From Mesorhizobium sp. M7A.F.Ca.US.006.01.1.1 (lineage in GTDB: Bacteria > Pseudomonadota > Alphaproteobacteria > Rhizobiales > Rhizobiaceae), in assembly GCF_003997935.1 (NCBI RefSeq), contig NZ_RZQL01000003.1, forward strand, positions 1-64,000: DNA of 64,000 bases, read 5' to 3'. The translations under genes were made by a program, and so were the position numbers. Positions 1 to 64,000 of the stretch are shown here, piece after piece. Under the pieces are notes generated by a model. It worked only from the letters and a program-made list of their open reading frames with translations, made no database searches and was not told the origin of the DNA. Within the stretch, counting starts at the first letter, position 1; the number at the start of each line of letters is the position of its first letter.

Positions 1-1958
1 TCATCCACCATGCCGGCTGGGCGCAGGCGCTGGACAGGGATTTCCCCGGCCACAAGGGCGTCGGCGTCGTCGGCCAGATCATCCCCTGGAATTTTCCGCT
101 GCTGATGCTGGCCTGGAAGATCGCGCCGGCGCTCGCCGCCGGCTGCACCGTGGTGCTGAAGCCGGCCGAGTTCACGCCGCTGACCGCTATCCTGTTCGCC
201 GAGATTTGCGAACGCGTCGGCGTGCCGAAAGGCGTCGTCAACATCGTGCAGGGCGGCCCTGAGGCCGGCGTGGCCATCGTCAACCATCCCGGCATCCAGA
301 AGATCGCCTTCACCGGTTCTTCCGAGGTCGGCAAGATCATCCGCAAGGCAACCGCCGGCTCGGGCAAGAAACTGTCGCTCGAGCTCGGCGGCAAATCGGC
401 CTTCATCGTCTTCGAGGATGCCGATCTCGACAGCGCGGTCGAAGGCTTGGTCGACGGCATCTGGTTCAACCAGGGCCAGGTCTGCTGCGCCGGTTCGCGG
501 CTCTTGGTGCAGGAAGGCATAGCCGACGCCCTGATCGCCAAGGTCAAGACGCGGATGAGCCGGCTGCGCGTCGGCAGCCCGCTCGACAAGAACACCGATA
601 TCGGCCCGCTGGTCGACTTGACACAGCTTGACCGCGTCAAGGGCCTGGTTGCCGAAGGCGCCAGACAGGGCGCCGTCTGCTGGCAGCCGGATGCGGCGCT
701 GCCGTCTTCCGGCTATTACCATCTGCCGACGCTCGCCACAGGTGTTTCGCCGGCTAATATTCTCGCACAGGAAGAGGTGTTCGGTCCGGTGCTGGCCACC
801 ATGACCTTCCGCAACACTGAGGAAGCGATCGAACTCGCCAACAACACGCGCTATGGCCTCGCCGCCTCGGTGTGGAGCGAGAACGTCAACCTTGCCCTGC
901 ACGTCGCACCGCAATTGAAGGCCGGCGTGGTCTGGGTCAACGGCACCAACATGTTCGACGCTTCCTGTGGTTTTGGTGGCTACCGCGAGAGCGGATTCGG
1001 CCGCGAAGGCGGGCGCGAAGGCATGTTCGAATATCTCACGGCAAAATTGCCGCTCGGCCCGGTCATCAAGCCGGCGACGATCTCCGCACAGCCAGTCGAG
1101 CAGGCTGACGGCGACACGATTGATCGCACGGCAAAACTGTTCATCGGCGGCAAGCAGGTACGGCCGGACGGCAATTATTCACTCGCCATCGCCACCGCCA
1201 AGGGCAAGCTTGCCGGCGAAGTTGGGCTCGGCAGCCGCAAGGATATCCGCGATGCCGTCTCCGCCGCCAGCGCCTGCAAGGGCTGGCCCGAGGCAACCGC
1301 CTATAACAGGTCCCAAGTGCTCTACTATCTGGCCGAAAATCTCTCGGGCCGCGCGACCGAGTTTGCTGCCCGCCTCACCGAGCTTACGGGTGCGACCGCC
1401 AAGGCCGCGCGGGAAGAAGTGGAACAATCCATCGAACGGCTGTTCCTCTATGCCGGTCTGGCCGACAAGTTCGACGGCCGCGTGCACCAGCCGCCGGCAC
1501 GTGCCGTGACCCTGGCGCTTCACGAGCCGGTCGGCGTCGTCGGCATCGTAGCACCTGATGCCTCGCCGCTGCTTAGCCTGATCTCGCTGGTCGCACCGGC
1601 TCTGGCCATGGGCAACACCGTGGTCGCGGTGCCTTCGGAGCGCTATCCGCTGCTGGCGACCGATCTCTACCAGGTCATCGAATATTCCGACATTCCCTCA
1701 GGCGCCATCAACATCGTCACCGGTCGCAGCGCCGAACTCGCCGGCGTGCTGGCCAAGCATGACGATGTCGACGGGCTGTGGGTGTTCGCCGACGCAGAGA
1801 CCTGCGCCAAGGCGGAGGCAGAGTCCATCGGCAACCTCAAGCGCGTATGGAGCGGCAATGGCCGCAGCCTCGACTGGGCATCCGACGAAGCCGCCGGCGA
1901 TGCTTTCCTGCGCCGCGCCGTCGAGGTCAAGAATGTCTGGGTGCCTTACGGCGATTGA
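1..1958 (+). CDS. Two-domain aldehyde dehydrogenase (ALDH16-like), 5' end outside the window
   Basis: The reading frame is open from base 3, so the start lies upstream; 651 residues are visible, and about 140 are probably missing if it matches the roughly 790-residue ALDH16 family. The first part is a normal NAD(P)-dependent aldehyde dehydrogenase: the cofactor-binding IIPWNF segment, the LELGGKSA segment with the general-base Glu, and the catalytic Cys in GQVCCAG. From about base 1130 a second ALDH-like domain begins (LFIGGKQV, then VGIVAPDASPLL). It is short and shows no catalytic Cys, as in ALDH16 proteins where the C-terminal domain is non-catalytic. It is followed by an SDR and an FAH-family gene on the same strand, so a role in sugar-derived aldehyde oxidation is plausible. 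The substrate cannot be read from sequence. Confidence 0.9.
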   Translation, partial: IHHAGWAQALDRDFPGHKGVGVVGQIIPWNFPLLMLAWKIAPALAAGCTVVLKPAEFTPLTAILFAEICERVGVPKGVVNIVQGGPEAGVAIVNHPGIQKIAFTGSSEVGKIIRKATAGSGKKLSLELGGKSAFIVFEDADLDSAVEGLVDGIWFNQGQVCCAGSRLLVQEGIADALIAKVKTRMSRLRVGSPLDKNTDIGPLVDLTQLDRVKGLVAEGARQGAVCWQPDAALPSSGYYHLPTLATGVSPANILAQEEVFGPVLATMTFRNTEEAIELANNTRYGLAASVWSENVNLALHVAPQLKAGVVWVNGTNMFDASCGFGGYRESGFGREGGREGMFEYLTAKLPLGPVIKPATISAQPVEQADGDTIDRTAKLFIGGKQVRPDGNYSLAIATAKGKLAGEVGLGSRKDIRDAVSAASACKGWPEATAYNRSQVLYYLAENLSGRATEFAARLTELTGATAKAAREEVEQSIERLFLYAGLADKFDGRVHQPPARAVTLALHEPVGVVGIVAPDASPLLSLISLVAPALAMGNTVVAVPSERYPLLATDLYQVIEYSDIPSGAINIVTGRSAELAGVLAKHDDVDGLWVFADAETCAKAEAESIGNLKRVWSGNGRSLDWASDEAAGDAFLRRAVEVKNVWVPYGD

Positions 1959-2008
1959 GCCCAGAGGGCTATTGCGACGGTGATCGCGTTCGGGCTTGAC
2001 GCCCGGAC

Positions 2009-2036
2009 AGATGTTCTTTAACGAGAAAAAACATCT
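2009..2036. promoter_or_regulatory. Perfect inverted repeat upstream of the SDR gene, candidate operator
   Basis: AGATGTT at 2009-2015 is matched by AACATCT at 2030-2036 across a 14-base A/T-rich centre. A small hairpin (CGGGC-TTGAC-GCCCG, 1991-2005) sits just before it, probably part of the end of the aldehyde dehydrogenase transcript. The inverted repeat lies 112 bases before the SDR start, a reasonable place for a repressor site of the sugar-breakdown genes. No regulator gene is adjacent, so the assignment is inference. Confidence 0.35.
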
Positions 2037-2147
2037 TTATCTGTGAACCGGCAACGGCGCAGGCCGCATGATCGCGCGCGACTGGCACATGACGCCTTGG
2101 CCAGCCGCCAGTAAATGCGGATGACCCAAGCGGACGAGGAGAACAGT

Positions 2148-2879
2148 ATGGCGGATCTGGCAGGCAAGGTCGTTGTCGTCACGGCAGCGGCGCAAGGCAT
2201 CGGCAAGGCGAGCGCACTGGCCTTCGCAAAAGCTGGCGCCATCGTCTACGCCACCGACATCAACGAGGCCCTGCTGGCGGAACTCGCCAAGACGCCAGGG
2301 ATCAAGACCCGCAAGCTGGACGTGCTCAACGACGAAGCCGTCAACGCCGCCTTTGCCGAGATCGGTGTCGTCGACGTGCTGTTCAATTGCGCCGGCTTCG
2401 TCCATGCGGGCTCGATCCTGGAGATGAAGGACGCCGATCTCGATTTCGCGCTGAACCTCAATGTGCGCGCCATGATCCGCACCAGCCGGGCCGTGCTGCC
2501 CGGCATGCTGGAACGCGGCGACGGTTCGATCATCAACATGGCCTCGCTGGCCAGTTCGACCAAGGGCGTGCCCAACCGCTTCGTCTATGGCCTGACCAAG
2601 GCCGCGGTCATCGGCCTGACCAAGGCGATCGCCGCCGACTATGTCGGCAAGGGCATACGCTGCAACGCCATCTGCCCCGGCACGGTCGAGAGCCCGTCGC
2701 TGCAGGACCGCATGCACGCGCAAGGCGACTACGATGCCGCCCGCGCCGCCTTCATCGCCCGCCAGCCGATGGGCCGGCTCGGCACGCCGGAGGAGATAGC
2801 GGATCTCGCCGTCTATCTGGCCGGCGCCACCTATACGTCAGGGCAGGCCTACAATATCGACGGCGGCTGGTCGATCTGA
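2148..2879 (+). CDS. SDR-family dehydrogenase, probable 2-keto-3-deoxy-L-fuconate dehydrogenase type
   Basis: A 243-residue classical short-chain dehydrogenase. Visible motifs are the nucleotide-binding TAAAQGIG near the N terminus, NCAG, the catalytic Ser region, the YGLTKAA Tyr-x3-Lys motif and the PGTVESPS segment, ending in NIDGGW. The start was placed at the ATG preceded by GAGGAGAA; an upstream in-frame ATG lacks such a site. The sequence resembles the BDH2/DHRS6 group, which in bacteria includes dehydrogenases acting on 2-keto-3-deoxy sugar acids. The FAH-family gene downstream supports the non-phosphorylative L-fucose/L-rhamnose route, in which the dehydrogenase makes a 2,4-diketo acid and the FAH protein cleaves it. 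A 3-hydroxybutyrate dehydrogenase role is the main alternative. Confidence 0.85.
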   Translation: MADLAGKVVVVTAAAQGIGKASALAFAKAGAIVYATDINEALLAELAKTPGIKTRKLDVLNDEAVNAAFAEIGVVDVLFNCAGFVHAGSILEMKDADLDFALNLNVRAMIRTSRAVLPGMLERGDGSIINMASLASSTKGVPNRFVYGLTKAAVIGLTKAIAADYVGKGIRCNAICPGTVESPSLQDRMHAQGDYDAARAAFIARQPMGRLGTPEEIADLAVYLAGATYTSGQAYNIDGGWSI

Positions 2880-3098
2880 CTGCGGAAATCTTGCGCGAGC
2901 CGGACGATCTGGCCCGTTGCCGGCGTTCAACAGGGGATCGAACAGTCTGAAAATCCCGCGCGCCGGCTATCTTGTATGGCGATCGCGCTTGTCCGTAGTC
3001 AGGTCGGTGGGTACGGTCCGCCGGTTCCTTGAAGGAGCAATCGCCTTGGCGGAAAGTTTGCAAAAGGCCGCGAGGCCGCAATCAGGAGAAGGATTTAG

Positions 3099-3944
3099 AT
3101 GAAACTGCTGCGCTATGGCGAGGTGGGAAGCGAACGTCCCGGCCTGCTCGATGCGGATGGAACGATCCGTGATCTCTCCGCTCACGTCACCGATATCGGC
3201 GGCAAGGCACTCGATCCGGCATCGTTGGCAGCACTCGCCAAGCTCGATCCGAAGTCGCTGCCGGCGGTTTCCGGCAGCCCGCGCCTCGGCGCCTGCGTTG
3301 CCGGCACCGGCAAGTTCATCTGCATCGGCCTCAACTATTCCGACCACGCCGCCGAGACCGGCGCCACCGTGCCGCCGGAGCCGATCATCTTCATGAAGGC
3401 AAGCTCGGCCATTGTCGGGCCGGATGACGACGTGCTGATCCCGCGCGGCTCGGAGAAGACCGACTGGGAAGTCGAGCTGGCCGTGGTCATCGGCAAAACC
3501 GCCAAATATGTCAGCGAGGCCGATGCGCTCGACTATGTCGCCGGCTATAGCGTTGCCCACGACGTCTCCGAACGCGCCTTCCAGGCCGAGCGGCAGGGCC
3601 AGTGGACCAAGGGCAAGAGCTGCGACACGTTCGGCCCGACCGGCCCATGGCTGGTGACCAAGGACGAGGTCGCCGATCCGCAGAACCTCAAAATGTGGCT
3701 GACCGTCAACGGCAAGACGATGCAGAATGGCTCGACCAAGACCATGGTCTATGGCGTCAAATATCTGGTGTCCTATCTCAGCCAGTTCATGTCGCTGCAC
3801 CCCGGCGACATCATCTCCACCGGCACACCGCCCGGCGTCGGCCTCGGCATGAAGCCGCCGGTGTTCCTGAAGGCCGGCGATGTGGTGGAGCTGGGCATCG
3901 AGGGCCTGGGCCAGCAGAAGCAGACGTTCAAGGCGGACGTTTAG
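3099..3944 (+). CDS. Fumarylacetoacetate hydrolase family protein, probable diketo-deoxy-sugar-acid hydrolase
   Basis: The protein has 281 residues and a good AGGAGAAGG ribosome site before the ATG. The FAH fold is clear: CIGLNYSDHAAETG, PIIFMKASSAIVGP, the metal-binding Glu and Asp of WEVELAVVIG, the DVSERAFQ segment, and TGTPPGVG near the C terminus. Family members hydrolyse C-C bonds of 2,4-diketo acids or decarboxylate oxaloacetate-like substrates with Mg or Mn. Next to the SDR above, the likely substrate is a 2,4-diketo-3-deoxy sugar acid such as that from L-fuconate or L-rhamnonate, giving pyruvate and lactate. The 219 bases between the SDR and this gene hold no clear terminator, so co-transcription is possible. 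Confidence 0.85.
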   Translation: MKLLRYGEVGSERPGLLDADGTIRDLSAHVTDIGGKALDPASLAALAKLDPKSLPAVSGSPRLGACVAGTGKFICIGLNYSDHAAETGATVPPEPIIFMKASSAIVGPDDDVLIPRGSEKTDWEVELAVVIGKTAKYVSEADALDYVAGYSVAHDVSERAFQAERQGQWTKGKSCDTFGPTGPWLVTKDEVADPQNLKMWLTVNGKTMQNGSTKTMVYGVKYLVSYLSQFMSLHPGDIISTGTPPGVGLGMKPPVFLKAGDVVELGIEGLGQQKQTFKADV

Positions 3945-4002
3945 GCAGGAGCTCTTACCTTCTGCTCTTGTGGGCTCCTGAAGGAGCGAAGACGGCTTGG
4001 CG

Positions 4003-4199
4003 CCCTTCCTCTACCCCGTCGATCGGGGGAGAGGTGTCGAGCGAAGCTCGACGGAGTGGGGGTCGACTGCTCGGCGAGAGACTAGGCGCTCACTGGGTCG
4101 TGCTTGCTTTTCGGCGACTGTGCTCGGGGCACCGGCTTCCCCCGCTCCGTCGCCGCTTCGCGGCGCCACCTCTCCCCCCTCCGGAGGGAGAGGAAAGGA
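4003..4199. repeat. Rhizobial-type palindromic intergenic repeat with inverted ends
   Basis: The left end (CCTTCCTCTACCCC... GGGGGAGAGGTG) and the right end (CACCTCTCCCCCC...GAGAGGAAAGG) are inverted copies of each other, each itself a short hairpin, separated by a GC-rich middle with small palindromes such as GTCGAGCGAAGCTCGAC. The same architecture, with related CTCCCCC...GGGGGAG ends, recurs at 50347-50503. It lies between two convergent genes. This is typical of mobile intergenic palindromes in rhizobia; it encodes nothing. Confidence 0.7.
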
Positions 4200-4211
4200 G
4201 CGTCGGTGTAT

Positions 4212-5210
4212 CTACTTCAACACCTTCCCATCCGCGCCAAACCGATACGTCTTCCCCGGCTCCGGCGTCGCATAAAGCGTCGCCCCTGGCTCTGCATCAT
4301 AAACACCAAAAATCCGCACGGTAATCAGACCGGCCTTCTCGCAATCGAGATAAAGGTTGGTGTCGGCGCCGAGATGTTCGGCGTGAACGACCGTTCCCTT
4401 CCAGGCGCCGGACTTCGGATCGACGGTCAAATGTTCCGGCCGCACGCCGATGGTCTTGGCGGTTTCGCCGAGCCTGGCACCGTCGACGAAATTCATCTTC
4501 GGTGAGCCGATGAAGCCGGCGACGAACTCATTTGCCGGCGAATTGTAGAGCTCCATCGGGCCACCAATCTGCTCGATTTTCCCTGCGTTGAGCACCACGA
4601 TCTTGTCGGCAAGCGTCATCGCCTCGACCTGGTCGTGGGTGACGTAGATCATCGTCGCCTTCAGCCGGCGGTGCAGCTGCGCGATCTCCAGCCGCGTGTT
4701 GACGCGCAGTGCGGCATCAAGGTTCGACAATGGCTCGTCGAAGAGAAAAAGCTTGGGCTCGCGCACCACGGCGCGGCCGATCGCGACACGCTGGCGCTGG
4801 CCGCCGGACAGTTCGGCTGGCCGCCTTTCGAGATAGGGTTCCAGCGACAGCATCGACGAGGCGATGCCAATGCGGCGCTCGATCTCCGGGGCCGGCGTGC
4901 CGGCCTGCTTGAGGCCAAGGCCCATATTGTTCTTCACCGTCAGATGCGGGTAGAGCGCATAAGTCTGGAACACCATGGCGATGCCGCGCTTGGCCGGCGG
5001 CGTGGCCGAGACGTCCGCGCCATCGATGACGACGCGGCCCGAGGTCGAGTCCTCCAGTCCGGCAATGACCCTGAGCAAGGTCGACTTGCCGCAACCGGAG
5101 GGGCCGACGAAGACAACGAACTCGCCGTCGTTCACTTCGAGGTTGATGCCCTTCAGCACCTCGACCGGCCCAAAGGCCTTCTTCACGTTCTCGATGTTCA
5201 GCGAGCCCAC
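4212..5210 (-). CDS. ABC transporter ATP-binding subunit, UgpC/MsmK type
   Basis: The product has 332 residues and is the cytoplasmic ATPase of a carbohydrate ABC importer. In order it shows Walker [10 protein letters not shown] near residue 37, the Q-loop at [10 protein letters not shown], the signature [14 protein letters not shown], Walker [13 protein letters not shown] and the switch His in [11 protein letters not shown]-terminal TOBE-like regulatory domain follows (IGVRPEHL). This is the CUT1 layout with one ATPase serving two permeases. It is the last gene of the leftward operon, 15 bases after the Gfo/Idh oxidoreductase. Such ATPases can be shared between sugar importers. Confidence 0.93.
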
Positions 5211-5225
5211 GGCTTCGTCCCTGTT

Positions 5226-6281
5226 CTAGAGTTTGACGGCGGCGCCACTGCGCACGCTCTCGTCAGCTGCAAGGCAGACGGCGAGCGACTTGACCGCGTC
5301 GTCCATATGTTTGGTGAGATCGAGATCCTCGCGGATCGCCTTCAGCACGAAGGCCTGTTCGAGGTCGCAGAGGTCCTGATGGCCGGGTTCGCCTGCCATC
5401 GACAGCATCTCGTCGGCCTTGAGAAACTTGCCGTCCGCGCCGGTCGCCGCATTGTGCAGCCGGATGGTGGAGGTCTTGGTGTGGGTGTCGATGTCATCCG
5501 ACTTCACACCTTCCTTCATGACGATCGACACGCAGCCATTGGGCGAGATCACGTCCTTCACGAAGAAGGCGGTTTCCGAAATCATTGGCCCCCAGCCGGC
5601 CTCGTACCAGCCGACCGAACCGTCGTCGAACAGCACCTGCAAATGGCCGTAATTGTACATCGAGGGCGCGACCTCGTCGCTCAGCCGCACGCCCATGCCG
5701 CGCACTTCCACGGGCTTCGCATCGGTGATCTGCAGCATGACGTCGAGATAGTGCACGCCGCAATCGACGATCGGCGAGGTCGTCTGCATCAACTGCTTGT
5801 GCGTCTCCCAGGTGTGGCCCGAGGATTGCTGGTTGAGGTTCATGCGGAAGACATAGGGACCGCCGAGCTTGCGCGCTTCGGCGATCAATCTGATCCAGGA
5901 CGGGTGATGGCGCAGGATGTAGCCGATCACCAGCTTCCTGCCGTTGGCCTTCGCCGCCGCGACGACGCGCCTGGCGTCGGCCACCGTCGTTGCCAGCGGC
6001 TTCTCGACGAAGACGTGGCAACCGGCCTCGAACGCCTTCACCGCATAGTCGGCATGGCTGTCGGAATAGGTGGCGATGCAGGCGACATCGGGCTTTTCCT
6101 CGCGCAATGCCTCATCGAAGGAGCGCCTGATGCCGTAACCCGACAGCCCTTCCGGCAACGGCACGTCGGAGCGATTGATCAGCGCCGCGATCTGGAAACC
6201 TGGATTGGTATGGTAGGCCAGCGCATGGCTGCGACCCATATTGCCAAGCCCAGCGACGACGACGCGAAGAGGTTGGGCCAT
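5226..6281 (-). CDS. Gfo/Idh/MocA-family NAD(P)-dependent oxidoreductase
   Basis: This 351-residue protein has an N-terminal Rossmann domain (VVVAGLGNMGRSHA) and the family's EKPLATTVADA motif, in which Lys contacts cofactor and substrate. A C-terminal alpha/beta substrate domain includes the DCGVHYLDVM His motif. Members oxidise or reduce sugars, inositols and sugar derivatives. It lies inside the amino-sugar ABC operon, one base after the DUF4304 gene, so it probably converts the imported compound or a relative. The exact substrate cannot be deduced. Confidence 0.88.
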   Translation of the reverse strand: MAQPLRVVVAGLGNMGRSHALAYHTNPGFQIAALINRSDVPLPEGLSGYGIRRSFDEALREEKPDVACIATYSDSHADYAVKAFEAGCHVFVEKPLATTVADARRVVAAAKANGRKLVIGYILRHHPSWIRLIAEARKLGGPYVFRMNLNQQSSGHTWETHKQLMQTTSPIVDCGVHYLDVMLQITDAKPVEVRGMGVRLSDEVAPSMYNYGHLQVLFDDGSVGWYEAGWGPMISETAFFVKDVISPNGCVSIVMKEGVKSDDIDTHTKTSTIRLHNAATGADGKFLKADEMLSMAGEPGHQDLCDLEQAFVLKAIREDLDLTKHMDDAVKSLAVCLAADESVRSGAAVKL

Positions 6282-6282
6282 T

Positions 6283-6750
6283 TCAATTCGCCTTTTCTTG
6301 ACTGCGGGCTGCGAGAGCCACCATCACCTGTGGCTCACATTCATCTGCGACCCGCAGGGCTGCTTCTTCGCTGTCACACCGGGACAAAAGTCGAAAGCCA
6401 TAGGCATCAACTCCGTCCTTGATCAGTGAAAGCCTCTGATCATCAGGCAAGGGATGCTCAAGGTTGAGCGCCTGCTCGAACGCTTTCGACTGCTCGTCTT
6501 CCATCTGGGAATTGACGCGCCAACGAATGTGACAATTGTATTCCTTCGGCCGGCGCTCCGGCCCAAGCCGCACAAACCAGACAGCAGCGTTGATATAGAA
6601 TTGCGGACCCCAGGAAGACTTCTGAAGGTTCAGCACACAGATCGTCTCCGGCCACTCTCGGTAGAAATTTCTGGCGCGAACGCCCCGGAATCCATAGTGG
6701 CTCGCTGTCTCGACGAGGGCCTGTACGATAGCCTCTTCCCCGCCGCTCAC
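6283..6750 (-). CDS. DUF4304-like protein within the ABC transporter operon
   Basis: The protein has 155 residues and starts at a GTG whose last bases overlap the stop codon of the preceding permease (GTGA). The open frame continues further upstream, but only through the permease gene. The core resembles DUF4304: an FRGVRARNFYRE segment, then NLQKSSWGPQFYINAAVW, then a polar C-terminal half with an REWP-type cluster and acidic helices. There is no signal peptide or membrane segment. DUF4304 has no established biochemical role. Its overlap with the permease gene and one-base gap to the next gene show that it is translated as part of the transporter operon. The family match is from memory of the pattern, hence moderate confidence. 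Confidence 0.65.
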   Translation of the reverse strand: MSGGEEAIVQALVETASHYGFRGVRARNFYREWPETICVLNLQKSSWGPQFYINAAVWFVRLGPERRPKEYNCHIRWRVNSQMEDEQSKAFEQALNLEHPLPDDQRLSLIKDGVDAYGFRLLSRCDSEEAALRVADECEPQVMVALAARSQEKAN

Positions 6751-7586
6751 TTCACCGCTCCGGAGGTGATACCGCGGATCAACTGCCGCGAGAAGATGAC
6801 GTAGAGGATCAGCACCGGCATGATCGCCAGCGACAGCGCCGCCAGGATGGCGTTCCAGTTGGTGACGAACTGGCCGAGGAAGAGCTGCGCGCCGAGCGTC
6901 ACGGTCTTGGTTTCCTCCGACGGCGCCAGGATCAGCGGGAACCACAGATCGTTCCAGATCGGGATCATGGTGAAGACGGCGACGGTCGCCATCGAAGGCC
7001 TGACCAGCGGCAGCACCAGCCGGAAGAAGATGGTGTATTCGGACAGGCCGTCGATGCGGCCGGCATTCTTCAGATCGTCCGACACCTGCTTCATGAACTC
7101 CGACAGGATGAAGACGGCAAGCGGCAGGCCTTGCGCGGTGTAGACCAGGATCAGCGCCGTCAGCGTGTTGACCAGCCCGCTCGCCACCATCAATTGCAGG
7201 ATGGCGACGGTGCCCAGCCGGATCGGGATCATGATGCCGAGCGCCAGATAGAGCCCCATCAGCGAATTGCCGCGAAAGCGGTATTCCGACAGGGCGAAGG
7301 CCGCCATGGCGCCGAACAAGAGCACGAAGAACAGCGAGGCGACGGTGACGACGAGGCTGTTCTGGAAATAGTGGATGAAGTCGCCCTGGCCGATGACGGT
7401 CGTGTAGCCGATCAGGTCGAAGGTTTTCGGCGTCGGCGGCGTCAGCGGCGCGCCGAAGATGCCGGCGCGGGATTTAAACGAATTCATGATGACGAGGATC
7501 ACCGGAAACAGCGCGATCACCGTGTAGGTCAGCAGGATCGCGTGGGCGCCGATGGTGCGGGGCACGGAACGGGTGGCAGTGCTCAT
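6747..7586 (-). CDS. Carbohydrate ABC transporter permease, MalG type
   Basis: This 279-residue inner-membrane permease has about six hydrophobic segments. The cytoplasmic loop that contacts the ATPase is visible as LKNAGRIDGLSEY, a variant of the EAA motif about 80 residues from the C terminus. It follows the MalF-type permease by 10 bases and overlaps the DUF4304 gene by four. Together with the other permease, the binding protein and the ATPase it makes a complete CUT1 importer. Confidence 0.92.
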   Translation of the reverse strand: MSTATRSVPRTIGAHAILLTYTVIALFPVILVIMNSFKSRAGIFGAPLTPPTPKTFDLIGYTTVIGQGDFIHYFQNSLVVTVASLFFVLLFGAMAAFALSEYRFRGNSLMGLYLALGIMIPIRLGTVAILQLMVASGLVNTLTALILVYTAQGLPLAVFILSEFMKQVSDDLKNAGRIDGLSEYTIFFRLVLPLVRPSMATVAVFTMIPIWNDLWFPLILAPSEETKTVTLGAQLFLGQFVTNWNAILAALSLAIMPVLILYVIFSRQLIRGITSGAVK

Positions 7587-7596
7587 CTCTTGCCCC

Positions 7597-8526
7597 TCAG
7601 AACTGGTAGCGACGCAGGCGCGTCTGCACGAGGAAGAGGTAGACGCAGACGCCGCCGAGGATGATCAGGAACATCATCGTGGCGATCGCCGCGCCCATAT
7701 TGGGGTCGCCGACCTGCAGCTGGAAGCCGAAGAAGGCGCGGTAGAGGAAAGTGCCGAGAATATCGGTCGAATAGTTCGGCCCGGCGAGCGCGCCTTGCGC
7801 GGTGTAGATCAGGTCGAAGGCGTTGAAATTGCCGACGAAGGTGAGGATCGAGATGATGCCGATCGACGGCAGGATCAGCGGCAGCTTGATCTTCCAGAAC
7901 TGCGCCAGACCGGTGATGCCATCGCATTCGGCGGCCTCGATCACCTCTTCGGGGATCGACAGCAGGGCAGCGTAGATCAGCATCATCGGGATGCCGACGA
8001 ACTGCCACACCGAAATCAGGCTGAGTGCGGTGAGCGCATATCGCTCCTTGCCGAGCCATGGCGTGAACAGGCTTTTCAGGCCGACGAGATCCATCAGATG
8101 CGGCGCCACGCCCCACAGCGGGGACAGGATCAGCTTCCAGGCGAAACCGACGATGACGAAGGACAGGATGGTCGGCACGAAGATCGCCGTGCGGTAGAAG
8201 GCCGCGAACCTCAGTCTCGGGCTGGACAGAAGCGCGGCCAGCATGACGCCGATCGGGTTCTGCACGATCATGTGGATGATGAAGAACCAGACATTGTTCC
8301 TCAGCGCGTTCCAGAAACCCACCGACCAGTTGGGATCGCCGAACAGCATGCGGAAGTTTTCCAGCCCGACGAAGACCTGGTGCTGCTCGATGTTGCGGAA
8401 CAGCGAGAGCTGCAGCGTGCCAGCGAGCGGCAGGATCATGATTGCCGTGTAGACGAGCACCGCCGGCGCCAGGAAGACGCCTATATGCCAGCGGAACGGT
8501 CTTTTCGGTCTGATATCTGCGGCCAT
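7597..8526 (-). CDS. Carbohydrate ABC transporter permease, MalF type
   Basis: The product has 309 residues with an N-terminal cytoplasmic stretch and about six transmembrane segments. The EAA loop reads IEAAECDGITGLAQFW, close to the family consensus EAA---G. It is separated from the solute-binding-protein gene by 255 bases that contain a stable hairpin, a common arrangement that gives more binding protein than permease. It heterodimerises with the MalG-type subunit. Confidence 0.92.
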   Translation of the reverse strand: MAADIRPKRPFRWHIGVFLAPAVLVYTAIMILPLAGTLQLSLFRNIEQHQVFVGLENFRMLFGDPNWSVGFWNALRNNVWFFIIHMIVQNPIGVMLAALLSSPRLRFAAFYRTAIFVPTILSFVIVGFAWKLILSPLWGVAPHLMDLVGLKSLFTPWLGKERYALTALSLISVWQFVGIPMMLIYAALLSIPEEVIEAAECDGITGLAQFWKIKLPLILPSIGIISILTFVGNFNAFDLIYTAQGALAGPNYSTDILGTFLYRAFFGFQLQVGDPNMGAAIATMMFLIILGGVCVYLFLVQTRLRRYQF

Positions 8527-8738
8527 GAGTTCGGTCCCCGCCGTCTCTCGGTTCCAAAGGGTATCGATCTAGATGATGCCTCGATGCCACGGCCCGAACA
8601 TTCCTGCCCGATGCGGCAAGAACAAAGGCCTGCGACTGATCAGCTAGCCTTCCCCAAAAAGAGAGGGTAAGGCCGGGAGGCGGTGCCGACAATCGCTATC
8701 TAAATAGCTAAATAGGCGAACTCTGAATGAGGTAGTCC

Positions 8739-8768
8739 GGAACCGGCCAGGCACGCCCGGCCGGCTCC
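8739..8768 (-). promoter_or_regulatory. Intercistronic hairpin after the solute-binding-protein gene
   Basis: GGAACCGGCC (8739-8748) pairs with GGCCGGCTCC (8759-8768) with one mismatch around a 10-base loop. It begins 13 bases beyond the binding-protein stop codon and has no T-tract on the minus strand. It is therefore more likely an RNA-stabilising or partial-attenuation hairpin than a full terminator. The rest of 8527-8738 shows no other structure apart from TA-rich CTATCTAAATAGCTAAATAG near 8695. Confidence 0.5.
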
Positions 8769-8781
8769 GTTGCCTGAGCTC

Positions 8782-10041
8782 TTACTTGGCCGGATGATAC
8801 CAGCTGTCGAGACCGGTCTGCAGCTTCTTGGCCGCGGCTTCCGGCGTATCGGTGCCGTTAATGACGTTGGCCGATTCAACCCAGGTCTCATTCTCGAGGT
8901 TCGGCGTACCACGCGACAGGATCTGGTAGGTCGAGCGGATGGTCGACTTGCACTTGCCGCGCCAGGAGACGAATTCCTGCGCCAGCGGGTCTTCCATCTT
9001 CACCGGCGAGGAGTTCAGGCTGAAGAAGCCCGGCAGTGCGTTGGCGTAGATGGTGGCGAAGTCGGGCGAGGCGACCCAGGACAGGAAGGTCTTGGCTGCA
9101 TCGGCGTTCTTCGAAGCCGCATTCAGGCCCATGCCGATATCGGTATGGTCTGATATGTAGCAGGTGTCGCCGGCCTTCTCGACCGGCGGCGGGAAGGCGC
9201 CCATCTTGAACTGCGCCTGGGTGTTGAACAGGCCGATTTCCCACGAGCCGGCCGGGTAGATGGCGGCGCGGCCGAGCGTGAACAGGTTCTGGCTGTCCGG
9301 ATAGGTCTGTGCCTCGAAGCCGTCGCCGAGATAGGGCTTCCACTTGGCCAGTTCCTCATACGGCGCGACCCAGTCCTTGTCGGTCAGCTTCTGATCGCCC
9401 TTGATCAGCGCCGCGCGGCCGTCCTCGCCCTTCCAGTAGTTGGGGCCGATGTTCTGGTAGCCCATGGTCGCGGCTTCCCAGAGATCCTTGGTGCCCATCG
9501 CCATCGGGATGTAGGTGCCGTCGGCCTTGATCTTGTCGAGCGCGGCGAAGAACTCGTCGCGGGTCTCCGGCACCTTGATGCCGAGCTTGTCGAAGGCGTC
9601 CTTGTTGTAGATGAAGCCGTGGATGACCGAGGCCATCGGCACGCAGAAGCTCGCCTTGCCGTCGTCGGTCTGCCAGGCGGACTTTGCCACGGGCGAGAAG
9701 TTCTCCATGCCGGGCAGCGCCGAGAGGTCGGCAAGGTTGCCCTTCTTGAACAGCTCGAGCGACTTGTCGAACGGGCGGCAGGTGATCAGGTCGCCCGCCG
9801 AGCCGGCGGCGAGCTTGGCGCCGAGGGCCGCGTCATATTCGGTCGGAGCCGACGGCGCGAACACCACCTTGATGCCGGGATTCTTGGCTTCGAAAGCCGG
9901 GATCAGCTTGTCTTTCCAGATGGCAAGATCGTCGCCGCGCCAGCTTTCGATGTTGAGCGTTACGTCGTCGGCATAGGCAACCCCGGCCGAGCCGAGAATG
10001 CTGGTGCCCAAAAGCAGTGCCGTCAGTAGTTTCGTTGTCAT
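8782..10041 (-). CDS. Extracellular solute-binding protein of a sugar ABC importer
   Basis: The precursor has 419 residues with a clear Sec signal peptide (LLTALLLGTSILGSAGVAYA, cleavage before DDVTL). The mature periplasmic protein is a family-1 (CUT1) binding protein: LNIESWRGDD, AFEAKNPGIKV and late GLNAASKNADAAKTF segments. The start has an AGGGAGA site and lies two bases after the murQ stop, so it is co-transcribed with murQ. That linkage suggests an amino sugar such as N-acetylmuramic acid, N-acetylglucosamine or chitobiose as ligand. Ligand specificity is inference. Confidence 0.9.
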   Translation of the reverse strand: MTTKLLTALLLGTSILGSAGVAYADDVTLNIESWRGDDLAIWKDKLIPAFEAKNPGIKVVFAPSAPTEYDAALGAKLAAGSAGDLITCRPFDKSLELFKKGNLADLSALPGMENFSPVAKSAWQTDDGKASFCVPMASVIHGFIYNKDAFDKLGIKVPETRDEFFAALDKIKADGTYIPMAMGTKDLWEAATMGYQNIGPNYWKGEDGRAALIKGDQKLTDKDWVAPYEELAKWKPYLGDGFEAQTYPDSQNLFTLGRAAIYPAGSWEIGLFNTQAQFKMGAFPPPVEKAGDTCYISDHTDIGMGLNAASKNADAAKTFLSWVASPDFATIYANALPGFFSLNSSPVKMEDPLAQEFVSWRGKCKSTIRSTYQILSRGTPNLENETWVESANVINGTDTPEAAAKKLQTGLDSWYHPAK

Positions 10042-10043
10042 GC

Positions 10044-11003
10044 TCAGTCTCCCTGTTGACCTTTTTCAGGTTCGGTTTTGATGAGAACAGAGGCTTTTGA
10101 GCCCTTGCTCCCCTCTATAGCGGAAAGGGCCGGCCGCAACTTCTGGCCGGCCTCTTCCAGTATCTTCTGCGCCGCGTCAGTGCTGTCGGCGCCCGCGGCG
10201 AGCAGAATGGCGGTCTTGCCCGCGCCGCCGCTCTTTTCGAGCAGGCGGGCCGCTTCGTCCGTGCCGCGCCCGCTGATGGCGGCGACGATACGCGCCGCGC
10301 GGTCGCGCAGCTTGATGTTGTCGGCCATGAGATTGACCATGTAGCCGTCATGGACATGGCCGAGATGGATGGCGGTCAGCGTCGACAGCATGTTGAGCGC
10401 GATCTTCTGGGCAGTGCCGGCGCCCATGCGCGTGGAGCCGGCGATTAGTTCCGGCGGCGTTTCGAGCAGGATGGCGGTTTGTGCCTGGCGCAGCAGCGCA
10501 GAGTCCCTGTTGTTGGCGATGCCGATTGTGGCAGCGCCGCGGCGCGCCGCCTCCTCGATGGCCCGCACGGCATAGGGCGTCGTGCCGCTGGCGGAAATGG
10601 CGATCAGGCAGTCGCCCTTGCCGAGGCCGGCCTCGGCGACCGCCGCCGCGGCCTCCTCGGTATCGTCTTCCGGCCCGCCGGCCAGCGTGCGGAAAGCGTC
10701 GTCGCCGCCGGCGATCAGGATGGCGATGCGGTCGCGGTGAATGCCGAAGGTGCCCGGCAGCTCCAGCGCATCGGCCAGCGCCATCAGGCCTGAGCTGCCG
10801 GCCGCGGCGTAGGCAAGCTTGCCGCCGCTCTTCAGCCTGCCGGCGATGATCTCGGCCGCCCTGGCGATGGATGGAATGGCATGCCGCACGACCTTGGCGG
10901 CTTCGATCTGCGCATCGGCCAAATAGGAAAGGATGGCGTCCGGAGGCTGGATATCCAGCCCCTCGGCATTTTTGTGAAGCGCTTCGGTGCGCGTTTCGGC
11001 CAT
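10044..11003 (-). CDS. murQ: N-acetylmuramic acid 6-phosphate etherase
   Basis: A 319-residue SIS-domain lyase that removes lactate from MurNAc-6-phosphate to give GlcNAc-6-phosphate. It starts at the ATG preceded by GGAGGA. Motifs are AAAGSSGLMALADA (sugar phosphate loop), the acidic GGPEDD segment, ISASGTTPYAV, and the highly typical STRMGAGTAQKIALNMLS followed by HVHDGYMVNL. It is the first gene of the leftward operon and feeds directly into NagA and the NagB-type deaminase encoded on the divergent side. Three AATACCA boxes sit directly upstream of its ribosome site. Confidence 0.9.
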   Translation of the reverse strand: MAETRTEALHKNAEGLDIQPPDAILSYLADAQIEAAKVVRHAIPSIARAAEIIAGRLKSGGKLAYAAAGSSGLMALADALELPGTFGIHRDRIAILIAGGDDAFRTLAGGPEDDTEEAAAAVAEAGLGKGDCLIAISASGTTPYAVRAIEEAARRGAATIGIANNRDSALLRQAQTAILLETPPELIAGSTRMGAGTAQKIALNMLSTLTAIHLGHVHDGYMVNLMADNIKLRDRAARIVAAISGRGTDEAARLLEKSGGAGKTAILLAAGADSTDAAQKILEEAGQKLRPALSAIEGSKGSKASVLIKTEPEKGQQGD

Positions 11004-11015
11004 CCCGGTTCCTCC

Positions 11016-11044
11016 AATACCAGAACAATACCAAAAAAATACCA
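11016..11044 (-). promoter_or_regulatory. Three phased TGGTATT boxes before murQ, candidate operator
   Basis: AATACCA occurs at 11016-11022, 11027-11033 and 11038-11044, exactly 11 bases apart. Read in the direction of murQ they are TGGTATT direct repeats ending next to the GGAGGA ribosome site. The same element precedes the divergent kinase gene (11162-11179). The GntR/UTRA regulator encoded in the locus is the obvious candidate ligand. Direct rather than inverted repeats are unusual for that family. Confidence 0.6.
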
Positions 11045-11161
11045 CTTGTCCACACGCATTAACGAATTCGCTGGCCGTGAATCGCGGAGCCGACGAAATA
11101 CGCAGATTTTTCAATAAAATACGGCTTAATCTTTTTGAAACGGAAATTAACCCTTGGCTAT

Positions 11162-11179
11162 TGGTATTTTATTGGTATT
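11162..11179 (+). promoter_or_regulatory. Two phased TGGTATT boxes before the amino-sugar kinase, candidate operator
   Basis: TGGTATT at 11162-11168 and again at 11173-11179, with the same 11-base period as the boxes on the murQ side and the same orientation relative to the gene they precede. The pair ends 8 bases before the GGAGGAG ribosome site of the GTG-initiated kinase. The A/T-rich stretch between the two box clusters (11050-11150) presumably carries the divergent promoters. Confidence 0.6.
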
Positions 11180-11201
11180 ATCCGCCCGGAGGAGAAATCA
11201 C

Positions 11202-12083
11202 GTGAATTTCGTGCTCGGAATCGATGGCGGCGGCACCAGCTGCAGGGCCGCCCTGGCAACGGTGGACGGCACGGTGATCGGCCGCGCCAAAAGCGGCGCC
11301 GCCAACATCCGCACCGACCTGACCGGCGCCCGCTCGAACATCGTCGAGGCCGCACGGCAGGCGTTTCTTGCCGCCGGGCAGGATCCGGAACTGATCCCGC
11401 GAACGCCCGCAATTCTCGGCCTTGCCGGCGCCAATGTCGGCACCTACCGGCAGCAGCTCGAAGCGATCCTGCCGTTCAGCATCAGCCGCGTCGAGACCGA
11501 CGCCGAGATCGCACTGGAAGGCGCTGTCGGCTCCGGTGACGGCGCCATGGCGATCCTCGGCACCGGCACCGCCTATATGGCGCGCAGACAAGGCAAATCG
11601 CGCGCTATCGGCGGCTGGGGCTTCCAGGTTGGCGACCAGGGCAGCGGCGCCCGTATCGGCCGCGACCTGCTCGAACAGACACTGCTTGCCTATGACGGCG
11701 TCCGCGCGGGCTCGCCGCTGACGCAGAGCATGCTGGCCGTCTTCCGCAACAACCCGGAGGACGTCGTCGAATTCACCACCAATGCCAAGCCCGGCGATTT
11801 CGGCGGCTTCGCACCCAAGGTGTTCGAACACGCCGAGAAGGGCGACAGCGTCGCCAACTGGATTCTCGACAGGGTGGTCGCCGATGTCGAAGCCTCGCTC
11901 GGTGCGCTCGATCTCGCCGACGACGCGCCGCTGTGCCTGCTCGGCGGGCTGGCGCCGCTCTACGCGCCGCGCCTGTCTGCCCGCTACCGGGCGCTGCTGA
12001 AGCCGCCGCTCGACGACGCGCTGGGCGGCGCGGTGCAGATGGCGGTCCGCCTTTTCGCCGGACACGCGGAGGCAACTCGATGA
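11202..12083 (+). CDS. BadF/BadG-family amino-sugar kinase (N-acetylglucosamine/N-acetylmuramic acid kinase type)
   Basis: The protein has 293 residues and starts at GTG, with GGAGGAG eight bases upstream; no ATG start fits. It has the ASKHA phosphate-binding loop GIDGGGTSCRAAL, a second loop ILGTGTAYMARR, GGWGFQVGDQGSGARIG and a late LLGGLAPLY adenosine motif, as in the NAGK/BadF family. It phosphorylates free amino sugars at C6 with ATP. Since the locus has murQ and an ABC importer but no sugar PTS, this kinase is the likely source of GlcNAc-6-P and possibly MurNAc-6-P. It overlaps the regulator gene by four bases (ATGA). Confidence 0.87.
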   Translation: MNFVLGIDGGGTSCRAALATVDGTVIGRAKSGAANIRTDLTGARSNIVEAARQAFLAAGQDPELIPRTPAILGLAGANVGTYRQQLEAILPFSISRVETDAEIALEGAVGSGDGAMAILGTGTAYMARRQGKSRAIGGWGFQVGDQGSGARIGRDLLEQTLLAYDGVRAGSPLTQSMLAVFRNNPEDVVEFTTNAKPGDFGGFAPKVFEHAEKGDSVANWILDRVVADVEASLGALDLADDAPLCLLGGLAPLYAPRLSARYRALLKPPLDDALGGAVQMAVRLFAGHAEATR

Positions 12084-12862
12084 GCGAGGCCGCCGACCAG
12101 ATCTTCGCTACGCTGAAACATCAGGCGCAAAGCGGCGCGCCGCTTTATCTGCAGCTGCGCAAGAGCATCGAGGACGCGGTCAATCGCGGCCTGATCGGGC
12201 CGGGCGACGCGCTGCCCTCCGAACGCGACATCGCCACCAAGGCCGATATTTCGCGGGTCACCGTGCGCAAGGCGGTGCAGGACCTGGTCAAGGGCGGCAT
12301 CCTTGTGCAGCGCCACGGCTCCGGTACCTTCGTGGCGCCGCGCATGGAGCGTGTCGAACAGTCGCTGTCGCGGCTGACCTCGTTTACCGAGGACATGGCG
12401 CGGCGTGGTATGGCGGTGCGTTCGGCATGGCTCGACCGCGGCCTTTACGCACCTTCGCCGGACGAGATGATGGTGCTCGGCCTGTCGTCGAGCGAACTGG
12501 TGGCGCGGGTGGCGCGCCTGCGTATCGCCAACGACACGCCGCTGGCCATCGAACGCGCCTCGCTGTCGGCCAGCGTGTTGCCCGACCCGGCCGATATAGG
12601 TTCCTCGCTCTACGCCGCGCTGGAATTGACCGGCAATCGGCCGGTGCGCGCCGTGCAGCGCATCTCCGCCGCCAATCTCGGCGACAGCGACGCGCGCCTG
12701 CTCGAAGTGCCGCCAGGTATTGCCGGCCTGCACATCGAACGCATTTCCTATCTGGCGAGCGGCAAGGTGATCGAATTCACCCGCTCCATCTACCGGGGCG
12801 ACGCCTATGATTTCGTCGCCGAACTGCGGCTGACAGGGCCGAGCGAAGAGGGCCGACCATGA
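12080..12862 (+). CDS. GntR/HutC-family transcriptional regulator of amino-sugar genes
   Basis: A 260-residue regulator. Residues about 20-90 form the GntR winged helix (LYLQLRKSIEDAV, PSERDIATKADISRVTVR, GSGTFV), and residues about 110-250 form a UTRA effector domain (GLSSSELVARVARLR, FTRSIYRGDAYDF). HutC-type UTRA domains often bind phosphorylated sugars such as GlcNAc-6-P. Its gene overlaps both neighbours (ATGA junctions), so it is part of the catabolic operon and probably autoregulates through the TGGTATT boxes. Confidence 0.9.
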   Translation: MSEAADQIFATLKHQAQSGAPLYLQLRKSIEDAVNRGLIGPGDALPSERDIATKADISRVTVRKAVQDLVKGGILVQRHGSGTFVAPRMERVEQSLSRLTSFTEDMARRGMAVRSAWLDRGLYAPSPDEMMVLGLSSSELVARVARLRIANDTPLAIERASLSASVLPDPADIGSSLYAALELTGNRPVRAVQRISAANLGDSDARLLEVPPGIAGLHIERISYLASGKVIEFTRSIYRGDAYDFVAELRLTGPSEEGRP

Positions 12863-13914
12863 GCACGACAGAGCCGACCATGTCGGCAGAAATGACCCAT
12901 ATGCGGCGCGAGATCGAGGAGGTCCCGCAGGCCGTCGCCCGCCTGCTCGACGGCTCCGGCGCCGTGCTGGCCGAGGCCGGGCGCGGCATCCGCGAGCGCG
13001 ACCCGCAGTTCGTCGTCACCGTGGCACGCGGCTCGTCCGACCATGCCGCCACCTTCATGAAATATGCCGTCGAGCTGACCGCGGGCCTGGCCGTGGCATC
13101 GGTCGGCCCGTCGATCGCCTCCATCTATGGCCGCAAGCTCAGGCTTGCCGGCTCGGCCTGCCTGGCGATCTCGCAGTCGGGCAAGAGCCCCGATATCGTC
13201 GCCATGGCCGAAACCGCGCGGGCGGGGGGCGCGCTGACCGTCGCCATCACCAACACCGCCGATTCGCCGCTGGCGCGTGCTTCGGACTATGCGATCGATA
13301 TCCTGGCCGGCCCCGAGCGCAGCGTGGCGGCGACCAAGACCTTCATCAATTCGGCCGTCGCCGGCCTCGCTCTGATGGCGCATGCCACCGGCGACGATGC
13401 GCTGCTGGCGGCGCTTGCCCGCCTGCCGGAGCATTTCGGCAAGGCGATCGCCTGCGACTGGATGAGCGTGCTCTCTGAGACGATCGAGAAGCAGAAGTCG
13501 CTGTTCATCCTCGGCCGCGGACCGTCGGCGGCGATGGCCAATGAAGCAGCGCTGAAATTCAAAGAGACCTGTGGCATGCATGCCGAGGCCTACAGCGCCG
13601 CCGAAGTCATGCACGGCCCGCTGGCGCTGATCGGCCCCGACTTTCCGGTGCTGGCGCTGGCCGCGCGCGACGCCTCCGAGCCGTCCATTGCCGAGGCCGC
13701 CGACAGCCTGGCGGCCAAGGGCGCGCCGGTGTTCGTCACCTCCGCGCTTGCCAAACGAGCCGTGCGCCTGCCGCATGTCGCCACCGGTCACCCGCTGACT
13801 GACCCGCTGACGCTGATCGTCTCCTTCTACATGTTCGTCGAGGCCTTTGCCCGCCATCGCGGTCTCGACCCGGACACGCCGCGCAATCTTCGCAAGGTGA
13901 CGGAGACAGTATGA
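12859..13914 (+). CDS. SIS-domain glucosamine-6-phosphate deaminase, NagB-II type
   Basis: This 351-residue protein has two SIS domains, like the isomerase half of GlmS but with no glutaminase domain. Motifs are ARGSSDHAATFMKY, ISQSGKSPDIVAMAE, ERSVAATKTFIN, and LGRGPSAAMANEAALKFKET with AEVMHGP in the second domain. In the NagB-II group these proteins deaminate glucosamine-6-P to fructose-6-P. The position between the regulator and nagA, with four-base overlaps on both sides, fits that role. AgaS-like activity on galactosamine-6-P is an alternative. Confidence 0.87.
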   Translation: MSTTEPTMSAEMTHMRREIEEVPQAVARLLDGSGAVLAEAGRGIRERDPQFVVTVARGSSDHAATFMKYAVELTAGLAVASVGPSIASIYGRKLRLAGSACLAISQSGKSPDIVAMAETARAGGALTVAITNTADSPLARASDYAIDILAGPERSVAATKTFINSAVAGLALMAHATGDDALLAALARLPEHFGKAIACDWMSVLSETIEKQKSLFILGRGPSAAMANEAALKFKETCGMHAEAYSAAEVMHGPLALIGPDFPVLALAARDASEPSIAEAADSLAAKGAPVFVTSALAKRAVRLPHVATGHPLTDPLTLIVSFYMFVEAFARHRGLDPDTPRNLRKVTETV

Positions 13915-15089
13915 GCGATCGCTTTGCCCTGACTGGCGCCCGGATTTTCGACGGCGACGACTGGCATGAAGGCCACGCACTTGTCGTGTGCGACAGTCTC
14001 GTCGAGGCCATTTTGCCCGCCGGCGCTATCCCCTCGGATATCCGCGTCGTTGACACCGGCGGCGGTACGCTGACGCCGGGCTTTGTGGATGTGCAGGTCA
14101 ATGGCGGCGGCGGCGTCATGCTCAACGACCATCCCGATGTCGCCTCGATCGAAACCATCTGCCGCGCGCACGCGCCCTTCGGCACGACGGCGCTGCTGCC
14201 GACGCTGATCACCGACACGCCTGCAATCACGGCCGCCGCTGTCGCCGCCGGCGAGGCAGCGGCGCGCCAGAAGGTGCCTGGGTTTCTCGGGCTGCATCTC
14301 GAAGGCCCGCATCTGTCGATCATCCGCAAGGGCGCGCATGATCCGGCGCTGATCCGGCCGATGACGGATGCCGACCAGGCGATGCTGATCGCCGCGCGGC
14401 AAAAACTACCGGTGCTGCTCACCACCATTGCCCCTGAATCCGTCGAGCCGGCGCGCGTCGCGGCACTCGCCAGGGCAGGCATCATCGTCAGCCTTGGCCA
14501 TTCCGATACCGGCTATGCCACCGCCAGCGCCTTTGCCGCGGCCGGCGCCTCGATGGTCACCCATCTGTTCAATGCGATGAGCCAGATCGGCAATCGCGAG
14601 CCCGGACTGGTCGGCGCCGCCATCGACATCGGCACCTTGTCGGCCGGTCTCATCGCCGACGGCATCCATGTCGATCCGGCCACCATCAAGATCGCGCTGC
14701 GCGCCAAGCAGGGACCGGCCAGGATCGTGCTGGTCACCGACGCCATGGCGACAATCGGCACCGACATGACGTCGTTCACGCTCAACGGCCGCACCATCTA
14801 TCGAAGGGATGGCAGCCTGAGGCTCGCCGATGGAACACTGGCGGGCGCCGATCTCGATATGATCTCGGCCGTTCGTTTCATCCACCGCGTCGTGGGAGTC
14901 GAGCTTTCCGAGGCCTTGCGCATGGCCTCACTCTATCCGGCGCAAGCAATCGGCCAGTCGCATCGCCTTGGCCGATTCGCCAACGGCACGGCTGCGGATA
15001 TTGTCGCGCTGTCGGACGATCTCGACACCAAGGGCGTCTGGATCGGCGGCGAAAAGGTTTTCACGGCCGGTTCCGACACTACGCGTTGA
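13911..15089 (+). CDS. nagA: N-acetylglucosamine-6-phosphate deacetylase
   Basis: The product has 392 residues, a normal length for NagA, an amidohydrolase that makes glucosamine-6-P and acetate. Visible are GFVDVQVNGGGGVMLND, the metal-binding Glu of HLEGPHLS, GHSDTGYATA followed by THLFNAMSQ, and the catalytic Asp of LVTDAMATIG. It overlaps the deaminase gene by four bases and closes the rightward operon. No clear terminator is visible before the next gene. Confidence 0.93.
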   Translation: MSDRFALTGARIFDGDDWHEGHALVVCDSLVEAILPAGAIPSDIRVVDTGGGTLTPGFVDVQVNGGGGVMLNDHPDVASIETICRAHAPFGTTALLPTLITDTPAITAAAVAAGEAAARQKVPGFLGLHLEGPHLSIIRKGAHDPALIRPMTDADQAMLIAARQKLPVLLTTIAPESVEPARVAALARAGIIVSLGHSDTGYATASAFAAAGASMVTHLFNAMSQIGNREPGLVGAAIDIGTLSAGLIADGIHVDPATIKIALRAKQGPARIVLVTDAMATIGTDMTSFTLNGRTIYRRDGSLRLADGTLAGADLDMISAVRFIHRVVGVELSEALRMASLYPAQAIGQSHRLGRFANGTAADIVALSDDLDTKGVWIGGEKVFTAGSDTTR

Positions 15090-15151
15090 TTTCAGGTTCA
15101 AGTCGGCTGACGTCATGAAACCTTTTGATTTTGAGGTCGTTGTCGGAGCGT

Positions 15152-17191
15152 ATGTCCGAGGCGAAACCCAAATTGAAACAGGCCGACGGCATCAAACCGC
15201 GCGGTGCCTTGAAGCCGCGACAGCAAGCGCCGCGTGACCAGAGGCCGCGCCACGAGGATTTGCGCGAAAAAAAGCTGTCGGCTGCCGAAGCTACGCCGGA
15301 GGTCGACGGCCAGCCGGGGCCGCCGCCGGAGGCTGTCGAGCCCGATCCACAACTGACGCCCGAAGAGGCCGAGCAGGCGCGCAGGAAATACCTGCTACGG
15401 CGTTTCTGGATCAGCGGGCGCGGCTACTGGGCCCGGCGCGGCGATGGGCTTGCCTGGCCGCTCACCATCGGGCTGTTGATCCTGATCTGCGTCAATGTCG
15501 GCTTTCAATACGGGATCAACGTCTGGAACCGCGCGTTCTTCGACGCCATCGAGCAACGCAACGTCCACACCGTCTATGGGCTCAGCGCCATATTCCTGCC
15601 GCTCGTGGCTGGAAACGCGGGCCTTGTGGTCGCGCAGGTCTATCTGCGCATGACAATCCAGCGCCGCTGGCGTTCTTGGCTGACCACCGCCGTCATCGCA
15701 CGCTGGCTCGCCAATGGCCGCTACTATCAGTTGAACCTCGTCGCCGGCGACCATTCGAATCCCGAAGCCCGCCTCACGGAGGATTTGCGGATCGCCACCG
15801 AATCACCCGTCGATTTCATCTCCGGCGTCCTCAACGCCTTCCTGTCAGCCTCGACCTTCATCGTGGTGCTGTGGACGATCGGCGGCGCGCTCACTTTGCC
15901 GATCGGCGGCGAAAACCTGACCATTCCCGGCTTCCTCGTCATCACCGCGGTCATCTATGCCGCCATCACCTCCACGTCGATGGTGGTCATCGGCCGTCAT
16001 TTCGTCCGGCTCTCCGAGCAGAAGAACCAGGCGGAAGCCGAATTCCGCTATACGCTGACGCGGGTGCGCGAAAACGGCGAGAGCATCGCCTTGCTGGGCG
16101 GTGAGGAAGAGGAGCGCAGTGGCATCGACAGGAATTTCGGCCATGTACTGAGGCAATGGGCGCTGCTGACGGGCCAGCACATGCGCACGGCGCTGGTGTC
16201 GCAGGGATCGAGCCTGTTTGCGCCGGTCGTGCCGGTCCTGCTTTGCGCGCCGAAATTCCTCGAAGGCTCGATGTCGCTCGGACAGGTGATGCAGGCTGCC
16301 TCCGCCTTCGCCATCGTGCAGGGCGCGTTCGGATGGCTGGTCGACAACTACCCGCGTCTGGCCGACTGGAACGCCTCGGCGCGGCGCATCGCCTCGCTGA
16401 TGATGTCGCTCGATGGACTCGAGCGTGCGGAGCAGAGCGACGCGCTCGGACGCATCCAGCACGGCGAAACCGAAGACGGTGCGATGCTCAGCCTCGACGA
16501 TCTCTCCGTCACGCTCGACGACGGCACCTCGGTGGTCAAGGAAACCGAGGTTGCGATCGAACCGGGTGAGCGTGTGCTGGTGGCTGGCGAATCCGGCTCG
16601 GGCAAGTCGACGCTGGTGCGGGCCATTGCTGGCCTGTGGCCATGGGGCGGCGGCGGCGTCAATTTCCACGCAGACAGGCGACTGTTCATGCTGCCGCAAC
16701 GCCCATACATCCCCTCGGGTACTCTTCGCCGCGCGGTCGCCTATCCGGCGGCCGCGGACAAGTGGACGATCAAACAGATCAAGGCCGCCCTGGACAAGGT
16801 CGGCCTTGCCTATCTTGCCGAAAGGATCAAGGAAGAAGCGCCATGGGACCAGACGCTGTCAGGCGGTGAAAAGCAGCGTCTCGCCTTCGCGCGCCTGCTG
16901 CTGCACCGGCCCGATATCGTCGTGCTGGATGAAGCAACTTCGGCGCTCGACGAGAAGAGCCAGGACACCATGATGGCGACGGTGATCCGCGAATTGCCCG
17001 ATGTCACCATCATCAGCGTGGCGCACCGGGCCGAGCTGGAAGCCTTCCACAGCCGCAAGATCACCCTCGAACGGCGCGAGGGCGGCGCCAAGCTTGTCAG
17101 CGACATCAACCTCGCCCCACGCAAGCGCAACCTGCTGAAGCGCGCCTTGTGGGGCTCCGGCAGTCGGGCCGAAAGGCCGCGCAAGGAGTAA
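15152..17191 (+). CDS. SbmA/BacA-like ABC transporter, fused membrane and ATPase domains
   Basis: A 679-residue protein with a polar, proline-rich N-terminal extension of about 80 residues. A membrane domain of the SbmA/BacA (ABC_membrane_2) type follows: NRAFFDAIEQRN, then YYQLNLVAGDHSNPEARLTEDLR. The C-terminal ATPase has GESGSGKST, LSGGEKQRLAFARLL, IVVLDEATSALD and a late His in VAHRAE. Related proteins (YddA, Rv1819c) move hydrophilic compounds such as cobalamin or peptides, and BacA itself matters in legume symbiosis. The start was set at the ATG beginning MSEAKP, with CGGAG upstream. The direction and substrate of transport are not known. Confidence 0.88.
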   Translation: MSEAKPKLKQADGIKPRGALKPRQQAPRDQRPRHEDLREKKLSAAEATPEVDGQPGPPPEAVEPDPQLTPEEAEQARRKYLLRRFWISGRGYWARRGDGLAWPLTIGLLILICVNVGFQYGINVWNRAFFDAIEQRNVHTVYGLSAIFLPLVAGNAGLVVAQVYLRMTIQRRWRSWLTTAVIARWLANGRYYQLNLVAGDHSNPEARLTEDLRIATESPVDFISGVLNAFLSASTFIVVLWTIGGALTLPIGGENLTIPGFLVITAVIYAAITSTSMVVIGRHFVRLSEQKNQAEAEFRYTLTRVRENGESIALLGGEEEERSGIDRNFGHVLRQWALLTGQHMRTALVSQGSSLFAPVVPVLLCAPKFLEGSMSLGQVMQAASAFAIVQGAFGWLVDNYPRLADWNASARRIASLMMSLDGLERAEQSDALGRIQHGETEDGAMLSLDDLSVTLDDGTSVVKETEVAIEPGERVLVAGESGSGKSTLVRAIAGLWPWGGGGVNFHADRRLFMLPQRPYIPSGTLRRAVAYPAAADKWTIKQIKAALDKVGLAYLAERIKEEAPWDQTLSGGEKQRLAFARLLLHRPDIVVLDEATSALDEKSQDTMMATVIRELPDVTIISVAHRAELEAFHSRKITLERREGGAKLVSDINLAPRKRNLLKRALWGSGSRAERPRKE

Positions 17192-17218
17192 GGCGCCCTT
17201 GCCCCAGGCACCGCGCAA

Positions 17219-18733
17219 CTATGGTGCGTATATGTCCTTGTAGGTATCGCGCAGCAGGTTTTTCTGTACTTTGCCCATGGTGTTGCGCGGCAGCTCATCG
17301 ACGAAGATCACCCGCTTCGGGTGCTTGTATTTCGCCACGCGCTCGGCGATGGAGCCGAGAATTTCGGCGCCGGTGATCTGCGATGACGGCGCCCGCACGA
17401 CGACGGCGGTGACGCCTTCGCCGAAATCCGGATGGGCAACGCCGATGACGGCGCTTTCGCTAACCCCGTCGAGCGCGTCGATCTCACTTTCGAGTTCCTT
17501 CGGATAGATATTGTAGCCACCCGATATGATCAGATCCTTGCCGCGGCCGACGATGTGGACGTAGCCGTCGGCGTCGATCATACCGAGATCGCCGGTGATG
17601 AAAAAACCGTCGGCGCGGAATTCCGCCTTGGTCTTCTCCGGCATGCGCCAATAGCCGCCGAAAACATTTGGGCCCTTCACCTCGATCATGCCGACCTCGC
17701 CCCGCGCAAGCGCTGCGCCGCTGTCTGGATCGGCGATGCGAAGCGTGACGCCGGGCAAGGGGAACCCGACGGTGCCGGCGCGCCGCTCGCCCTCATAGGG
17801 GTTCGAGGTGTTCATGTTGGTCTCGGTCATGCCGTAGCGTTCGAGGATCGCGTGGCCGGTTCGCTCGCGCCAAGCCTTGTGCGTCTCGGCCAGCAGCGGC
17901 GCCGAACCGGAAATGAACACACGGATGTTTTTCGCCGCCTCATGGTCCAGCCCATCCTGCTGCAGCAGGCGCACGTAGAAGGTCGGCACGCCCATCAGAG
18001 CGGTGGCACGCGGCAGCAGCGAGACGATGCGGGCCGGATCGAACTTCTGCTCGAACAGCATCGAGGCGCCGGCCATCAGGACGACGTTGGTGGCGACGAA
18101 CAGGCCGTGCGTGTGGAAGATCGGCAATGCGTGGATCAGCACGTCGTCTCCAGTGAAACGCCAGTGCTCGACCAGCACGCGCGCGTTCGAAGCAAGGTTC
18201 TCGTGGCTGAGCATGGCGCCTTTCGAACGGCCGGTGGTTCCCGACGTGTAGAGGATTGCCGCGAGGTCATCCGACCCGCGCGCCACGTCATGAAAATCCG
18301 TCGGCAGCCGCGAGGCCTGGTCGGTCAGCGATCCCCGGCCGTCGCGGCCGAGCGTGACGGTGACGGCGCCCGTCTTTTCCGCCAGCGCGCCGATGTCGGC
18401 CGCTCTTGCCGGATCGCAGACGACCAGGCGTGGTTCCGCGTCGCCGAAGAAATACTCCAGCTCGGCCAGCGTGTAGGCGGTGTTGAGCGGCAGGAAGACG
18501 GCGCCGGCTCGCAGGCAGGCGAGATAGAGCATGACCGCTTCCGGGCTCTTCTCGACCTGCACGGCAACGCGGTCACCGGGTTCGACATCCAGTTGCAAGA
18601 GCGCATGCGCAAGCTGCGCCGAGCGGGCCAGCATATCGCCATAGGTGAGCGAGCGGCCATCATCGGTTTCCATCAGCAAGCGCGCTGGCGCCGGCATCCG
18701 GGACCGGAACGCATCGAACAGATGATTGCTCAT
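17219..18733 (-). CDS. matB: Malonyl-CoA synthetase
   Basis: This 504-residue acyl-adenylate ligase activates malonate to malonyl-CoA. The AMP-binding core reads ILYTSGTTGRSKGAMLSH, HALPIFHTHGLF, RYGMTETNMNTSNPYEGERR (the MatB-like substrate pocket), GDLGMIDADGY and the C-terminal catalytic Lys in PRNTMGKVQKN. The start was placed at MSNHLF, preceded by AGGGAAG, rather than at upstream frames. It converges with the ABC transporter (27-base gap), and its regulator lies upstream in the same direction. The decarboxylase gene matA and transporter gene matC seen in some rhizobia are not in this window. Confidence 0.92.
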   Translation of the reverse strand: MSNHLFDAFRSRMPAPARLLMETDDGRSLTYGDMLARSAQLAHALLQLDVEPGDRVAVQVEKSPEAVMLYLACLRAGAVFLPLNTAYTLAELEYFFGDAEPRLVVCDPARAADIGALAEKTGAVTVTLGRDGRGSLTDQASRLPTDFHDVARGSDDLAAILYTSGTTGRSKGAMLSHENLASNARVLVEHWRFTGDDVLIHALPIFHTHGLFVATNVVLMAGASMLFEQKFDPARIVSLLPRATALMGVPTFYVRLLQQDGLDHEAAKNIRVFISGSAPLLAETHKAWRERTGHAILERYGMTETNMNTSNPYEGERRAGTVGFPLPGVTLRIADPDSGAALARGEVGMIEVKGPNVFGGYWRMPEKTKAEFRADGFFITGDLGMIDADGYVHIVGRGKDLIISGGYNIYPKELESEIDALDGVSESAVIGVAHPDFGEGVTAVVVRAPSSQITGAEILGSIAERVAKYKHPKRVIFVDELPRNTMGKVQKNLLRDTYKDIYAP

Positions 18734-18902
18734 GAAGACTTCCCTGCGGCGCTGAGCATGCGCCTGTCGCGGCATGCCTCGGCGGCGAGAATTCGCGGTT
18801 CTTGGCCGCGCCGTCAAGCCCGCCCGCAGCGGTTCACCCCCGCCGCGCTCGGCGCAGATTGCGAGCAAGAAACGAGCGCACGAGCCCGCCAGGAAACGAC
18901 TG

Positions 18903-19643
18903 CTATCGCCGAGCGCGTTTGCCGGCGAGTTGCTTCGTTTCCTCGTCCTGCTCGAAGCGTTTCATGCACATGGCGGCAGTCAACCGGTAGTGGTTGATCA
19001 ACGCCTCGACGGCACCGTCGGCATTGCCGTCCAGGGCACATTCGGCGATCCGACGATGCTCGCCGAAATCGTCGCGCTGGACGCCTTCGCCATCATTGGC
19101 CATTTGCCGGTAGCGATAGGCATGATCGGAGAGCTGGTCGCAAAACCCCACCAGCCATTGCGACCGGCAGGCCGAAATCAGCACCCTGTGGAAGATGCGA
19201 TGCAGCCTCTCCCAATCGGGATTGAGCGAAAAGAGATTCTGCGGCGCCAGACGTGACGCGCGCCCCAGGCGATGCAGCGCCAGCACGAGCTGTTCTTCCC
19301 ATTCGGCGGTGCGGTGGGCGATGGATTCGCGAAGCGCCCGCTCCTCGAGCCAGCAGCGGGTGCGCGTCAACTCCTCGAGTTCCGACGCACTGACCGGCAT
19401 GATAAAGAAGCCGCGCTGGTCGTGCCGGCCGAGAAGGCCTTCCGAGGCGAGGCGATTGAGAGCCTCGCGGACAGGTGAAGCGCCGGCCCCATATTTGGAG
19501 ACCACCCATTCGACCCGCAGCTTACTTTCCGCCTCAAGAACACCACCGAGAAGATCGTCCCGCAATTGCTGATAGACCGTAGTGGCAAGCGTGCTCTTGG
19601 GTCCGGCAGCGTCGTCGTTCAGATTGGCAGCTCCGTATGTCAA
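18903..19643 (-). CDS. matR: FadR-type GntR transcriptional regulator, probable MatR
   Basis: The regulator has 246 residues. The N-terminal winged helix (TVYQQLRDDLLGG, GASPVREALNRLASEGLL) is followed by an all-helical FCD effector domain with metal-ligand-like residues (RTRCWLEERALR, HRIFHRVLISA, HRRIAECALDGN). The best start is a TTG with AAGGAG five bases upstream; longer frames have no ribosome site. Position 170 bases upstream of matB in the same direction makes control of malonate use the natural assignment. Without binding data the name rests on context. Confidence 0.8.
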   Translation of the reverse strand: MTYGAANLNDDAAGPKSTLATTVYQQLRDDLLGGVLEAESKLRVEWVVSKYGAGASPVREALNRLASEGLLGRHDQRGFFIMPVSASELEELTRTRCWLEERALRESIAHRTAEWEEQLVLALHRLGRASRLAPQNLFSLNPDWERLHRIFHRVLISACRSQWLVGFCDQLSDHAYRYRQMANDGEGVQRDDFGEHRRIAECALDGNADGAVEALINHYRLTAAMCMKRFEQDEETKQLAGKRARR

Positions 19644-20054
19644 AGCGACTCCTTGTTCCCAGGACTTGTCCTGAGCGATTCGAGTCCGAAAGCATTCGCC
19701 GTCTCGTACTTGTATCATACAGCGCGAGGATTCGCCTGCTCAAGCAGAAGATCACGTCATTGTACTTTAGCACAAAGGAATATGCGGCATTTCGGATTTC
19801 AATGCTGTAATTCCGCGCATTTCCACAACCTGCGGGAACTTAACATGTTTTGTATGCACGCAGGAGAATCTGTTCTTTTTGTTCTTTTGTATTCGCGCGA
19901 AATCAACTGTCTGCTTTGGGCATGGACGACGGACCTTGAGACCGAATCAGGCTGCCGCTCAGATCCGATGCTGTTGCGCATCAGACCTTCAAAAACCGCG
20001 CCCGGCACCAGAACCTTAGCCGGCACGTCGGGCTGGAGGCGGGGACAGCGCAGG
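19644..20054. other. Intergenic region between matR and rpe, A/T-rich, with one candidate operator
   Basis: This 411-base gap has an A/T-rich core (about 19730-19930) unlike the surrounding coding DNA. It contains the upstream region of matR and the 3' side of rpe. Apart from the palindrome at 19711-19721, I see no gene, terminator or repeat; short open frames here have no ribosome sites or recognisable sequence. Confidence 0.5.
19711..19721. promoter_or_regulatory. TGTATCATACA palindrome upstream of matR, candidate operator
   Basis: A perfect five-base-arm palindrome (TGTAT C ATACA) 68 bases before the matR start. FadR-subfamily GntR proteins commonly recognise short GT..AC palindromes of this kind, so it is a candidate autoregulatory site. 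Confidence 0.4.
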
Positions 20055-20729
20055 TCAACCGGCTGCGTCGGCTGCCGTCCTGATCGCCTGGATGTTCTGC
20101 CGATAAGCTTCGACGCTGCGGCCTTTGAAGATGGCGGCGCCAGCCACCAGCACGTCGGCGCCGGCAGCGGTGACCAGCGGTGCGGTTTCGGCTGAAACAC
20201 CGCCGTCGATCTCGATGCGGATCGGCCGGCCGCCGATGAGGGCCTTGACCCGCTTCACCTTGTCGACGATCGCCGGGATGAAGGCCTGACCGCCGAAGCC
20301 CGGATTGACGGTCATGATCAGGATCAGGTCGAGCCGGTCGAGCACATATTCGACCACGCTTTCCGGCGTCGCCGGATTGAGCGACACACCGGCCTTCTTG
20401 CCAAGGTTCCTGATGGTCTGCAGCGACCGGTCAAGATGCGGGCCGGCTTCGGCATGGACGGTCAAGCCGTCACAGCCGGCCTCGGCGAAAGCAGCCAGAT
20501 AGGGATCGGCCGGGGCAATCATCAGATGGCAGTCGAAGAAGGCCTTGGTGCGGTTGCGGATCGCCTTGATCACCGGCGGGCCAAAGGTGATGTTGGGCAC
20601 GAAATGCCCATCCATAACATCGAGATGGATCCAGTCGGCGCCGGCCGCCGCAACTGCTTCGACCTCATCGCCGAGCCTCGAAAAATCCGATGCCAGCACC
20701 GATGGTGCAATCAGGGTCTTTCTGCTCAT
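20055..20729 (-). CDS. rpe: Ribulose-phosphate 3-epimerase
   Basis: This 224-residue TIM-barrel enzyme interconverts ribulose-5-P and xylulose-5-P in the pentose phosphate pathway. Motifs are [29 protein letters not shown] (metal-binding His and Asp), [10 protein letters not shown], the flexible [10 protein letters not shown] loop and EIDGGVS near the C terminus. The length is standard. It is transcribed alone or after an unseen promoter in the 220 bases between its start and the secreted-protein operon. Confidence 0.95.
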
Positions 20730-20896
20730 GGATGCGGCCTTTCCGAGTGTCCTTCTCGTTGGCCACCCTACCGACTGCCTAATGCGCCACAGCCGACTTG
20801 TCGAGGGTGCAGGCGCGGTCGGCGCGCAGGCTGGGGTGCGTGCCGTTATTCGCGATCATGGTGCGGCCAATTCCCGCTTGCCCCAAAGCTACGAAG

Positions 20897-20928
20897 AAAA
20901 ACCCGCCGGATTGCTCCGGCGGGTTTTT
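20897..20928 (-). terminator. Strong bidirectional terminator after the secreted-protein operon
   Basis: AAAAACCCGCCGGA pairs perfectly (14 bp) with TCCGGCGGGTTTTT around the tetraloop TTGC. It starts 22 bases beyond the stop of the 1280-residue protein gene, so it ends that operon; T-tracts exist in both directions. Confidence 0.9.
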
Positions 20929-20949
20929 GGTCTCGTGTCGAGCAGGTGG

Positions 20950-23900
20950 TTATTGCTGCTGGAGCTTCAGGATCCTGTCTGGAACCTGATCCTGCTGCTG
21001 TTCGACCTGCGGCCTGCGCCGTGGCAGGACCTGCTGCAGCAGCAGGCCGGGGTTGAGCTCCAGCGACGGTTGTCCGCGGACGGGCCGGCAGTTCGGATAC
21101 CGCCCGATCGTGCCTTCCGGGCAGCGCCTCCTGATGATCGGCTGGCACTGGCCATTGATCATCTGCGAGCCCGGTGCGCATTCCACCTCCTGCCTGCGGC
21201 ATGCGCCGTTGATCACCTCGGTGCCGCGCGGGCAGACACACTCGCCGCGCTTGTTGTGGACCTGGCCGCGTATGTCGCATTGCTCCTGTGTCGGCTGCTT
21301 GCGCCGGCAGGCATTGCCCCGCACCTCGGTACCCCTCGGGCAGACACAATTGCCGTTGGCGTCGTGGACCTGGCCACGGATGGTGCACTGGTCAGGCTTT
21401 GGCCGGATCGGGCGGCAGGCGCCATTTCTGACCTCGTTCCCTTGCGGGCAGACGCAGTCTCCGTCCGCGTCGTGAACCTGACCACGGATGATGCACTGCT
21501 CAGGCTTCGGCCGGATCGGGCGGCAGGCGCCATTGCGCACCTCGGTGCCTCTCGGGCAGACACAGTCTCCGTCGGCGTCGTGGACCTGGCCACGGATCGT
21601 GCACTGCTCAGGCTTTGGCTGGATCGGGCGGCAGGCATTGCCCCTGATCTCGGTTCCCCTGGGGCACACACAATCGCCATCCGCATTGTGGACCTGACCG
21701 CGGATGGTGCACTGCTCGGGCTTGTCGGTCCTGACACATCTGCCATTCTCGAGCCCGGTTCCGCGTGGGCAGACGCAACGTCCGTCCTCGGTGCGGATCT
21801 GGCCTTCGAGCAGCACGCAGCGCTTCGGCGGCGGCGGCGTTGGCAGAATATTGGTACCACCGCCGGTGCACTGGCCGTTGCGGAAGGTGGTGCCTTCCGG
21901 GCAGACGCAGCGCCCGGCGTCGTTCATGACGAAGCCTTGCGAGCATTCCTTCTTCGTCTCCTGGCTGATGGTGAAGGGATGGCAAGCATAGGCCTTGCCG
22001 CGATCGCCCTGCACATTTGTCTGATCGCCGCCAAGCACGTCGCCACCGCCCTGCACCCGTGTGTCGGGAGAGAGCACGCCGACGCAGTTCTGGCCGCTGA
22101 CATTGCCCTGCAGATTGCCCAGGCGACCGTCGTCGGGAATGACCACGGTGACATGGTGCACCCGGCTTTCGCCGGCGCCGAGCGTCAGGTTGGCAACGCA
22201 GGACGCAGGCAAGGTTGCCGGTTCCGGCGAGCAGCCGAAGGGCGGATCGATCGACGTGATCTCAACGCCTTCCAGCCTGCCGAGACCCTCCACGCCGATC
22301 GCATCGCCGATACGGACCGGCCGGGAAAAGGCGGTCGCTCCGTCATTGGTGATGGCGATCTCGAACGAGCAGGGTTGGCCGAGCCTGCATTCGCGGTCGC
22401 CGGTCTTTTCGACACGGATGGTCGAAGAACCGCCGCCCTTGGCGCAGGCCTGGCCAAAGGGATAGACGACGTCGTCGCCCGGCGCCGGCCCATAGGAGCC
22501 GCGCGCGCAGTTTTCGAACGCGCCATTGGCCGAGACCGTCACGTCGAAGTGGCGGCTGGTTCCGGGTGTCATGACGGCACCGGGAATCTGGCATGACAGT
22601 GCATTGGCCGGAACCGGTCCGCACGCCCACTCAGCGCCGTCAGGGGTGACGGTCTGGATCTGGACGGGCGCGCCGCCGGCCACCAGCGTGGCGGCATCGT
22701 TGACCCGCACGGGGCCGGTGGGGGCAGCGGTGCCAAGGCTGATGACGGTGATTCGGCAAGAGATGACCGCGGCACCGGCGAGCGAACCGTTGCACACCTT
22801 GGTGATGCGCAGGGTCGACTTGCCGCCATTGGGATGACGGAAGCGTTCCTTGGCGCAGGCCTTGTTGTTGGTGAGATCGTTTTCACCGGGGATGGGCTTC
22901 ACCGCGGCGCAGTTCTCCACCGTGTCCGACTGGTAGCCGGCCGGCATGACCGCCTTGACGAAGATCGGCGTCGAGGCGCCCGCAGGCAGCGAGATGCCGG
23001 CATTGTCGCAGCGGAACTGGCCGGGTCCGTTCGGTCCGCATGTCCAGGGCGGGCTCGGCCCGAAGGTCGAGGAGGACGGCGCGCCGCCGGGATAGCTGTC
23101 GGTCACCGTCAGCGGCCCGTTATAGGTCGATGTGCCGTTGTTGATGATGTCGATCACGAAGGTGCAGATGCCGTCGGCGGTGCAGACCTCGGTTCGGGCG
23201 CGCTTCTTCAGGATCAGGTCGACCTTCTTTTCGACCGGCGGCCGGCAGTCGCGGTCACGGTCACCACGCCGGCAGATCGGGATCGAGGCGCAGCCACGGT
23301 CGTTCGACTGGCTGCCGAAAAACGGCTTGCCGCTGGCGCCGTAATTATAGGTGGCGCAGTTGCGCAAGACGCTGCCTTGCCAGCCTCCGGCCGGCTTGAA
23401 ACCGAGCTTGAGGTCGACGGAGGCTCCCGGATTGAGCGTGGTCACCGGATGGGTGCAAATCATCGGGGTGGTGCCGGGTACGCAGACCCAGGGCGGATTT
23501 GGCCCTGAATCGAGTGTCGAGCCGGCCGGCAGCGTCACCTCGTCGAGCACTATCTTGCCGTGATACGGCCCGGCGCCGACATTGGTGACCTTGATGGTGA
23601 AATCGCAGCCGCCGCCCATCGTGCAACGCGTCACGTCGGCGCGTTTCTCGACCTTGAGGTCCGGCTCCTTGTCCTTGGGCGGGCATCTGAGGTCACGCGG
23701 GATGACGATGTCGATCGTCTGCGTGCAGCACAGGCCCCAGCCTTCCTTCGGACCGGCATAGGTTTCGATGCCGGTGACGATGAGGTGGATGACGTCGCCG
23801 GGCGAGGCACCGACGATCTTCCAGTTGAGCACACCGCCGCCCGCCGGCACCAGCTGGGTGTCGGGGATGATGGCGATGCCTGATGCGGTCGTCGACACCT

Positions 23901-24792
23901 GCACCCATTTGCCGCCCATCTCCGGGCCGACCGGCATATGGTAGATGAAGGCGCCGCCGCCGGGCACGCAATCGACCGTGCCGCGCTCCACCTTGAAGCA
24001 TTCCCGGTCGGGAGGCGGTGGCCGCTTATCACAGTTGGTGAGGTCGATCTTGATCGAGGTCTTGGCCCCGGTCTTGTAGTCGCCATCGTCGGGCTTGCCC
24101 GGATCTTGCGACGGGATGATGGTCCCGGGGCCGGCTCCGTTGCTGACCTTGATCACACCCTGGTTGTCGATCACGGTCGGCGAAGGAAACGCCGCATGGT
24201 CGATCTTGGCGGTGATCTGGAAATTGATGACGCGTTCATTGGCGGCACCGGCGCCGTCGAGATCGGCGGCGGAGAGCCGGAAATCGGACACCGTTGCCGT
24301 ATCGTTCGGACCGGCCGAGGTGCTGATCGAAACGCCGGGCAATGGTCCGCCCGAAGCGTCCGTGCCGTCGCCCGACACATTCGCGCTGACGATAGAAAGG
24401 CCGTGTGGAAGCTGGTCCTTGAACTCGATCTTGAGCGTTTTCAGCAGGGCTGTCAGGTCGGCGAAGGCTTGCGCATCGCCGCGCAGGCCAAAGCTCAGGG
24501 AGTAGACGACATAGTCGCAGCTCCGCTGGGTGCCTTTCTTGGTGAAGAAGGGCACCGCCCGCTCCGGCCTCGGATTGACGATTTTGGAATTGTCGAGGTC
24601 GAGCCGCAGTTCCGGAGTGATCGAAACGGCATCTTCGGCGTGGCTTGCCACAGGGGTGAACATGGCGACCGCGATACCGGCCGCCATCAGCCAGCGCGCG
24701 CCGCGCCTGGCGTATGACAGGGGTTTCATGATCGTCTCCATGACGGTTTCTTGAGTGTTGGTTGCGAGCGGGGAGAGTGCGAGATTTTTCAT
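20950..24792 (-). CDS. Large secreted protein with DUF11-like domains and seven Cys-rich repeats
   Basis: The precursor has 1280 residues and starts at an ATG with GAGGAGG upstream. An N-terminal leader with a basic stretch precedes the hydrophobic WLMAAGIAVAMFTPVASHA, a likely Sec signal. At least four DUF11-like (Ig-like, CARDB-like) domains begin near residues 379, 524, 659 and 790 (DLKVEKRADVTRC, DLILKKRARTEVC, LRITKVC, IRVEKTGDREC). From about residue 949 there are seven modules of the form C-x12/13-C-x-C-x9-C, for example CTIRGQVHDADGDCVCPRGT, with linkers such as RPIRPKPEQ. The tail is Gln-rich (QQQDQ). No LPXTG, beta-barrel or membrane anchor is visible. The domains suggest an extracellular or surface structural or adhesive protein. 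Function unknown. Confidence 0.85.
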   Translation of the reverse strand: MKNLALSPLATNTQETVMETIMKPLSYARRGARWLMAAGIAVAMFTPVASHAEDAVSITPELRLDLDNSKIVNPRPERAVPFFTKKGTQRSCDYVVYSLSFGLRGDAQAFADLTALLKTLKIEFKDQLPHGLSIVSANVSGDGTDASGGPLPGVSISTSAGPNDTATVSDFRLSAADLDGAGAANERVINFQITAKIDHAAFPSPTVIDNQGVIKVSNGAGPGTIIPSQDPGKPDDGDYKTGAKTSIKIDLTNCDKRPPPPDRECFKVERGTVDCVPGGGAFIYHMPVGPEMGGKWVQVSTTASGIAIIPDTQLVPAGGGVLNWKIVGASPGDVIHLIVTGIETYAGPKEGWGLCCTQTIDIVIPRDLRCPPKDKEPDLKVEKRADVTRCTMGGGCDFTIKVTNVGAGPYHGKIVLDEVTLPAGSTLDSGPNPPWVCVPGTTPMICTHPVTTLNPGASVDLKLGFKPAGGWQGSVLRNCATYNYGASGKPFFGSQSNDRGCASIPICRRGDRDRDCRPPVEKKVDLILKKRARTEVCTADGICTFVIDIINNGTSTYNGPLTVTDSYPGGAPSSSTFGPSPPWTCGPNGPGQFRCDNAGISLPAGASTPIFVKAVMPAGYQSDTVENCAAVKPIPGENDLTNNKACAKERFRHPNGGKSTLRITKVCNGSLAGAAVISCRITVISLGTAAPTGPVRVNDAATLVAGGAPVQIQTVTPDGAEWACGPVPANALSCQIPGAVMTPGTSRHFDVTVSANGAFENCARGSYGPAPGDDVVYPFGQACAKGGGSSTIRVEKTGDRECRLGQPCSFEIAITNDGATAFSRPVRIGDAIGVEGLGRLEGVEITSIDPPFGCSPEPATLPASCVANLTLGAGESRVHHVTVVIPDDGRLGNLQGNVSGQNCVGVLSPDTRVQGGGDVLGGDQTNVQGDRGKAYACHPFTISQETKKECSQGFVMNDAGRCVCPEGTTFRNGQCTGGGTNILPTPPPPKRCVLLEGQIRTEDGRCVCPRGTGLENGRCVRTDKPEQCTIRGQVHNADGDCVCPRGTEIRGNACRPIQPKPEQCTIRGQVHDADGDCVCPRGTEVRNGACRPIRPKPEQCIIRGQVHDADGDCVCPQGNEVRNGACRPIRPKPDQCTIRGQVHDANGNCVCPRGTEVRGNACRRKQPTQEQCDIRGQVHNKRGECVCPRGTEVINGACRRQEVECAPGSQMINGQCQPIIRRRCPEGTIGRYPNCRPVRGQPSLELNPGLLLQQVLPRRRPQVEQQQDQVPDRILKLQQQ

Positions 24793-24802
24793 CTTCCCCT
24801 CC

Positions 24803-26788
24803 TCAACGTTCGCAGCTGACGGCTGGGGTTCGGAGCGGCAAGATCATCTTGCAGCAAGGGTAGTAGCCACCCTTGTCCTTGTCGGACTTCCTGTAGAAGC
24901 AAAGTCCAACATCCACTCTGTCGCCCGGATAATGGCCGGTGATGTCGATCGTGTAAGGCTTGCCGGGCGCATGCGACTGGGATGATGTCACCCCGACGCC
25001 TGGCGTCCTGGACTTTGTCTCATTCGAAGGTTGCGCCTTGATCGAATCGCCGCCGAAGCCGGCATGGTCATGGAGATAGAGATCGGCCTGAAGGCCGCGA
25101 GGCGTACAGTAATACTGGACATCCTCGACATCGATGCACGGAGGCAGGTTGCCGGGTGGTGGGAAATCCGGCGGGTAGAAGGGGGGCAGGTAGCCGCCCG
25201 GAATTTCCTCATAATAGCCGGCGCGGCCTTCGCAAGGGTGCCAGACGGCAACGTCGCCGACATGGCCCTCGACCTCCGGGTCTTCGAAGTAACCGTCGAA
25301 ATCGACGAACCAGGAGCCGAAGGGCGGCACGTTGGCCGGCTTGACCAGCTCTTTCGGCGTGATCTGGACGCCATGCACGGCCAGCGGCCCGCCGGCGGCG
25401 AGCTGTTCGGCGAGTGAAGGATTGTCGCGCAGCTTGTCGCCTGTGTTGACCAGCGTCTGCGTGCACACAGAGGTGTCGAGATTGCCGTCGGCATCATAGC
25501 CATATTGCAAGTCTAGACCGCCGGCCGACTGCCGGTTGTCCTGCGGGAAACCGACCGCATATTCCTGCGGCACTTCGACCCAGACCGATTCCGTTTCCGG
25601 ATCGTCCGGGTTCTCTCTGAAGTAGCGGATGACCTCGCCCTTGCCGGAATCGGCGAACTGGCTGTAATCGTAGCGGTTCTCGACCGGGCCGCGCTGGGCC
25701 AGGTACATGAAGCCGCTATTGTCGAAGGCGATGTCGGTGACGGCGTAGTCCTTGTCGGCCTTGACCGTCAGTTCCCAGCGCGGGTCGCCGGCAAAACTGC
25801 CGTCGCGGGCAATGCCCACCGACCAGATTTCCGACTTTTCGCCGACCGAGTAGTAGAGCCGGCCGCCATGGTAGGAGACGCCCCAGACGCGGCGCTCGTC
25901 CTGCGTGTAGCCCCAGCTGTCGGGGTCTTCGCTGTCGAAGGCCGCGCCCTTTATGTCCATCACCGAACCATCGTCGGCGACTGGAGCAAGCCCATGCGCC
26001 GGACGGCCGGCAACGCCGTGATCGAAGCTGTCGATCAGCCTGCCTTCGGCGTCGATGCGGTGGATCAGGCCGGTATCGAGATCGGACGCGAAGAACTCGC
26101 GGTGAGTGGCGTCGAAAGTGAGATTGCCGATGCCTGGACCGCTGTTGGTGTCGATGTCGGCGAATTTGGAGACCTGGCCGGTGATGCCGTCAATCTTCCA
26201 GACGGTGCCCGGCCCGCCGCCGTTTTCGGTGCCGAACTGGCCGTCCATGAAGATGGCGCCGGCAGCGCCGCGGCGATGCCGCTCGGGGCGGCCGTCATCG
26301 TCGGCGTCCGGGGTGACGATACGGATGCCGTGCAGCGAGGTGGCGCCGGCATAGAGATTGGGAATGCCCGATGGAACGCCGTCGCGCACGCCGTCATCGT
26401 AGGCGACGCCGAACACCTGGCCGATCTGCTCCGCCGTCACCTCGAAGGGCGGCGGCGTGTTGACCAGTTGACCGGAGGCTGGGCCGCCCAGATGCGAGAC
26501 GTCGAACACGCGCAAGGTGGCACGCGTGGTGTCGATGAAGGTTTCGTCGACCGGATCGACGCCGGGCGGCAAGCCCCCTTTTTCGGAATCAGGGGGGTCG
26601 AAATTAGGAATGATGGTGCCGGAGAATCCGGTCACCGCCATCGAACCGGGATAGATGATCCGGGTTTCCTGGGCCTGGGCGGCGCCCAGCCACAGGCCGA
26701 GTGCCAGCGCCAGCAACCCGCCTGGCTGCACAGCGCGGCGCAAGCCGCCATCAAGAGACGACACGAACGAGCCGCGGATGCGAGACAT
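24803..26788 (-). CDS. Secreted protein with predicted beta-propeller domain
   Basis: The precursor has 661 residues with signal peptide [18 protein letters not shown] chose the ATG before that signal (GGGGGG site). The frame is open further upstream, but the extension would put the signal inside the protein. The central part (about residues 90-430) has propeller-like repeats: [71 protein letters not shown]. The C-terminal 200 residues have Pro-rich and Cys-containing segments ([27 protein letters not shown]). The gene is the first of a two-gene operon; the 1280-residue partner follows after 10 bases. The two probably work together outside the cytoplasmic membrane. Confidence 0.82.
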
Positions 26789-27277
26789 GACACTACCCCC
26801 CGTAGTCGACGGGAGAACGTCGGGTCTGGCCGCGCAAATCAGGGCAAGGCGCGGCGGTCCGGCTCGTTCTTCCCTGATCGAATTGTCTGCTTTCCTCAAA
26901 ATCACGATACGCCTGCTCTTACGCAGGGTCAACGGAATCAGCGGAAAGCCCAGCGCATCGACCTCGTCCCGAAGGCGGTGGTCGCGCCGAGCTCCTGTTG
27001 TTCCCGGAGACCGCAGAGCCTCTGGGTTATTGGTCATGGGGGCTTCCTTTCCGGGCCGCACCAAGCGGCACCTGGAGATCAGTCGCGGGTGAAGGTGGAA
27101 AGGTTCATGGAAGCCTTGCGCAGAATGCTTGCGCGCGATGCCGCCTGTTCTTATATACGCGCCAAGCCGTTCGGCGCCGGAATGCCGGTTGCCGGAACGG
27201 GATTTCTTGTGAACAGGGGCTTTCGTCGGAACGCCTGTACGGGTCCTGAGAGCCTGCTTAGCGGAGAGACTAGAAAA
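26789..27277. other. Divergent upstream region of the secreted-protein operon and dnaK
   Basis: This 489-base gap carries the promoters of two divergent units. Toward dnaK there is a plausible heat-shock promoter (27128-27157). Toward the secreted-protein operon a frame stays open for about 80 codons from an ATG near 27038, but its sequence is Arg-rich and low-complexity, and I do not consider it a gene or part of one. No repeat or RNA gene was seen. Confidence 0.5.
27128..27157 (+). promoter_or_regulatory. Candidate RpoH-type promoter of dnaK
   Basis: CTTGCG (27128-27133) and CTTATATA (27150-27157) are separated by 16 bases, close to the alphaproteobacterial heat-shock sigma pattern (CTTG, then a C-rich/TAT -10). 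It lies about 120 bases before the dnaK start, leaving a moderately long leader. Confidence 0.45.
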
Positions 27278-29194
27278 ATGGCAAAAGTAATCGGTATCGA
27301 TCTCGGCACCACCAACTCCTGCATCGCCATCATGGATGGCAAGGAGCCGAAGGTAATCGAGAATGCGGAAGGCGCGCGCACGACGCCTTCCATCGTCGCC
27401 ATCTCGGGCGACGACGAACGTCTGGTCGGCCAGCCGGCCAAGCGCCAGGCGGTCACCAATCCTGAAAACACCATCTTCGCGGTCAAGCGCCTGATCGGCC
27501 GCCGCTACGACGATCCGGTGACGGAGAAGGACAAGAAGCTTGTCCCTTACAAGATCGTCAAGGGCGACAATGGCGATGCCTGGGTCGAAGCCGGCGGCAG
27601 GAAGCAGTCGCCCTCGCAGATTTCGGCCATGATCCTGCAGAAGATGAAGGAGACGGCGGAGGCCTATCTCGGCGAAAAGGTCGAGAAGGCGGTCATCACC
27701 GTTCCGGCCTATTTCAACGACGCCCAGCGCCAGGCAACCAAGGACGCCGGCAAGATCGCCGGCCTTGAAGTGCTGCGCATCATCAACGAGCCGACCGCGG
27801 CAGCGCTTGCCTATGGCCTCGACAAGAAGGAAGGCAAGACCATTGCCGTCTATGACCTTGGCGGCGGCACGTTCGACATTTCGGTGCTCGAAATCGGCGA
27901 CGGCGTGTTCGAGGTCAAGTCGACCAATGGCGACACCTTCCTCGGCGGCGAGGATTTCGACATGCGCCTGGTCGAATATCTGGCGGCCGAGTTCAAGAAG
28001 GAACAGGGTATCGACCTGAAGAACGACAAGCTTGCCCTGCAGCGCCTCAAGGAGGCGGCTGAAAAGGCCAAGATCGAGCTGTCGTCGACCACGCAGACCG
28101 AAATCAACCTGCCCTTCATCACCGCCGACGCGACCGGGCCGAAGCATCTGACGCTGAAGCTGACGCGCGCCAAGTTCGAGCAGCTGGTCGACGATCTGGT
28201 CCAGCGCACGATTGCCCCTTGCAAGGCGGCGCTCAAGGATGCCGGCCTGAAGGCCGGCGAGATCGACGAGGTTGTCCTGGTCGGCGGCATGACCCGCATG
28301 CCCAAGATCCAGGAGATTGTGAAGCAGTTCTTCGGCAAGGAGCCGCACAAGGGCGTCAACCCGGATGAGGTCGTCGCTCTCGGCGCCGCCATCCAGGCCG
28401 GCGTGCTGCAGGGCGACGTCAAGGACGTGCTGTTGCTCGACGTGACGCCGCTGTCGCTCGGCATCGAGACGCTGGGTGGCGTGTTCACCCGCCTGATCGA
28501 GCGCAACACGACGATCCCGACCAAGAAGAGTCAGGTGTTCTCGACGGCCGAGGACTCACAGTCGGCCGTGACCATCCGGGTCTTCCAGGGTGAGCGCGAA
28601 ATGGCCGCCGACAACAAGGCGCTCGGCCAGTTCGACCTGGTCGGCATTCCGCCGGCGCCGCGCGGCGTGCCGCAGATCGAGGTCACCTTCGACATCGATG
28701 CCAACGGCATCGTCAACGTTTCGGCCAAGGACAAGGGCACCGGCAAGGAGCACCAGATCCGCATTCAGGCATCGGGCGGTCTTTCGGACGCCGACATCGA
28801 GAAGATGGTCAAGGACGCCGAGGCCAATGCCGAGACCGACAAGAAGCGGCGTGCGCTGGTCGAGGCCCGCAACCAGGCCGAAGCGCTGCTGCATTCCTCG
28901 GAGAAGTCGCTGAAGGAATATGGCGACAAGGTTTCGGAAGGCGAGCGCACGGCGATCTCCGACGCCATCGCGGCGCTGAAGACCGCGACCGAAGGCGACG
29001 ACGCGGCCGACATCGAAGCCAAGAGCCAGATGCTTGCCGAGGCTTCGATGAAGCTTGGCCAGGCCATGTACGAGGCTTCGCAGAAGGAAGCGGCGGAAGC
29101 CGACGCCAAGGCGGACGCCGCCAAGGACAGTGACGTTGTCGACGCCGATTTCGAGGAAATCGACGAGGACGACGACAAGAAGAAGTCGGCCTGA
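27278..29194 (+). CDS. dnaK: Hsp70 chaperone DnaK
   Basis: The product has 638 residues, the normal length. The ATPase domain begins [16 protein letters not shown]; it has [34 protein letters not shown] and [16 protein letters not shown]. The linker [16 protein letters not shown] leads into the peptide-binding domain, and the lid ends in the acidic [11 protein letters not shown] tail. It folds and protects proteins together with DnaJ, encoded 212 bases downstream. The start has GGAGA nearby. A terminator separates it from dnaJ. Confidence 0.98.
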
Positions 29195-29219
29195 ACCGTT
29201 TGACGGCAAGATAAAGCGA

Positions 29220-29246
29220 AAAGCCCGGCGAAGGCCGGGCTTTTTT
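29220..29246 (+). terminator. Rho-independent terminator after dnaK
   Basis: AAGCCCGGC (29221-29229), loop GAAG, GCCGGGCTT (29234-29242), then a run of T to 29246. A nine-base perfect stem with T-tract, 26 bases after the dnaK stop. Confidence 0.9.
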
Positions 29247-29406
29247 GCAACCCCTTGCAGAAAAACAGCGGGCCTTGCTGAAAAAATGCAGGCAAAGCCG
29301 CGTCGACACTGGCATCCCCCTTCCATCGCACCTAAATCGAAGCGTCAGTGCCGGCAAGAGACGCAACAATGCTTCAAGACGTTGAGCATCCGGACAGCGG
29401 GAAAAA

Positions 29407-30537
29407 ATGAAAGCTGATTTCTACGAGACGCTGGGCGTCCAAAAAGGCGCCGACGAGAAGGAGCTCAAGAGCGCTTTCCGCAAGCTCGCCATGCAGTTCC
29501 ATCCCGACCGCAACCCCGGCGATCATTCCTGCGAGCACAAGTTCAAGGAAATCAACGAAGCCTACGAGACGCTGAAAGACCCGCAGAAGCGCGCGGCCTA
29601 TGACCGCTTCGGCCACGCCGCCTTCGAACAGGGCGGCATGAATGGCGGCGCGCAAGGTTTCGGCGCCGGCGGTTTCGCCGACATATTCGAGGATATTTTC
29701 GGCGACATGATGGGCGGGCGCCAGCGCCGCTCGTCGGGCGGCCGCGAGCGCGGCGCCGACCTGCGCTACAACATGGAAATCACCCTGGAAGAGGCTTTTG
29801 CCGGCAAGACCGCGCAAATCCGCGTGCCGGCGTCGATATCGTGCTCTGAATGTTCGGGCAGCGGTGCCAAGCCCGGCACCCAGCCCGTCACCTGCTCGAT
29901 GTGCAACGGCCACGGCAAGGTGCGCGCCACGCAAGGCTTCTTCTCGATCGAACGGACCTGCCCGCAATGCCAGGGGCGCGGCCAGACGATCAAGGATCCG
30001 TGCCCGAAATGCGCCGGCCAGGGCCGCGTCACCGAGGAGCGTTCGCTGTCGGTCAACATCCCGGCCGGCATCGAGGACGGCACCCGCATCCGCCTAGCCA
30101 ATGAGGGCGAAGCCGGCCTGCGCGGCGGGCCCTCGGGCGACCTCTATATTTTCCTGGCGGTCAAACCACACGAGTTCTTCCAGCGCGACGGCGCCGATCT
30201 CTATTGCAAGGTGCCGATCTCGATGACCACGGCCGCCCTTGGCGGCTCCTTCGAGGTGACGACGCTGGACGGCACGCAGACCAAGGTCAAGGTGACCGAA
30301 GGCACGCAGAACGGCCGCCAGTTCCGCCTCAAGGGCAAGGGCATGCCGGTGCTGCGCCAGCCCAATATCGGCGACCTCTATATCCAGACTGCGGTCGAGA
30401 CGCCGCAGAACCTGACCCGCCGCCAGCGCGAACTGCTGGAGGAGTTCGAACAGCTCTCCTCGCAAGACAATTCGCCTCAATCGAGCGGCTTTTTCGCCCG
30501 CATGAAGGATTTTTTCGAGTCCTTCGGCGAACGTTGA
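29407..30537 (+). CDS. dnaJ: Hsp40 co-chaperone DnaJ
   Basis: The protein has 376 residues. The J domain (residues 1-70) contains the HPD motif in FHPDRNPGD; a Gly/Phe-rich linker follows ([15 protein letters not shown]). The zinc-binding region has four CXXCXGXG motifs ([32 protein letters not shown]), and two C-terminal beta domains follow. It stimulates DnaK ATPase and delivers clients. It is separated from dnaK by a terminator and a 160-base gap, so it may have its own promoter. Confidence 0.97.
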
Positions 30538-30704
30538 TGCACTTTGGCCCGCGTAAGCCGATTTGCAACGCGTAAATCCCTGAATCGCGTCACCCCTTGA
30601 GACGCGACGAAAATTATCTTATCCACGACATGCGTCCGGCCGCGCCTTGCCTAGCACCGCTCAGGTGCTAAGTAACTTTGCGGGGAGCGCTGAGGAGAGC
30701 TTGC

Positions 30705-31310
30705 ATGACACGTGGCCCTGGACTGCGGAAGGCGCTTGTCGAAAAGTTCGACGACGAACTCAAATTCTTCAAGGGCTGGATCGACAAGCCGAAGACGGTT
30801 GGCTCGATCGTGCCGACCAGTTCAATCACCGCGCGCAAGATGGCCTCGATCGTCGATCCTAAATCCGGCCTGCCGGTGCTCGAGGTCGGTCCCGGTACCG
30901 GCGTCATCACCCGCGCTATCCTCGCCCAGGGCGTACGGCCCGAAAACCTCTACGCCGTCGAATATTCCACGGATTTCGTGCGCCATTTGCGGCGACTCTA
31001 TCCCGGCGTCAACGTCATCGAGGGCGACGCCTTCAACCTCAACGCCACGCTTGGCGACAAGAGCGGGATGATCTTCGATTCCGTGGTTTCCGGCGTGCCG
31101 CTGCTCAACTTCCCGGTCGCCCAGCGTATTGCCTATATCGAGAGCCTGCTCGACCGCATCCCGGCCGGACGGCCGATCGTGCAGCTGACCTATGGCCCGA
31201 TGTCGCCGATCCCGGCCGGCCGCGGTAACTACACGGTCAAGCATTTCGATTTCATCTTCCGCAACATTCCGCCGACGCAGCTGTGGATCTATCGGCGCGA
31301 AGCGCATTAG
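30705..31310 (+). CDS. pmtA: Phosphatidylethanolamine N-methyltransferase, Rhizobium PmtA type
   Basis: This 201-residue soluble SAM-dependent methyltransferase converts phosphatidylethanolamine stepwise to phosphatidylcholine. The start is the ATG after GAGGAGAG. The SAM site is LEVGPGTGVITRAIL, followed by YAVEYSTDFV and the acidic EGDAFNL; the C-terminal QLTYGPMSPIP and FIFRNIPPTQLWIYRR segments are typical of the rhizobial family. Phosphatidylcholine is needed in rhizobia for normal symbiosis. It follows dnaJ by 167 bases. Confidence 0.9.
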   Translation: MTRGPGLRKALVEKFDDELKFFKGWIDKPKTVGSIVPTSSITARKMASIVDPKSGLPVLEVGPGTGVITRAILAQGVRPENLYAVEYSTDFVRHLRRLYPGVNVIEGDAFNLNATLGDKSGMIFDSVVSGVPLLNFPVAQRIAYIESLLDRIPAGRPIVQLTYGPMSPIPAGRGNYTVKHFDFIFRNIPPTQLWIYRREAH

Positions 31311-31659
31311 TTTCTCAGCGCAAAATCGCTCAGCGCCTCGCCAGTGCTCACCGCATACCTTGGCGATGGCGGGATCGCTTCGTCATCCACGGGCGGAGCA
31401 AGGAGCGCAGCGACGCGGCGCAGACCCGAGGATCCATGCCGCGACTTCCGAGCGCCGCTACGGCGCAGAATTCTGCCCCGCGGCACTCTCCGATCAAGGT
31501 CGCGGCTTGGATCCCAGGGCCTCCGCGACAGAGCTTCGCTCCTGCTTCGCCCAGGGATGACGAAGTCCTGGGGCTTCCGCTAATCCCGAGCGTTTTATCG
31601 CGTCAGCGCGTTGATTTGCTCGGTCCTTGGCTGTACCTGTCCGGGAACAAGGGTGGCCA
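31311..31659. repeat. Intergenic palindromic repeat element between pmtA and the FMN reductase
   Basis: The gap is filled by a roughly 215-base element (about 31367-31582). Its ends are inverted copies: GATCGCTTCGTCATCC-cGGGCGGAGCAAGGAGC on the left, and GAGCTTCGCTCCTGCTTCGCCCAGGGATGACGAAG on the right. Internal pieces are GGATCCATGCCGCGAC and GCGGCTTGGATCC. The architecture is that of abundant rhizobial intergenic mosaic repeats. No gene is present; open frames across it are a by-product of its GC content. Confidence 0.65.
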
Positions 31660-32256
31660 ATGGCAGTGATCCCGAAAATCCTCGTCTTCGCCGGCTCGGT
31701 GCGCAGCGGCGCCTATAGCGGCAGGACCGCCGACGTGGCGCAGAAGGAACTTGCCATGCAAGGCGCCGAGGTGACCCGCATCTCGCTTGCCGACTACCCC
31801 CTGCCGATCATGGACGAGGATCTGGAAAAGGAAAAAGGCGTTCCTGAAAACGCCCAGAAACTCGGTCGTCTGATTGTCGCCCATGACGGGCTGCTGATCG
31901 CCACGCCCGAATATAACGGCTCCATTCCGCCGTTGCTCAAGAACACGATCGACTGGGTGAGCCGGGTGCGCAGGGATGGCGGCCGGCCGGTCAGGCCACT
32001 GGCCGGCAAGGTCGCCGGCCTCTGCTCGTCCTCCAACGGCCGCTTTGCCGGCATCCGCTGCATCAACCATCTGCGCGCCGTTCTGGTGCGCTGCCAGATG
32101 GAGGTGGTGACGCCGGAGTGCTCGGTGCCCGAGGGCGGCGATGCCTTCGACGAAGACGGCAATTTCCGTGACGAAAGACTGCACAAATCGATGGAGCACC
32201 TATGCCGCACGCTGATCGAAACCTCGCGCATGCTGTCCACCCGGATCGAGGCGTGA
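31660..32256 (+). CDS. NAD(P)H-dependent FMN reductase family protein
   Basis: This 198-residue flavodoxin-like protein has the phosphate-binding [13 protein letters not shown] loop and the family motif [18 protein letters not shown]. Members reduce FMN, quinones or chromate (ChrR, ArsH, azoreductase types). The chosen ATG begins MAVIPKIL; longer frames run back into the intergenic repeat. The stop lies next to several possible starts of pyrF, so the two are probably co-transcribed. Confidence 0.85.
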
Positions 32257-32291
32257 TCGCCGACACGATGCGAACCATGCAGGCCCAATCC

Positions 32292-32975
32292 ATGCAGGAA
32301 AGACTGATCGTCGGCCTCGACGTGCCGACCGTGAGGGATGCCGAGCAGGCGGTACGCGAGCTCGACGGCATCGTCTCCTTCTACAAGATCGGCTACCAGC
32401 TTGCCTTCGCCGGCGGGCTCGACTTCGCCAGGGAGCTGGCCAGCGGCGGGACCAAGGTCTTCCTCGACATGAAGCTGCTCGACATCGACCACACGGTGGC
32501 CAAGGGCGTCGAGAACATCGTCAAGATGGGCATGACCATGCTGACCATCCACGCCTATCCCAAGGCAATGCAGGCCGCCGTAGAGGCGGCCAGAGGCAGC
32601 GACCTTTGCCTGCTTGCCGTCAGCGTGCTGACGTCGATGGACGAGCAGGACATGATCGACGTCGGTTACGAGTACGACCCGCATACGCTGGTGCTCAGGC
32701 GCTCGGAACAGGCGCTGCATGCCGGCATGGGCGGCATCGTCTGCTCAGCCGCGGAGGCCGAAGCGGTGCGCCGGATCGTGGGACCCGACATGGCGGTGGT
32801 GACGCCCGGCATCCGGCCCGCGGGCAGCGACCATGGCGACCAGAAGCGCGTGGTGACGCCGGGCCAGGCGATCCGCAACGGCGCCAGCCACCTCGTCGTC
32901 GGCCGTCCGATCGTGGCGGCGGCCAACAAACGGGAAGCGGCCGAAGCCATCCTCGACGAAATGCGCTCGGCCTGA
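32292..32975 (+). CDS. pyrF: Orotidine 5'-phosphate decarboxylase
   Basis: This TIM-barrel enzyme makes UMP from OMP in pyrimidine synthesis. From MQERL it has 227 residues, the usual length. Motifs are [10 protein letters not shown], the catalytic [11 protein letters not shown] (Lys and Asp network), [17 protein letters not shown] and LVVGRPIV. The start is uncertain: in-frame ATGs at 32268 and 32277 and a GTG at 32253 overlapping the previous stop (GTGA) are also possible, and none has a strong ribosome site. Confidence 0.93.
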
Positions 32976-33007
32976 GATTTCCAGGAACAAGTTCGGAGAC
33001 CAAGAAA

Positions 33008-33295
33008 ATGCCCAAGGGATACTGGATCGCCCGTGTCGATGTGCGCGACGCGGAAGGCTACAAGGACTACGTCGCCGCCGCCAAGCCTGCCTTCGAGCGC
33101 TTCGGCGCGAAATTCCTGGCGCGCGGCGGCGAGCATGAAAAGGCCGAAGGACCCGGCCGGGCACGCAATGTCATCATCGAGTTCGAATCGCTCGCCGCCG
33201 CGCATGATTGCTACCATTCGCCGGAATACCAGCGCGCCGCCGCCATCCGTCAGAAGGTCGCCGACGGCGAGATCGTTCTGGTCGAGGGCGCCTGA
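33008..33295 (+). CDS. DUF1330 family protein
   Basis: A 95-residue ferredoxin-fold (dimeric alpha/beta-barrel) protein. The family pattern is clear: GYWIARVDVRDAEGYKDYV, FLARGGEHEKAEG, NVIIEFESLAAAHDCYHSPE and YQRAAAIRQK. The start has GGAGA eight bases upstream. It sits 32 bases after pyrF. DUF1330 proteins have no firmly established function. Confidence 0.88.
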   Translation: MPKGYWIARVDVRDAEGYKDYVAAAKPAFERFGAKFLARGGEHEKAEGPGRARNVIIEFESLAAAHDCYHSPEYQRAAAIRQKVADGEIVLVEGA

Positions 33296-33502
33296 GGTCC
33301 TTGCGAGCATAGTTCCGAAGAAGTCATTCCGGTTTTCGCCGGAGATCACGTTCAAAATCGGATAAAGCCTGGCGGCGTTTGAAGCCCCGCAGGCTCATTT
33401 TGCATATCTTTGCTCCGCGAATTCACGGTGATCTGCCTAGCGCAGTTGCCGGGTGCGAAGCCGTGCCGACGAGCGGTCATTCAACGCGGGTCGGATGGCC
33501 GG

Positions 33503-33531
33503 TTGACATGCAGGTATTTACCTGCATATTG
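33503..33531 (+). promoter_or_regulatory. Promoter of the arsR-type operon with a perfect palindrome in its spacer
   Basis: TTGACA (33503-33508) serves as a consensus -35, with an A/T-rich -10 near CATATTG at 33525-33531. The spacer is almost completely filled by ATGCAGGTA-TT-TACCTGCAT (33508-33527), nine-base perfect arms. A repressor bound here would block polymerase. The ArsR-family gene 28 bases downstream is the natural candidate. Confidence 0.7.
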
Positions 33532-33554
33532 TGCCTTACAACAGAGTGAGGCAG

Positions 33555-33875
33555 ATGGACGCCGACAAGGTTTTCAAGGCGCTGGGCGACCCGACACGCA
33601 GAAGGCTGCTTGACCTTCTGTGCGAGCAGAACGGGCAGACACTCGGTCAGCTTTGCGAAAACCTGGACATGGCCAGGCAATCCGCCACCCAGCACCTCGA
33701 CCTGCTGGAGGCGGCCAATCTGGTGAGCACAGTCAAGCGCGGCCGCGAAAAGCTGCATTTCATCAATCCCGTGCCGCTGCACGAAGTCTACGAGCGCTGG
33801 GTACGGAAATTCGAACGGCAGCGGCTCAGCCTGCTGCACGACCTGAAGCAAGAACTCGAAGGAGAAGAGCAATGA
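33555..33875 (+). CDS. ArsR-family transcriptional regulator
   Basis: A 106-residue winged-helix repressor: KVFKALGDPTRRRLLDLL, then LGQLCENLDMARQSATQHLDLL as recognition helix and LVSTVKRGREKLHFIN as wing. There are no obvious metal-binding Cys pairs, so it is of the non-metal ArsR type often paired with SRPBCC genes. It starts after GAGGCAG and overlaps the next gene by four bases (ATGA). It probably autoregulates through the adjacent palindrome. Confidence 0.9.
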   Translation: MDADKVFKALGDPTRRRLLDLLCEQNGQTLGQLCENLDMARQSATQHLDLLEAANLVSTVKRGREKLHFINPVPLHEVYERWVRKFERQRLSLLHDLKQELEGEEQ

Positions 33876-34354
33876 CCAGGGAAACGACCAGCTTTGTCTA
33901 CGTGACCTATATCCGCTCGACGCCGCAGAAGGTGTTCGAGGCCATAGTCAAGCCCGATGTCGCAAAACGCTACTGGGGCCACGAGAACGTCTCGGAATGG
34001 ACGCCGGGCTCGAAATGGGAGCATATCCGCGCCAATGATGAACGGACCGTAGAACTCGTCGGCAAGGTCGTCGAGATTTCGCCGCCGACCCGCCTCGTCA
34101 TCACCTGGGCGAACGCTTCGCAGGCGCACGATCCGTCGAAAACCAGCCGGGTGACGTTCGCCATCGAGGAATACGACACCATGGTGCGGCTGACCGTCAG
34201 CCATGACGAGCTCGAAGCCGGCAGCGGCATGGCGAAAGGCGTCAGCCAGGGCTGGCCGGCGGTGCTGTCGAGCATGAAATCCTTCCTTGAAACCGGCAGC
34301 GGCATCGACATTTTCGCCAAGCCGAAATCAGCCCTGATCGCCGCGGGAGAATAA
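33872..34354 (+). CDS. SRPBCC (AHSA1-like) domain protein
   Basis: This 160-residue START-like fold protein has the pattern YIRSTPQKVFEAIVKPDVAKRYW at the N terminus, WEHIRANDERTVELVGKVVE, and HDELEAGSGMAKGVSQGWPAVLSSMK at the C terminus. Such proteins bind hydrophobic ligands. The four-base overlap with the ArsR gene is a very common pairing. The ligand is unknown. Confidence 0.88.
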   Translation: MTRETTSFVYVTYIRSTPQKVFEAIVKPDVAKRYWGHENVSEWTPGSKWEHIRANDERTVELVGKVVEISPPTRLVITWANASQAHDPSKTSRVTFAIEEYDTMVRLTVSHDELEAGSGMAKGVSQGWPAVLSSMKSFLETGSGIDIFAKPKSALIAAGE

Positions 34355-34356
34355 CG

Positions 34357-34773
34357 ATGACCAAGCGCTATACCGGCGGCTGCGCATGCGGCGCGATCCG
34401 CTATGAAACCAATGACGAGCCGATCTTTCAGAACCACTGCCAGTGCAGTGATTGCCAGAAGCGCTCAGGCACCGGCCACGGATCCTACCTGACCTTCGGC
34501 CAGCGCACCGATATGGCCATTACCGGGGAGGTGAGCACCTGGCGCGTGGCGGGCGCCAGCGGCAATGAAAAAATCCACACCTTCTGTCCAACCTGCGGAA
34601 CGCCGGTCTTTCTGATATCCGTCGCCATGCCGGAATTTATAGCGGTCCACGCGGCCAGCCTCGACGATCCGGAACAGTTCAGCCCGCAGATGGTGACCTA
34701 CACGAGCCACGGCCATGCTTGGGACAAGATGGATCCGTCCTTGCAAGCGGTCGAGCGAATGCCTGGCGGGTAG
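34357..34773 (+). CDS. GFA/CENP-V family zinc protein
   Basis: A 138-residue beta-rich zinc protein with the family's Cys ligands: GGCACGAIRY, HCQCSDCQKRSG and FCPTCGTPVF. The name-giving member was described as a glutathione-dependent formaldehyde-activating enzyme, but most family members are uncharacterised. It begins two bases after the SRPBCC gene and is the third gene of that operon. It converges with ltrA downstream. Confidence 0.88.
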   Translation: MTKRYTGGCACGAIRYETNDEPIFQNHCQCSDCQKRSGTGHGSYLTFGQRTDMAITGEVSTWRVAGASGNEKIHTFCPTCGTPVFLISVAMPEFIAVHAASLDDPEQFSPQMVTYTSHGHAWDKMDPSLQAVERMPGG

Positions 34774-34799
34774 CGTCTGCTGGTTATAACCCGCCGACA

Positions 34800-36086
34800 C
34801 TATTCGTGAGTTAGCGGGGCCGCCCCGTGGCGTGTCGAGTGCTCTTCGCCGGCGAGCGCTTCCGCCTGGTGGCGGTGCCCGAGCATTTCGTAGCCAACGA
34901 CGGTAACTGCTGGCGCCAGCATCAAGATGATCAGGCAGATCGCCATGTCGACGCCCGCAAGCGCTGCAAGAATGGCAAGCGCCACGACCGCTGCGGTCGC
35001 GACCAGCAGCCAGATGTGGAACGGGTCGAAGCGCTGAACAAGATAGGTGTAGAGCGCATAGATCGCCGCCAGAAACACAGCGACGGGAACAGCTGTCGCG
35101 AGCAGTGTCGCAAGTGGCCCGATATGCGCCTTGTGCTCAATGAAATAGGCCGCGACATGCAGCCCGGCACCGGTGGCGACGATTGCCGCGACGATCACCA
35201 TTTGCCCGTAGCCCCAAACGAATGCGCGATTTCGGTGGGCATGAAGGATCGGCGCTGACGGCAGCATATAGTAGACCCACCACATGCCGAAGGTGAGCCC
35301 GGTGCCGGCGATGCAGACCAGCGCCGCATCCATGGTCCAGCCCTGCTCCTCGACCACGGCGGACAAGGTGGCGAGGGTGCCGACGACCCCCTCACCCAAA
35401 GCGATGATGGCAAACAGGCTGTAGCGCTCGGCCATGTGGTGCGCATGCCAGGGCGTGCCGCCATCCCTGCTTTCGGCGATCACCGGCCCGGCCATTTCGA
35501 TCAGCCCGAGAATGGCAGCGAGGATGATGCTGGTGCCGACCGGGAAATCGACGACGATCTGCACCACCCAGCCGATCTGGGCGACCGCGATTGCCGCGGC
35601 GTAGGTCAGGCAGGCACGACGCCGGACAGGGTCCTGACGGGCAGCACGCAGCCACTGGAAGATCATCGCCGCCCGCATGATGACATAGCCCAGCACCATC
35701 ACCGAATTGTTGAGGTGCTCGCCGTGCTCGATGGAGGCGAACATGCGTGGCAGGCCGATCGCCAGCACCAGCACGCCGATCATCTGCACCATGGTGACGA
35801 GCCGGAAAATCCAATCGTCGGTGTCATAGGCGGAAGAAAACCAGGAGAAATTGATCCACGCCCAGCAAATGGCGAAGCTGGCGAAAGCGAAACCAAGCAG
35901 GGCCGCCGAATAATGGCCTTCGGCCAGCGCATGGGCGAGTTGCGACGAGGCAAAGCTGAACGCCGTCACGAAGGTCAGGTCGAACAGAAGCTCGAGTGGC
36001 GTCGCGACGCGATGCACCTCATGCGGATCGCGCCCGGCCATGCGCCTGACATGATGGTGGAGGGGTTCGACGGGCGTTGTGTTCAT
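34800..36086 (-). CDS. ltrA: LtrA (low temperature requirement A) family membrane protein
   Basis: This 428-residue protein has a His-rich N terminus (HHHVRRMAGRDPHEVHR) and about eleven hydrophobic segments. LtrA hallmarks are ATPLELLFDLTFVTAFS in the first helix and HHMAERYSLFAIIALGEGVVG near the middle. The family was named for a Listeria growth phenotype at low temperature; its molecular role is not established. It appears to be a single-gene unit. Confidence 0.9.
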   Translation of the reverse strand: MNTTPVEPLHHHVRRMAGRDPHEVHRVATPLELLFDLTFVTAFSFASSQLAHALAEGHYSAALLGFAFASFAICWAWINFSWFSSAYDTDDWIFRLVTMVQMIGVLVLAIGLPRMFASIEHGEHLNNSVMVLGYVIMRAAMIFQWLRAARQDPVRRRACLTYAAAIAVAQIGWVVQIVVDFPVGTSIILAAILGLIEMAGPVIAESRDGGTPWHAHHMAERYSLFAIIALGEGVVGTLATLSAVVEEQGWTMDAALVCIAGTGLTFGMWWVYYMLPSAPILHAHRNRAFVWGYGQMVIVAAIVATGAGLHVAAYFIEHKAHIGPLATLLATAVPVAVFLAAIYALYTYLVQRFDPFHIWLLVATAAVVALAILAALAGVDMAICLIILMLAPAVTVVGYEMLGHRHQAEALAGEEHSTRHGAAPLTHE

Positions 36087-36153
36087 CGCGCGGCCTTCTC
36101 TAGGAGTCGTTGGCCGACACTAGAGGCAGGGCGAAAGCCGTCAAGGCGCGCAG

Positions 36154-37221
36154 CTATCGGTCGACGCCGATCAGCCGGCTGGCGGCGGTCTCGGCCATGG
36201 CGTCGGCCAGTTCGAGGCCCCATTGCTGGCGGCAATAGGCGCGAAAATCGAAGCAGGGCAGGCCGGGGCAGACCTCGAACTCGATGAGGTGGACGGTGTC
36301 GTCGGCCTCAACCCTGAGATCGATGGAAAACACATCGCGCAGGCCGAGCCCGCTCATCAGCCGCCCGGCGATCGCACGTATCGTGGCGTCGGCGGTCGGC
36401 TGGCTATCGGCGACCGCGACAAGTTCCGGTTCGGCGTAATGTCCCGCCGCTTTCGCCGCCTCGCCGGTGTCGCCGTAGAGCGCCAGGCTGTCGGCCATGG
36501 TCTGGAAATCGGCGCCTGAATCGACAAAGGCCACGCCAAGCGCTTCGACCCCGGCACCTTGCATCAGGCCGAGGAAACTGGCGCGCACGTTGCGGCCGGC
36601 GACATAGGGCTGGATGACGACATCGTCGCGATAGGCCGAAAAGACGCGCCGGCTAAGCTCCAGTGCATGGCCGAGCTCGGCCACACGCGAATCCGGCCAG
36701 ATGCCGATCTTGGCGCCAAGCCGGTTGGGCTTGACGAACCAGCCGGCGCGCGAGGCCGGCGGCTCGACCAGCCATCGGCCGTCACGCGCGAGCCCAGCCT
36801 GTGGCACCGGCAGGCCGAGCGCGCCGAGCACGGCGCCGGAGCGGAACTTGTCCTGGCAGAGCGCGAACAGCGCATCGTCGGCGCCGATTGTCTTGAAACC
36901 GCCCAGTCGCGCCAAAGCGGGCGCCGCCCCGCCCCGGAAATAGGCAATGCCGTCGGTCAGCGTCCAGACCAGCGTTGTGCTGGGGTGCTCGCCGGCGAGC
37001 ACGCTCGCGGCGTCATCCAGCGCCACCGGCGTGAACGACAGGCCGCGTGCCTGGCAGGCGCGGTCAAGCGCCTCGAATTCAGGAGCGAGATCGGTCGACT
37101 GCGCCAGATAGGACGCGATTTCGGCGGCGCGCTGCGGCGCATGACCGTCGGCGACCAGACGGTCGAAACAAGCCTTCTCCAGCTCATGGACAAGGATCAG
37201 TCTTCGTTTTGTGCTCGTCAT
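36154..37221 (-). CDS. ATP-grasp domain protein, D-Ala-D-Ala ligase-like
   Basis: A 355-residue protein. The N-terminal half resembles a pre-ATP-grasp domain (LVWTLTDGIAYFRG, then FKTIGADDALFALCQDK). The ATP-grasp part shows GWFVKPNRLGAKIGIWPDSRV, VVIQPYVAGRNVRASFLG, and the Mg-binding DVFSIDLRVEADDTVHLIEFEVCPGLPCFDF. These enzymes join a carboxylate to an amine with ATP. It is not Ddl itself: there is no ddl/mur context, and the middle region differs. The product could be a peptide-like or modified metabolite; no partner genes adjoin. Confidence 0.78.
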   Translation of the reverse strand: MTSTKRRLILVHELEKACFDRLVADGHAPQRAAEIASYLAQSTDLAPEFEALDRACQARGLSFTPVALDDAASVLAGEHPSTTLVWTLTDGIAYFRGGAAPALARLGGFKTIGADDALFALCQDKFRSGAVLGALGLPVPQAGLARDGRWLVEPPASRAGWFVKPNRLGAKIGIWPDSRVAELGHALELSRRVFSAYRDDVVIQPYVAGRNVRASFLGLMQGAGVEALGVAFVDSGADFQTMADSLALYGDTGEAAKAAGHYAEPELVAVADSQPTADATIRAIAGRLMSGLGLRDVFSIDLRVEADDTVHLIEFEVCPGLPCFDFRAYCRQQWGLELADAMAETAASRLIGVDR

Positions 37222-37351
37222 GGCTTCAACGGTTTCCGGCGGCGGGGGCCACCTACCATCGCACGGCCGATACTATCGGCTCTCGCGAAACCGACATGGC
37301 GCGGGCGCCTGCGTGACAGCACCGGCATGGAGCCGGGAAGGCCGGCCTTGC

Positions 37352-38233
37352 TCAGGCGATCAGCACGCGCGGCTCGAAGCGGCCATTGACGGGAATATCG
37401 AGCAGAAAGGTCATGCCGCCCTGCAGATCCAGCAGACGCTGCTTCTCATCCTTGCCCGACCACGCGGAGGTAACCGCCAGCCGATCGGCCTTGGCGCCGA
37501 CAAAGGCCGGGCAGGACGGTTGCGTCACCGGCATGGCAACCGTGCGGACGAGCTTGCCGTCGGGACCATAGGCTTCGATGACGCTGCCGCCCCAGACGGC
37601 ATTCCACAGGATGCCGTCGCGGTCGAGCACAGACCCGTCGATATAGCCCTTGGCCGAGCGGTGGTCGACGAACAGCTTCGGCTCACCGGCAGGCAGACCG
37701 GTCGCCGGGTCGCAGGCGACGCGCATCAGCAGCCCGGTCGAGGTGTCGGTGTAGTAGGCGATCGTGCCATCCTCGGTAAAACAGATCGAATTGGAGACGG
37801 TGATGTCCGAAAACAGGCGGCGCAGTTCGCCCTTGAAAAACCAGTAGATCGAACCCGCGCCTTTTTCCTCGCCTTTGCCCATCGTGCCTATCCACAAGGC
37901 GCCGCAGGGATGGACCCGGGAATCGTTGGAGCGCGTGACCGGATTGTCGGCCTCGACAGGCGTGTGCAGCGTCAGTTTGCCGGTCGCGACGTCGCGCACA
38001 TAAAGGCCGGTCTCGGCGGCGATCAGCTGGCGCTTGTCGTCGATGACGGCGATGGCGCTCGCCATTTGACCAAGCTCATGGACGGTGGTCGCGCCGCCGG
38101 ACAGCCGCTTTTCCAGAAGCTGGCTGTTGACGATGTCGAACCAGTAGAGCGTATCGGTGGCGGGATCGTAGCTCGGCCCCTCGCCGAGCTGGCAGACGTG
38201 ATCGGAAAAAACCGAAACGATCGCTTCGCTCAT
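37352..38233 (-). CDS. SMP-30/gluconolactonase-family lactonase, probable galactonolactonase
   Basis: This 293-residue six-bladed propeller has the conserved metal sites: LGEGPSYD (Glu), SNDSRVHPCGALWIGTMG (Asn), ITVSNSICF (Asn) and GYIDGSVLDRDG (Asp). It hydrolyses sugar lactones; in this operon the likely substrate is D-galactono-lactone made by the galactose dehydrogenase. Two adjacent ATGs exist; I took the second, which is better spaced from GGAGAG. The first overlaps the aldolase stop codon. Confidence 0.87.
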   Translation of the reverse strand: MSEAIVSVFSDHVCQLGEGPSYDPATDTLYWFDIVNSQLLEKRLSGGATTVHELGQMASAIAVIDDKRQLIAAETGLYVRDVATGKLTLHTPVEADNPVTRSNDSRVHPCGALWIGTMGKGEEKGAGSIYWFFKGELRRLFSDITVSNSICFTEDGTIAYYTDTSTGLLMRVACDPATGLPAGEPKLFVDHRSAKGYIDGSVLDRDGILWNAVWGGSVIEAYGPDGKLVRTVAMPVTQPSCPAFVGAKADRLAVTSAWSGKDEKQRLLDLQGGMTFLLDIPVNGRFEPRVLIA

Positions 38234-38871
38234 CATGCCTCTCCGAACACCACATCCCAGGCCGCGACGGCAGCTTGCGCACGCGCGGACACCTCGTCGA
38301 CGCTCATGCCAGGCTTGAACAGGCTGGATCCCAATCCAAAGGCGGTCACGCCGGCCGCCTTGTAGCCGGCAAAATCTTTTTCGGAGACGCCACCGACGGC
38401 GCCGACCAGCGTTTGCGCCGGCAACACGGCGCGCATCGCGGAAATGCCGCCAGCACCGAGCACGCTCGCCGGGAAGAATTTCAGCGCCGAGGCGCCGAGC
38501 TTGATCGCCAGGAAGGCTTCGGTCGGCGTGAACACGCCGGGCATCGTCACCATGCCGTAGTGCATGGCGCGCGCCATCACCTCGGCATCGATATTGGGAC
38601 TGACCAGCAGCCGCCCGCCGGCCTGGTGCAAGCCATCGACATCGGCCGGCGTCAGCACCGTGCCGGCGCCGACCAGCGCCGTTTTCGGCAGCACTTGGAC
38701 GATGCGGGCGATCGACGAGAACGGTTGCGGTGAGTTCAGCGGCACTTCGATCGCCTCGATGCCAGCGTCGAACAGCGCCTGGCCCATGGCCATCGCCTCG
38801 GTGGGCTTGAGCCCGCGAAGGATGGCAACCAGGCCGCGCTTGAGTTTTGGAAACGGTGCGGTCTGGCTCAT
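38233..38871 (-). CDS. dgoA: 2-dehydro-3-deoxy-6-phosphogalactonate aldolase
   Basis: This 212-residue KDPG/KDPGal-type aldolase cleaves 2-keto-3-deoxy-6-phosphogalactonate to pyruvate and glyceraldehyde-3-P. Motifs are LVAILRGLKP, EVPLNSPQPFSS, GAGTVLTPADVD, SPNIDAEV and the Schiff-base Lys of LGASALKFFPAS. The start overlaps the kinase stop by four bases. Dgo rather than Eda identity is based on the operon partners. Confidence 0.9.
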   Translation of the reverse strand: MSQTAPFPKLKRGLVAILRGLKPTEAMAMGQALFDAGIEAIEVPLNSPQPFSSIARIVQVLPKTALVGAGTVLTPADVDGLHQAGGRLLVSPNIDAEVMARAMHYGMVTMPGVFTPTEAFLAIKLGASALKFFPASVLGAGGISAMRAVLPAQTLVGAVGGVSEKDFAGYKAAGVTAFGLGSSLFKPGMSVDEVSARAQAAVAAWDVVFGEA

Positions 38872-39821
38872 CGGGTAACTCCAATTCTGGCGATCATGCC
38901 ATTCTCACGCGCCGCCTCGACGAGACCGGCACGCACTGCCTCGTCGGCGTCGACGGCCCGGACCTTAAGCCCGGCAAGACCAAGTGCGGCCTGGTAGAGC
39001 GCGGCCAGCGCGCCGGACGCAATCAGCACCACGGGTTCCGCGCCGGCGCCGTGACGGCGGCTGGCGGAGGCGATCTCGCCGCCGATCAGAAGGCCGGACA
39101 GGCAGGCTGCGGCATCGTCGGCTTTCAGATCCTGCAGCAGGCCGGCGGCGCGGATGGAAAACAGCCGCGAGGTGACATCGCCGCCTTCGCCAAGCGCCGT
39201 TTCGCACCAGCGGCGGAAGAACGGATTGTCCGATGTGACCGGCTTGGGGTGCTCGCCGAGCGAATGACGCAGGATCGAATGCGCGGCAAGCACGGAAAAC
39301 AGCTCACCGGTCGGCCAGGTGCCGAAGCCGGCAACCGCGCCATCCTCGACCAGCACCCATTTCGAATGGGTGCCGGGCATGCAGACCAGCTGACGCCCCT
39401 TGGCCGGCAGGCCGGCGCCGGCAAGCTGCGTTTCCTCGCCGCGCATGACGTCGGGCGCATCGGCCAGCCGCTGGGCAAGGCCCGGAACGATGCGGATGTC
39501 GCGGCTCTGGCCGGGAACGCTGGCGGCACCCGCAAGGATGGCGCTAAGCGGCGCCGGCACCGTGACATAGGGCGCTTCTAGCCAGCCCTGGCGGGATCCG
39601 GCCATGCCGCAGATGATGACGGGCAGCGCCGCTGGTGCTCCCATCGCCGCCAGATGCCCTTCGAGGATGGTCGAAAAGCCCTTCTGCTGGGCGGTGATCA
39701 GGCCATCATCGCCACGGCGTTCGGCAACCACCTTGCCTTGCCCATCGATCAGCCAGGCCCGCATGCGGGTCGTGCCCCAGTCGACGGCGGCGACCGCCGG
39801 TGCGTTGCCGGCTGGGTTCAC
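38868..39821 (-). CDS. dgoK: 2-dehydro-3-deoxygalactonokinase
   Basis: A 317-residue ASKHA-fold kinase that phosphorylates 2-keto-3-deoxygalactonate. It starts at GTG overlapping the dehydrogenase stop (GTGA), with GGAGG upstream. VDWGTTRMRAWLID is the phosphate loop, CGMAGSRQGW and the MPGTHSKWV motif are typical of DgoK, and VVLIASGALAALYQ is the late nucleotide motif. It overlaps dgoA by four bases. Confidence 0.92.
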   Translation of the reverse strand: MNPAGNAPAVAAVDWGTTRMRAWLIDGQGKVVAERRGDDGLITAQQKGFSTILEGHLAAMGAPAALPVIICGMAGSRQGWLEAPYVTVPAPLSAILAGAASVPGQSRDIRIVPGLAQRLADAPDVMRGEETQLAGAGLPAKGRQLVCMPGTHSKWVLVEDGAVAGFGTWPTGELFSVLAAHSILRHSLGEHPKPVTSDNPFFRRWCETALGEGGDVTSRLFSIRAAGLLQDLKADDAAACLSGLLIGGEIASASRRHGAGAEPVVLIASGALAALYQAALGLAGLKVRAVDADEAVRAGLVEAARENGMIARIGVTR

Positions 39822-40585
39822 AGGAAACCTCCATCGACGATCAGCATCTGCGCTGTCAGCATGCGCGAGGCGTCCGAGGCGAGGAACAGCACGGTGCCGA
39901 CGATGTCGTCGGGCTGCATCACCTGCTTGATGCACTGCTTGGCGACATGGGCGGCAAGCGCCTGTTCGGTCACCCAGAGCTCCTTCTGCCGCTCGGTGAT
40001 CACCCAGCCAGGCGCAATGGCGTTGACGCGGATGCCATCGACGCCGAGCTTGCCGGCCAGCCCCTTGGTAAGACCGAGGATACCGGCCTTGGCGGCCGTG
40101 TAGGACGGCATGTCGGGGTGGTTGATCAGATAGGATGTCGAGGTGAAGTTGATGATCGAGCCGCCGCCGGCCCGCTTCATGCCCGGCGCCACCGCTTGCG
40201 CGGTGAAGAAATGCGGCCGCAGATTGATCGCCTGGTTGTTGTCCCAGAACTCGACCGTCACGTCCTCGACGGCGTGGCGTTCATCCCAGGCGGCATTGTT
40301 GACCAGCACGGTGACATCGCCATGCGCCTCGACGGCTTTCGCGGCGGACGCACGCAGAGCCTCGACGTCGCGCAAATCGGTCTTGAGATAGAGCGGCCTC
40401 TTGCCGAACTCTTTCTCGATGCGGTCGGCAAGGGCCGTGCTCGGGCCGTCGGCGATGTCGATGAAGGCGACATTGGCGCCCTGGCGCACAAAACCCTCGG
40501 TCAGTGAAGCACCTATTCCGGAGCCGCCGCCGGTGATCAGCACCGAGGCTCCTTCGAGGTCGGCAAAATGCGCCGATGGCATCAT
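39818..40585 (-). CDS. SDR-family D-galactose 1-dehydrogenase
   Basis: A 255-residue short-chain dehydrogenase with nucleotide loop ITGGGSGIGAS, NNAAWDERH, catalytic STSYL and YTAAKAG, and a C-terminal DGGFL. First gene of the galactose operon; it oxidises D-galactose to the lactone, followed by the lactonase, kinase and aldolase in this operon. A related rhizobial enzyme is a known galactose dehydrogenase. Two adjacent ATGs are possible; the first has GGGAGA eight bases upstream. Confidence 0.85.
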   Translation of the reverse strand: MMPSAHFADLEGASVLITGGGSGIGASLTEGFVRQGANVAFIDIADGPSTALADRIEKEFGKRPLYLKTDLRDVEALRASAAKAVEAHGDVTVLVNNAAWDERHAVEDVTVEFWDNNQAINLRPHFFTAQAVAPGMKRAGGGSIINFTSTSYLINHPDMPSYTAAKAGILGLTKGLAGKLGVDGIRVNAIAPGWVITERQKELWVTEQALAAHVAKQCIKQVMQPDDIVGTVLFLASDASRMLTAQMLIVDGGFL

Positions 40586-40600
40586 CGTTGTTGTCTCCCA

Positions 40601-40704
40601 GCGCATGACCCCGAAAATCGGATCGATTTTCGGAAAGGGATCATGCGCAAATGTTAAATGCTACAGCGTCCTTTGCGCGTCTTGGAAGACGCGCGGCGCT
40701 GTAG
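40601..40704. repeat. Tandem pair of intergenic palindromes
   Basis: The first palindrome (40601-40648) pairs GCGCATGA with TCATGCGC and contains CCGAAAATCG-GATCGATTTTCGG. The second (40661-40704) is a long hairpin with outer arms CTACAGCG/CGCTGTAG and inner arms GCGCGTCTT/AAGACGCGC around GG. Both look like rhizobial interspersed palindromes. They lie upstream of the galactose operon and downstream of the GGDEF/EAL gene, where the second may also act as an RNA hairpin. The remaining bases to 40851 show nothing else. Confidence 0.7.
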
Positions 40705-40851
40705 CGTGGCCGGCGCGCATCCTAGCCACGCAAGGCGCGTGGGCAAGGGCGAAAGACCGGATTTCTGGGCTTATGTCAGACAAAACGACAATGCGCCGCA
40801 CCGGATGCGCATGGCGGCACCGTCGGGATTACGGACTACGGGGATCGCCGG

Positions 40852-42201
40852 TCAGATCGCCTTGGCGCGCAAGGCGCCGCGGAAAGAATCTCGGAGATAG
40901 CCGAGCGTGGCGTCGGCGTCGACCGGCTTGCCGAACAGATAGCCTTGCCCGCCGGCGCAGCCGAACTGGACCAGGCGGTCGGCCTGCGCTTCCTGCTCGA
41001 TGCCTTCGGCGACGACATCCATGCCGAGCCCCTCGCACATTGCGAGAATGGCGCGGATGATGTGTTCGGACGGCCTGTCATCGAGAATGGAAGAGACGAA
41101 GGCGCGGTCGATCTTGAGCTTGTCGAAATGGAATTCGCGCAAGCGGCCGAGAGAGGACTGGCCGGTGCCGAAATCGTCGAGCGAGACGCGGATGCCGACG
41201 CGGCGCAGATCCTCGACGATCTGCGCGGCCGAGGCCGGGTCGTTCATCAGGCCGGTCTCGGTGATCTCGATCTCCAGCCGGCGCGGATCGAAGCCGGTGC
41301 GGTCTAGGATCGCCAGTATGTGCAGGCCGGTGTTCTGGTCGACGAGCTGCGATGGCGACAGGTTAAACGACAGGAACAGGTCCTTCGGCCAGCTTCGGGC
41401 CGCTTCGGTCGCCTTGCGCAGCACCAACTGCGACAGCGGGCCGATGATGCCGCGCTCCTCGGCGATGGGGATGAAGACGGTTGGCGGCACCGAGCCGAGA
41501 TCGCGATCGGTCCAGCGCGCCAGCGTCTCGAAGCCGATGGTGCGGCGCGTGGCGAGATCGACGATGGGCTGGAAATGCGGCTCCACCTCGCCGGCCGAGA
41601 CAGCCCGGCGCAGCGCCTGTTCGATGCGGGTGACGCGCTTGGCCGCCTCTTCCATCTCACGGGTGTAGACGACGACGCGGCCACGGCCGGAACGCTTGGC
41701 GTGATAGAGCGCCGTCTCGGCCTTGTTGATGAGGATTTCCGTGGTCTCGTCGCCCGAATAGAACAGCGAGCAGCCGACCGAGGCCGAAAGCCTGGCGGTG
41801 CGTTCGCCGACATCATAGGGCGCTGACAGGATCTCGATCAGCATGCGCGATTTTTCGGCCGCTGCATCCTCTGAGAACACCATCGGATAGAGAAAGGCGA
41901 ATTCGTCGGCACCGATGCGGCAGACTGTGGAATGGCCGTCCATCGAGGCGCGCAGCCGCATCGCCACCTGGATCAGGATGTCGTCTCCGGCCTTGTGGCC
42001 GAACAAATCGTTGATCGGCTTGAAGCCGTCGAGGTCGAGAATGCCGACGGTAAAGGGCGCGGGATCGTCGGCACGGTCGGCGATCAGGCGAGCGACCTTG
42101 TCGAAGAAGCGGCGATGGTTGCCAAGCCCGGTCAACGGATCGGTGAATGCCAGATCCGTGCTCTCCCTGTTTGCCTGACCGGTGCCAAACGAAGTTTGCA
42201 T
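40852..42201 (-). CDS. GGDEF/EAL cyclic-di-GMP protein, GGDEF motif altered
   Basis: This 449-residue protein has a GGDEF domain (about residues 15-180) followed by an EAL domain (about 190-445) and no sensory or membrane domain. The GGDEF signature reads GADEF. The EAL motif reads FETLARW, keeping the metal-binding Glu; NLSPSQL, EITETGL, DDFGTG with SLG, KIDRAFV, AEGIE and GYLFGKP are intact. By family rules it is probably a phosphodiesterase whose GGDEF part is inactive or regulatory. No regulatory partner lies adjacent. Confidence 0.92.
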   Translation of the reverse strand: MQTSFGTGQANRESTDLAFTDPLTGLGNHRRFFDKVARLIADRADDPAPFTVGILDLDGFKPINDLFGHKAGDDILIQVAMRLRASMDGHSTVCRIGADEFAFLYPMVFSEDAAAEKSRMLIEILSAPYDVGERTARLSASVGCSLFYSGDETTEILINKAETALYHAKRSGRGRVVVYTREMEEAAKRVTRIEQALRRAVSAGEVEPHFQPIVDLATRRTIGFETLARWTDRDLGSVPPTVFIPIAEERGIIGPLSQLVLRKATEAARSWPKDLFLSFNLSPSQLVDQNTGLHILAILDRTGFDPRRLEIEITETGLMNDPASAAQIVEDLRRVGIRVSLDDFGTGQSSLGRLREFHFDKLKIDRAFVSSILDDRPSEHIIRAILAMCEGLGMDVVAEGIEQEAQADRLVQFGCAGGQGYLFGKPVDADATLGYLRDSFRGALRAKAI

Positions 42202-42433
42202 CGGTGTCCCTGTTTTGTGACGTCGGAATTTAGTTTCAGACTGGCAGCAAACCCTTTAGGAAACGTATCGCGAAATCGATTTTCCATGGGTAACCGCGAC
42301 CTGTTTCGAATGATCGATGAACGCAGCGCATTCGGGTGTCAGATTGCCAATCCTAGGAATGTCGCGATTGGCAGACGGGCAATGAGCCTGTACAGGCAAG
42401 ACAGTTGTCCATCCGAGCCGCCGGAGACCCGTC

Positions 42434-43375
42434 ATGAAGCTGAAAATCGCCGTCCAGATGGACCACATCTCCACGGTGTCGATCGCCGGCGACACCTCGT
42501 TCGCGCTGTCGCTGGAAGCGCAGCGGCGCGGCCATGAGCTGTTCCACTACACGCCGGACCGGCTGTCGTTGCGCGACGGCAAGGTGTTTGCCCGCATCGA
42601 GGAAATGCAGGTGCGCGACGAGAAGGGCAGCCACTATTCGCTGGGCGAGAAGGTGCGCACCGACCTCTCGGAAATGGATGTCGTCCTGCTGCGCCAGGAT
42701 CCGCCGTTCGACATGAACTACATCACCACCACGCACATCCTGGAGCGCATCCATCCGAAAACGCTCGTGGTCAACGATCCGGCCTGGGTGCGCAACAGCC
42801 CCGAAAAGATCTTCGTCACCGAATTTGCCGACCTGATGCCGGACACGCTGATCACCAAGGATCCGCTCGAAGTTGCCGCCTTCCGCAAAGAGTTCGGCGA
42901 CATCATCGTCAAGCCGCTCTACGGCAATGGCGGCGCCGGCATCTTCCATCTGCTCGAGGGCGACCGCAACCTTGCCTCGCTGCTGGAGATGTTCGGCCAG
43001 ATGTTCCGCGAACCCTATATCGTGCAGCGCTATCTCAAGGACGTGCGCAAGGGCGACAAGCGCATCATCCTGATCGACGGCGAGCCGGTCGGCGCCATCA
43101 ACCGGGTGCCGGCCGAGCATGATTCCCGCTCCAACATGCATGTCGGCGGGCGCGCCGAAAGGACCGAACTGACGGCGCGCGAACGCGAGATCTGCGCCCG
43201 CATCGGCCCATCGCTGAAGGAGCGCGGCTTCATCCTGGTCGGCATCGACGTGATCGGCGACTACATGACCGAGATCAACGTGACCTCGCCGACCGGCGTG
43301 CGCGAGGTCAAACGCTTCGGCGGCGCTGACATCGCCAGCCTGTTCTGGGATGCGGTCGAGGGCAAGCGGGGGTAA
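42434..43375 (+). CDS. gshB: Glutathione synthetase
   Basis: This 313-residue ATP-grasp enzyme joins gamma-glutamylcysteine and glycine. Motifs are [67 protein letters not shown] and [19 protein letters not shown], all standard for GshB. The 232 bases upstream are shared with the divergent GGDEF/EAL gene and presumably hold both promoters. It is followed by the ComM-like gene 183 bases on. Confidence 0.97.
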
Positions 43376-43558
43376 GCCGTTTTCATTTTGTCTTAACCAT
43401 GTTCCGTTTTTACAACCGCGCTCGATTCCGCCGCAACCCAAGCGGTCATGTGTTCCCGTAATGTTCTTGATTTGACCGTGGAAGTGTGATTGTCTGCCCC
43501 AGGGGGCCGTTCCTGGCCTGAACGCAGGGCTGGGGCCAGCCTGAATTGGGGTTGCACG

Positions 43559-45091
43559 ATGGTGGCGCGGGTTCGCACGGTCGCTTTCCAAGGCATCGAG
43601 GCCGTGCCGGTCGACGTGCAGGTGATGATCGCGCCCGGCAAGGTCAACATGCACATCGTCGGCCTGGGCGACAAGGCGGTGGCCGAAAGCCGCGAGCGGG
43701 TGCAGGCCGCACTGCATGCTTCCGGCCTGTCGATGCCGTCGAAGAAAGTCACGGTCAATCTGGCGCCGGCCGACCTGCCGAAGGAAGGCAGTCATTACGA
43801 CCTGCCGATCGCGCTTGGCCTGATGGCTGCCCTTGGCGCCATTCCGGGCGACATGCTGGCCGGCTATGTCGTGCTTGGAGAATTGTCGCTCGACGGCACG
43901 ATTGCCGCGGTAGCCGGCGCCTTGCCGGCGGCGATCGCCGCCAATGCCGAGGGCAAGGGCCTGATCTGCCCGTTCGCCTGCGGGCCGGAAGCGGCCTGGG
44001 CGGGCAAGGATTTCGACATTCTGGCGCCGCGCAGCCTGATTGCCATCGCCAACCATTTCCGCGGCACGCAGGTGCTGTCGCGCCCCGAGGCCGGCATCCA
44101 CGCCGCGGCGCTGGATTTGCCCGACCTCGCCGACATCAAGGGCCAGGAAACCGCCAAGCGGGCGCTGGAAGTCGCCGCCGCCGGTGGGCATAATCTGCTT
44201 ATGATCGGCCCGCCGGGATCGGGCAAATCGATGCTGGCGCAGCGGCTGCCGTCGATCCTGCCGCCGCTGGCGCCGAAGGAGCTTCTGGAAGTCTCGATGA
44301 TCGCCTCGGTGGCGGGAGAGCTCGGCGAAGGCAAATTGACCGACCGGCGGCCGTTCCGCGCGCCGCACCATTCGGCTTCAATGGCGGCGATGGTCGGCGG
44401 CGGCATCCGCGCGCGGCCGGGCGAGGTGTCGCTGGCCCATCACGGCGTGCTGTTCCTCGACGAGTTCCCCGAGTTCACGCCGCAGACGCTCGATGCGCTG
44501 CGCCAGCCGCTGGAGACCGGCGACTGCATGATCGCGCGGGCGAACCATCGCGTCACCTATCCGGCGCGCATCCAGTTGGTGGCGGCGATGAACCCGTGCC
44601 GCTGCGGCATGGCCGGCGAGCCGGGTTATCGCTGCCTGCGCGGCGAGCGCTGCCGCACCGACTATCAGGCGCGCATTTCGGGCCCGCTGCTCGACCGCAT
44701 CGATCTCAGGATCGAAGTGCCGGCGGTCTTGGCCAGCGACCTGATCCGGCCCGACCGGGCGGAGAAAAGCGCCGATGTGGCGCTGCGCGTGGCACGCGCC
44801 CGCACCATCCAGCGCGAACGCTTCGAGCGGCTCGGCGCCACCCGCGCCACCACCAACGCGCATTGCGCGCCCTCGGTCATCGAGGAGATCGCCATGCCGG
44901 ATGCCGCCGGCCTGTCGCTGCTCAAGGACGCCAGCGAAAAGCTCGCCTTTTCCGCCCGCGCCTACCATCGCGTGCTGAAGGTCGCGAGGACACTGGCCGA
45001 TCTCGACGCCAGCGAGACGGTCGGCCGCATCCATCTGGCCGAAGCGATCTCTTATCGCATGAGCTCGGAGCGGATGGCGCAGGCGGCGTAG
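43559..45091 (+). CDS. ComM/YifB-family Mg-chelatase-like ATPase
   Basis: A 510-residue AAA+ protein with an N-terminal Lon-protease-like domain (NMHIVGLGDKAVAESRERV, SHYDLPIALGLMAALG). The ATPase part has Walker A IGPPGSGKSMLAQRLP, Walker B GVLFLDEFPEF, and a Cys-containing PCRCGMAGEPGYRCLRG insertion before SGPLLDRIDL. The C-terminal domain contains FSARAYHRVLKVARTLADL. ComM helicases drive branch migration in natural transformation; in this group the role is presumed similar but unproven. gshB-comM adjacency is common in rhizobia. Confidence 0.93.
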   Translation: MVARVRTVAFQGIEAVPVDVQVMIAPGKVNMHIVGLGDKAVAESRERVQAALHASGLSMPSKKVTVNLAPADLPKEGSHYDLPIALGLMAALGAIPGDMLAGYVVLGELSLDGTIAAVAGALPAAIAANAEGKGLICPFACGPEAAWAGKDFDILAPRSLIAIANHFRGTQVLSRPEAGIHAAALDLPDLADIKGQETAKRALEVAAAGGHNLLMIGPPGSGKSMLAQRLPSILPPLAPKELLEVSMIASVAGELGEGKLTDRRPFRAPHHSASMAAMVGGGIRARPGEVSLAHHGVLFLDEFPEFTPQTLDALRQPLETGDCMIARANHRVTYPARIQLVAAMNPCRCGMAGEPGYRCLRGERCRTDYQARISGPLLDRIDLRIEVPAVLASDLIRPDRAEKSADVALRVARARTIQRERFERLGATRATTNAHCAPSVIEEIAMPDAAGLSLLKDASEKLAFSARAYHRVLKVARTLADLDASETVGRIHLAEAISYRMSSERMAQAA

Positions 45092-45340
45092 GTCACTCGC
45101 CGCCCGACAAGCCGACCACGCCAAATTGCTGCGAATCGATCATCTCCACGGTGCGGCGGACCTGATTGTCCGCTTGGCCGGCGTCCTCACCACCCAACGG
45201 CCCCCACCGACCGGGCGTCGGCCATTTTCTTCCTCGTCCAGAAGCGTGGACGTCATCGGCATCGGACCAAAGTCTTGGTCTCTGCATTGGACATTCCTTA
45301 TTTAGACAATGCGAATATGGTTGTGGTCGGGGAGCCCACT

Positions 45341-45880
45341 ATGTTCATTGACTATTACGAAGTTTTGGAAGTTAGCCCGAACGCCAATTCGGAGACGCTG
45401 GAGCGCATATTTCGCTATTTTGCGATGCGCTATCATCCAGACAATCGCGAAACCGGCGATGAAGCCCGCTTCAGTGAAATCGTGGAAGCCCACAACACGC
45501 TCAAGGACCCGGTCAAACGCGCTCAATACGACATCGCATACAGGGACCATGCCGGCCTTCGCCGTGAATTGACCGAGGAAGCCAGCAACACCAAAGGCAT
45601 CGAGCGTGATGTCGTGATCCAGGCCAGGCTGCTGTCGCTGCTTTACGCGAAGCGCCGGCACGACGTCAGCAATCCCGGGATCGGAGATGTGGAGCTCGAA
45701 CGCCTGTCAGACTGTCCGCGAGAGCATCTCGAGTTTCATCTCTGGTATCTGAAAGCGAAGGGCTGGATAGCAAGAGTGGAAAACGGGACAATCGCGATTA
45801 CGGTGGAAGGCGTCGATAGGGTCAACTCCGAACACCGTCGCGATCCCACCATCCGGCTCCTGGACCATACAGCTTCCTGA
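45341..45880 (+). CDS. J-domain protein with C-terminal winged-helix-like region
   Basis: The protein has 179 residues and starts at MFIDYYEVL, preceded by GGGGAG. Residues 1-65 form a J domain with the HPD motif in RYHPDNRETGD and LKDPVKRAQYD. The C-terminal half (about residues 110-170: DVELERLSDCPREHLEFHLWYLKAKGWIA...ITVEG) looks like a winged helix for DNA or protein binding. There is no G/F or zinc region, so it is a type III J protein that would recruit DnaK to a special client. The 249 bases before it are non-coding with no clear feature. It converges with glcB. Confidence 0.8.
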   Translation: MFIDYYEVLEVSPNANSETLERIFRYFAMRYHPDNRETGDEARFSEIVEAHNTLKDPVKRAQYDIAYRDHAGLRRELTEEASNTKGIERDVVIQARLLSLLYAKRRHDVSNPGIGDVELERLSDCPREHLEFHLWYLKAKGWIARVENGTIAITVEGVDRVNSEHRRDPTIRLLDHTAS

Positions 45881-45946
45881 CGCCTCACCTCCGGAGGAAG
45901 CCAGGCCGAAGACCTGCCGCCCCATTCACCGCAGGGACTGGCCTCT

Positions 45947-48115
45947 TCAGCTCTGCTGCGCCTTCAGTTCCAGCCGCCGCGCGTGCAGCACCGGCTCGGT
46001 GTAGCCGTTGGGCTGGACGCGGCCCTTGAAAACCAGGTCGCAGGCGGCGAGGAAGGCTATCGACTTGTCAAAGTCGGCCGCCATCGGCTGGTAAAGCGGG
46101 TCGCCCTCGTTCTGGCGATCGACGATGTCAGCCATGCGCTTCATCGTCGCCATCACCTGGTCCTCGCTGCACACGCCGTGGTGCAGCCAGTTGGCGATGT
46201 GCTGTGAAGAAATACGCAGCGTGGCGCGGTCTTCCATCAGGCCGACATCGTTGATGTCAGGCACTTTCGAGCAGCCGACGCCCTGGTCGATCCAGCGCAC
46301 GACATAGCCAAGAATGCCCTGCGCGTTGTTGTCGAGTTCCTTCTGGATGTCCTCGGGCGACCAGTTCGGCCGCACCGCGACCGGCACCGACAGGATGTCG
46401 TCGAGCCTGGCCTTCGGCCGGTTCTTCAGCGCCGCCTGCACGGCGTGGACATCGACCTTGTGATAGTGCGTGGCATGCAGCGTCGCCGCCGTCGGCGACG
46501 GCACCCAGGCGGTGTTGGCGCCGGCCCTGGGGTGGGCGATCTTCTGTTCCAGCATGGCAGCCATCAGATCGGGCATTGCCCACATGCCCTTGCCGATCTG
46601 GGCGTGGCCAGCCAAGCCGCATTCGAGCCCGATGTCGACATTCCACGCCTCGTAGGCGGAAATCCAGGCGGCCTGCTTCATGTCGCCCTTGCGGATCATC
46701 GGGCCGGCTTCCATCGAGGTGTGGATCTCGTCGCCGGTGCGGTCGAGGAAGCCGGTGTTGATGAACACGACGCGCTCTTTTGCGACGCGGATCGCCTCCC
46801 TGAGGTTGACGGTGGTGCGCCGCTCCTCGTCCATGATGCCCATCTTGATGGTATTCTCGGTCATGCCGAGCAGCGCTTCGACGCGGTCGAAGATCTCGAC
46901 GGCGAAAGCGACTTCCTCCGGCCCATGCATCTTGGGTTTCACGACATACATCGAGCCGGCGCGGGAATTGGCGCGGCGGCCGTTCGGCCCTACATCGTGC
47001 AGCGCTATCAGCGCCGTCATCGCCGCGTCCAGTATGCCTTCCGGAACCTCATTGCCGTCGCGGTCAAGGATCGCCGGGTTGGTCATCAGGTGGCCGACAT
47101 TCCTGACCAGCATCAGCGAGCGGCCGGGCACGGTCAGCGTGCCGCCGGCGGGCGCGGTGTAGGAGCGGTCGGGATTGAGCTTGCGGACAAAGCTCTTGCC
47201 GCCCTTGGTGATCTCTTCCGCCAGGTCACCCTTCATCAGGCCGAGCCAGTTGCGGTAGACGACGACCTTGTCTGGCGCATCCACCGCCGCGACCGAATCC
47301 TCGCAGTCCTGGATGGTGGTCAGCGCCGATTCCAGGATGACATCGGCGATGCCAGCCGGATCGGTGCGGCCGATCTGGTTGTTGCGGTCGATCACGATCT
47401 CGATATGCAGGCCGTTGCGCACAAGCAGCACGGCATCGGGATTGGCGGCATCGCCGCGATAGCCGACGAATTGCCTGGGGTCGGCCAGCGTCGTCGAGCC
47501 GGCGCCGGCGCTCAGCCGCAAGGCACCTTGCGCCAGCGACAGACCATTGACGCCGGCCCATTTGCCTAGGGTGAGCGGGGCAGCCTCGTCGAGAAAGGTC
47601 TTCGTCCAGGCGACGACCTTGGCGCCGCGCGCCGGATTGAAGGCTTTGCCCTTTTCGGCGCCATCCGTTTCGGGGATGGCATCGGTGCCGTAGAGCGCAT
47701 CGTAGAGCGAACCCCAGCGCGCATTGGCGGCGTTGAGCGCATAGCGCGCATTCATCACCGGCACGACCAGCTGCGGGCCGGCAACGATTGCGATTTCCGG
47801 GTCGACATTGTCGGTCGACACGCTGAAGGCCGGGCCTTCGGGAACGAGGTAGCCGATCTCTTTCAGGAAGCCCTTGTAGGCCTCCATATCGACCGGCGCG
47901 CCATGCTCGCGATACCAGCCATCTATCTGTTCCTGGATGGCGTCACGCTTTGCCAGCAACGCCCGGTTCTTCGGCGCCAAATCATGGACGATGGCCGAAA
48001 AACCGTTCCAGAAGGCGTCCGCTTCGATCCTCGTGCCCGTCAGCGCTTCCCCGGCCACGAACTCATGCAGCTCGCGGGCAATCCGCAATCCGGCGATCTC
48101 GATGCGGTCGGTCAT
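45947..48115 (-). CDS. glcB: Malate synthase G
   Basis: This 722-residue enzyme condenses glyoxylate and acetyl-CoA to malate in the glyoxylate route. Normal G-isoform length and motifs: [13 protein letters not shown]-like early region, [55 protein letters not shown] (catalytic acid), [12 protein letters not shown] and the C-terminal [20 protein letters not shown]. It is transcribed alone; the 98 bases between it and the hydantoinase gene hold nothing obvious. Confidence 0.97.
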
Positions 48116-48213
48116 CAGGCTACTCCAGATGAAAGGCTTTGCGGGCCTTTGGCATGTCAGGTTTGCCGGGTCAATTCAGCTTAGGGTGAAGGGGGCGTAT
48201 TTCGCCACCCCGC

Positions 48214-50256
48214 TCAGACCGCAATGCGTGGCCTTCCCGAGGCCACGGCCACGACATGCGCCTCGATGAACATGCGCTGGGCTTCGACGGTCGAGACCCG
48301 GAATTCGGTGGCGACGTCGATCTCGGCGCTGTCGGTGCCGGCTTCCCTGGCGCGCTCCGCGACGATGGCGCGGACATCGGCCTCGGCCGCCGCGATCGCC
48401 GTCGCCTCGTCGAGGAAATCGCGTACGGTCTCGCCCGAGGCGAGACGAAACAGCCCTTCCATGGGCTGGCTGACCCGTGCCTCGGCCGAAACCCTGACCT
48501 GGCCGACGACGGCGCCGAGCGCGTTGGCGACATCGGTATCCTCCGGCACCACGCAGTCATTGCCGATCAGGTCGGCCAAGCCGGCATAGTGCAGCGGCGC
48601 CGAGGCGCCGAGGCCGATGACCGGGCGGTCGAGCGCAACGCTCAGGCGGGCAATGCCGGGATGCGCGTCGACCGCGCGCTGCACCAGGGCGTGCGCCACC
48701 GTCGACGCGCCATCGAGCCCGTCCTCGGCAAAGGCGGTTTCGAGGATATATTCGGCCGACCAACGCGTCAGCGTCACCAGCACCCGTTCCGAGATCGCTT
48801 CCGGCGAAGCGGCGATGTTCTGGCCACGGCCGTCACGCCTGCGGGCGAACAGTTCGGCGCCGAGGCGCGCGGCAACGGGATCCCAGTTCGCCTGCTTGCC
48901 GAGCACGTGGGCGGCGTCCGACGGGGTGAAGCCGGCGACATGCACCAGCCCGCGCGACACCAGCCGGTTCAGCGTCGCGTTCTGGGCGTTCGAGGTCAAA
49001 AGCCTGTCGACGGCGAGCGGCACGGCACCAATGGCCTCGTAAAGCCTGGCTTCGGCGCCGGTCAGGCCGGCGGCGAGCCGGTCGGGCACGCCGGTGCGGA
49101 CCGCGAAACGGCCGTCCATGCGTCCGGGATTGGGCGCGCGCAGCTGGCGCTCCAGCTCTGAAATCACCGCTACGCCATGCGCCATGCCGGCCAGCGCCAA
49201 CGGCACCAATCTGCGCGGCCCGAGCAGGATCCTGGGGTTGAGCGCGCCATCTTCCAGCGCCACTTCGGAATCGCCGCCGAGGCCGAAGGTGCGCATGGCG
49301 ACGGCCTCGACCATGGTGCGGAAGCCGCCGACGGTGGCGCCTTCCGGATCGAGCCTGGGACGGCCGCCGTCGAGCACGGCGACGTCAGTGGTGGTGCCGC
49401 CGATGTCGGACACCACAGCATTGTCGAGCCCGGTCATGTGGCGGGCGCCGACCAGGCTGGCGGCCGGGCCGGACAGGATGGTCTCGATCGGCCGCTGGCG
49501 GGCAAAGGCGGCCGACACCAATGCGCCATCACCGCGCACCACCATCAGCGGTGCCGCGATGTTGCGTGCCTCGAGAAAACCTTCGGTTGCCGCCACCAGC
49601 CGATCGATCATCGAGATCAGCCTGGCGTTGAGCAAAGTGGTCAGCGCCCGGCGCGGGCCGCCGAGCTTGGCCGACAGCTCGTGGCTCGATGTGACGGGCA
49701 GGCCTGTCTTTTCGCGGATCAGCTCGCGGGCAGCGATCTCATGCGCCGGATTGCGGGTGGCGAAATAGGCGCAGACGGCAAAGCCGGACACCGAGGCGCC
49801 GAGTTCCGGCAGCGCCGCTTCCAGTCCGGACAAATCGAGCTTGGCGGCATTGCCGTGCACATCGTGGCCGCCGGGGCAGAAAACCACCGGATCGGTGCCG
49901 AGCGCGGCCTTCAGCCCGTCGCGGGCGAGGTCGCCCTCGGAAAAGCCGATCATCACCAGCGCGACGCGGCCGCCCTGGCCCTCGACGAGCGCGTTGGTGG
50001 CAAGCGTCGTCGACATCGATACCAGCTTGATATCAGCCGAATCGGTTCCCGCTTTCTGCAGCACCGCGTCGACGGCGCCGGAAATGCCCACGGCAAGATC
50101 ATGCCTGGTGGTCAGCGCCTTGGCCTTGGCCAGCACCTTGCCCTTGTTCGGGCCTTCTTGCGGGCCTTCCGTTTCAGACCACAACACGGCATCGGTATAG
50201 GTGCCGCCGGTGTCGATCCCGAGGAACAGCGGCTTTGGCTTGGTCTTGACGGTCAT
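48214..50256 (-). CDS. Hydantoinase/oxoprolinase family protein (HyuA type)
   Basis: A 680-residue ASKHA-fold ATP-dependent amidase subunit. Motifs are LFLGIDTGGTYTDAVLW, VSMSTTLATNALVEGQGG, SSHELSAKLGGPRRALTTLLNARL, and SGPAASLVGARHMTGLDNAVVSDIGGTTTDVAVL. HyuA usually works with a HyuB partner in ATP-dependent hydrolysis of hydantoins or 5-oxoproline. No HyuB-like gene adjoins here, so it belongs to the solitary subgroup, or its partner is elsewhere. Substrate unknown. Confidence 0.85.
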   Translation of the reverse strand: MTVKTKPKPLFLGIDTGGTYTDAVLWSETEGPQEGPNKGKVLAKAKALTTRHDLAVGISGAVDAVLQKAGTDSADIKLVSMSTTLATNALVEGQGGRVALVMIGFSEGDLARDGLKAALGTDPVVFCPGGHDVHGNAAKLDLSGLEAALPELGASVSGFAVCAYFATRNPAHEIAARELIREKTGLPVTSSHELSAKLGGPRRALTTLLNARLISMIDRLVAATEGFLEARNIAAPLMVVRGDGALVSAAFARQRPIETILSGPAASLVGARHMTGLDNAVVSDIGGTTTDVAVLDGGRPRLDPEGATVGGFRTMVEAVAMRTFGLGGDSEVALEDGALNPRILLGPRRLVPLALAGMAHGVAVISELERQLRAPNPGRMDGRFAVRTGVPDRLAAGLTGAEARLYEAIGAVPLAVDRLLTSNAQNATLNRLVSRGLVHVAGFTPSDAAHVLGKQANWDPVAARLGAELFARRRDGRGQNIAASPEAISERVLVTLTRWSAEYILETAFAEDGLDGASTVAHALVQRAVDAHPGIARLSVALDRPVIGLGASAPLHYAGLADLIGNDCVVPEDTDVANALGAVVGQVRVSAEARVSQPMEGLFRLASGETVRDFLDEATAIAAAEADVRAIVAERAREAGTDSAEIDVATEFRVSTVEAQRMFIEAHVVAVASGRPRIAV

Positions 50257-50346
50257 TTTTTGGCGGCGGTCCGGGTGGCAATTTATTTGTCCCTGCCCTT
50301 AGCCGATACGGAGCGGACGATAAAGCCGCGAGCGCTGGGCCAGGTG

Positions 50347-50503
50347 TAATCTCCCCCCTTGAGGGGGAGATGGCCGGCAGGCCAGAGGGGGTCGCCGCGC
50401 GTGAAGCGCTGACCTCATCTTCGCCCTTGCATGGCGTCGCGTCAGGATGTGCCGACCCCCTCTGTCGCCTTCGGCGACATCTCCCCCTCGAGGGGGGAGA
50501 TTA
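50347..50503. repeat. Palindromic intergenic repeat related to that at 4003-4199
   Basis: The ends are inverted copies: TAATCTCCCCCCTTGAGGGG...GAGATG on the left, and CATCTCCCCCTCGAGGGG...AGATTA on the right. Inner inverted pieces are GAGGGGGTCG and CGACCCCCTC. The element fills most of the gap between the hydantoinase and CDGSH genes and ends six bases before the CDGSH stop codon, where its outer hairpin could serve as the transcript end. Confidence 0.75.
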
Positions 50504-50508
50504 TCCGC

Positions 50509-51135
50509 TCAACCCACAAACCCCACCTTCTTGTGCGTGCCATCGCAGAACGGCTTGTTGGCGGAATGGCCGCAGCGGCAGAGGAAGGCGCGCTGCGTAC
50601 GGTCGACCGTATGGCCTGTTCCGGTGACGATCTCGAGATTGCCCTCAAGCTTGAGCGGGCCATTGGTGGTCGGCGTCACTTTCAGCGGACCGTTCCTCGC
50701 TTCGAGCGCCGGCGTGTCCTTCAGCGGCGGCTCGCCGGTGGCGGCAAAACCTGACTTGTTGTGGCTGCCGTCGCAGAACGGCTTGTTTTCCGAAGCGCCG
50801 CAGCGGCAGAGCGTGGCACGATAAGAAGTCTCGCCGTCGAGCACGATCTCGGCGTGTACCGCCAGCGGGCCGTTTTCCCGCAGCCGCACGGTGTTGACCA
50901 CCGGTGATTGCTCCTGCGGCCCGCCATCCTTCCTGACATAGGTGATGGCGCCCGAGGGGCAACTTTCGGTGATGGCGACGATCTTCTCGACGCTGGCCGC
51001 CTCGGGATGGATCCATTGGCCCGGCGCGTTGGGCACGAAGACATGCGGATCGCCGAGCACGCAGTTGCGCGAATGAATGCAGCGCCTGCCGGAAAACCCG
51101 ACGTCGATCTTGTCGCTTTCGACCATGCCGGCCAT
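50509..51135 (-). CDS. Iron-sulfur protein with Fer4_19-type domain and two CDGSH domains
   Basis: This 208-residue protein begins with a small cluster-binding domain of the Fer4_19 type (GRRCIHSRNCVLG, SCPSGAITYV). Two CDGSH modules follow: CRCGASENKPFCDGSH near residue 130, and CRCGHSANKPFCDGTH near the C terminus. Each CDGSH module binds a 2Fe-2S cluster with three Cys and one His. Such proteins are thought to act in redox or iron homeostasis. It starts without a strong ribosome site and stands alone. Confidence 0.9.
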   Translation of the reverse strand: MAGMVESDKIDVGFSGRRCIHSRNCVLGDPHVFVPNAPGQWIHPEAASVEKIVAITESCPSGAITYVRKDGGPQEQSPVVNTVRLRENGPLAVHAEIVLDGETSYRATLCRCGASENKPFCDGSHNKSGFAATGEPPLKDTPALEARNGPLKVTPTTNGPLKLEGNLEIVTGTGHTVDRTQRAFLCRCGHSANKPFCDGTHKKVGFVG

Positions 51136-51249
51136 AGCTGGGCTCCTTTTGCCTGAAGCACGTCGCGTCTGAACAGTTCGAGGCGGCGCGCGCTGGGTAT
51201 TTGCACAGGCTATGGCTCCGGCCCGAAGACCGTCAAGCTGGCAAACCGG

Positions 51250-51621
51250 TCAGGGGACCAGTTCGATCTCCTCGGTCTCGCCGCCGTTGCAGGTGTAGCA
51301 GCAATCCTCGCATTTTTCCGTGTTGCCGGGACCGACGCCCCAATAGGTGCCCTCATCGCCATCGACCCAGGCGCCGTAGCAGATCGATTCGCCCGCGTTG
51401 CAGGATATCGGGAGTTGCCTGGTCTCGCCGTCGTCGAGGACGTAGTCCTTGTCCTCGCCTGGCCAGACATAGTCGCGATCCTGGCTGTAGAGCTCGACGC
51501 GCATGGCGTTGGGGTGGCTGTTCTTGATGGCGAAGGTGACATCGTCGGCTTGCGCCGCCGACGCGACCAGCATGACGAAGGACAGCGCGGCCAGCATGCG
51601 GCGCGCATAGGCATGAAACAT
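51250..51621 (-). CDS. Small secreted Cys-rich protein, paralog A
   Basis: The precursor has 123 residues with signal peptide MLAALSFVMLVASAAQA before DDVTFAIKN. The mature part contains the shared core CNAGESICYGAWVDG, then GPGNTEKCEDCCYTCNGGE, six or seven Cys in the last 45 residues, and ends in IELVP. I do not recognise a named family. The next gene upstream encodes a paralog with the same layout. The start ATG has GGGGG upstream; longer frames are open but would bury the signal. Likely periplasmic or extracellular, possibly disulfide-bonded or metal-binding. Confidence 0.8.
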   Translation of the reverse strand: MFHAYARRMLAALSFVMLVASAAQADDVTFAIKNSHPNAMRVELYSQDRDYVWPGEDKDYVLDDGETRQLPISCNAGESICYGAWVDGDEGTYWGVGPGNTEKCEDCCYTCNGGETEEIELVP

Positions 51622-51745
51622 GATAACCCCCGAATAAGCGGCCCACCCGGCCGCGGGGCGACCATTGCATGCAGCGCTGAATCGCGGAAGTGGACCGGAT
51701 GAGCCGATCCCTGACTTAATTTGGGTCCAACGAAACTTCCGCGCT

Positions 51746-52123
51746 CTACGGCACCAGATCGATCGTCTCGGTGGAATGTTCCACGCAGATGAAGCAGCAG
51801 GTGTCGCAGGGCTGGTCATTGTCCGGCCCGACGCCGGCCGAGAGGCTGTCATTGCCGTCGGCCCAGGCGCCATAGCAGATATGTTCGCCCTGATTGCAGG
51901 AGAACGGCACGGATTTCTGCGACCCGGGGGCGATCAGGAACACCTTGTCATTGCCCGGCCAGACCGTCTCACGGTCGCGGCTGAACAGCTCGACCGCGAC
52001 AGATTCCTTGCGCAGGTTCTTGACGAAGAAGGCCATGTCGGCGGCCTGCGCCGAGGCGGTGAAGACCAGCGCCGCCAGTGCAACCATACGAAACAGCGTC
52101 ACGGCCTGGATCTCCCGAATCAT
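51746..52123 (-). CDS. Small secreted Cys-rich protein, paralog B
   Basis: The precursor has 125 residues with signal FRMVALAALVFTASAQA before ADMAFFVKN. The core matches paralog A: VAVELFSRDRETVWPG, CNQGEHICYGAWADGN, GVGPDNDQPCDTCCFIC, ending IDLVP. The two genes are 124 bases apart in the same orientation and clearly arose by tandem duplication, with strong divergence outside the Cys core. Its start is 28 bases downstream of the PLP-decarboxylase stop, so it may be the tail of that transcript. Function unknown. Confidence 0.8.
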   Translation of the reverse strand: MIREIQAVTLFRMVALAALVFTASAQAADMAFFVKNLRKESVAVELFSRDRETVWPGNDKVFLIAPGSQKSVPFSCNQGEHICYGAWADGNDSLSAGVGPDNDQPCDTCCFICVEHSTETIDLVP

Positions 52124-52151
52124 CGCGGCAGAATCGCATGCCTGCCCGTAA

Positions 52152-53639
52152 CTAGGAAGGCGCGGAACGCTGCGTCGCGATCTCATGCCCCAGCCGCACC
52201 GTTTCACGCACCAGCAGGTCGAGATCCTCGCGCCGTGTGCGATGATTGGTGATCGCCACGCGCAACCAGTGCTCGCCATGCACCGTGGTGTCCGAAAGGG
52301 CCGCAATGCCCTGTTCCTGCAGCCGCAGCATGATCTCCGTATTGAGCGCCTTCAGAGCCTCGCCTGTCAGATCGGGCTGATAGCGGAAGCAGACGATGTT
52401 GACGGTCGGCGGTGCCGCCAGTTGCAACCGGGGCGCGGCCTCGATCAAGCCGGCAAGATAGGCGGCCTGGGCAATGTTCTGGTCGATCAGGCGGCCGAAT
52501 TTTTCGACGCCATGCTCCTTCAGCGCCATCCACACCTTCAGCGCGCGAAAACCGCGCGACGTCTGCAGGCCGTAGTCGTGCAGCCATTCGCCGGAAGCGA
52601 GGCCGCGCGGCGTCGATTCCAGATATTCCGGCGTCACAGCAAAGGTCCCGCGATGCGCGGCGGCATCCCTGACCAGGGCGCAGCCGACCTCGAACGGTGC
52701 GTGCAGCCATTTGTGGGGATCGAGCGCGACCGAATCGGCCCGTTCGATGCCGGAGACGCGATGGGCATTTTCAGGCGCAATGGCGATCAGCGCGCCGATG
52801 CAGCCGTCAACATGGAACCAGAGGCCTTCCTCATGTGCCAGCTTCGCAAGCGCCTGCAAATCGTCGATCGCCCCGGTGTTGACGGTGCCGGCCGTACCGA
52901 TGACGCAGGCCGGCTTTAACCCTGCCGCGCGGTCCTCAGTGATCGCCGCACGCAAGGCAGCGATATCGATGCGCAGCCCGCTATCGGTCGGGATGCGGCG
53001 CAGTGCCCGGTTGCCGAGGCCAAGTGCCTCCATCGCCTTGCGGTGGCAGGAGTGGATCTGCTCCGAGCCGTAGAAGCGCAGCGGCTTTTCGATGGCGGCG
53101 ACACCGTGCTCGCGCACGTCGATGCCGGCCTTGACGTTGCGCGCCACGCTCAGCCCTATAATGTTGGCCATCGAGCCGCCGCTGACCAGCGTGCCGCCGG
53201 CAGAAGCGGGAAAGCCCAGCATCTGCTTGCACCAGTTCACCACCTGGCTGTCCATCAGCCCGGCGGCGTGGTTGCCGCCGCCGAGGTTCGAGCCCTGGAT
53301 AGCCGCCAGGAAGTCGCCGAGCGCGCCGGTGAAGTTGCTCGACCCCATATACCAGGACCAGAAGCGCGGATGGATGTTGCCCATCGGATAGGACATCACC
53401 GTGCGCGACACCTCGGCATAGACAGCATCCAGCGGCGCCGGCGAGCGCGGCAGGGGTGCGGCGAAGGCCTCTCTCACATTGGCCGGCATCTCCCGCCAGA
53501 CCGGGCGGTCGCGCACATCGCGGAGATAATCGACCGCATCGTCGATGACCCGGTGCGACAGGGCCTGCACATCGGCCCAGTCCAAGGGATCGAGCGTTTC
53601 CTCGTCCACCAGGCCGAGGTTTCCTTGCACGGCGTCCAT
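52152..53639 (-). CDS. Group II PLP-dependent decarboxylase (aromatic-L-amino-acid decarboxylase-like)
   Basis: A 495-residue enzyme with ATG after GGGAGA. Motifs are NIHPRFWSWYMGSSN, LVSGGSMANIIGLSVARN, YGSEQIHSCHRKAMEALGLG, VIGTAGTVNTGAIDD, LWFHVDGCIGA, and the PLP Lys in VALDPHKWLHAPFEVG. Group II members decarboxylate Trp, Tyr, Dopa, Glu or diaminobutyrate; the aromatic type is the closest impression. It lies 13 bases after the cysK-like gene and is probably co-transcribed with it. Confidence 0.9.
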   Translation of the reverse strand: MDAVQGNLGLVDEETLDPLDWADVQALSHRVIDDAVDYLRDVRDRPVWREMPANVREAFAAPLPRSPAPLDAVYAEVSRTVMSYPMGNIHPRFWSWYMGSSNFTGALGDFLAAIQGSNLGGGNHAAGLMDSQVVNWCKQMLGFPASAGGTLVSGGSMANIIGLSVARNVKAGIDVREHGVAAIEKPLRFYGSEQIHSCHRKAMEALGLGNRALRRIPTDSGLRIDIAALRAAITEDRAAGLKPACVIGTAGTVNTGAIDDLQALAKLAHEEGLWFHVDGCIGALIAIAPENAHRVSGIERADSVALDPHKWLHAPFEVGCALVRDAAAHRGTFAVTPEYLESTPRGLASGEWLHDYGLQTSRGFRALKVWMALKEHGVEKFGRLIDQNIAQAAYLAGLIEAAPRLQLAAPPTVNIVCFRYQPDLTGEALKALNTEIMLRLQEQGIAALSDTTVHGEHWLRVAITNHRTRREDLDLLVRETVRLGHEIATQRSAPS

Positions 53640-53652
53640 ACCAGATCTCCCG

Positions 53653-54740
53653 TCAAGCCGCCGGAAACTGGCAGCCGGGCGTCGAGCGCGACAGGGCCGT
53701 CTCGTCGGCATCCATCTCGGCCTCGATGCCGTCGAACAGCGGCGTCGACATGTAGCGCTCGCCGGTGTCTGGCAGCATGCACAGGATCACCGCGCCGGCC
53801 GGCGCCTTCTCCGCGACCTGCCGTGCCACGGCGAAGGTGGCGCCGCCGGAAATGCCGGTGAAGATGCCCTCTTTGCGCGCCAATTCCCTCGCCCATTTGA
53901 TGCCCTCGGGCCCGGCGATCGGGATCACCTCGTCATAGAGGCTGGTGTCGATCGCCTCCTGCAGCACGTTGGGGATGAAATCCGGCGTCCAGCCCTGGAT
54001 CGGGTGCGGCTCGAAGGCTGGATGGCTGGCGGCGGGGGCACCATCGGCGCCGCGCTGCTGGACCTTGCCGCTGCCGATGAGCTGCGCGTTGGCCGGCTCG
54101 GAGAGCACGATACGGGTTTCCGGCCGCTCGCGGCGCAGCACGCGCGCCACGCCCACCACCGTGCCGCCGGTGCCATAGCCGGTGACGAAGCAATCGAGCC
54201 GCGAGCCGGCGAAATCATTGACGATCTCGCGCGCCGTCGTTGCTTCGTGGATGGCGGCGTTGGCGCCGTCTCGAACTGGCGGGCAAGGAACCAGCCATTG
54301 GCCTCGGCCAGTTCCACCGCCTTCTTGTACATGCCGAAACCTTTTTCGGCGCGCGGCGTCAGCACCACCTTGGCGCCCAGCATGCGCATCAGCTTGCGGC
54401 GCTCGACCGAAAAACTGTCGGCCATGGTGACGACCAGCGGATAGCCCTTTTGCGCGCAGACCATGGCGAGGCCAATGCCGGTGTTGCCGCTGGTCGCCTC
54501 GACCACCGTCTGGCCCGGCTTCAGCGCACCGCTGCGCTCGCCCTCCTCGATGATGTTAAGCGCCAACCGGTCCTTCACCGAGGCGCCGGGATTGAAATAC
54601 TCGGCCTTGACATAAATCGACGCGTGGGACGGTCCGAGATTGTTGATGCGAACCACCGGCGTGTCGCCGACGGTGTCGAGAATGCTGTCGAACAGGCGGC
54701 CGCGCCCGGCCGTGGTTCTGATCTTCTGCTGCTGCAACAT
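53653..54740 (-). pseudogene. cysK: Cysteine synthase-like gene interrupted by a one-base frameshift
   Basis: The N-terminal half reads normally: FNPGASVKDRLALNIIEEGE with the PLP Lys, VEATSGNTGIGLAMVCAQKG, and so on up to WFLARQFE. It then leaves frame near 54267-54269. The rest continues in another frame as AIHEATTAREIVNDFAG, TGYGTGGTVVGVARVLRRE, GISGGATFAVA and a C terminus at 53653. One missing base restores a complete cysteine synthase/cystathionine beta-synthase-type protein of about 361 residues. Every motif on both sides is intact and there is no other decay, so this is either a very recent mutation or a sequencing error. The intact enzyme would make cysteine from O-acetylserine and sulfide. 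The C-terminal tail exceeds the usual length by about 40 residues. Confidence 0.8.
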
Positions 54741-54926
54741 TTTTGGTCCTCCTCGAGTGTCTTCACAGGCCGGTTACAAACCGGCGGGTTGGGCGGCGAG
54801 GTTTGGTGACCTTGCCGCGCTAGGACTGAGATGCCGCATAGCGGCAATGACGGTATCCGGCGCTTAAATCCGCTGCCGGATGCGCCGTGTCGTGTTTGGT
54901 GATACAGGAGAGGCCGACAGGCCAGC

Positions 54927-56972
54927 GTGGGAGCAGGCGTGGAAACGCACGTGGAATCCACCCGATCGAGGCTGAACGGCGAGATGCCGGTCCTTTCCGT
55001 GCGCCTGCTCGGACCGCTGATGATCTCCCACAACGATGTGCCGGTTGCGCTGCCGTCGTCACGCAAGCTGCGCGCGCTGCTCGCCTATCTGGCGCTGGCG
55101 CCGCATCCGGTCGGCCGCAGTCGCCTGTGCGAGTTGTTGTGGGATGTGCCGAACGACCCGCGGGGCGAACTGCGCTGGTGCCTGAGCAAGCTGCGTGGCG
55201 CGCTCGACGCGGTGGGCCGACACCGGGTCGCGACACAGGGCGACACGGTCGTACTCGATCTGAGCGATTGCCTGGTCGATGCGCTGGAGGTGAGCCGCGC
55301 CGCCACGCAAGGGCTCGGCACCCTTGATGTCGACCGCTTGCGGGCGCTGGCCAAACTGTTTGCCGGCGATTTCCTGGACGGGCTGGAGCTCGAGCGCAGC
55401 CCGCATTTCAACAGCTGGCTGATCGCGCAGCGCCGGCGCTTCAGCGCTTGCCATGCCGCCGTGCTGGAACGGCTTGTCGCGAGCCTGCCGGCGCATAGTG
55501 ACGAGGCGATCGCCCATCTCGACACATGGGTGGAACTGGCGCCGTTCGACACGCGTGCGCATGCAGCACTTCTGGCCGGTCTGGCCGGGCGCGGCGAGGC
55601 CGGTGCGGCCGAAGAGCATCTGGCAGCGGCGGAACGATTGTTTCGGTCGGAGGAACTCGATTTCGCACCGCTTCGCGCGGCCTGGCGGGCGATCTGTGAC
55701 CGACGGTCGGGCACCTCGCTTCGGGCGGCCTGCCTGTCCACGCTATCGCCACTGGTGGCCACCTTGCCCACCGCACCCGGCCCGGTCGAGCCCAGCCACG
55801 CTTCGCTGGCGGTGATGCCGTTTGTCGAGGAGAGCGGCGGCACGCGCGGCGGATTGGCCGACGGTTTCACCCACGACATCATCACCCGCCTGGCCAAGCT
55901 CAGGGATTTCTTCGTCATCGCGCGCGGATCGGTGTTTGCGCTGGCAGAGCAGAACATCGCGCCCGAGGATGCCGGCCGCCGGCTGAATGTCGACTATGTC
56001 GCCACCGGCACGGTGCGCAGCCCGTCCGGCCGCCTCATCGTCAGCGTCGAACTGATCGAGGTGCGCAGCGCCAGGATCGTCTGGGCCGAGACCTTCGAGC
56101 GCAGGCCCGATGACATCTTTTCCGTGCTCGACGACATCGGCAACAGCATCGTCTCCTCGATCTCGGCCGAGATCGAAACAGTCGAGCGCAACCGCGCCAT
56201 GCTGAAGGCGCCCAGCTCGCTCAACGCCTGGGAGGCGTACCATCGCGGCCTCTGGCACATGTACCGCTTCACCCAGGTCGAAAACGAGCAGGCGCGGCAT
56301 TTCTTTGCCCACGCCTTGCAGCTCGACCCGACCTTTGCCCGCGCCTATGCCGGCCTGTCCTTCACCCACTGGCAGAACGCTTTCCAGCGCTGGGGCGACC
56401 GCGACCGCGAAAGCGCGCTGGCCTTCGAGAGCGCCGGAAACAGCCTGCTGGTCGATGACCACAATCCGGCCGCGCATTGGGCAATGGGCCGGGCGCTGTG
56501 GCTGCGCGGCGAGCAGGACGGTTCGCTGCTCGAACTGGAACGGGCGGTCGATCTCAGCCCCAACTTCGCGCTTGGCCACTACGCGTTGTCCTTCGTGCAT
56601 TCGCAGTCGGGCGACCCGCAAGCGGCGATCGGCTCTTCCGATCATTCGCGTCATCTCAGCCCGTTCGACCCATTGCTGTTCGGCATGCTGGGCGCACGCG
56701 CCATGGCGCATGTCCGGCTCGGCCAGTTCGAGGAAGCGGCCGAATGGGCGCTGAAGGCGGCGGCGCGGCCCAACGCCCACGCCATCATACTGGCGATCGC
56801 GGCGCACTGCCTGGCGCTGGCCGGACGGCTCGACGAGGCGCGCGGCTTCGCCGCCGCCATCCGCAAGACAAGGCCGGACTATTGCGCCGACGATTTCATC
56901 GGCACCTTCCGCTTCGAACCGGATGCCGTAGCGCTGTTCCGGCAGGGCGCCAGCCGCATCGGGCTGAACTGA
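54927..56972 (+). CDS. Transcriptional regulator with SARP/BTAD, TolB-like and TPR domains
   Basis: The product has up to 681 residues. The N-terminal SARP-type DNA-binding domain (VRLLGPLMISHNDVPV, RKLRALLAYLAL, LCELLWDVPNDPRGELRWCL) is followed by a BTAD-type helical domain (about residues 120-250). A TolB-like amino-terminal domain comes next (LAVMPFVEESGGTRGGLADG, VDYVATGTVR, IVWAETFERRPDDIF, about 290-400), then C-terminal TPR-like repeats (ARAYAGLSFTHW, GHYALSFVHSQSGD, EEAAEWALKAAAR). Similar multidomain regulators occur widely in rhizobia with unknown targets. It is divergent from the cysK-like gene. The start is uncertain: GTG at 54927, or ATG at 54984 directly before the SARP domain. 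Confidence 0.85.
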   Translation: MGAGVETHVESTRSRLNGEMPVLSVRLLGPLMISHNDVPVALPSSRKLRALLAYLALAPHPVGRSRLCELLWDVPNDPRGELRWCLSKLRGALDAVGRHRVATQGDTVVLDLSDCLVDALEVSRAATQGLGTLDVDRLRALAKLFAGDFLDGLELERSPHFNSWLIAQRRRFSACHAAVLERLVASLPAHSDEAIAHLDTWVELAPFDTRAHAALLAGLAGRGEAGAAEEHLAAAERLFRSEELDFAPLRAAWRAICDRRSGTSLRAACLSTLSPLVATLPTAPGPVEPSHASLAVMPFVEESGGTRGGLADGFTHDIITRLAKLRDFFVIARGSVFALAEQNIAPEDAGRRLNVDYVATGTVRSPSGRLIVSVELIEVRSARIVWAETFERRPDDIFSVLDDIGNSIVSSISAEIETVERNRAMLKAPSSLNAWEAYHRGLWHMYRFTQVENEQARHFFAHALQLDPTFARAYAGLSFTHWQNAFQRWGDRDRESALAFESAGNSLLVDDHNPAAHWAMGRALWLRGEQDGSLLELERAVDLSPNFALGHYALSFVHSQSGDPQAAIGSSDHSRHLSPFDPLLFGMLGARAMAHVRLGQFEEAAEWALKAAARPNAHAIILAIAAHCLALAGRLDEARGFAAAIRKTRPDYCADDFIGTFRFEPDAVALFRQGASRIGLN

Positions 56973-57067
56973 AGCCCGGGATCGCCATCTGGGGGATCGC
57001 CTGGGAATTTTGCCTCAAATCCGCTGGGTTAACGAAGTCGGAAGGAGTTGTTTAACCGTTCGCGGCT

Positions 57068-57283
57068 ATGTCATCGGTCCCGGGGGCCGACAAAGTGAGT
57101 ATGATGAGCAACAGCCCCGACAAGCGCAATGAATGGCGCGCCATATTTTACGTGCAGGCTCGCGTTGCCATCCTGTTTGTCCCGGTGGTTGCCAGCCTGC
57201 TGATCATAGCGGCGCTTGCCGGAAACGAACGCAAGTCGGTTCCCAGCATGATCGACCCGACCGTCACCGGCTCCGTGCGGTAG
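57068..57283 (+). CDS. Small single-span membrane protein, hypothetical
   Basis: The predicted peptide has 71 residues: a polar N terminus (SPDKRNEWRAIFYVQAR), one hydrophobic span (VAILFVPVVASLLIIAALAG) and a short polar tail. ATGs at 57101 and 57104, or a GTG at 57095, could be the real start, since the first ATG lacks a ribosome site. I recognise no family. The clean amphipathic-then-hydrophobic pattern favours a real gene. Confidence 0.5.
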   Translation: MSSVPGADKVSMMSNSPDKRNEWRAIFYVQARVAILFVPVVASLLIIAALAGNERKSVPSMIDPTVTGSVR

Positions 57284-57373
57284 ACCGGCGGTCATCGGCT
57301 CTTCGAGATGCTCTCGGAGGCAGGCGCCTGGCGTGCGCTATCGGCGGTTTTCATTTGGCGCTAAAATCATCCG

Positions 57374-57748
57374 ATGGCACTGAATGAGTGGGCCCGAACG
57401 ATCAAGCGCGATGTGCATGCGCTCTACCTTGCCGCTCGCGATCCCCGAACGCCCTGGTACGCCAAGGCGCTTGCCGTGTGTGTTGCAAGCTATGCCTTGT
57501 CGCCAATCGACCTGATCCCCGATTTCATTCCGGTGATCGGCTATCTCGACGACGTGATCCTTGTCCCTTTGGGCGTCCTTGCCGTGGTCAGGATGATACC
57601 GCCCGAGGTGATGGCGGAACACAGAAAGACCGCCGCACTGGCCGCCGACAGGCCGGTGAGCCGCTACGCGGCGGTGATCATTGTTTGTATCTGGACTGCC
57701 TCGATCGTGCTGGCCGGATGGCTGGGATATCTGTATTTCGCCGACTGA
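57374..57748 (+). CDS. DUF1232 (YkvA-like) membrane protein
   Basis: A 124-residue protein with the DUF1232 signature YALSPIDLIPDFIPVIGYLDDVI after a first amphipathic helix (RDPRTPWYAKALAV). Two hydrophobic segments follow, the last at the C terminus (AAVIIVCIWTASIVLAGWLG). The family is widespread and uncharacterised. It converges with the UBP zinc-finger gene across an imperfect terminator. Confidence 0.88.
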   Translation: MALNEWARTIKRDVHALYLAARDPRTPWYAKALAVCVASYALSPIDLIPDFIPVIGYLDDVILVPLGVLAVVRMIPPEVMAEHRKTAALAADRPVSRYAAVIIVCIWTASIVLAGWLGYLYFAD

Positions 57749-57783
57749 CTGCCAAGCCGTTCAGCAGGGAGGCCGCCGCCAAG

Positions 57784-57810
57784 AAGCCCGGACGGACCGC
57801 GCTTTTCTCT
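57784..57810. terminator. Imperfect bidirectional terminator, near-copy of the one at 59912
   Basis: AAGCCCGG (57784-57791), loop ACGGA, CCGCGCTT (57797-57804) with one C:C mismatch, then TTCTCT. It lies between the convergent DUF1232 and zinc-finger genes. The 27 bases match those at 59912-59938 at 25 positions. Confidence 0.55.
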
Positions 57811-57835
57811 GGATTCTGTCGCCATCCGGCGACGC

Positions 57836-58144
57836 TCAAACAAAGCGCGGGATCGGGCCGTTCTGCGAGGTCACGTTGTCGCCGAGCTCGATAAAAACCT
57901 CGTCGACATAGCACCATGCCCAGCCTTCCGGCGGATCGTAGCCCTCGATGATCGGATGCTTGGTGGCGTGGAAATGCTTGGTGGCGTGACGGTTGGGCGA
58001 GTCGTCGCAGCAGCCGACATGGCCGCAGGTGCGGCAGAGCCGCAGATGCACCCATTGCGACCCGCTCTTCAGGCACTCCTCGCAGCCGAGGGCGCTCGGC
58101 GTCACCTTCCTGATGTCGCGCGTATGTCTGCATTCATCCATCAT
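57836..58144 (-). CDS. UBP-type zinc-finger protein
   Basis: A 102-residue protein consisting almost wholly of a ZnF-UBP domain: CRHTRDI, LGCEECLKSGSQWVHLRLC, then CGHVGCCDDSPNRHATKHFH and HPIIEGYDPPEGWAWCYVDE. In eukaryotes this fold binds the ubiquitin C terminus; bacterial copies have no known ligand. The start overlaps the stop of the flavoprotein gene (ATGA), so the two are translated together. Confidence 0.9.
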   Translation of the reverse strand: MMDECRHTRDIRKVTPSALGCEECLKSGSQWVHLRLCRTCGHVGCCDDSPNRHATKHFHATKHPIIEGYDPPEGWAWCYVDEVFIELGDNVTSQNGPIPRFV

Positions 58145-59826
58145 GGTCTCCCGGCCATTCGAGGTGTGTCCGCGTTGCCGCGCGCGAGGTAGGCGTGCAG
58201 AGCCGCGACCACCTGGGCGCCTTCGCCGACAGCCGCCGCGACACGTTTGACCGAGCCGGCACGGACATCGCCTATGGCGAACACGCCGCTGCGGCTCGTC
58301 TCCATCTGCGCCAATCCCAGGTCCGATCCGGTGCGCACGAAACCCCTGGCGTCCAGCGCGACATCGCAGTTGGCCAGCCAATCGGTGTTCGGATCAGCGC
58401 CAATGAAGAGGAAGAGATGGCGGATCGGGCGCGTCGTTTCCGCGCCGCTGGCGCGGTTGCGCCAGCGCACAGTGGCAAGATTGCCGTCTTCGCCGTCCAG
58501 CGCCTCGATTTCGGTCCCGGTCAGCACCTCGATGTTCGGCTGCGCCCGGATGCGCTCGACCAGATAACGCGACATGCTGGCATCGAGGCTGCCGCCGCGC
58601 GCCAGCAGCGCCACTTTGCGCGCATGGCTGGCCAGATAGACGGCCGCCTGCCCGGCCGAATTGCCGGCGCCGACCAGCGCTACTTCCTGATCCGCGCAAA
58701 GCCGACCTTCGATGGGCGAGGCCCAATAATGCACGGACGCTCCCTCGAACTGCGCCAGATTGGCGATGTCGAGGCGGCGGTAGCGCGCACCGCTGGCGAT
58801 CACCACGCTGCGCGTGCGCACGGTCTCGCCGTCACCGACATCGAGCAGATAGCGGGCGCCTGACGCGTCGGTGGCGGCGCTCAAAAGCTTCGCCTCGTCC
58901 GGGATGACCATTTCGACGCCGAATTTCTGCGCCTGATTGTAGGCGCGCGCCATCAGCGCCATGCCCGAAATGCCGGTGGGGAAACCAAGATAGTTCTCGA
59001 TGCGCGAGGAGGCGCCGGCCTGTCCGCCGAAGGCACGGCAATCGAGCACGATCGTCGACAGCCCTTCGGATGCCGCATAGACCGCCGCAGCCAGCCCTGC
59101 CGGGCCGGCGCCGACGATGGCCACGTCATATACCGTATCGGCATCGATCGACCGCAGCAGGCCGATGCAGCGGGCGAGGTCCTTTTCGCCGGGGTTCATC
59201 AGCAGCCTGCCGTTTGGACAGAGCACGATCGGCAGGTGGTGCGGATCGACCTCGAAGCGTTCTACCAGGGTCTTGGCGCAGGGATCGCTGTCTGAATCGA
59301 GCACGCGATGCGGCTGGCCGCTGCGCGCCAGAAAACCCTGTAGCCGCAACACGTCGGCATTGTCCTTGGGTCCGATGATGATCGGCCCGCTGGTGGCGCT
59401 CTCCAAGAGCCCGACGCGGCGCAGGATCAGCGCCCGCATGATGCGCTCGCCGAGATTGGCCTCCTGCACCATCAGGTCGCGCAGCCGCTGTGAGGCGATG
59501 ACGAACGCCTCCACCGGCTCGGCGGCCTGCGCATTGACCAGCGAGGGACGGGCCGAAAGCTGCGCCAACTCGCCGACAAAGCTGCCTGGGCCATGCGTGA
59601 CGATCGTCTCGCGCCGGCCGAGCCCGCCGTCCTGGGTGATGTCCACGCTGCCCGACAAAACGACGATCAGACCGGGCGCCACATCGCCTGCCGTGACGAT
59701 GTTCTCGCCGGCCGCATAGGCGCTGGCCTCGCCGAACCGGCGCATGCGGTCGATGTCCACCTCGGCCAGCGTGGGGAACGCCTGGTCGCGGCGGGCACCG
59801 AAGATCTGGGTGGTGGATTGAGCCAT
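58141..59826 (-). CDS. Cyclic-nucleotide-domain / thioredoxin-reductase-like flavoprotein
   Basis: This 561-residue protein has three parts. Residues about 20-140 form a cNMP-binding domain (YAAGENIVTAGDVAPGLIVV, GPGSFVGELAQLSARPS). Residues about 150-230 resemble a glutaredoxin or adaptor domain (VLCPNGRLLMNPGEKDLARC). The rest is a thioredoxin-reductase-type FAD/NAD domain (VAIVGAGPAGLAAAVYAASEG, FGGQAGASSRIENYLGFP, VALVGAGNSAGQAAVYLA, VFAIGDVRAGSVKRVA). The CxxC redox pair of thioredoxin reductase is absent. It is coupled to the UBP zinc-finger gene. Electron acceptor and trigger are unknown. Confidence 0.9.
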   Translation of the reverse strand: MAQSTTQIFGARRDQAFPTLAEVDIDRMRRFGEASAYAAGENIVTAGDVAPGLIVVLSGSVDITQDGGLGRRETIVTHGPGSFVGELAQLSARPSLVNAQAAEPVEAFVIASQRLRDLMVQEANLGERIMRALILRRVGLLESATSGPIIIGPKDNADVLRLQGFLARSGQPHRVLDSDSDPCAKTLVERFEVDPHHLPIVLCPNGRLLMNPGEKDLARCIGLLRSIDADTVYDVAIVGAGPAGLAAAVYAASEGLSTIVLDCRAFGGQAGASSRIENYLGFPTGISGMALMARAYNQAQKFGVEMVIPDEAKLLSAATDASGARYLLDVGDGETVRTRSVVIASGARYRRLDIANLAQFEGASVHYWASPIEGRLCADQEVALVGAGNSAGQAAVYLASHARKVALLARGGSLDASMSRYLVERIRAQPNIEVLTGTEIEALDGEDGNLATVRWRNRASGAETTRPIRHLFLFIGADPNTDWLANCDVALDARGFVRTGSDLGLAQMETSRSGVFAIGDVRAGSVKRVAAAVGEGAQVVAALHAYLARGNADTPRMAGRP

Positions 59827-59907
59827 GGCTTTGAGCGTAGCGAAGCGGGCGCGGAGTTTGAAGCGGTTTGTGAGGGGACTGGCCAGAAGGGGAGGTCTGG
59901 CGGCAAA

Positions 59908-59938
59908 GAAAAAGCCCGGACGAACCGGGCTTTTCTCT
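59908..59938 (-). terminator. Terminator next to a tRNA 3' remnant
   Basis: AAGCCCGG (59912-59919), loop ACGAA, CCGGGCTT (59925-59932). On the minus strand it is followed by TTTTTCTTT. Its position 38 bases beyond the tRNA CCA end at 59976 is what is expected for the native terminator of a minus-strand tRNA gene whose body has been displaced. Confidence 0.75.
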
Positions 59939-59975
59939 AAGTTTCTGAACCGTCGAATGGTTCGAAACGGGAATT

Positions 59976-59998
59976 TGGTGCCCAGAAGAGGACTCGAA
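59976..59998 (-). other. Orphan tRNA 3' end (T-loop to CCA), probable attachment site of a genomic island
   Basis: On the minus strand the 23 bases read as T-loop TTCGAGT, T-stem strand CCTCT, acceptor strand TCTGGGC, discriminator A and CCA. Nothing upstream on that strand (to about 60090) can form the rest of a tRNA. A matching full gene would start GCCCAGA; tRNA-Leu is my best guess at the type, not a firm one. Integrases that use tRNA 3' ends leave exactly such a displaced end at the far side of the island, while the intact tRNA is rebuilt at the integrase side. The base composition changes from here to the right edge. Confidence 0.7.
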
Positions 59999-60098
59999 TA
60001 GCCTCCTAGCTAGCTCTTGATTATACTAGATAATCTCTTCTCAGAATTCCAGGTTGTGTAGCACACACGTGTAGCATGAACCAATATCCGGTACCGCC

Positions 60099-61238
60099 CT
60101 AGGAAATAAGGCGTGGCGTTAGCGCATCATCCAAAAGCCATGTCCGTCCTTGCCGCTTCAAGAGGCCGCTGACAGAAAACAATTGCCCGGTTCTGTGGGC
60201 CTCAAGGGCAGTTAAATAGCTTTGAGGATCTAGAGGTATAAGGACGCGAATAGGCCCATAGTCCGCGCTGTCCCAACTCACCCAAATTTCTCTTCCAGCA
60301 CGATCATCAATCAAATCCGAAGGATTTCCGTCAGTCTCCAACCGGACGATGCGACCTATGATCGTCTCCCTTTTTGGAACCTCCTCTTTTCTCAGGCGAG
60401 ATGAGGCGTCTTTGAGTAGATCAACGTATCGTTTCTCGATTTTGAAAGATTGAGGAGCTATCTGACCCCTGGGTCCCCATTCAGGAGATAGTGCAATAGA
60501 CATTTCAAGCTTAGAAATGCCCGTATCCTCGATCATCCCGATGACTTCGTCGCACATATTTGCACTCATGCCATTTTCCGCAACAACAATGGGAGACGCG
60601 TCATCTTGGGCGATGGCGGCGTTGAATGATGAGAGGCCTCGCGCGATACGCTCAATAACTTTTCGGCCGAATGGAACGTCTGGACTTCCAATTTCGAGCT
60701 GTGGGGCGTCGTTCATGCCCACCGGAGACTCTATGACAAAGCCAAAACTTCCGCGAAAGGTGTGCCCAAATCGGCAGCGGCCGGCATACGTTAGCGCGTC
60801 TTTCAACGTGCGCTTGAACGACAATTCGCCTGACAGCTCCGTCGTTGCTGACGCAGCCAAGAAGCTTTTCATATTTGTGATGTATGAGTTTGCCATTCCA
60901 AGTTCGATGGACTCATGACGCACATACTCGTCGGGAACCCTCGTGAAGATTAGGTCATAAGCAAGTGAAATGAGCGCCTGAGCAAACTGTGAGGGCGTTA
61001 CATCATACAATTGGACGAGGGTTTCGAGGGCGGCAGCGACCTCGGCCATTTCCTTCTCCGGCGGAGCACCGTTGGAAAATATCAGATTTACAGACTGGGA
61101 AGCGTTGTCATCATCTCCCAATGACAATTTCAGGAGTTTGCCGTCTCGGCTTGCCTGACGCTCCCAACCTTGATCCGTGAGGTAGCGCACGATCGCGCCC
61201 TTGGGGACGTGTACCAAATCTGTTCGCCGAGAAACCAT
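60099..61238 (-). CDS. Unrecognised 379-residue protein coupled to the DUF4365 gene
   Basis: The second gene of a two-gene unit: its ATG overlaps the TAA of the DUF4365 gene by one base (TAATG), which points to coupled translation. I recognise no family. There is no signal peptide or membrane span. The N-terminal 40 residues look like a small wing (GAIVRYLTDQGWERQA). A helical region of about residues 75-140 follows, then beta-rich sequence (HTFRGSFGFVIESPVG), and a C-terminal beta-rich segment of about residues 290-379 (RIVRLETDG, GREIWVSWD, PIRVLIPLDP, GLLKRQGRTWLLDD). GC content is visibly lower than in the genes to the left. Confidence 0.8.
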   Translation of the reverse strand: MVSRRTDLVHVPKGAIVRYLTDQGWERQASRDGKLLKLSLGDDDNASQSVNLIFSNGAPPEKEMAEVAAALETLVQLYDVTPSQFAQALISLAYDLIFTRVPDEYVRHESIELGMANSYITNMKSFLAASATTELSGELSFKRTLKDALTYAGRCRFGHTFRGSFGFVIESPVGMNDAPQLEIGSPDVPFGRKVIERIARGLSSFNAAIAQDDASPIVVAENGMSANMCDEVIGMIEDTGISKLEMSIALSPEWGPRGQIAPQSFKIEKRYVDLLKDASSRLRKEEVPKRETIIGRIVRLETDGNPSDLIDDRAGREIWVSWDSADYGPIRVLIPLDPQSYLTALEAHRTGQLFSVSGLLKRQGRTWLLDDALTPRLIS

Positions 61239-61789
61239 TAGAACAGCTCCATCCGCCGGCGTCGCTCGGCAACCAATGCGGACGACAGATTGGCAGCATC
61301 AAGCACGCTTCTGCGCGAAATTCTGATCTGCTTGGTCGACGTTTCCGTTACCGTCGGAGTTCCAGTCAAGGTCGTGAAGTAGCAACATTTGCGGAGCAGG
61401 ATGGCATCCTCAGATATGTTTACCCATTCACGCTCGTCCGTAGGTAGGCACATTAGGATGAGGATTACCGCTACCGCCTCCGGTGGGCGAGTTACCAAAT
61501 CGTTGTAAGCCTTGGTCTTGATGCTCCATATTATGTCAGCGTCATCCGAAGTCCATGTCCACGTGCATTTTAGTTGGAAATCGATCGGGAAACCGGCATT
61601 GACATATCGATGGACAGGCTCGCCCTTGCTATCCATGCCTATTCTTGAGGCTATCGAGTCAAACGTGCCATCGAACCCGTAGTCAAACTCATGCCCCATG
61701 CGCAGGTTGGCCCTTGCAGCGGCAGCTACTGCTTGGACATATGCCCGGCTCAGGCCTTCTTGTGCGTGATCTTTCGTCAGCAAATCCAA
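61238..61789 (-). CDS. DUF4365-like protein, putative PD-(D/E)XK-type nuclease
   Basis: A 183-residue protein matching DUF4365 in outline: an N-terminal helix EGLSRAYVQAVAAAARANL with Glu11, then HEFDYGFDGTFD (Asp36, Asp40, Asp44), then FPIDFQLKCTW with Asp70, Gln72 and Lys74. The Glu ... Asp ... Q-x-K order is that of restriction-endonuclease-like folds. DUF4365 proteins are often found in islands and near defence genes, but activity is not established. First gene of the pair with the 379-residue protein. It could equally be a restriction-like protein or a toxin. Confidence 0.75.
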   Translation of the reverse strand: MDLLTKDHAQEGLSRAYVQAVAAAARANLRMGHEFDYGFDGTFDSIASRIGMDSKGEPVHRYVNAGFPIDFQLKCTWTWTSDDADIIWSIKTKAYNDLVTRPPEAVAVILILMCLPTDEREWVNISEDAILLRKCCYFTTLTGTPTVTETSTKQIRISRRSVLDAANLSSALVAERRRRMELF

Positions 61790-62169
61790 CCCCCCGGCCG
61801 TTCTTTGGTTACCGTCTTGAACGTTCGCCCCGAGAGTAGCAATAGCCGCCGGAAACGAAAGGCCGGATCGCTTGACTTACCGCGCCCTGGTCGGAGGCTA
61901 CGCGGCTTCAGCGATCAGCTCCGGACAACGCGGTTGTGATCGTGGAGAAGCCGGCGACGCAGATTAAGTTTCCGGCGCAGGCACCGGCGCAAGGCTCACA
62001 GCTTTAGGGGCTGGGACGCCAATGGAGCGTCTTCAATGACACATCTGCAATGGGTAGACAGTGGAAATGCCAGCGCAAGCGTTGAATGACCGATTTGCGC
62101 CGCTGACAACGGACATCGAGCGGATTTTGCTCTTCTGACGGCATCCCTGCAGCTCTTGCACAGGTTGAC
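61790..62169. other. Intergenic stretch between the DUF4365 pair and the DUF2971 gene
   Basis: These 380 bases carry no convincing gene. Short frames lack ribosome sites and family resemblance. The sequence may include the promoter of the DUF4365 unit (near 61800) and decayed coding sequence in the 61880-62110 part, which is more GC-rich than the island genes. No inverted repeat or terminator stood out. Confidence 0.4.
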
Positions 62170-62832
62170 CTATTTCCACATGCTTTCCTGCATGTTTTTG
62201 ACGACTTTGAAATCGTCAAAGTCGGCCCGCGCTCGGTAGGTTTCAACCGAACCGGCCATGCCTCCCAGCGCCTCGGCCACCTGAGCGCGCGTTACCCCAC
62301 TTCGCGGCCCTACGATGACCGACTTCAGCTCAAGGTGTGGAGAGAACGGTAGGAAGTAATGCACTTTGCGCTTTATCTCCTCTCCGTTCTCCAGGGGAAG
62401 GAAGAACCGGTATTCCTCCTCATACTGCCAAGCGTCGAACTTCATCCTGAAGAGCCGCTTCAGATGCTCCTCGCCGACGTCTTCCAAGCTCCTGCACTCA
62501 AAGGTCTGCAACGTTGGACGCTTCGTAACGTACTCGACCTCGCGGACCCGTGTGGGAAACGTAAAGAACTCAAGGGCGATCCCTGTGTAGCTCGCCCCGT
62601 AGTGGCTCCACATGAGGGGGTGTGACCACCTTTTGCTCATGCAGATGATCCCAGTATGGCCGTTCACGTGTTCACGCACTCTGCGGAGTTCGAGCCGGTC
62701 GGCCTTCCGCTTTAGGGCCAGCCCGATAAATTCGAACTCGTCGTTCAGCTCATTAATGCGAGAAATCCGGAGACGGCGTTCCCTGATGGCAAGGAGGCCG
62801 TATTCTGCGTTGAGGAAGCGGTAGAGACGCAT
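62170..62832 (-). CDS. DUF2971 family protein
   Basis: A 220-residue protein starting at MRLYRFLNAEYGL (GGGGGTC nearby; a longer frame to 62919 is possible). Family traits are the early ISRINELNDEFEF, then GIICMSKRWSHPLMWSHYGASYTGIALEF, and FDAWQYEEEYRFFLPL. DUF2971 proteins are common accessory genes, often in islands near defence genes, with no proven activity. It lies in the same orientation as the GIY-YIG gene upstream, 118 bases away. Confidence 0.85.
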   Translation of the reverse strand: MRLYRFLNAEYGLLAIRERRLRISRINELNDEFEFIGLALKRKADRLELRRVREHVNGHTGIICMSKRWSHPLMWSHYGASYTGIALEFFTFPTRVREVEYVTKRPTLQTFECRSLEDVGEEHLKRLFRMKFDAWQYEEEYRFFLPLENGEEIKRKVHYFLPFSPHLELKSVIVGPRSGVTRAQVAEALGGMAGSVETYRARADFDDFKVVKNMQESMWK

Positions 62833-62950
62833 CGAGACCCCCGGGTTCCTGCTTTCGGTGATGTTTATAGGGCTCGGTAGCCACTTGAGCGTTTCTAGTC
62901 TTTTTTCGCTCCACGGCAAAGCTCTCCCGGCAGGCTGGAGAAGTGCTGGC

Positions 62951-63529
62951 TCAGTGGGTGTTGAAGTCGTTGTAGGGTGTCTGGAGGACGATACAGACGT
63001 ACGCTTCGAGCAGCGCTTGGCGTGTGGGGTTTGGCTCCGATACGTACCGAAAACTCATGCGGCGAATGCGTGCTTTAGCCTCCTTGAATGCAGCTATGAA
63101 GTCAGGATCGAGCATTAGTCCGGCACGGCTCTTATCACCCTTCTGATAGCTCGGCTGGGGGTTGCCGGTTGCCTCACGGGCCAACTTGAATGCGAAGCTT
63201 GCCCGGTTGTAGTCGGACGCGGGAATGCAGTGCCAGTCGTACCGGTTCGTGATGTCCTTGGCCCGCCCGACGTAAAGGTGCTGGTCGCCTTCAGAGAACA
63301 GGTAGATGCCGTTAACTCTATCTTTCGGCGCCGATCCTGAAATTGGCTCCATCGCCATCAACCGTTCATACGACGGGTGAAGGCTCTCGACGATTTGCTG
63401 AAACCTCGGATGCACAAGTGACCTTCCCAAGTAGTACCCAGTGGGACCGCCCACTCGCGTACCAAGCATGCCGAGGCGTTGGTACTCGTTATGGCGTAGT
63501 CGGCGCAAGAGCGGCGTGTTGTGCACCAT
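62951..63529 (-). CDS. GIY-YIG domain protein
   Basis: A 192-residue protein. The GIY-YIG nuclease core starts at NGIYLFSEGDQHLYVGRAKD (Gly74-Ile-Tyr76, Tyr86-Val-Gly88, Arg89), with a possible catalytic Glu175 in LLEAYVCIVLQTPYN and a following Asn187. The N-terminal 70 residues are Arg- and His-rich and may bind nucleic acid or act as a linker. It could be an island-borne nuclease. The start is not well marked. Confidence 0.8.
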   Translation of the reverse strand: MVHNTPLLRRLRHNEYQRLGMLGTRVGGPTGYYLGRSLVHPRFQQIVESLHPSYERLMAMEPISGSAPKDRVNGIYLFSEGDQHLYVGRAKDITNRYDWHCIPASDYNRASFAFKLAREATGNPQPSYQKGDKSRAGLMLDPDFIAAFKEAKARIRRMSFRYVSEPNPTRQALLEAYVCIVLQTPYNDFNTH

Positions 63530-63604
63530 TCGACCGCTTCGGGCTCAATCCAGTCATCCATCGTGCGTGTCATTGATGACGGGAACGGGTCGAAGCAGCC
63601 TTCC

Positions 63605-63925
63605 TCAGTCCCCGTCCCTCCAAACCACCCGCCGCACCATCCTGATTTCGGCAAGCCGCGTCACCCGAATGCCCTGCCGTTCTCGTGCCGTTGGGTTTTG
63701 TCTCTCGGCGTGCATGTACTCGTTCCTGCCGCACCGTTTGCAGCTCATCTTGCTCCCAACCAACTCGGCCTCGATGTCCCCAAAGATTTCCTTCAGATCA
63801 CTCGGCTGATACCAACGCTTGACGTTGCACAGCCCGCAGCGGACCAGCACGAGCTGGCCGATCTCATGCGCATTGCTGAGCTTCCATTCGCCTCCACGCT
63901 TTCGTCTTCCACCGGTATCGGGCAT
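63605..63925 (-). CDS. Small zinc-ribbon protein, hypothetical
   Basis: A 106-residue protein with two CxxC knuckles, RCGLCNVKRWYQP and SCKRCGRNEYM, separated by about 30 residues (LKEIFGDIEAELVG). This resembles small Rhizobiales zinc-ribbon proteins of unknown role. The N terminus is Arg- and Gly-rich. The ATG has no clear ribosome site, so the start may be internal. The last 75 bases of the window after it hold nothing I can identify. Confidence 0.6.
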   Translation of the reverse strand: MPDTGGRRKRGGEWKLSNAHEIGQLVLVRCGLCNVKRWYQPSDLKEIFGDIEAELVGSKMSCKRCGRNEYMHAERQNPTARERQGIRVTRLAEIRMVRRVVWRDGD

Positions 63926-64000
63926 GACCCAAAATAGGAACTCATTCCTCCCTTGGTCAATCCGCTCTTGACATTTTCGTTCTCTTTTTGTTCACTGCGG

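Follow-up and report, generated by a model that had tools for sequence, protein, structure and literature searches.

A conserved two-gene operon of Mesorhizobium for a propeller-like and a stalk-like protein, a candidate two-chain form of an isopeptide fibre protein

The window analysed here is a 64,000-nucleotide stretch of the Mesorhizobium sp. M7A.F.Ca.US.006.01.1.1 genome (contig NZ_RZQL01000003.1). At positions 20950-26788 it carries two genes, both on the minus strand and 10 bases apart (Table 1). Gene 1 encodes P0002, a propeller-like protein with a C-terminal Cys-rich domain, and gene 2 encodes P0001, a long stalk-like protein. The first-pass annotation had proposed a two-gene operon, and the pair is confirmed as a coupled operon of the Mesorhizobium type. 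GGAGGGGAAG and the ATG of gene 2 follow directly on the TGA stop of gene 1, and the stop overlaps the ribosome-binding region of gene 2. Relatives were collected from a species-genome collection, and the best 80 of 333 were compared (73 Mesorhizobium, 3 Aminobacter and 4 labelled by a higher rank or as 'bacterium'). Gene 2 comes directly after gene 1 on the same strand in all 80, a Shine-Dalgarno-like motif followed by an ATG at most 45 nt from the gene 1 stop is found in 61, and rpe lies near the pair in 76. Both are real genes and evolve under constraint, because dN/dS against nine relatives is 0.10-0.26 for gene 1 and 0.14-0.39 for gene 2. The strong terminator annotated behind the operon is borne out by a hairpin which none of 200 shuffles matches in folding energy; it is absent from the terminator scan output.

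Table 1. Features of the two-gene locus, with positions in the window
Feature	Position	Strand	Basis
Gene 1 (P0002), 661 aa, propeller-like with C-terminal Cys-rich domain	24803..26788	-	ORF
Gene 1 signal peptide, residues 1-40, end AQA|QE	26669..26788	-	read from sequence
Propeller-like region, residues 41-545, 2 Cys	25154..26668	-	weak propeller-family matches; 89/297 order genomes
Shared Cys-rich Ig-like domain, gene 1 copy, residues 546-661, 6 Cys	24806..25153	-	hhalign against gene 2 copy
Coupled junction: TGA stop, GGAGGGGAAG, ATG	24790..24805	-	sequence and relatives
Gene 2 (P0001), 1280 aa, stalk-like protein	20950..24792	-	ORF
Gene 2 signal peptide, residues 1-52, end SHA|ED	24637..24792	-	read from sequence
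DUF7929 (PF25551), residues 80-252, triad K85/D126/N210	24037..24555	-	Pfam E 5.5e-82; triad
Shared Cys-rich Ig-like domain, gene 2 copy, residues 265-370 (258-374 in comparison), 5 Cys	23683..24000	-	hhalign
DUF11 no. 1, triad K383/D417/N478	23278..23667	-	Pfam; triad 81, 80, 80 of 81
DUF11 no. 2, triad K530/D565/N627	22843..23229	-	triad 81/81 each
DUF11 no. 3, triad K665/D699/N761	22438..22830	-	triad 77, 77, 78 of 81
DUF11 no. 4, triad K796/D830/N902	21973..22434	-	triad 81, 81, 80 of 81
Cys array, seven four-Cys and two two-Cys modules	21088..21945	-	pattern, Cys positions
Gln-rich tail	20953..21087	-	sequence
Terminator-like hairpin	20893..20935	-	-26 kcal/mol, z -5.7

Inspected by eye, the start of each protein is basic, then hydrophobic, and closes with an AxA-type end, in line with the signal peptides first annotated. 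Together with the many disulfide Cys and the kinds of domain present, these signal peptides make export near certain. Pfam and NCBIfam find no anchoring, sorting, secretion or outer-membrane domain in either protein, which for P0001 agrees with the first-pass annotation as to anchoring and secretion.

Behind its signal peptide P0001 presents a long stalk of repeated domains. The DUF11 domains and four-Cys modules listed by the first-pass annotation were recovered, but DUF7929, which matches at 274 bits against a curated Pfam cut-off of 27, had been missed, as had the Cys-rich domain with a homologue in P0002. DUF11 reaches 61.7 bits (cut-off 24.6) over two stretches; domains 3 and 4 have no separate Pfam match, and the earlier count of four is reproduced by alignment and conserved triads. 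The alignment used holds 81 proteins, the window protein and its 80 relatives. Five Lys/Asp/Asn triads run through it, with every residue kept in 77 to 81 of the 81 and those of DUF7929 each kept in all; in 22 wider DUF7929 sequences the Lys is found in 22, the Asp in 22 and the Asn in 20. Triad spacing in the window is 41 and 84 for DUF7929 and 34 or 35, then 61 to 72, for DUF11. In nearly every row of the alignment a DUF11 domain contains six Cys. The seven four-Cys modules were likewise recognised by pattern, a number seen in 45 of the 81 proteins (range 0 to 8). The sole NCBIfam match, TIGR01451, lies at residues 121-143, outside the DUF11 domains, and PDB sequences gave nothing up to E 1.

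A model of P0001 residues 52-380 was weak (pLDDT 65.7). For its DUF7929 part the top Foldseek match is BcpA (E 5.3e-6, TM 0.31), and the best VIA rows include the pilins BcpA (Z 8.9) and GBS80 (Z 8.7), a Z of about 8-9 being little above the tool's noise level. The best VIA row overall (Z 9.1) is an alphavirus E1 domain placed on the shared Cys-rich part, so the fold ranking is not specific there. L155, which contains X, was left out of both structure alignments. P0001 is likely an isopeptide-cross-linked stalk, with bond formation predicted from the triads.

P0002 has no match in Pfam, NCBIfam or, up to E 1, PDB sequences. Among 19 relatives one SGL match (E 0.03) and one Phytase-like match (E 0.079) were obtained, and the best PDB profile match is DFPase (E 0.16); all lie below curated cut-offs. 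The AlphaFold model, built on an alignment with 39 close rows, was poor (pLDDT 43.7), and the fold it gave was discarded; most of the 50 Foldseek matches listed for this unreliable model are to proteins which we take to be propellers. The region resembles SGL, NHL and DFPase beta-propellers weakly in sequence and fold. The first-pass annotation had simply called it a propeller; the assignment is kept as likely.

Comparison of the C-terminal part of P0002 with P0001 residues 258-374 by hhalign gave a probability of 97.7, an E of 1.4e-12 and a score of 71.9. In 100 column-shuffled controls the maxima were 10.2 for probability and 22.2 for score, and DUF7929 or DUF11 profiles reached a probability of at most 2.7 against the domain. 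By this computation the two Cys-rich domains come out as homologous. A profile of one side recovers 21 of the 25 copies of the other at E <=0.001, the gene 1 copy of the window being found at just E 0.0043. Identity of the gene 2 copy to gene 1 copies is 23-30%, and four Cys and a Pro-Gly are invariant in 17 chosen rows. The shared part of the weak P0001 model is an Ig-like sandwich.

Cys counts set the gene 2 copy apart. It has five Cys in 81 of 81 proteins; the other P0001 segments have an even number in most rows, the mature chain has an odd number in 75 of 81, and the Cys of P0002 (two plus six) are even. Outside Mesorhizobium the shared domain has four to six Cys, partly since pieces are cut by local alignment. 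The odd count suggests that the putative docking part has a Cys that is either free or bonded between chains. This unpaired Cys may form an interchain disulfide, although it fits a P0001 homodimer as well as docking with the gene 1 product.

Whether the genes occur apart in most genomes, a point on which the first-pass annotation had made its proposal depend, has an informative answer. In addition to the adjacency in the 80 relatives, a survey of 297 genomes of the order found the propeller gene in 89 and the DUF7929 gene in 22, where it adjoins the propeller gene in 22 of 22. The shared domain was detected in 26 of these genomes, from 11 genera, exactly twice in each, on the same contig and strand with starts 446-1199 bases apart. 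Within the genus it occurs in 119 of 146 genomes, with two copies in all 119. A single copy was never seen among these 26 and 119 genomes; a diverged third copy could be missed because at most 16 (order) or 32 (genus) first-look candidates were scored per genome. Conservation across rhizobia, raised in the first-pass annotation, thus holds through much of the genus but does not extend to the five other same-family genomes listed in the order survey, none of which has the domain. Outside the order the family is rare, with five of 385 sampled class genomes, that of the window included, three of them with the C-terminal part too. Plasmid-borne spread was considered and is not supported, since 72,556 plasmid records gave a single weak match.

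Among 56 loci that were read, 24 have two genes and 32 a single chain. A joint shared-domain profile run at E < 1 against the 2566 ORFs of these loci matches both genes in 24 of 24 two-gene loci and nothing else; it finds the domain in none of the 32 single chains. The profiles were built from members of two-gene loci, so the independent matches are those to three second genes only (L063, L064 and L091). The single-chain relatives within the taxonomic order (for example L054, L057, L062 and L101) have the same propeller, DUF11 and Cys repeats as the pair, but in one chain and with neither DUF7929 nor the shared domain; some carry PG_binding_1.

Where the propeller occurs without a separate partner it does so as one chain, and in 25 of 32 such loci a home-made profile finds DUF11 behind it. 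The same profile detects no DUF11 in the other seven, one of which is cut by a contig end. Because of these seven, and because three of the 32 single chains are distant, the stalk is not universal. Matches to CBM_14 (chitin-binding) and TIL in some single chains were rejected as Cys-pattern matches, since no stretch passed alone where they were seen.

In 19 single chains the gap between the propeller motif GHxGD, counted from its end, and the first DUF11 domain was measured; 14 chains have 14-56 residues there and five have 102-130. These lengths suggest that the single chain resembles the pair minus the stretch from the propeller end to the first DUF11. What is absent looks like both shared domains, DUF7929, the stop and the signal peptide, and a single deletion that begins at the propeller end and stops where the first DUF11 begins would convert a pair into a single chain.

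On a propeller tree of 57 rows the two-gene label changes four times, against a mean of 18.9 in shuffled labels, none of 500 shuffles being as low. All 22 DUF7929-type pairs fall into a single clade with strong support, which also contains one single chain, L056, placed as a re-fusion would be. Two further two-gene lineages are L063 with L091, and L064. Their second genes have the shared domain and no DUF7929 by Pfam; a diverged DUF7929 is visible in L063 and L091 (E 9e-9 and 3e-7), and the DUF7929 remnant in two more distant pairs seems, by eye, to be without the Lys.

The pair as first annotated was of puzzling logic, and the idea of docking arises because both proteins share a homologous domain. 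The reading preferred here, which stands at about an even chance, is that of a head-and-stalk envelope or surface protein made in two chains and joined by a pair of Ig-like docking domains, which a single chain can do without. Gene 1 would provide the propeller-like head, whose C-terminal Ig-like Cys-rich domain would dock onto the homologous domain of the gene 2 product. Gene 2 would provide the stalk. This would consist of DUF7929, the docking domain, four DUF11 domains of CLIPPER type, each predicted to be held by a Lys-Asn isopeptide bond and three disulfides, and the C-terminal Cys array, rich in disulfides, which has no known anchor but probably tethers the complex to the cell envelope. 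Such a complex would most likely serve as a fibre, either adhesin-like or part of a matrix; the surface or matrix role named in the first-pass annotation is likewise kept as an inference.

It is unlikely that the shared domain is instead a common address, taking each chain to one third partner such as an export factor, an outer-membrane receptor or a glycan, with the propeller a separate binding protein or enzyme. The strong divergence of the copies would suit two proteins on one receptor, and the resemblance of the propeller to SGL/DFPase-type folds, which include hydrolases, would suit an enzyme. A single chain, however, would also require one such address domain, and the joint profile finds none in the 32. 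Since a single-copy shared domain, expected for an address or a relic, is seen in none of these chains or of the genomes surveyed, the simplest reading is a joint between head and stalk.

The place of the complex bears on a second alternative. Wall binding is possible because PG_binding_1 occurs in 11 of 32 single chains and three of 25 second genes, and the window proteins show Sec-like signals only, as a periplasmic scaffold would. That the pair serves as an internal envelope frame bound to peptidoglycan, and not as a surface adhesin, is nevertheless quite improbable: at E 0.01 PG_binding_1 has no match in the window pair or in other DUF7929-type second genes beyond the three of 25 counted, and in its passages on these domains PMC12617251 describes DUF7929 and DUF11 mainly from surface proteins. 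By analogy with this company of DUF11, an outer-surface place is likely. A third alternative is that the genes encode two ordinary exported proteins paired in expression only, the shared domain being an old duplication with no present role. Operon structure would suffice for adjacency in close relatives and DUF11 proteins are common, but this alternative is very improbable, since both copies retain the invariant Cys in 81 of 81 and the pair is retained in deep branches (propeller tree; 11 genera).

A more specific form of the preferred head-and-stalk reading, a fibre locked by isopeptide bonds whose head can come off the stalk, with a homologous Ig-like docking pair plugged in for the covalent joint, is put forward tentatively and is rather doubtful. 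The pair itself is real and conserved and probably represents an isopeptide fibre protein made as two chains, and the docking joint is the new idea. If the detachable-head reading is true, the order offers natural plugged and fused versions of one machine, in which heads might be swapped or released. The predicted domain DUF7929 gains an operon, a partner and a proposed head-and-stalk logic, in which some bacteria make two chains and others a single one. This raises the evolutionary question of how a docking pair can come to stand in for a covalent joint, or the reverse, and it has a bearing on rhizobial surface biology, here in a harmless soil bacterium.

Most known adhesins with intramolecular isopeptide bonds come from Gram-positive bacteria. 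The pilins and MSCRAMM adhesins of that group (BcpA, GBS80, RrgB, Sgo0707) have a fold like that of the modelled DUF7929 region, whereas the pair described here is Gram-negative, with no sortase signal seen and no pilus genes noticed. In the open-licence literature no paper on this gene pair was found among the matches listed, and no experiment or expression data on it in the papers searched. In the passages that matched, the DUF term of PMC3420878 is DUF1109, and PMC2605481 and PMC6256036 are not about this pair; all three were set aside.

The known system for comparison is that of PMC12617251, in whose relevant parts DUF11 is renamed CLIPPER and presented as an isopeptide domain whose crystal structure has been solved (Lys715, Asp748, Asn806; spacing 33 and 58). 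DUF7929 (PF25551) appears in Table 1 of that paper as a predicted CnaA-like isopeptide domain with reference A0A090G7K7 (Lys86, Asp129, Asn213), and no partner gene is mentioned in that part of the paper. Its Lys-Asp distance is 43 residues against 41 in the window, and its spacing of 43 and 84 is that of the Mesorhizobium relatives L145, L180 and L185. From the fibrillar adhesins with DUF11/CLIPPER (PF01345), as they are described there, the pair differs in a head on a separate chain, a C-terminal Cys array, no known sorting domain and a bond that is predicted. What P0001 has in common with them is tandem DUF11 domains, a signal peptide, Lys/Asp/Asn triads of like spacing and many disulfide Cys.

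Genes for a subtilase (S8) and for an ECF sigma factor were encountered near the propeller gene in relatives, the former as a cluster member at 9 of the 56 propeller-gene loci read and the latter at 8. A third neighbour gene, present at seven of the 56, is perhaps the anti-sigma factor of this ECF sigma factor. Pfam was run on examples of these neighbours. At three loci (L079, L084 and L103), the subtilase/sigma-type neighbours run divergent from the propeller gene. Such neighbours accompany the two-gene and single-chain forms alike, and common regulation is therefore possible. The subtilase/ECF sigma set was not seen in the window.

In several relatives, PG_binding_1 is placed after the DUF11 core and ahead of the apparent last DUF11 strand, an arrangement that looks like a wall-binding domain inserted into DUF11.

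Loci of relatives carrying the features described
Feature	Loci	Coordinates
Subtilase/sigma-type neighbours adjoining propeller gene	L056, L067, L075, L076, L078, L079, L080, L084, L103	
PG_binding_1 apparently within DUF11	L054, L059, L063, L065, L099, L101 and others	
Gene 1 copy interrupted by a stop upstream of its shared Cys-rich domain (genome G059)	L088	7534-9615

The propeller proteins of three loci (L068, L069 and L109) are distant, with about 30% identity and few Cys, and those of L068 and L109 have long His/Ser/Gly-rich C-terminal tails. The window genome is assembled in 562 contigs, with a contamination estimate of 6.49. Among the genus genomes listed, the shared domain is missing from all those below 5 Mb (3.3-4.8 Mb). 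Outside the order, three genomes (G434, G521 and G532) seem to hold the propeller with the C-terminal shared part, suggesting that the two-gene form may have travelled.
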